Source of the DNA: Paramuribaculum sp.
Lineage (GTDB): Bacteria > Bacteroidota > Bacteroidia > Bacteroidales > Muribaculaceae
DNA length: 19,776 bases
Direction: 5' to 3'
Assembly (NCBI GenBank): GCA_029051965.1
Contig: JAIDJZ010000394.1
Location: 1-19,776 of the forward strand
Shown here piece by piece: positions 1 to 19,776 of the stretch. A program made the translations under genes and the position numbers. Below the pieces are notes generated by a model. It did not search any database and was not told where the DNA came from. It was given only the letters and a program-made list of their open reading frames with translations. Every line of letters begins with the position of its first letter. The first letter of the stretch is position 1.

Positions 1-68
1 GTTGATGACTTTTTTTGAAATATAAAATTAAATAGTTAAGTAATAAGTGGTTATTGAAAATCTTTCTG

Positions 69-101
69 CAAAGATAGTAGTTAATTCTGAATTTATAACA
101 A
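69..101 (-). promoter_or_regulatory. Probable promoter for an off-window minus-strand gene, with ARG-box-like core
   Basis: On the minus strand the -7 element reads TATCTTTG (69-76), an exact match to TAnnTTTG, and a TTG lies at 99-101. The spacing of 22 bp is slightly wider than the usual 19-21. Between them, the plus-strand string GAATTTATAA (89-98) also occurs between the -33 and -7 of the argR promoter (1979-1988). It looks like half of an ARG box (TGAAT...). The gene it would drive lies outside the window. Confidence 0.4.
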
Positions 102-189
102 TTTTTTTTGATAAAGTTTCGCAAAACTTGATCAAAATCAGTTTTTTCTGACCGCAGGACGGACTGACGCCTCTTCGTGGAGACGCAAA

Positions 190-225
190 GAATGGAGCGC
201 TCGCCTTAGGGGGAGGGCTCCATTC
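190..225 (-). terminator. Hairpin downstream of the argR-argC-like unit
   Basis: Perfect 9 bp inverted repeat, GAATGGAGC (190-198) and GCTCCATTC (217-225), with an 18-base loop that can itself pair partly. Read on the minus strand it is followed only by TTTG, so the U-tract is poor. It could end the argR/argC-like transcript, whose stop lies about 210 bp upstream, or be another RNA structure. Confidence 0.3.
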
Positions 226-438
226 CTGCCGTTTCAACTATTTATTTATGAGGACTCCGACCTCTAATAATCACTATCCGACAATCGGAGCGAGAGAGAG
301 ATGTAACCGTTTGGCGGAGTCTCGCTACGCCGGGTCGCTACCATTTTCGGTTCATCGTTACAAACAAACCTGCAGATGAAATGACGCCGGACAGATGGCT
401 AAAAGTGATTAAAATTTGTGAATCCCCTGAGGTCGGGA

Positions 439-1377
439 TCATGCCTGTGTCTTGAGCATGAGACCGACCCGTTCCTGAAGTCCGAACAGGAGGTTCATGT
501 CGTGGACGGCCATTGCCGACGATCCTTTGACGAGGTCGTCGATGACTGCCGTGATCACAAGGCGTTTTTCTACTTTCTGGATGTTGATGATGCATTTGTT
601 TGTTCCGACCACTTCGGAGAGGCTGGGCAGCGACTCGGAGAGGAAGACGAAGTTGTGGTCGTTGTAGTAGTCCGAGAATGCGCGGATGGCTTCTTCTTCG
701 GTGCGGTCGGTGATGAAGTGTATCGCCACGGAGATTCCCTGAGGCCAGCCGCCGTTGACAACGACAAACATCATGCGGTCGGCTGTGAAGTCGGGCTGGA
801 GCGAGCGGACGGCGCGGGCAATGTCGTCGGCCTGCTCGAGGTCGATCAGAGCAAGCGTTTCGCCGGGCTCTGCATTCTCTTCGGCTATGACGGCGGTCAC
901 ATTTATGTCGGAGGTGAGCCACTGCTCTTTGGCCAGAGGGGTGAGTGCAAGCAGAACGGCTGAAGTCAGCGGCAGGGGAAGCGAAGTCTTGGTCGCGCCT
1001 CTGACCAGAGGCTTGCGGCAGAGTTCGGGGAGGCCGAAGATCCATTCGTCGCCGTCGGCAAAGGTTGTGTCGGGGAGGTAGTCGCCGGAGAGGTCGATGA
1101 GCCTGACTTCGGGTCCGATGTTGTTGGCCGCGACAAATTCTCTGGCCTGCCCAGGTTCGTCGAAGCAGAGGAAGATGACGTCGGTCCTGTCGGTCGGACG
1201 GGCCGAGAATGAGAGATAGGTTTCGCCGCGAAGCCCTTTGTGGATTTCGGACAGGCGTGCGCCTTCAACGTCCGGGTCGATGACCCACATCAGTTCGACA
1301 TCGGGATGGTTGATGAGCAGTTTTATTATTTCACCGGCAACAGGTGTTGTCCCTCCGGTGATTCCGGCACGTATCAT
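439..1377 (-). CDS. ArgC-like protein lacking the reductase active site
   Basis: 312 residues, close to ArgC (N-acetyl- or, in Bacteroides, N-succinyl-gamma-glutamyl-phosphate reductase). The fold signature is clear: start MIRAGITGG, GLPEL near 121, and a well-kept C-terminal part with TNKCIINI, IDDLVKG and MNLLFGL. Key parts of the active site are missing. The NPGC(F/Y)AT loop carrying the catalytic Cys aligns with SLPLPLTS (Cys to Pro), the GSTGAG and HxHxPE segments with the catalytic His are absent, FPRG is WPQG, and the N-terminal GGAGYTAGE is GGTTPVAGE. The frame is intact, so this is not a simple pseudogene. It starts 18 bp after argR and is probably cotranscribed with it. A regulatory or scaffolding role is possible but unproven; a true argC is expected elsewhere. 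Confidence 0.8.
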   Translation of the reverse strand: MIRAGITGGTTPVAGEIIKLLINHPDVELMWVIDPDVEGARLSEIHKGLRGETYLSFSARPTDRTDVIFLCFDEPGQAREFVAANNIGPEVRLIDLSGDYLPDTTFADGDEWIFGLPELCRKPLVRGATKTSLPLPLTSAVLLALTPLAKEQWLTSDINVTAVIAEENAEPGETLALIDLEQADDIARAVRSLQPDFTADRMMFVVVNGGWPQGISVAIHFITDRTEEEAIRAFSDYYNDHNFVFLSESLPSLSEVVGTNKCIINIQKVEKRLVITAVIDDLVKGSSAMAVHDMNLLFGLQERVGLMLKTQA

Positions 1378-1395
1378 ATTCGGATTCTGTTTAGG

Positions 1396-1905
1396 TTAGT
1401 TCTGAGGAAAGAAAAAATGCCGTCCGTCATCCATGACTGAGGCGGGCAGGATGTCGGAGAGCAGACGGTGGACTTCGTCGAGGGGGGCGTCGCTGCTGAG
1501 TGCCACGAAGACTGTGTCAGCGCCTGCGATTGTTCCGAGAAGGTAGGGCGACTGGACTTCGTCGATATCGTAGGCCACGCCGCCGGCATAGCCGTTGCGG
1601 GTCTTGATGATCACGAGTGATCCCGAAACTGTCACTGAGAGAATCGCGGCCTGGCGCACGGTGTTCATTGCGTGAGTCGCCACTTCGTCGGCGGCGGTCC
1701 CGTTGGCGGCTATGACGTAGCGGTAGCCTCCGAGGTCTGTTGATACTTTCGAGGTGCGTAGTGATTTCAGGTCGCGGGAGAGGGTTGCCTGGGTGACGAT
1801 GCATCCGTTTCGTTCGAGGATTTCCATCAGCTCTTCCTGACTTCCGATGGAGTTGTTGAGCAGTATTTTAACAATCAGTGCAAGTCGAGCCTGTCGCTTG
1901 TTCAT
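1396..1905 (-). CDS. argR: Arginine repressor ArgR
   Basis: Transcriptional regulator of arginine metabolism, acting as a hexamer with arginine as corepressor. About 169 residues from the chosen start; the family usually has 150-170. The N-terminal winged helix carries QATLSRDLKSL, the family's recognition-helix signature. The C-terminal domain carries GTIAGADTVFVAL, matching the conserved G-T-AG-DT arginine-binding motif. An upstream in-frame ATG (1968) would add 21 unrelated residues and lies at the promoter -7 element, so the ATG at 1905 (MNKRQARL) is preferred. An ARG-box-like string inside its own promoter suggests autoregulation. Confidence 0.93.
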   Translation of the reverse strand: MNKRQARLALIVKILLNNSIGSQEELMEILERNGCIVTQATLSRDLKSLRTSKVSTDLGGYRYVIAANGTAADEVATHAMNTVRQAAILSVTVSGSLVIIKTRNGYAGGVAYDIDEVQSPYLLGTIAGADTVFVALSSDAPLDEVHRLLSDILPASVMDDGRHFFFPQN

Positions 1906-1965
1906 AGGTGTGTGGTTTGTTTTCCCGGCAGGGAAATTTATGATCAGTGTTGATTTAATCTGTTG

Positions 1966-1997
1966 CAAAAGTAGCTCAGAATTTATAATTATGCAAA
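1966..1997 (-). promoter_or_regulatory. argR promoter with ARG-box-like operator
   Basis: On the minus strand TTTG (1994-1997), a 20 bp spacer and TACTTTTG (1966-1973) match the Bacteroidetes -33/-7 consensus exactly. The spacer, on the minus strand TTTGCATAATTATAAATTC, resembles enterobacterial ARG boxes (TTTGCATAAAAATTCA type). This would let ArgR block its own promoter. The operator assignment is inference; the promoter match is direct. Confidence 0.7.
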
Positions 1998-2031
1998 TTT
2001 TGGAGGCGGTTAATCTTTCGCGAAACTACGG

Positions 2032-2077
2032 AAAAACAATTCCGCCACACCTTTCGCGGTCGATCTGGTGTGGCGGA
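2032..2077 (-). terminator. Rho-independent terminator of galK
   Basis: Perfect 11 bp stem TCCGCCACACC (2041-2051) and GGTGTGGCGGA (2067-2077) with a 15-base loop. On the minus strand it is followed by ATTGTTTTTCC. It lies 36 bp past the galK stop and separates galK from the argR promoter. Confidence 0.85.
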
Positions 2078-2112
2078 TTATGGATTGTTTTCAGTAGCCT
2101 GCGGAAGGTTGT

Positions 2113-3279
2113 TTACTGATCTTCATAGCGGCGGGCTCCATCGCTGACGATGACGGGGTAGACCATCGGTTCGTGACCGTATTTTTCGTTGAAACGGGTC
2201 TTGGCTGTCTCGATGAAGGCGTCATAGAGTTCATCCTTGACGAGGTTGACCGTGCAGCCGCCGAAGCCGCCGCCCATGATGCGTGATCCGGTCACGCCGC
2301 ATTCTTTTGCCACGTCGTTGAGGAAGTCGAGCTCTTCGCATGAAACTTCGTAGAGGCGCGACATTCCTTCGTGGGTGCCGTACATGCATTTTCCGACAGT
2401 GTCATAATCGCCGCGGTTGAGGGCGTCGCAGACGTCAAGAACGCGCTGCTTTTCCTCGATCACGTATTTTGCACGTTTGTAGTCTTCTTCCGAGATTTTG
2501 TCTTTTGCTGCGTCGAGCATCGCCATGTCTGCGTCGCGGAGGGTTTCGACTCCGAGCGTTGCGGCCACGCGTTCGCATGATTCGCGGCGTTTGTTGTAGG
2601 GGGAGTCAACGAGTTCGTGTTTTACGCGGGAGTCGACGAGCACGAGGCGGTAGCCGTCGAGCTTGAAGGGGAAGTATTCGAATTCACCTGAGCGGCAGTC
2701 GAGGCGCATGAGGTTGTCTTTCTTGCCGTGGACAGAGGCGAACTGGTCCATGATGCCGCAGTTGACACCGCAGTAGTTGTGTTCGGTCGACTGGCCGATG
2801 CGGGCAAGTTCCATTCTGGCGAATTTGTTGTCGTTGAACAGTTCGTTGAGGGCATTGGCGAAGCAGCTTTCAAGGGCGGCCGACGACGAGAGTCCGGCTC
2901 CGAGGGGCACATTGCCGGCAAAAACGGCGTCAAAGCCTTTCACCTGGCCGCCTCGTTTGATGATCTCGCGGCATACGCCGAAGATGTAGCGAGCCCATTG
3001 CTGCGAGGGTGCGTCCTCTTCCCGGAGACCGAAAGCGACTTCTTCGTCAATGTCGATCGAATAGACGCGGACAACGTCGAGTCCGTTGGGCCGGATTTCT
3101 GCCATGATGAATTTATCGATGGCGCCGGGGAAAACAAATCCACCGTTGTAGTCAGTGTGTTCGCCGATGAGGTTGAAACGGCCCGGAGCTACATAGAGAG
3201 TTCCTTTTTCGCCGAATCGCTCGGCAAATACCTGCTGAATTTTTTCTTTCATGGATAATGATATGTTTGATGAGTTCAT
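2113..3279 (-). CDS. galK: Galactokinase
   Basis: Phosphorylates alpha-D-galactose with ATP to galactose 1-phosphate, the first committed step of the Leloir pathway; a cytoplasmic GHMP-family kinase. 388 residues, the normal length. All signatures are present: the galactokinase motif GRFNLIGEHTDYNGG near residue 33, the ATP-binding loop PLGAGLSSSAALE near 125, the catalytic-Asp segment NCGIMDQFASVHG near 174, and the third GHMP motif GSRIMGGGFGGCTVNLV near 335. A second ATG at 3252 (MKEKIQQVF) would give 379 residues and is equally plausible. It is a single-gene unit with its own -7 element upstream and a strong terminator downstream. No other galactose gene is in the window. Confidence 0.96.
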   Translation of the reverse strand: MNSSNISLSMKEKIQQVFAERFGEKGTLYVAPGRFNLIGEHTDYNGGFVFPGAIDKFIMAEIRPNGLDVVRVYSIDIDEEVAFGLREEDAPSQQWARYIFGVCREIIKRGGQVKGFDAVFAGNVPLGAGLSSSAALESCFANALNELFNDNKFARMELARIGQSTEHNYCGVNCGIMDQFASVHGKKDNLMRLDCRSGEFEYFPFKLDGYRLVLVDSRVKHELVDSPYNKRRESCERVAATLGVETLRDADMAMLDAAKDKISEEDYKRAKYVIEEKQRVLDVCDALNRGDYDTVGKCMYGTHEGMSRLYEVSCEELDFLNDVAKECGVTGSRIMGGGFGGCTVNLVKDELYDAFIETAKTRFNEKYGHEPMVYPVIVSDGARRYEDQ

Positions 3280-3402
3280 TAATAGATTAAAGCGGAATCA
3301 GTTGATTCGTCCGCACTGGCGGAGCGGTTCTTCATGGTCGGCCGACGGCTGTTTCCGCGGGAGAAATGTCCGTCGTCGGAGAGCAGACTTTTTTGAACTT
3401 TA

Positions 3403-3410
3403 CAAACTTA
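3403..3410 (-). promoter_or_regulatory. -7 element upstream of galK
   Basis: Minus-strand TAAGTTTG matches TAnnTTTG exactly, about 125 bp upstream of the galK start. No good TTG is found at the -33 distance, so this is a partial promoter match. It would give a long AT-rich leader. Confidence 0.45.
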
Positions 3411-3495
3411 CAAAAAAATTGGCGGCGAATCATAATTTTTGATGAAAAAAGTTTTACAGGGCGTTTCTGAATGAATTGTCTGAATGAAAATGAAC

Positions 3496-3529
3496 GCGGG
3501 GCGGAGGCTATCTGCGCCAACCGCCCCGC
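3496..3529 (-). terminator. Terminator of the secreted-protein unit
   Basis: Perfect 9 bp GC stem GCGGGGCGG (3496-3504) and CCGCCCCGC (3521-3529), with a further GGC/GCC pairing inside the loop. On the minus strand it is followed by a T-rich stretch (GTTCATTTTCATTC). It sits 25 bp past the stop of the 751-residue secreted protein gene. Confidence 0.75.
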
Positions 3530-3554
3530 TTCGGGTCTTGTCTGTCGGAAGAGA

Positions 3555-5810
3555 TTATTTCGAGAGAATTATGTCGTCGAGAGTGATTTTAATTCCGCAG
3601 GTGGCAGAGGTCGTTCCGTAGACTTCGCCGTTGCCGGTAAATTGGTTGTCGGCAAAGGTGAATTGCAAGTCTTTCGTCTCGTTTATTCCGGAGAAGCTGT
3701 CGCCGTTGCCGACAGTGACGCCCTTAAGCGTCAGTATGTTGTCGGCGAATTCATAGTCGACGGTGCTGTTGATGATGTCGGAACCCATTGCGACAATGCG
3801 GATGGTGGCGTTTTCGTCGCCGACGGTGAGTGTGACATCGCTCTGAAGGTCCATCATGCCCATGTATGTGCCGGAGGCGCTGCCGGTGTAGGTCCCGGTG
3901 ATTGCAGCGTCGGAGTCGGAGTTGCCGTTGTCGTCCTCTTCATTTCCGTCGGCGTAGAGGATGCATTGTTCACCGGTCACGACATAGCTGCCGTCTTTCT
4001 TCAGTCCCCAGAGTCTGTTTCCGATGGATTCTGTTCCGAGCCATAGGGTTTTTGAGTCGTCGGAGATGTGGAATGTCAGATTGAAACGTCCGTATTCCCA
4101 TTCGGAGCCTGTCCAGATGTAGAGCGCGATGTTTGTGACTGTTATCGTGCGCTCGGCGGCATTGTAGTCATATGTCCCGACGGAGCCTACGATTTCCAGC
4201 GGCAGGTAGTGGTCAGAACGGGCGACTGTTACTTTTACTGTTGCCGAACCTGCTTTTTCTGATCCGTTGTAGTCCTGATCGAGACATAGGGTGATTCCGG
4301 AGGTCGCAGATTCGGGTTCGCCCTGATAAGAGCCGATAGCTTTTGTGGTGGAGAAGATTTTTGAACCTTGCCATTTTTCGTCGGTTTTTTCCACATAGGT
4401 CATGTCCGACATGTTGATGACAAGCTCAATGTTGCCTTCTGGTATGATCAGCGTGAGCAGTCCGTTGGCGTAGGTGTAATCATAGGTTCTGTCTCCGAAA
4501 GTGGCAGTGCCGAATCCGTCGAGTGTGAGGGTCGGATAGGATGATTGTCCAGTGTAGGTGAAGCTTCCGGCTTCGAGTCCTTTGAGGATCATTCGGGGAT
4601 CTGCACCTTCGCTGTTGATGAATTTTATCTGACGCGCTCCGTCGTAGGATATGTAGGCTTCCGAGGTTTCCGCAACGGAGTTTCCTTTGGTGAATTCGAC
4701 GTCGACTTTCCTGTGGGATGATCCGTAGGATTCCATAAGATAGAAGATGTCAGATCCGTTTTTTGGAGAGATCTGGAGGATGGATCGTGATCCGAATTCA
4801 TCGCCGTCGGCAATAGCGAATGTCGACGGGGTAGAGGATGCGAAGTAATGGCGTGTGTTTTCCGGAGTGTCGTTCGGGATGTAGCGGGCGCGCAGGAACA
4901 GTATCCCTTCCGGAGTGAACTGCCCTGAGATTCCCCATTTGACATTCAGATATTCCGGGCTGACGTTCTGGTCGTCGAGGTCGGGGATGTTTTCAATCGA
5001 GGCGTTTTCTTCGTCATATGTGAAGCAATCGACGAGAGAAATGGGATCTGATTCGTCGGACAGGAATTCAAAGGTGGTGTTTGCCTTTAGTGTGTAGGAG
5101 AGTTCTGCGGAAGTTCCGGTGCGATAGTGGGAGCTTCCGGCAGAGATGCGTGCTCCGCTGTATGTTCCGAGCACGGTCATTCCTTCGTAGTCGGTCCGCT
5201 CGATTGCCGACATTGTCATTACGGTCGGTTCGAAAGGCATTGAATACATCAGACAGTCGAGGCCGATTCCGAACTGGGCCGTGAAGTTGGCATTGACGAA
5301 AGAGACGAATCCGAGCACGTCGAGATAGTTTTTCCCGGAGTAAGCTCCTGTGAGGGAATAGTCGGCGAGGTAGCCTTTCTCAGCGACTGGAATGAAAAAC
5401 ACAGGATCGCCTGCTTTTCCGCCTCTCCATCCGTAGGGTTTTGTCGGATCAATCGGGTTGACGTCGTCGGGTTTGTTGTGGTTGTAGAGCATTCGGAATG
5501 ATGCGTGCTCATGGTCGATGACTTTGATCTCATAGGGAGTCGCATCCACATGACGGTAGATGAGCTGGCTGAGGCTGCTGATCGGCAGATCGAGTGTGGA
5601 CCCGTCGGCCATTGTGACGCAGATGTGGGTGTAGCCTGTGAGGGAGTTTCCTTTATAGGAGATCGAGCGTATGTCATCGACGAGAATTGATGAGAATGTG
5701 TCGGCGGATGTGTAGGCGTCGATACGGTCGCCTGCGGATGTCGTGACAGCAGCGTTTGCGATGGTTGCCGATGCGGCAAGCATGGCTGTCAGTATGATGT
5801 TCTTTTTCAT
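3555..5810 (-). CDS. Large secreted beta-rich protein, unknown function
   Basis: 751 residues from ATG 5810. An open frame continues 100 codons upstream, but that part overlaps the next gene and has no signal peptide. The chosen start gives a typical type I signal peptide (MKKNIILTAMLAASATIANA, cleavage likely before AVTT, no lipobox Cys). After it comes a region with MADGSTLDLPISSLSQLIYR, comparable to the LNDNTTLAFDLNDDLTVRF segment of the neighbouring 156-residue protein. The remainder is Gly/Thr/Ser-rich and appears built of divergent beta modules opening with GTYSG, GSFTYTG, GSYQG and GTYTG. No catalytic motif was recognised. It starts 40 bp after the upstream gene, so the two are probably cotranscribed and exported. 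It could be a surface binding or structural protein. Confidence 0.8.
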   Translation of the reverse strand: MKKNIILTAMLAASATIANAAVTTSAGDRIDAYTSADTFSSILVDDIRSISYKGNSLTGYTHICVTMADGSTLDLPISSLSQLIYRHVDATPYEIKVIDHEHASFRMLYNHNKPDDVNPIDPTKPYGWRGGKAGDPVFFIPVAEKGYLADYSLTGAYSGKNYLDVLGFVSFVNANFTAQFGIGLDCLMYSMPFEPTVMTMSAIERTDYEGMTVLGTYSGARISAGSSHYRTGTSAELSYTLKANTTFEFLSDESDPISLVDCFTYDEENASIENIPDLDDQNVSPEYLNVKWGISGQFTPEGILFLRARYIPNDTPENTRHYFASSTPSTFAIADGDEFGSRSILQISPKNGSDIFYLMESYGSSHRKVDVEFTKGNSVAETSEAYISYDGARQIKFINSEGADPRMILKGLEAGSFTYTGQSSYPTLTLDGFGTATFGDRTYDYTYANGLLTLIIPEGNIELVINMSDMTYVEKTDEKWQGSKIFSTTKAIGSYQGEPESATSGITLCLDQDYNGSEKAGSATVKVTVARSDHYLPLEIVGSVGTYDYNAAERTITVTNIALYIWTGSEWEYGRFNLTFHISDDSKTLWLGTESIGNRLWGLKKDGSYVVTGEQCILYADGNEEDDNGNSDSDAAITGTYTGSASGTYMGMMDLQSDVTLTVGDENATIRIVAMGSDIINSTVDYEFADNILTLKGVTVGNGDSFSGINETKDLQFTFADNQFTGNGEVYGTTSATCGIKITLDDIILSK

Positions 5811-5850
5811 TATGGTCTGATTGGCTTTTTCTAAGAGAGTCGTTCTAAGA

Positions 5851-6321
5851 CTAACGGATGGCGATTTTGAATGATGAGGAGTTGTTGACGGTGATGATGA
5901 AAGTGCCGGAGCCCAATTCGGCAACCGGCAGGGAGAGATCGCCTGATGCGGATGTTTCGCGCAGCAACCGTCCCGATGGTTCAAAGATTCGGATCGTGCT
6001 GCCTTCCGGAAGCGAGGAGAATCTGATTGCGCCATCGGTAAGGACTGGCGCGGTTGTATCAGAACTGATTTCGGAGATGGCTGCTGTCGTAGAGTGTTCG
6101 AAGCCTGCAATGTTTTCTTTTCTTATGACAACGGTTTTGTCGAGATCAGGACTTTGGATTGTCATCTCAAGGTCGTTGAAACGAACGGTCAGATCGTCGT
6201 TGAGATCGAATGCAAGGGTCGTGTTGTCGTTGAGGCGGACGGTGACGCTGCGATAGTCTGCAGAAGCCGGCATGGCGGTCAGCAGGGCTGCGAATGCTGT
6301 CAGAAGTAGAGGTTTTTTCAT
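5851..6321 (-). CDS. Short exported protein with T9SS-like C-terminal domain
   Basis: 156 residues. The N-terminus is a clean signal peptide (MKKPLLLTAFAALLTAMPASA). It is followed by about 55 residues with the pattern VRLNDNTTLAFDLNDDLTVRF, then a low-complexity Ser/Thr linker. The last 60 residues (GSTIRIFEPSGRLLRETS ... SGTFIITVNNSSSFKIAIR) follow the pattern of type A sorting domains of the Bacteroidetes type IX secretion system: v-I-(y/f)-dl-sGrl, then L-sG-fiv-v, ending in a short basic strand. The protein is little more than a signal, a small domain and a sorting tail. It leads a two-gene unit with the 751-residue secreted protein. Confidence 0.8.
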   Translation of the reverse strand: MKKPLLLTAFAALLTAMPASADYRSVTVRLNDNTTLAFDLNDDLTVRFNDLEMTIQSPDLDKTVVIRKENIAGFEHSTTAAISEISSDTTAPVLTDGAIRFSSLPEGSTIRIFEPSGRLLRETSASGDLSLPVAELGSGTFIITVNNSSSFKIAIR

Positions 6322-6427
6322 TGCTGAATATGGATTGATTGATTGTTCTCTCAGGGCTGCCTTCAGGGTGGTACGGTTGAGGGCATGAGACTACCCTTTG
6401 AGCTCGTTGAGTGAAATATTACGAGGC

Positions 6428-6435
6428 CAAAGTTA
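6428..6435 (-). promoter_or_regulatory. -7 element upstream of the secreted-protein unit
   Basis: Minus-strand TAACTTTG matches TAnnTTTG exactly, about 107 bp before the start at 6321, within an AT-rich stretch. The -33 position lacks a TTG. The same intergenic region (6322-6517) shows only a weak 4 bp hairpin and no clear terminator for the DUF1186 unit upstream. Confidence 0.45.
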
Positions 6436-6517
6436 AATAAAAAAATGGAATAATGATAGATTTTAAGGTGAAATCATGGCAAAAAGTGCCTTTTTCCCTC
6501 TAAGGAGTGTTATTTTG

Positions 6518-7957
6518 TTATTCTTTGTCGCATAGCTGCTTTAGCTGACGGTTGAATTCGAAGATGTCGGGTGCAGATGGGCACTGTGGTGATTTCTTGG
6601 CGGGTTTGCGGGGTTTTCTGAGTTTTTCAGCCACGTTTGCTGCAGAGCCGCAGATTGCGTGGTTGACCAGGCCTGTGGCGAAGAGCGTTTCGACTTCCTG
6701 CAGGAGTTCTCCGGCATGAAGACTGACGATTGCGTCAATGAGAAATCCGGCGAAGTCGGCGTCGCAACCGTCGGTCTGCGGCAGCCGGTCCGGTAGGGAT
6801 CTGAGCAGCCGCCGGAAGATGGCGATTATTGTACGTCGCCGTCGGGGCACTGCTGCTGCGATGCTGACAAGTGCTTTTGCCGCCAGATTGCGCTGGTGTG
6901 ATAGTCGGCCGCGTTCGTAGAGGAATCTTTCGATCGGTGCCGGATCGGATTTGGCTGCGGCGCAGAGGGCGGAGGTGAGCAGTGGAGCTGAGTCCGCAAG
7001 ATGGAATTCAAGGAAGCTGTTGCTTTGCCGCATTATTTCGAGGATTGCTTCCGTGGCCTGGGGGCAATCGATCTGCGACAGGATGAGCAGGGCATGGATA
7101 AGGGTGGCTTCGTCGGTGTCGTCGAGAACCGACTCTTCGATCTCATTGCGTGTGCGTCCGATTTCGAAGAGTATGATGTCGGCGATGTCGGCGGCGAGTT
7201 CCGGCGCATCGACAGAGAGAATCCGTCTGATTGTTCTGTCGGACAGTCCGGTGAAATTTCCTTTGCGCAGCAGGGCGTCGGAGATGAACCGGTTGCGTAC
7301 ATGAAGCCGTCGGGGGTAGGGCGGAGGCGTGTAGGAGTAGGTCTCCGAGGGATAACACCGGTTTTCTTCGGCAGTCGGGTCGGGATGAGTGGCTGCTGTC
7401 GGATCGATTGTGTCGAATTGATCGCCCAGATGATGGCGGAGTGTCTTGATTATAGCGTCGTAGTTTTCGGGCGGACGCATGATGAGAGTGTGGCGTTCGT
7501 TGATTCCGAATTCATATTCAATAACCGGAATGCTGTCAGAGTCTTCTTCGAGCGCGAATCGGGCGAGCGCGAATCCGGCAGCAGGATTCAGTCCGGCCTC
7601 ACGTGCGAATTCAATTGATCCGTAGATGAGGTTGTGGATTTCATCGTAGGTCGTTTCGGCTGGGGACGCAAAAGTGTCTGTCGGAGCTAATGATCCGGCG
7701 AATTCGTCGGGGGAAACGCTGACACGGCAGACGGCATCGATAACGCCCCGGCAGAGAGGATCGACGGTGAACGAAGCTGTGACGAGATTGCCCCCCGGGC
7801 GCTGGCGGGTGACTATGGCCTGTGCGAGGCCGCGTTCCTTCCAGTCGGGATTGATGTAGCACCGGCCGACCGGAAGCGTGCGTGCTTTCTCGCGCATGAA
7901 TTGTTGGGGCGAGAGTGGCGGCCGGCAGTTTCGCTTTTTTGAAATCTTTTTATTCAT
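6518..7957 (-). CDS. DUF1186-type HEAT-like repeat protein
   Basis: 479 residues from ATG 7957 (MNKKISKKRNCRPP). A longer frame adds 34 residues that overlap the upstream gene, and is rejected. The basic N-terminus is followed by a region of about 200 residues (LPVGRCYINPDWKERG, DEIHNLIYGSIEFAREAGLN, IPVIEYEFG). I associate this with DUF1186-like proteins of Bacteroides from memory only. The helical C-terminal half (EATLIHALLILSQ, EAILEIMRQSNSFLEFHLAD, TIIAIFRRLLRSLP, ADFAGFLIDAIVSL, LQEVETLFATGLVN) has the layout of DUF1186. It is cytoplasmic with no signal. The start codon overlaps the end of the upstream SanA-like gene by 8 bp, implying translational coupling. It shares clear homology with the partial gene at 19237-19776. 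The molecular function of the family is not known to me. Confidence 0.8.
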   Translation of the reverse strand: MNKKISKKRNCRPPLSPQQFMREKARTLPVGRCYINPDWKERGLAQAIVTRQRPGGNLVTASFTVDPLCRGVIDAVCRVSVSPDEFAGSLAPTDTFASPAETTYDEIHNLIYGSIEFAREAGLNPAAGFALARFALEEDSDSIPVIEYEFGINERHTLIMRPPENYDAIIKTLRHHLGDQFDTIDPTAATHPDPTAEENRCYPSETYSYTPPPYPRRLHVRNRFISDALLRKGNFTGLSDRTIRRILSVDAPELAADIADIILFEIGRTRNEIEESVLDDTDEATLIHALLILSQIDCPQATEAILEIMRQSNSFLEFHLADSAPLLTSALCAAAKSDPAPIERFLYERGRLSHQRNLAAKALVSIAAAVPRRRRTIIAIFRRLLRSLPDRLPQTDGCDADFAGFLIDAIVSLHAGELLQEVETLFATGLVNHAICGSAANVAEKLRKPRKPAKKSPQCPSAPDIFEFNRQLKQLCDKE

Positions 7958-8660
7958 CTGACGTTTGGTGGGTTGCCGCGTCGTTGCCTGCGGCAGGGGC
8001 GGGTGGAATCGGTTGTGATCCGGCTTTGACGTCGGCTTCTTTTCGTGTGAGAATGTCAAGAAACATCTTGACGCGGGCCAGATATTCCCGCAGTTCGTTG
8101 CGGAATCTGTTGGCTAAGACGGGAACCGGAGCGGCGTCGAAGGCTATTGCATGCAGTCCGATACGGTCGGCCAGATAGATGGATCGTTCGTTATGGAATT
8201 TCTGAGAGATGATTGTCACGGAGTCAAGGCCATAGACTTTTTTTGCCTTTACGATTGAGTTGAGAGTCCGGGTGCCTTCGTAGTCGGTCAGAATCCTGTC
8301 GGCCGGTATGCCGCGCGCTGTGAGCGAGTCGCGGATTGCCTGCGGTTCGTCGGCGCCGTTTTCTTCAGTGGAACGATAGTCGCCGCCGCTGGCAATGATC
8401 CAGTCTATTTTGCCTGCGTTGAAGAGTTCGGCGGCAGCATTGATGCGTGAGTCGAAATGGAGGTTTCGCGTCCCGTCGGCTGTGTTCGGCGATGTTGCAA
8501 GCAGTAGTCCGACTTTGTTGTGCGGAATGTCGGCTGTCGAAGAAAATGTGCGCCCGTCGGCGTTTGACGCGACAATCCGGTGGATCGCAACAGTAATTGC
8601 GATTATTATGGCCGGAGCGGTGCACGCAATGAGCAGGCGTTTTCTTATGGTTGGATTCAT
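7950..8660 (-). CDS. sanA: SanA/YdcF-family (DUF218) membrane protein
   Basis: 236 residues from ATG 8660 (MNPTIRKRLL); an ATG 33 bp further up is less likely. One N-terminal membrane helix (about 8-28) is followed by an extracytoplasmic DUF218 domain. The SanA signatures are LLLATSPNTADGTRNLHF, a GKIDWIIASGGD segment, DEPQAIRDSLTARGIP, DYEGTRTLNSIVKAKKVYG and ISQKFHNERSIYLADRIG. E. coli SanA is linked to envelope barrier function and vancomycin exclusion at high temperature; the enzymatic activity is unsettled. The last residues (Pro/Ala-rich tail) are unique. It has its own excellent promoter and overlaps the downstream DUF1186 gene by 8 bp, so the two form an operon. Confidence 0.88.
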   Translation of the reverse strand: MNPTIRKRLLIACTAPAIIIAITVAIHRIVASNADGRTFSSTADIPHNKVGLLLATSPNTADGTRNLHFDSRINAAAELFNAGKIDWIIASGGDYRSTEENGADEPQAIRDSLTARGIPADRILTDYEGTRTLNSIVKAKKVYGLDSVTIISQKFHNERSIYLADRIGLHAIAFDAAPVPVLANRFRNELREYLARVKMFLDILTRKEADVKAGSQPIPPAPAAGNDAATHQTSDE

Positions 8661-8700
8661 ATAGGTTTGATCGGAAAAGTGGTGCGTTCGCAACAGGATG

Positions 8701-8732
8701 CAAAATTACTGAAGAAATTGTTTGTTTCCAAA
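8701..8732 (-). promoter_or_regulatory. Promoter of the sanA-DUF1186 unit
   Basis: Minus-strand TTTG (8729-8732), a 20 bp spacer and TAATTTTG (8701-8708) match the Bacteroidetes -33/-7 consensus exactly. The start codon is about 40 bp downstream. Confidence 0.8.
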
Positions 8733-8778
8733 CCGGAAAAAGTGGTGGAATTAGATTATGCGTATGAGGAAAAAGCAG

Positions 8779-8786
8779 TAAATTTG
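8779..8786 (+). promoter_or_regulatory. -7 element of the GNAT gene
   Basis: TAAATTTG matches TAnnTTTG, 24 bp before the GNAT start. A TTA (8756-8758) stands where TTG is expected. The element is divergent from the sanA promoter, with under 50 bp between the two -7 to -33 blocks. Confidence 0.5.
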
Positions 8787-8810
8787 TGTTGATCTAACAG
8801 ATAACTCCAG

Positions 8811-9335
8811 ATGAAAACAGAAACTGACCGACTGAGACTCCGCACGTGGCGGTCCGACGATTTGCCACTGTTTGCGGCCATGAACCGCGATCCGCGTGTG
8901 ATGCGCTATTTCCCGGCCCTGTTAAGCGATTCGGAAAGTGAGGCTTTCTATGGACGAATCATGGATGAATTCGACCGCAACGGGTGGGGACTGTATGCTG
9001 TTGAACTGAAGTCGACCGGCGAGTTTATCGGTTATGTGGGACTTCATGAGATCGGTTTCGAGGCCGACTTTGCGCCGGGGGTCGAGATCGGCTGGCGTCT
9101 CGCCGCGGGATTTCATAACCGCGGTTATGCGACGGAGGCAGCGAAAGCCGTGTTGAAGCTGGCAAAGGAATCGGGCATAGATCGTCTGTATTCGTTTACG
9201 GCCAAGATCAATGCCCCGTCGGAGCGTGTGATGCAGAAGATCGGCATGGCGAAAATAGGAGAGTTTGCCCATCCGAAACTGCCGGCGGATTCTCCGTTGT
9301 CGATCCACGTCCTTTACCGGATTGATTTGCAGTAA
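8811..9335 (+). CDS. GNAT family acetyltransferase (RimJ/RimL-like)
   Basis: 174 residues covering a full Acetyltransf_3-type GNAT domain. It opens with the typical TDRLRLRTWRSDDLPLF. It has the acetyl-CoA pyrophosphate-binding motif A in GWRLAAGFHNRGYATEAAK (R-G-Y-A-T form of Q/R-x-x-G-x-G/A). It ends with the usual NAPSERVMQKIGM segment. It should transfer acetyl from acetyl-CoA to an N-terminal or small-molecule amine; the substrate cannot be told from sequence. It is a single-gene unit divergent from sanA, and its stop lies 6 bases before the converging terminator shared with the rubrerythrin gene. Confidence 0.9.
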   Translation: MKTETDRLRLRTWRSDDLPLFAAMNRDPRVMRYFPALLSDSESEAFYGRIMDEFDRNGWGLYAVELKSTGEFIGYVGLHEIGFEADFAPGVEIGWRLAAGFHNRGYATEAAKAVLKLAKESGIDRLYSFTAKINAPSERVMQKIGMAKIGEFAHPKLPADSPLSIHVLYRIDLQ

Positions 9336-9340
9336 CGAAA

Positions 9341-9404
9341 AAAATGGCTGTCGGAATGGCCTGGCAGCTGTTTCGCACAGCTTCCGTGAAGGCCGTTCCG
9401 ACAG
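9341..9404 (-). terminator. Terminator between GNAT and rubrerythrin genes
   Basis: A 15 bp stem, CTGTCGGAATGGCCT (9348-9362) with AGGCCGTTCCGACAG (9390-9404), has one mismatched position that can wobble. An inner perfect 6 bp hairpin, AGCTGT-ttcgc-ACAGCT (9366-9382), nests inside it. On the minus strand the stem is followed by CCATTTTTTTCG, a good U-tract, so it mainly ends the rubrerythrin-fusion transcript. It may also stop GNAT transcription without a U-tract. Confidence 0.85.
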
Positions 9405-9473
9405 GAAACAGATGTGTGTTGATATGGTATTGTCCAATACGATAATGATGTATTGAACTTCAAAGAGCCGTGG

Positions 9474-10655
9474 TCAATAGTTTTCGGCACGCACTTCAAA
9501 GTAGCTTTGTGCGTGGAAACATACGGGGCATACTTCGGGCGCTTCAGTGCCGATGCAGATATGTCCGCAGTTGCGGCATTCCCAGACCGTCACGCCGCTC
9601 TTGCGGAACACCTCGTGGGCTTCGACATTGCGGAGCAGTCTGCGGTAGCGCTCCTCATGGGTCTTTTCGATCGCCGCCACTCCTCGGAACTGACTGGCCA
9701 GATCATGGAATCCCTCCTCGTCGGCCTCACGTGCGAAGCGGTCGTACATGTCGGTCCACTCATAGTTTTCGCCTTCGGCGGCATGGAGAAGATTGACGGC
9801 CGTGTCGCTGCTTACTCCGCCGAGCGCTTTGCACCATAGCTCGGCATGCTCCTTCTCGTTGGCGGCCGTGTGGTCGAAGATGGCTGCGATCTGTTCGAAA
9901 CCGTTCTTGCGGGCCACGGAAGCGAAGTAGGTGTACTTGTTGCGCGCCATGCTCTCGCCGGCAAAGGCTTCCTGAAGGTTCTTTTCCGTCTTTGTGCCCG
10001 AATAGATGTTGGTCGGTTGGTCAGCGACATTGTCGGTGATCGTGACTTTTTCAAAATCGGAAGCCGGATGCTTGCAGACCGGACAGATGTAATCGTCAGG
10101 CAGCTCGTCGCCGACATATTCAAATCCGCATACTTTGCAGCGCCAGACAGTGTGGCCGGCGGCAGCGGCGGCTGATGGCTGTGGCTTCGGTTTGATGTGC
10201 TGCTGATAGTAACTGTAGGTGACCGATGGCACCGGGCTGAGAACTTCCATCTCTGTTACCTCACCGATAAACATCATGTGGGTGCCGAGATCGATTGTCT
10301 GACCCACCTTCATGCTGATGAACGCATTGGTCCCGTCGGTCACGGCTAAAGTTCCGTTGGTAACACGGCGGCTGCCCGCGAAATCCTTGAATTTGTCAAC
10401 CTCGCGGCCCGATTTGAACCCGAAACGCTCGAACAGGCTGAAAACGGCTTTTTCGCTGATGATCGAAACCGTCAGCACTCCCGATTTCCGGGCCATTTCG
10501 CAGGTCAGTGTGCTTTTGTTAAGGCAGATAGACGCTTGGTTGGGAGTGTCGGTGACCTGCTGGAACGTGTTTGACACGCAGCCATTGTCACGGCCATCGT
10601 AATTGACCGTCACGATATATAATCCGTAAGGGATCTTGAACATTGGATTCTCCAT
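9474..10655 (-). CDS. Flavin reductase-rubredoxin-rubrerythrin-rubredoxin fusion
   Basis: 393 residues in four modules. Residues 1-155 are a flavin reductase-like FMN-binding split barrel ([30 protein letters not shown]). Residues 170-205 are a rubredoxin with C173-x2-C176 and C191-x2-C194. Residues about 222-352 are a rubrerythrin four-helix diiron domain ([38 protein letters not shown]). Residues 357-393 are a second rubredoxin-like domain with C360-x2-C363 and C376-x2-C379. The family knowledge is that rubrerythrin reduces peroxide and needs rubredoxin-type electron donors; flavin reductase-rubredoxin fusions are NAD(P)H-linked donors. Together they would make a self-contained NAD(P)H peroxidase in the cytoplasm. 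An Ala/Pro linker separates modules 1 and 2. A second ATG (10643) is possible. It is a single gene with a PerR-box-like site upstream. Confidence 0.92.
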
Positions 10656-10671
10656 AATGAAACAGGGATTA

Positions 10672-10686
10672 AAATAATAATTATGA
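10672..10686 (-). promoter_or_regulatory. PerR-box-like operator upstream of the rubrerythrin fusion
   Basis: Minus-strand TCATAATTATTATTT matches the B. subtilis PerR box TTATAATNATTATAA at 11 of 14 defined positions. It lies 17 bp before the start codon. The gene's peroxide role makes this plausible, but leaders in this phylum are AT-rich and a chance match is possible. No clear -33/-7 pair was found for this gene. Confidence 0.35.
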
Positions 10687-10987
10687 ACGCTTGCGACAGC
10701 TCTTCGGATAGGTCCGGACGCATAGACGCACCCCGATCCTCCGAGGACTATAGCTTCACGTATCTAATAAACACTTATACGCGCCATAACGTTCGCTCAT
10801 TTCGCCCCTTTCCGATCAATGACAAATAGATATTTTTTTTCGATCGACTGATAGAAAACGCTGCCGACGACACTCTATTAAATATTCCACTCTTGGAGTT
10901 TTAGCTTGTGGAGCATTTTTTGTTTTCATGAGCATGGATTTACGCTATCGAACTAAATGATAATACCAAAATAATATCACATTCAAA
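10687..10987. other. Intergenic region between rubrerythrin gene and GTPase cassette
   Basis: About 300 bp that must hold the promoters of two divergent units. I found no TAnnTTTG match on the plus strand; the nearest is TAGCTTGT at 10902-10909 with one mismatch. An 11-base palindrome, TCCTC-C-GAGGA, lies near 10737-10747. A 48-codon plus-strand frame (10683-10829) has no promoter, no recognisable protein features and overlaps the PerR-like site. The right half becomes AT-rich, marking the edge of the accessory cassette. Confidence 0.5.
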
Positions 10988-12037
10988 ATGAACAAATTCA
11001 GAGTAATCGGAGCAGGATCAGCATTCCTTATCCTTGCAGGAATCAGTTGTTGGGCGACAGAAAAATCGTTACACATGCTTTTGCCTCCAGGATGGCCTGA
11101 AATTCTGGTCTGGGGTATCACAATCGCTTTCTTCGCTGTAGCATCAATCGGTACAAAATTAATTGCCGACTCCCTGATGTCGCAAGGCTTTGTAGAAAAC
11201 CGAAAAGGGAAATTATGGGGAGGAATTTTACTGGTCGTATTCTTTTGGCTGATAATGAGTATGCCGACCAATACTCATACGTTCTTCTACAATGATAAGA
11301 TTGGGTCTGTAATTTCCGAAGATATTGAAACCACTAATAAGTATTTGCAGCAGGTCGTCGAATTAGGAACCTCCTCGTCAAAAGTGCTTGATGAAGAGGG
11401 TAAAAGACTGAAAAATATTGTTGAAGAGCAGAGAACACATATAGTTAAGCAGTTTAATGGTGATGAGCCTCCTTATCGGAGAGGAAACGGACAGAAAATC
11501 GCGGATCACCTGAAAGTTATTAATGACGCTCTTAACTCTTCAATTAAGCAGCATCCTGATTACAATAGTACCAATCCTGCCATTCTTAACGGATATCAGG
11601 CGGAAATAGATCGGGCATTGGAGCACGCACTGAGAACACACACAATTTCTGATCAATCCATACAAGCTGCGAGACGTCAGAAAAATCGTCTGACTGCGCT
11701 TAATGATTCAATTAAAGACCACATCGCATCCACCAGTTTGACTGAAGAGGAGATCCGCCAGTGTGAAAAAGAATTGAAAGATGGATATAACATTATCGCT
11801 ACAAACAAAACCTTCATTCAGTTTGATAAAGACTCGGATGATGAAGAGGTCTACACAAATGAAAATGCAACGACCAGAACCAAAAGAATGTCTTCGGTAA
11901 TCGATGTGTTTTTTGTGGATTTTCTGGGTGGGAAGTTCCCCGGGGCATTCTGGTACTATGTCATACTATCGATTCTGGTTGACATAGCGGCCTTTATATT
12001 TTTTGACATCGCATTTATGAAGAAAAACAATAACTGA
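10988..12037 (+). CDS. Four-helix membrane protein with large extracytoplasmic helical domain
   Basis: 349 residues, not recognised as a known family. Membrane helices are visible at about 6-23, 38-59, 75-91 and 321-343. Positive charges at the N-terminus, in the loop 60-75 (NRKGK) and at the C-terminus (MKKNNN) place both ends inside. This leaves residues 92-320 outside, in the periplasm if the protein is in the inner membrane. That domain is strongly helical and charged (DEEGKRLKNIVEEQRTHIV, IQAARRQKNRLTALNDSIKD), probably coiled coil. First gene of the cassette, 7 bp before the GTPase gene. It may be the membrane receptor or platform of the system; no enzymatic motif was seen. Confidence 0.8.
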   Translation: MNKFRVIGAGSAFLILAGISCWATEKSLHMLLPPGWPEILVWGITIAFFAVASIGTKLIADSLMSQGFVENRKGKLWGGILLVVFFWLIMSMPTNTHTFFYNDKIGSVISEDIETTNKYLQQVVELGTSSSKVLDEEGKRLKNIVEEQRTHIVKQFNGDEPPYRRGNGQKIADHLKVINDALNSSIKQHPDYNSTNPAILNGYQAEIDRALEHALRTHTISDQSIQAARRQKNRLTALNDSIKDHIASTSLTEEEIRQCEKELKDGYNIIATNKTFIQFDKDSDDEEVYTNENATTRTKRMSSVIDVFFVDFLGGKFPGAFWYYVILSILVDIAAFIFFDIAFMKKNNN

Positions 12038-12044
12038 AAGTAAT

Positions 12045-12965
12045 ATGGCAGATAATCTTGACCTTAAGCTGGGTGACATAACAGTAGATGATGAAACCCA
12101 AATAAATAGTGGGATTCAGAATGATGATATGACTTCCGAACCAGAGAATACTAATACCGTTATTGATGAAGACGATATCAAGATCGGTGATAAGAGAGCT
12201 CCTATCGTAATGCTGTTCGGTCCTCCGACGAGTGGAAAATCAATGACTCTCGTTCGTCTTGCCCGTTATCTTAGAAAGCAAGGCTACACGGTAAAAGCTG
12301 ATCCGACTTTTAAATCAGATAACAGATATAAGGAGCGTTGTGAACAGTTCCACCGGAATCTCAATACGACTGAAGCTCTTAAAGGTAATGGCCTGAATGA
12401 GTTCCTGATGTTGAAGGTTATCAATCACGGTGCTACAGTCTGTCAGATTCTGGAGGCCCCCGGCGAGCATTATTTCAATCCTCAGAAACCGGAAGAGGTC
12501 AGCGCGCGCAATTTCCGTCCGTATCTGACAGAGATTATCCGCAAGCTATCTAATCGTAAAATTTGGGTTTTTATTACAGAAGCCGAATGGGATGTGCATG
12601 CATCCGTAAAAGATTCATATGTCTCTCGAATCAGAGGTTGCAAACACCAACTGATGAGACCTACAGACAGGGTTGTAATCCTATACAATAAAGTAGATCA
12701 AAAGGAAGAGTTGTTCGAAAACGGGGAACTCCACTTTTCATCTGCCGAAAGGGCAATGAAAGATGAATATGATGGTCTGTCAGGTGTGTTCAGGAACAGT
12801 AACCCTATTACCAGTTTATGGAGACCTTACAACTATAAATTCGTTCCTTTCTGCACAGGATATTATACTACTCAGCTTGGTCGCGAATACATGAAGTATA
12901 ATGAGAGTGAGGAACACTATCCTCGCCTTTTATGGACAGTGCTTATGAAATGTATAAAAGGATAA
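12045..12965 (+). CDS. P-loop GTPase of the cassette
   Basis: 306 residues, cytoplasmic. The first about 50 residues are acidic and probably disordered. The GTPase core then shows Walker A G59-P-P-T-S-G-K-S66, a switch II-like LEAPGE (E137-A-P-G140, Glu in place of the usual Asp of DxxG) and the guanine-specificity motif N215-K-V-D218. This pattern is that of TRAFAC-type GTPases, such as those in predicted bacterial conflict systems (DO-GTPase families), though I cannot confirm the family. The C-terminal third has HFSSAERAMKDEYDGLSG and an aromatic-rich tail (TSLWRPYNYKFVPFCTGYYTTQ). Sitting between two membrane-protein genes with 4-7 bp gaps, it is likely the nucleotide-driven switch of the system. 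Confidence 0.85.
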   Translation: MADNLDLKLGDITVDDETQINSGIQNDDMTSEPENTNTVIDEDDIKIGDKRAPIVMLFGPPTSGKSMTLVRLARYLRKQGYTVKADPTFKSDNRYKERCEQFHRNLNTTEALKGNGLNEFLMLKVINHGATVCQILEAPGEHYFNPQKPEEVSARNFRPYLTEIIRKLSNRKIWVFITEAEWDVHASVKDSYVSRIRGCKHQLMRPTDRVVILYNKVDQKEELFENGELHFSSAERAMKDEYDGLSGVFRNSNPITSLWRPYNYKFVPFCTGYYTTQLGREYMKYNESEEHYPRLLWTVLMKCIKG

Positions 12966-12969
12966 TGGC

Positions 12970-14388
12970 ATGAGTACGGTTGATATATATATTCACGGAA
13001 CCCCGAGAGGTCATCAGATCTGGGGTAGTGGGAGCAATCATGATTATATAAGCATTTTTTACAATCATGATTCAGAGGCAAAGGAGCCGGCTGTGCTTCA
13101 GGCGGATATTTGCGGTGGAGATTCGTTCTACACTTATATCCGCAGCAAGAAGGTCTTTGATGCCGGTGGGCGTCCCGGAGCATTTTTCGCGCTTACAGTA
13201 AGTTTTAAGAAGGCTTATTGCACTAATGTTTATATGTTATATCAGCTATTTGAGGCTGTCTATAATCAGTTATGTGTAGGATCTATAATAGCGAAGGATG
13301 GAACGACAGAGAAATTTTTGGTAGATGATTTCACGAATGCGCGTTCCGGCACATCGGCGACTGTTGATAAGATTCAGGCAGCTTTCAGTCAGAAGATTGA
13401 AGAGCTGATTGCTCCAAGCCTTATGGAATTGACCTCGGGCGATACAATCAACAGACCCCAAAAAACTGTCAGCCTTTTGGAAGTTGACAGTCCATTGTTT
13501 TTTGACTGGTTCAAAAAGCATTCTCTCATTGTTTCTCCGAATACGCAACCATTGGCTTTATCCTATGAAGGGGTGGTCAGGGAGTTGAAAGAGGCTAATG
13601 CCAGTAAAAAGGTTCTTACTGAAGACAATGCTAAATTGCAGTCTGATTTGGACACTATTACTCGGAAAAACGATGAACTGTCTCAAGAGCTCCAATTGTT
13701 GTCTTCTTCTATCGGAAAGAAAAATAGTGGCAAAGTCGATCAATTGCAACAGGAACTGGATAAAGTCACAGAAGAACGCGATTCTCTTAAAACAAGAATT
13801 GCGGAAGCTGCGAATTCGATTGACATGATTGACAAGCCAATAAAAACTCTTGCCCGCCTTCTGGCGGGTCGATTTCCTAAGGATGATTGTTCGGAAGCTA
13901 AGGAAAATAATGAAAATACACCGAAAGTTCTTAAGACTTCTTTACGTACAATATGGCGTGACAGGCTTAATAGTATACTTCTCGGTGCTATTTTTATTCT
14001 TTCTGTTGTTATACTATATTTTGTTTTAGATAATCGCCATTCAGATGTTGTGGTAAAAGAAACACCGAAGAAAATTGCTGAAATCGAATTAGAAACAGAC
14101 ACAGCCAATTATGCCGATCGTGATATCTGTAGGATAGATATTGAGGACGGTGGCGATATAGTTGAAAAAGGTAAAGAATATAGTTTGCGGGTCTGTCCGA
14201 AAGAAACATTTCCGTCCGGAGTAAAGATTCCTGCGGGAGTGTGGAAAGTTGAGGTGGAAACCGATCACCCGTTTAATAATGGCGACCGGTTTACTGTTCC
14301 GTCTGAACTTAATTCAGGGACAAATATACAGATTATGTATCAAGTTGCAGATTCGGTCTATCTGAGTCGAGTGATAACTATAGAATAA
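12970..14388 (+). CDS. Bitopic membrane protein: cytoplasmic domain, coiled coil, outside beta domain
   Basis: 472 residues. Residues 1-125 form an alpha/beta domain starting VDIYIHGTPRGHQIWGS, which faintly resembles the GAP1-N1 (GTPase-associated) pattern H-G-Y-x-x-G-H; this is inference. Residues 126-200 are a second soluble region. A coiled coil covers about 203-287 (LTEDNAKLQSDLD, VDQLQQELDKVTEERDSLK). A single membrane helix lies at 335-353 with basic residues before it (RTIWRDR), so the N-terminus is inside. The outside C-terminus (354-472) looks beta-rich and Ig-like (GVWKVEVETDHPF). The whole plan and N-terminal sequence recur in the gene at 14914. The start lies 4 bp after the GTPase stop, which suggests the two proteins work together. 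Confidence 0.82.
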   Translation: MSTVDIYIHGTPRGHQIWGSGSNHDYISIFYNHDSEAKEPAVLQADICGGDSFYTYIRSKKVFDAGGRPGAFFALTVSFKKAYCTNVYMLYQLFEAVYNQLCVGSIIAKDGTTEKFLVDDFTNARSGTSATVDKIQAAFSQKIEELIAPSLMELTSGDTINRPQKTVSLLEVDSPLFFDWFKKHSLIVSPNTQPLALSYEGVVRELKEANASKKVLTEDNAKLQSDLDTITRKNDELSQELQLLSSSIGKKNSGKVDQLQQELDKVTEERDSLKTRIAEAANSIDMIDKPIKTLARLLAGRFPKDDCSEAKENNENTPKVLKTSLRTIWRDRLNSILLGAIFILSVVILYFVLDNRHSDVVVKETPKKIAEIELETDTANYADRDICRIDIEDGGDIVEKGKEYSLRVCPKETFPSGVKIPAGVWKVEVETDHPFNNGDRFTVPSELNSGTNIQIMYQVADSVYLSRVITIE

Positions 14389-14397
14389 ATTTAGTGT

Positions 14398-14910
14398 ATG
14401 ATAAAAAGAGTCTTGTTATTATTTTTTTCCTCTCTGCTGATTTGTTTTACTTCATGTGAGAAAAAAGCATCAAAGCCGCCATATAATCTTGATCAGAACT
14501 TGAAGAATGGAATCAAAATTTCATATGAAGATTTAGGTGGGGTTAAGGTCATACCTGTGAAACTTAATGGTGTTACTATGAGTATGATATATGACACTGG
14601 CTGCTCTGGTGTGCACATATCATTGAACGAACTTCAGACATTAGTGAAGAACGGGAAAATAGGTGCAGAGGATGTGATCGGAGTTGCCTATTCGACAATT
14701 GCTGACGGTTCGATTGTCCAGAATGGGTTGATAAATATCAAACAGATTGAGATCGGAGGTAAAGACGAGTCGATAGTTCTCAATAATGTGGAAGCCAGTG
14801 TTGCCTTGAATCAGGATGCTCCGATACTACTGGGTAATGCCGTTCTTGATGAACTGGCTTCTGTGGAAGTTGACAATGTGGAAAAGACGATTAACTTTTA
14901 CAAGAAATAA
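14398..14910 (+). CDS. Lipoprotein retropepsin-like aspartic protease
   Basis: 170 residues. A lipoprotein signal ends at C20 (SSLLICFTSC). The mature part is one retropepsin-like domain: VKVIPVKLNGVTMSMIYDTGCSGVHIS carries the active-site D66-T-G in the form DTGCSG, where Ala is usual after Gly. DAPILLGNAVLDEL (L144-L-G-N147) is the second conserved element (usually LLGxxFL). As with other single-domain retropepsin-like proteases, it should act as a homodimer. It would sit in the periplasm or on the outer membrane. It lies between the two bitopic-protein genes with gaps of 9 and 3 bp, so their outside domains, or the gene 1 periplasmic domain, are candidate substrates or partners. The protease call is strong; the substrate is unknown. 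Confidence 0.85.
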   Translation: MIKRVLLLFFSSLLICFTSCEKKASKPPYNLDQNLKNGIKISYEDLGGVKVIPVKLNGVTMSMIYDTGCSGVHISLNELQTLVKNGKIGAEDVIGVAYSTIADGSIVQNGLINIKQIEIGGKDESIVLNNVEASVALNQDAPILLGNAVLDELASVEVDNVEKTINFYKK

Positions 14911-14913
14911 ACT

Positions 14914-16113
14914 GTGAATTGCTCAACGTATGTATTTGGAGAATTGTCTCGTGGTTATACTCAATATCCAGAAGACAGTTCTTCAAATATTTTTAAAGAG
15001 ATCGAGTCTGATTGTCTTGCGCCGACACAGTTGATTGTGCATCGGGATGAAAACCTGATGTACTATATCTATGTGCGGAAATTAGACAAGAAAAAATTTA
15101 TCGGGTTATCCGTTGTTATTAATGGCTATTATCTGACGCGCATCCAATCTCTTTTTTCATTATTTGAAAAAGAAATTGAAAAATTGACTGAAAAAGGGGT
15201 TATAATTCATCTCACTGAAGAGGGTGACATTTCGTCAAAGTTGGCTTCTTTGTCTGATGAAGAGGAGGAAGTTATATCTGTCGTAAATACTCTGCAAGTA
15301 AAAATTAATTCGATGGCGAGAATCAAGCGACTTCCTCCCGCTGATTTCTCGGTTTCAGTATCCTCCAGAAAGATATTTAAGGAGACTGATCCAATGACTG
15401 AAATAGCAGAAGCCTCATGTCGTTTCGGGTTTACAGTTGTTTTGAAAGAAAAAGACTATGATACGATAAGGCTGACAAGTTTCAAAAACATTCTGAAGAA
15501 TCTCAATGCAGAGAAATTCGCTTTAATTAAAGAGAATGAAAGCTTGCGGGAAGTTAATAGGACAATCCAGCGACAGAAAAATAATTTCAAAAAAGTTGTA
15601 TTCCTGTCACTTGTCTTGGTTGTTTGTGGAGTTGGGGCAATCTTTCTTTATTTCAGCCTGAATGACGCTAATGTGCAACTTGATGTAGCGCGTCGGACAA
15701 TCAACGAAAAAGATGTCAAAATAGAAAATCGGGATCACAGGATTTCGACTCTCCGAGACTCTGTGAAGTCGCTTAAAGAAGATGTAGAGAGGGCGAAAAC
15801 ATCAAATGAAAAGCTGGAGTCAAAGCTGCAGACGGTAATGAGCTATTATCCTTTTGCGGTTACCAAGTGTGAGGTGAACAACAGCAGATTTAAGTTTGAT
15901 TATTATTGCACTCAAGAGAAGGAGGTGACAGTTACTCTCAAAGCAATCAATGAAACCAGTGGTGAAGAAGTGATAACGGGGACTTATACACTGAAATTTA
16001 ATGAGGGTACGGGGTCAAAAGAACTGATTTATAACAATCCGCTTAATGGATGGTGTGATTACTATGTTGTTCTGATTTATAACGGCAATGTAATCGCCGG
16101 CAAAGACTGGTAG
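14914..16113 (+). CDS. Second bitopic membrane protein, paralogue of the 12970 gene product
   Basis: 399 residues with a GTG start 3 bp after the protease stop. The next in-frame ATG is about 48 codons in and would remove the start of the conserved domain. The N-terminal domain (CSTYVFGELSRGYTQY, LMYYIYVRKLDKKKFIGLSVVI, LFEKEIEKL) aligns with that of the 12970 product (FYTYIRSKKVF, FFALTVSF, LFEAVYNQL). A helical linker leads to one membrane helix at 228-249, preceded by KKNNFKK (inside). Outside are a coiled coil (about 250-312; ENRDHRISTLRDSVKSLKEDV) and a C-terminal beta domain with four Cys that could form disulfides (313-399). Compared with its paralogue, the coiled coil has moved from the cytoplasmic to the outer side. 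No enzymatic motif. Confidence 0.82.
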   Translation: MNCSTYVFGELSRGYTQYPEDSSSNIFKEIESDCLAPTQLIVHRDENLMYYIYVRKLDKKKFIGLSVVINGYYLTRIQSLFSLFEKEIEKLTEKGVIIHLTEEGDISSKLASLSDEEEEVISVVNTLQVKINSMARIKRLPPADFSVSVSSRKIFKETDPMTEIAEASCRFGFTVVLKEKDYDTIRLTSFKNILKNLNAEKFALIKENESLREVNRTIQRQKNNFKKVVFLSLVLVVCGVGAIFLYFSLNDANVQLDVARRTINEKDVKIENRDHRISTLRDSVKSLKEDVERAKTSNEKLESKLQTVMSYYPFAVTKCEVNNSRFKFDYYCTQEKEVTVTLKAINETSGEEVITGTYTLKFNEGTGSKELIYNNPLNGWCDYYVVLIYNGNVIAGKDW

Positions 16114-16132
16114 AATTCAAACGACGATTGTC

Positions 16133-17839
16133 ATGAAATTCATAACTTTTCTCATCTTATTTTTTCAACTATCATTTGCGCTTTGTCTATGTTCCTGCGG
16201 AAATGAAAAGTCGGCAACGGCCTATCGGCTCTCCGCATTGCCGGTCGAGGATAATGAACGCGATAGTTATGGCTTGCTTGGGGCAGACGGCAAGATTCTG
16301 TCGGCTGATTTTGAGTATGCTCCAGGTCCGGTGGTCAATGGTTATTTTTCTGTGCACGACAGTTCCGCTACGGTTGCTCTCTGTCGAGTGGATGAGTCGG
16401 GTTATCATGTTGTTTCCAGTGCATCGGGCTACTCGGAATTCGGCATAATGAATGACGATCGCATTCCCGCTTGTCGTGGAGAGGAGCGTATTGCCATTCT
16501 TGATGGTGAGGGCAACTGTCTGTTTTCTCTTACAGAATTCGATGGTCGCGAAGTCAGGAGTTGCGCGAGCTACAGCTGCGGTAAGCTGAAAGTCGTTTTG
16601 CAGGATGGCGCGGTGGGCTATGTGGATAAAGCGGGCAACAAGCTCTTCGAACAGACCTTTTTGTGGGGAACGGATTTCGTGAATGACAAGGCTCTGGTCG
16701 AATATTCCGAAAATGAATATGCTCTTATTGATGGAAATGGCAAGAAACTGTTCTCCTTTTTCGGTGTCGATGAGGAATATGTGAAAATTTCCCATGAATA
16801 TTCGTATATCTGTTCGAAAAACGATGAAGATCGGGTGACAGTCTACGATTTTTCAGGACAGAAAGTGTGTGAATGTCCTGAGAAGGTTGAGGAAATCCAT
16901 AGTTTCGGAAAAGACGGCTTCATTTTCAAGAAAGATTATGAATATGGTCTGATGGACTATACGGGATCGGAACTGATCAGAGCCAGATATGAGCAGCTCG
17001 TGTTTAACGGAAACACTCTGTTGGCAATCGATGAAGACAGGGATGACGAAATCCTCCTGCTGGATTTTACGGGAAAAACCATAGGCACACTCGACGGAGA
17101 GGAAATCTACTCACCTCAGGAATACGGATTCGAATTCTTTAATCTGATCAAACGTGAAGATGACGAAATCTATCTCATTGATCATGACGGTAGGAGAGTT
17201 GGCGAACCCATGAACGTCTCTGTTGACCTTGATGATCTGTTCTCGGCCGGGATTGTTAACAGTCTCTATTTCCCAAAAGAAGAAGTGTTGAGGGAGGTGA
17301 TGGGATTATGTGGAAACGGAGCCGGGTTAGATCGTAGTCTTGGTGTCTTTTATTTTGATGACGGCCGCTTTTGCAAACCTTCAGATATCAGGCTGATAAA
17401 GGACTCTCCGATAGATGCGCTCGAGGGTAAAACGAAATTTTCGCAGACTATATCGTCAGGTATGAATTATTCACTTGACATTGAGTTCCTTTTCAGTGAG
17501 CCTATCGTCAACCGTGGTTCCGGAGTGCTGAATTCTTTGGCTACGTTTTCAGGAATGAAAATAACGGTTTCCACGTCGGATATATTTACGAGTGCCGCCT
17601 TCTTTAATTTGTGCCGGCGAACTCTTGTAGAAGAATATGGCTGTGGGATAATCTCTCAGAACAGGAACGATTATCTCTTGGCAGGCAAAGATGAGGATGA
17701 TGAGAATTTAATAATACTCATTCATTATGATCCGCAGAGTCATTTTATCTGGACGGGTTCAGGGGGGCGTTTTTATATCTTCCTGAGGCCGCGAAACACT
17801 GTTGCTTCTTGGACCGAAATAATTCAGAAAGGTTCTTAG
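16133..17839 (+). CDS. WG-repeat-like lipoprotein
   Basis: 568 residues. A lipoprotein signal ends at C22 (FALCLCSC). Residues about 35-360 contain repeats of the WG type, in the form Y/I-G/A-hydrophobic-D-x-x-G-(N/K)-x-(L/I)-F. Examples are YGLLGADGKIL, IAILDGEGNCLF, VGYVDKAGNKLF, YALIDGNGKKLF, VTVYDFSGQKVC, YGLMDYTGSELI and IYLIDHDGRRVG. These build beta-propeller or solenoid folds used for binding. The last 200 residues form a separate domain (ISSGMNYSLDIEFLFSEPIV, HFIWTGSGGRFYIFLRPRN) that I do not recognise. It is the last cassette gene, 19 bp downstream of the previous one and noticeably GC-richer than genes 1-5, so it may have joined later or be host-derived. Likely outside the inner membrane as a binding partner of the system. 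Confidence 0.82.
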   Translation: MKFITFLILFFQLSFALCLCSCGNEKSATAYRLSALPVEDNERDSYGLLGADGKILSADFEYAPGPVVNGYFSVHDSSATVALCRVDESGYHVVSSASGYSEFGIMNDDRIPACRGEERIAILDGEGNCLFSLTEFDGREVRSCASYSCGKLKVVLQDGAVGYVDKAGNKLFEQTFLWGTDFVNDKALVEYSENEYALIDGNGKKLFSFFGVDEEYVKISHEYSYICSKNDEDRVTVYDFSGQKVCECPEKVEEIHSFGKDGFIFKKDYEYGLMDYTGSELIRARYEQLVFNGNTLLAIDEDRDDEILLLDFTGKTIGTLDGEEIYSPQEYGFEFFNLIKREDDEIYLIDHDGRRVGEPMNVSVDLDDLFSAGIVNSLYFPKEEVLREVMGLCGNGAGLDRSLGVFYFDDGRFCKPSDIRLIKDSPIDALEGKTKFSQTISSGMNYSLDIEFLFSEPIVNRGSGVLNSLATFSGMKITVSTSDIFTSAAFFNLCRRTLVEEYGCGIISQNRNDYLLAGKDEDDENLIILIHYDPQSHFIWTGSGGRFYIFLRPRNTVASWTEIIQKGS

Positions 17840-17895
17840 AAAGAGCGTCTGCTGAGGTAGCCTTCCTGCAGTTGGTTGAAAAATCACAGGCGTCA

Positions 17896-17920
17896 GGCAG
17901 TCTGATTCTGCTGCTTTTTA
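17896..17920 (+). terminator. Weak terminator candidate at the cassette end
   Basis: A 5 bp stem with one wobble, GGCAG (17896-17900) and CTGCT (17908-17912), is followed by GCTTTTTA. It sits about 60 bp after the cassette stop and touches the end of the converging Vat-like gene. The stem is short, so the call is tentative. Confidence 0.3.
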
Positions 17921-18589
17921 TGACTGGGGATGCTGACTCTGAAGATATTTTTCTATTTCGCTTTTGGCCTGGGCAATGTCGGGATTGGAGAGCATCGGTA
18001 TCAGCAGATCAATCTCCTCAATCGGGCGGTTCCACCATTGGAGGCGCTCCAGAAGATGTATCATCTCATCATCGAATCTGCGGCGTAGGACTCTTGCCGG
18101 ATTGCCTACAGCAACAGAAAATGGCGGAATGTCTGAAGCTACTGTGGCGTTAGTTCCGATTATGGCACCGTCGCCGATATGTACGCCGGGCATGACTGTC
18201 ACGTTCTGTCCGATCCAGACGTCGTTGCCGATGACCGTGTCTCCTTTTAGCGGCAGCTCATCCATAACGGGGGCGATCGCGCCGCCCCAGTCTCCTCCCA
18301 TGATATAGAATGGATAGGTTGTGGCGCAGTCCATCCGGTGGTTGGCGCCGTTCATGATGAAGGTAACCCCCCTGGCAATGGCGCAGAAGTTTCCGATTAT
18401 CAGTCTGTCGCCGATGAAATCATAGAAGTGTGTGACATGCTCCTCGAATTTGTCGGCACCGTCAATGTCGTCGTAATATGTATAGTCTCCGATGATAATT
18501 CTCGGATTCTTCACCACATTCTTTATGTAGCAAAGGCTCGGGATTGCTGGATTGGGGAAAGCCTTGTCTTTGTCTGGGAATACTTTCAT
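17918..18589 (-). CDS. Vat/CatB-like xenobiotic O-acetyltransferase
   Basis: 223 residues from ATG 18589 (MKVFPDKDKAF), close to the roughly 210-220 of Vat/CatB enzymes; upstream in-frame ATGs would add an unrelated 33-residue leader. It is a left-handed beta-helix hexapeptide acetyltransferase. Characteristic segments are GDYTYYDD, FYDFIGDRLIIGNFCAIARG, FIMNGANHRMD with the catalytic His, PLKGDTVIGNDVWIGQNVTV, PGVHIGDGAIIGTNATV, VGNPARVLRRRF and LQWWN. Known relatives acetylate streptogramin A or chloramphenicol with acetyl-CoA. Chromosomal relatives may have other substrates, so resistance cannot be concluded. It converges on the GTPase cassette and has its own -7 element. Confidence 0.9.
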   Translation of the reverse strand: MKVFPDKDKAFPNPAIPSLCYIKNVVKNPRIIIGDYTYYDDIDGADKFEEHVTHFYDFIGDRLIIGNFCAIARGVTFIMNGANHRMDCATTYPFYIMGGDWGGAIAPVMDELPLKGDTVIGNDVWIGQNVTVMPGVHIGDGAIIGTNATVASDIPPFSVAVGNPARVLRRRFDDEMIHLLERLQWWNRPIEEIDLLIPMLSNPDIAQAKSEIEKYLQSQHPQS

Positions 18590-18663
18590 ATTGGGGATTG
18601 GCTGTAGTCGACACTTTTCGGTTACTTCGGTTTCGCCAAAACTCAAAAAAAACAACCGATGCG

Positions 18664-18671
18664 CAAAAATA
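18664..18671 (-). promoter_or_regulatory. -7 element of the Vat-like gene
   Basis: Minus-strand TATTTTTG matches TAnnTTTG, about 75 bp upstream of the start. The -33 match is poor. A 12-base inverted repeat, TTGAC-AA-GTCAA (18717-18728), lies upstream and might be an operator. Confidence 0.45.
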
Positions 18672-18824
18672 GTCATTTTCGCGGACAACGGCTCTATGGC
18701 CAGGGAATAAAAATGCTTGACAAGTCAAAATCCAAACTATGACAGATCAACTTTTTAATCCTTCGTCATCGTAGTCATTAAGTGTATATTGAATATAGCA
18801 TCCAATACCATTTCTCAAGGATAG

Positions 18825-18867
18825 AAAAGACCATTTTGATGTCGCATTGTTTGGCGACACCAAAATG
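18825..18867 (-). terminator. Terminator-like hairpin of the small transcription unit
   Basis: 14 bp stem CATTTTGATGTCGC (18832-18845) and GCGACACCAAAATG (18854-18867) with an 8-base loop. The single non-identical position pairs as G-U only on the minus strand, so the hairpin is fully paired there. On that strand it is followed by GTCTTTTC. Orientation and position fit the end of a transcript started at the promoter near 19152-19182. Confidence 0.6.
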
Positions 18868-18907
18868 TTCAATTATTGCTGACTTCTGCGAATATCGTTC
18901 AGTAACA

Positions 18908-19047
18908 GTTAATCACTGTTAGTATAATGTATTGATGCTTAGGTAGCTATTTGCCGATGCAGAAGCGGTTAATTTATTGATATAAAGATGGGTATAATTC
19001 TAATCCGTACAAGTGACGTGCATTTTCTACGTTTGTAAGTGATTAAC
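18908..19047 (-). repeat. Mutually exclusive inverted repeats (GTTAAT family)
   Basis: The plus-strand string AGTGATTAAC (19038-19047) is the exact complement of GTTAATCACT (18908-18917). The overlapping ATTAACCG (19042-19049) is the exact complement of CGGTTAAT (18965-18972). One element could therefore pair with either of two partners. GTTAATCACT also lies in a local perfect hairpin, TAACAGT-taatc-ACTGTTA (18903-18921). The pattern resembles alternative RNA folds in regulatory RNAs, although the AT-rich motif leaves room for chance. Confidence 0.45.
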
Positions 19048-19103
19048 CGTATGCTACTTAAATCGTTACAAGCCGCATTTGCCTCACCTTGTGCTGATTT
19101 CAT
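18969..19103 (-). CDS. Putative 44-residue small protein (or part of a small RNA)
   Basis: ATG 19103 to TAA 18969, 44 codons, starting MKSAQGEANAACNDL. The middle is very basic (ITYKRRKCTSLVRIRI) and the end hydrophobic (IIPIFISIN), so it could bind membrane or nucleic acid. Support comes from context: an exact -33/-7 promoter about 50 bp upstream, a 5' hairpin just before the start, and a terminator-like hairpin about 100 bp after the stop. Against it: no Shine-Dalgarno, no recognised family, and long inverted repeats that include the stop codon, which would also fit a noncoding RNA. Confidence 0.45.
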   Translation of the reverse strand: MKSAQGEANAACNDLSSIRLITYKRRKCTSLVRIRIIPIFISIN

Positions 19104-19107
19104 AGGT

Positions 19108-19132
19108 GTTCGGCGATTTTCAATTGCCAAAC
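19108..19132 (-). promoter_or_regulatory. 5' stem-loop before the small ORF
   Basis: On the minus strand GTTTGGC and GCCGAAC form a 7 bp stem with one U-G pair around an 11-base AT-rich loop. It ends 4 bases before the ATG of the 44-codon ORF, where it could influence initiation or stability. Confidence 0.4.
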
Positions 19133-19151
19133 CGACAACAGTGACTCAATA

Positions 19152-19182
19152 CAAAGTTAGCTATAATAATCCGATTATCAAA
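19152..19182 (-). promoter_or_regulatory. Strong promoter with no conventional gene downstream
   Basis: Minus-strand TTTG (19179-19182), a 19 bp spacer and TAACTTTG (19152-19159) match the Bacteroidetes consensus exactly. The next conventional gene in this direction (Vat-like) starts 560 bp away and has its own -7. The promoter therefore more likely serves the small unit at 18825-19145. Confidence 0.75.
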
Positions 19183-19236
19183 GGAATATGGCAACTTTAA
19201 CTTTTGGCGACATACAGATGCGCGTACAAAACGGGA

Positions 19237-19776
19237 CTATTCGGGTTTCGTTATGAATTTTTTGAGACTGTCATACTGTTCATATATGTCAGGAACCTGA
19301 TATTTTTCATTGCGTATTGCTCCGCGACCGAGTTCGATGTCTTTGATGACTTTTTTGCAGTCTCCGGCTATGGTCTTATTCACACAATCTGTTGCGAATG
19401 TATCTTTGATCTCCGGTATAAGTTCACTCGCGTCTATGTCCATCAGATTGCTCATCACGAAACCGGCGAATGTTCCGTCACACGCTTTCTGAACGGGAAG
19501 GTTGGAGGTCATGTTGTTTAGAAGCCGTCGGAACGCATCGATAATTTCGCCACGTCTTTCCGGCTGATTGAAGATTATCATTGCTAAAGCATCGGGTGCC
19601 TGTGAGCGGAGATAAGAGTCCAGTCCGGGTTGATTCAGATACGCTTCTATTGCGGTGATATTATCCTTGCCACACGCATAAAGAGCAGGGTGTAGTAGTT
19701 CCGGAGTCAGGTCGCCAAGATGATAGTCGGCAAACTCATCGGTCTGTCGCATAATCTCAAGAACTGCATCAAGACC
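19237..19776 (-). CDS. DUF1186-type protein, partial (N-terminus off window)
   Basis: The frame stays open to the window edge, adding GLDAVLEI before the first ATG at 19752. That ATG is internal, because GLDAVLEIMRQTDEFADYHLGDLTPELL aligns with EAILEIMRQSNSFLEFHLADSAPLL of the gene at 6518. The visible 179 residues are the helical C-terminal half (EIIDAFRRLLNNMTSNLP, CDGTFAGFVMSNLMDI, LIPEIKDTFATDCVNKTI) ending YDSLKKFITKPE. The two share the pattern of DUF1186. The domain structure of the missing part is unknown. Function unknown; probably cytoplasmic. Confidence 0.8.
   Translation of the reverse strand, partial: GLDAVLEIMRQTDEFADYHLGDLTPELLHPALYACGKDNITAIEAYLNQPGLDSYLRSQAPDALAMIIFNQPERRGEIIDAFRRLLNNMTSNLPVQKACDGTFAGFVMSNLMDIDASELIPEIKDTFATDCVNKTIAGDCKKVIKDIELGRGAIRNEKYQVPDIYEQYDSLKKFITKPE

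Follow-up and report, generated by a model that had tools for sequence, protein, structure and literature searches.

Genes A to E form a five-gene cassette that is conserved, operon-like and patchily present among gut Bacteroidales. Computation established their order (A–B–C–D–E), the motifs of the GTPase B, that C and E are homologous, and the protease motif and lipoprotein signal of D. We tentatively propose that the GTPase docks on two longin-type inner-membrane proteins (C and E), whose inner parts have a predicted fold like that of human Rag GTPase regulators, and relays its GTP/GDP state to the retropepsin-like lipoprotein D, so that proteolysis outside would be controlled from inside.

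Layout and distribution of the cassette

The window is the whole 19,776-nucleotide stretch analysed, from Paramuribaculum sp. (contig JAIDJZ010000394.1). The six co-directional ORFs of the original prediction, A to F, were recovered at unchanged positions (10,988–17,839); they and all features given below lie on the forward strand. Their tight spacing was confirmed, with spacers of 7 (A–B), 4 (B–C), 9 (C–D), 3 (D–E) and 19 (E–F) bases. The block is AT-rich as described, with a GC content of 0.413 against 0.516 in the remainder of the window.

The A–B–C–D–E order recurs across Bacteroidales loci (45 loci), and a copy of the cassette is present in Bacteroides fragilis Q1F2. Loci were found through B, which is therefore present by construction. 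L001–L017 were omitted, being shorter versions of the window, L018–L020, L026 and L031–L040; later short loci were replaced by L091–L111, and weak short P-loop matches were left out. Profiles for A, C, D and E were built from the window and the loci up to L040. An additional B lies ahead of A in L037, two B genes occur in L036, and B is split in L105 and L111, which were omitted from the B tree (pieces of <200 residues). Of the set first put forward as a system, five members recur jointly across Bacteroidales: the GTPase, the retropepsin and three membrane proteins, two of them bitopic. A failure to recur together, named at the outset as a refuting outcome, was not observed. The WG-repeat lipoprotein proved accessory, and some cassettes lack D or have another gene in its place. 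Patchy presence, low GC and mixing in the B tree point to transfer, and acquisition of the cassette by this route, as suggested at the outset, is likely. When an empty site was sought through the acetyltransferase gene downstream, that gene alone was shared in the stretches taken from two genomes.

Proteins encoded by the cassette

Gene A (10,988–12,037) encodes a predicted inner-membrane protein for which a hydropathy scan gave four TM segments (residues 6–24, 38–56, 76–94 and 325–343); it is thus not a simple bitopic protein, whereas C and E, with which it had been grouped, have one TM segment each. The third and fourth segments are separated by a loop of about 230 residues (residues ~95–324; 11,270–11,959), which was placed on the extracytoplasmic, probably periplasmic, side because of basic residues in the sequence. 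A is present in 45/45 loci, with four TM segments in 37; two of the remaining eight (L105 and L109) run to the contig end. A PDB profile search with A gave nothing useful. Kinship of A with the TM protein of cousin GTPase loci was considered and rejected, as the comparison gave no signal.

Gene B (12,045–12,965) encodes a Ras-like GTPase, identified by profile comparison, alignments and fold comparison. The alignments located a P-loop GPPTSGKS (residues 59–66; 12,219–12,242), a G3-like motif E-A-P-G-E with Glu replacing the usual Asp (residues 137–141; 12,453–12,467) and the guanine-specificity motif NKVD on which the GTPase had been recognized (residues 215–218; 12,687–12,698). Residues E137, P139, G140 and E141 each occur in at least 90% of 25 aligned rows; K216 and D218 are invariant and N215 is found in at least 90%. 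The nearest predicted-fold neighbours were Rag/Gtr, Arf/Arl and YsxC chains, and a G domain of the Rag/Arf class is accordingly predicted from the model; YcjX and MglA were absent among the best 50 fold matches listed. At profile level, hhalign aligned B with DO-GTPases at 97.0% (E = 7.9e-11, 240 columns) and 96.9% (E = 1.5e-10, 183 columns). Single DO-GTPase2 proteins gave 77.2% and 24.6%, and other P-loop proteins 53.6, 51.9 and 13.2% over 20, 110 and 24 columns, respectively. Judged by these profiles, B is homologous to the DO-GTPases, distantly. B matched 14 Pfam families at E ≤ 1, DO-GTPase2 (PF19993) not among them, and the window's genome likewise gave no match to that family. In L041, the DO-GTPase2 protein carries a PGE-type motif like that of B. 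Viral contigs, plasmids and phages gave no match to B; one of these searches used two short peptide patterns.

Gene C (12,970–14,388) encodes a bitopic protein. Its structure model (mean pLDDT 83.4) and fold comparison predict a cytosolic longin-fold domain (residues 1–150; 12,970–13,419), a coiled coil and a periplasmic MG/Ig-like β-sandwich (residues 380–472; 14,107–14,385), with a TM segment from the hydropathy scan at residues 335–353 (13,972–14,028). Gene E (14,914–16,113) encodes a bitopic paralogue with a predicted TM segment at residues 228–246 (15,595–15,651, same scan); the N-domains of C and E aligned in hhalign at 98.3% (E = 1.4e-14, 176 columns). Since E is homologous to C, its cytosolic domain (14,914–15,363) was assigned as longin-type. 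In both proteins the long soluble domain is N-terminal and basic residues stand directly ahead of the TM segment. The predicted longin fold of C, and by homology of E, is new relative to the first reading of the locus. The outer parts of C and E vary more than the rest, and the alignments held no invariant or near-invariant column there as a possible shared cut site. A PDB profile search with C gave nothing useful. A GAP1 identity of C or E was not found: hhalign of both profiles against a single GAP1-N2 protein gave <1%, and the window's genome had no match to GAP1-N2 (PF20013). The adaptor of a cousin locus aligned with C at 2.3% as one adaptor sequence and at 26% as three.

Gene D (14,398–14,910) encodes the lipoprotein for which an intact DTG motif had been claimed, and the claim held. 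The signal ends in SC, with Cys20 (14,455–14,457) predicted to be lipidated and invariant in 19 alignment rows, and the catalytic motif is D66-T-G (14,593–14,601). Two retropepsin-type families pass the Pfam cut-offs (PF13975, E = 3e-9; PF13650, E = 1e-7), and weak profile matches to solved retropepsins were obtained (ApRick, E = 0.019; DDI1, E = 0.2). D[TS]G is present in 35 of the 38 ORFs at the D position; one member of the D alignment, from L030, is not a retropepsin. Family profile and motif together place D in the retropepsin-like clan AA, with putative proteolytic activity. D sits between C and E in 34/45 loci (the L030 replacement uncounted), and the cassettes that are without it (L031, L035, L101 and L102) retain both C and E. 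The TM scan and the lipoprotein signals bear out, as a prediction, the placing of parts on both sides of the inner membrane.

Gene F (16,133–17,839) encodes an accessory lipoprotein with weak WG-type repeats. The lipoprotein signal described for F was found; the WG-repeat match was weak (E = 0.02, below the cut-off). The ORFs of the other 44 loci gave no phmmer match to F at E ≤ 0.1, and the WG lipoprotein was therefore rejected as a core part. The protein database held 17 homologues of F, two of them on contigs sized like the contig of a B homologue. Of the loci, 39 extend for at least 600 bases past the last core gene. In 14 of these the cassette is followed by an adjacent co-directional gene for an exported or membrane protein, as read from a simple pattern of signal and TM sequences and allowing gaps of up to 130 bases; by the same reading the other 25 have none. 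These 3′ extras include a subtilase lipoprotein (L030) and an LRR protein (L091), and in L027 an endonuclease lipoprotein is encoded by the second gene of the downstream run. An exported 1280-residue protein lies just beyond the gap limit in L022. In L099 a TssR-like protein is encoded after the cassette.

Comparison with known systems

The set was expected to match no named system, and this is what was seen among the Pfam and PADLOC profile matches listed; the literature matches listed, from open-licence sources, included no description of the cassette. No full-length PADLOC match to the core was listed: B matched over a short P-loop only (mad8, 41 residues) and C over its coiled coil only (best 25 of 27). 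DO-GTPase/GAP1 loci (Kaur et al., 2020; PMC7159879) are predicted conflict systems centred on a GTPase. They share with the cassette a distantly homologous GTPase, whose PGE-type motif is seen in the L041 DO-GTPase2 protein, a downstream partner gene, membrane-anchored parts, variable extra genes and mobile neighbourhoods. They differ in that B has no Pfam DO-GTPase2 match and that GAP1-N2, zinc ribbon, GASH and FNIII parts were not found, the listed Pfam matches of the six proteins (for C, 25 of 35 families) including neither GASH nor FNIII. The cassette adds a retropepsin lipoprotein, a four-TM protein and two longin-type bitopic paralogues; neither 'retropepsin' nor 'aspartyl' occurs in the main text of PMC7159879.

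By predicted fold, the cassette resembles Rag/Gtr GTPases with their longin regulators (folliculin–FNIP, Lst4, NPRL2–NPRL3 and C9orf72–SMCR8), as a Rag/Arf-class G domain and two longin-type partners are encoded together. The likeness shown is one of predicted fold and not of sequence, and the cassette differs in being bacterial, in partners that own a TM helix and an outer domain, and in a protease motif on the far side. The listed Pfam matches of the six proteins include no DENN family. In MglA–MglB, too, one bacterial operon encodes a small GTPase together with its longin-related platform. MglB, a roadblock GAP protein, is soluble, whereas the platform of the cassette is predicted to be membrane-spanning and consists of two paralogues. 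LapG-type proteases are cysteine proteases. Among their listed Pfam matches, the six proteins have no c-di-GMP receptor domain or LapG-type protease; nor is there any T6SS family, which sets the cassette apart from TagF (T6SS repressor, T6SS accessory protein), or any of TssN/Q/O/P/R. Further background came from passages of PMC11237479, PMC3521125 and PMC10933270.

Proposed mechanism and alternatives

The proposal of control from inside builds on the predicted TM segments and topology, the predicted longin fold of C and the predicted Rag/Arf-like fold of B. C and E would pair through their longin domains, and B would dock on the pair, which may act as a GAP, GEF or effector platform, with A as a scaffold partner. 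C and E would carry the GTP/GDP state of B across the inner membrane, where the outer parts of C, E or A may retain or free D. D would then cut a protein of the envelope, most likely an outer domain of C or E or an accessory lipoprotein (F in the window). The closest working parallel is LapD–LapG, in which a cytosolic nucleotide signal acts through a membrane receptor and leaves a periplasmic protease sequestered or free (PMC4359373); the signal there is c-di-GMP, and in the cassette it would be a GTPase.

Signalling by GTPases through longin platforms is most familiar from membrane traffic and nutrient sensing in eukaryotes. A bolder version, which we hold with more doubt, makes the cassette a bacterial, membrane-spanning counterpart of the Rag GTPase–longin switch, in which two TM-bearing longin proteins on a Rag/DO-like GTPase drive an aspartic protease on the far side, the whole being transferable and fitted with different surface lipoproteins. 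If so, such signalling would also work across the bacterial inner membrane, tied to periplasmic proteolysis, in an operon-encoded and genetically tractable system with candidates for GTPase, regulator pair and output protease from the outset. It would bear on the origin of longin regulators and reveal an unstudied cell-envelope switch of common gut commensals.

The signal may instead run inwards: an envelope cue would lead D to cut periplasmic C or E, altering the longin pair and resetting the GTPase, much as a site-1 protease acts. The place of D between its presumed substrates in 34/45 loci (L030 replacement uncounted) and the greater variability of the outer parts of C and E favour this, and PerP, a periplasmic protease that cuts the bitopic protein PodJ, is a precedent. 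We regard it as unlikely, given the lack of an invariant or near-invariant outer column to mark a shared cut site and the four cassettes that hold C and E without D.

A role of the DO-GTPase type in conflict or phage defence is less probable again; infection would then be sensed by the constant core, with the variable 3′ gene or the protease serving as effector. The distant kinship of B with DO-GTPases, the signs of transfer (patchiness, low GC, tree mixing) and the 14/39 loci with an adjacent exported or membrane gene, of the kinds seen in L030, L091 and L027, are in its favour, but 25/39 loci are without such a gene, the core has no full-length PADLOC match listed, B has no match in viral contigs, plasmids or phages, and the GAP1-N2 (window's genome), GASH and FNIII (Pfam matches listed) parts were not found. 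PADLOC matches at E ≤ 1e-20 were counted for about 9 or 10 of 130 adjacent genes against about 7 to 9 of 97 farther genes, as read from family tables (one giving the best 25 of 54) with genes of >900 residues or touching a locus end omitted. Rates near and far are similar, and there is therefore no enrichment; a positive look based on ten proteins picked by eye was not reproduced by these counts. The conflict-system reading of the original prediction is thus unsupported as it stands.

An envelope-assembly or surface-display machine, in which A, C and E would form a trans-envelope scaffold, B would time assembly and D would mature an accessory lipoprotein, is improbable. No secretion, sheath or pilus genes were noticed alongside (neighbours read by eye), 25/39 loci have no adjacent exported gene and the Pfam matches listed for the window's six proteins include no T6SS membrane-complex family. 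In favour of such a machine are the coiled coils, the predicted membrane or lipid anchorage of all four core proteins other than B, the accessory lipoproteins of some loci and the TssR-like protein of L099, TssNQOPR being an established envelope complex of Bacteroidota (PMC10781749).

Gene order and distribution of the cassette

The six ORFs A–F lie co-directionally on the forward strand of the window (10988–17839), with gaps of 3 to 19 bases between neighbours and a GC content of 0.413, against 0.516 for the remaining window. A (349 residues) has four predicted TM segments, with a big loop ahead of the last; B (306 residues) is a GTPase with the motifs GPPTSGKS and NKVD; C (472 residues) and E (399 residues) each have one predicted TM segment; D (170 residues) is a lipoprotein matching two retropepsin-type Pfam families above cut-off; and F (568 residues) is a lipoprotein with weak repeat matches only. 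Among the matches listed, NCBIfam models gave the six proteins weak, sub-cut-off hits only, and a PADLOC search named none of them. Two related proteins, the sole members of their cluster, flank the region (6518–8059 and 19237–19752, both reverse strand). A 393-residue protein (9474–10655, reverse) we take, from motifs read by eye, to be a flavin reductase–rubredoxin–rubrerythrin fusion. The gene adjoining the cassette (17918–18688, reverse) reads by eye as a hexapeptide-type acetyltransferase, with strong matches in two other of 34 genus genomes, in a different neighbourhood.

The check originally suggested, whether these genes co-occur elsewhere, came out positive for A–E in a neighbourhood survey of 45 loci (the window, L018–L040 and L091–L111), all of which carry a collinear, co-directional subset of A-B-C-D-E. 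The order is exactly ABCDE in 33 loci, BABCDE in L037 and, with split ORFs, ABBCDEE in L111; 35 loci have an ORF at every one of the five positions. D is absent from L031, L035, L101, L102 and L022; in the last, a D-type lipoprotein signal continues directly into the second half of E (12327–13205), either through a genuine deletion or through an error of assembly. C was not found in L093, nor E in L097, where an E-like ORF comes next; L021, L036 and L105 run up to, or almost to, the end of their contig. Among the 21 loci collected once the profiles had been built, A was detected in 21, C in 20 and D and E in 19 each; in earlier loci the partners were mostly detectable with single window proteins (E ≤ 1e-3). 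The 38 ORFs at position D carry D[TS]G in 35 cases, DPG in L025 and DNG in L104, and that of L030 is an unrelated lipoprotein. An extra protein of 212–215 residues, exported by eye, lies between C and D in L038 (11983–12630) and L039 (5089–5727); L103, L110 and L111 have gaps of similar size.

The protein database holds 267 homologues of B (E ≤ 0.001), including one from Parabacteroides distasonis, and B occurs in 15 of 297 whole genomes of the window's family, its own included. Order-, phylum- and family-level surveys used a 25-row profile. Matches were obtained in 10/393 genomes of the order at E ≤ 0.001 (four strong, own included), 7/296 phylum-wide (strong in its own only), 15/121 in family f79 (11 strong), 8/120 in family f41 (seven strong) and 7/15 in f111 (one strong); the non-strong ones are short P-loop matches. 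Cassette-bearing records include Bacteroides fragilis Q1F2, MAGs labelled Phocaeicola, Prevotella, Paludibacteraceae and Muribaculaceae, and a short record from a MAG labelled Lachnospiraceae (L021).

Acquisition by transfer, as originally proposed, is likely given the low cassette GC (below that of the flanks in 21 of 22 loci compared) and the mixed groups in a tree of 50 GTPases. There, the f41 genes of L107 and L110 fall within starred groups whose other genes come from the window's family, while that of P. distasonis joins the window, L018–L020 and a Duncaniella gene in a nine-gene clade (100/100). The flanking genes vary from locus to locus; viral contigs, plasmids and phages gave no match to B.

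Kinship of the GTPase and the membrane proteins

B has ExPGE in place of the Ras-like DxxG motif and gave no match to Pfam DO-GTPase2. The GTPase of L044 matches that family barely above cut-off, and it and its homologues in L127 and L129 carry ExSGE or DFAGE. In hhalign comparisons the B profile scored 97.0% against a three-row profile of these proteins (E 7.9e-11, 240 columns), 96.9% against a six-row profile including further DO-GTPase2 proteins, and 77.2% and 24.6% against the single proteins of L044 and L041. P-loop controls, of one or two rows and thus unequal depth, gave 53.6% (20 columns), 51.9% (110) and 13.2% (24). On this profile alignment with DO-GTPase2-type proteins, B is classed by sequence as a distant DO-GTPase relative. 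The cassette was not assigned to the DO-GTPase/GAP1 systems because tests for GAP1-N2 were negative.

The DO-GTPase-type cousin loci L045 and L127 share the cassette's order of membrane protein, GTPase and adaptor; profile comparison gave no demonstrable homology of their adaptor and membrane protein to the cassette counterparts. In L045 (4884–16808) one gene run encodes a subtilase-like protein, a long-loop membrane protein, a DO-GTPase2-type GTPase, a one-TM adaptor, a lipoprotein and a vWA-like protein, all but the GTPase assigned by eye; L129 is a further cousin. By eye, the start of the cousin adaptor resembles a longin domain. In a Bacteroidales genome (L043, 290–3468), an Hsp70-like protein (by eye) precedes two DO-GTPase-type proteins.

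Four TM segments were called in A at 37 of 45 loci, and one in C at 39/44 and in E at 30/41; in seven of eight two-call E proteins the surplus call lies within the N-domain (residues 65–100). Basic residues precede the TM segment in both C and E, which predicts a cytosolic N-domain for each. These domains are more conserved than the outer part in 9/9 C and 7/8 E comparisons. The C and E N-domain profiles align at 98.3% (E 1.4e-14, 176 columns), against 0.2% for an unrelated pair (D versus C), and by this comparison C and E are paralogues.

A candidate signalling chain

The constant core is predicted to be a GTP switch, two longin-type membrane-reaching proteins, a four-TM partner and an outside protease. 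In the simplest chain that uses all the parts, which we consider most likely, the nucleotide state of B would be read by the longin pair C/E, and the signal would pass through the TM segments and coiled coil to set whether D is held or free; we infer every step from binding to cleavage. LapD–LapG is a worked-out case of such held-or-free protease logic. The reverse chain, in which D would cut C or E, comes close to it in likelihood.

All the parts have known folds, and B falls in a known superfamily. What we could not find elsewhere is the combination of two paired longin-type proteins that span the membrane and a retropepsin outside the cytoplasm; among the matches listed, searches of open-licence literature for the cassette and its parts gave no paper describing it.

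The variable 3′ gene and the defence context

Sequence continues for 600 bases or more beyond the last core gene in 39 loci, and 14 of these have an adjoining co-directional gene of at least 160 residues with a signal or TM segment (read by eye). One family recurs directly after E in L027 (14470–15720), L029 (14301–15569), L108 (8594–9862), L101 (8177–9073) and L102 (9254–10168). It is a lipoprotein in three loci and shorter and TM-anchored in two, with papain-like C-terminal motifs by eye; the four members scanned gave no Pfam match above cut-off. Elsewhere the position holds a subtilase lipoprotein (L030, barely above cut-off), an LRR protein (L091), a TM protein with a BACON-domain protein after it (L092), a TonB_C protein (L024), or a zinc-ribbon/TM protein with a TssR-like vWA protein later in the same run (L099). 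In L099 (8467–14858) what comes after this TssR-like protein (PF20782, E 1.3e-17) reads by eye as an ABC-type ATPase and a membrane protein, and that stretch showed no recognisable T6SS gene; by contrast, PMC10781749 states that T6SS membrane-complex homologues were not detected outside T6SS loci.

This variable gene and the kinship of B with DO-GTPases are compatible with a conflict system, a less likely reading that the density of defence genes does not strengthen. Ten flanking proteins chosen by eye had matches including HEC-01, PDC-M13/M10, PDC-S02 and PDC-S72, which lose their weight because a control gave similar rates near and far: PADLOC matches (E ≤ 1e-20) were not enriched, at about 9 or 10 of 130 nearest genes versus about 7 to 9 of 97 farther out, both sets lying no more than about 10 kb from the cassette.

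F had 17 database homologues among 7998 candidates scored. Judging from contigs of equal size, two of them probably sit on the same contig as a homologue of B (P0189 with P0002, 8049 bases; P0185 with P0010, 23847 bases). In L027 the second post-cassette gene (15720–16520) encodes a lipoprotein of the DNA/RNA non-specific endonuclease family (PF01223, E 2.7e-56).
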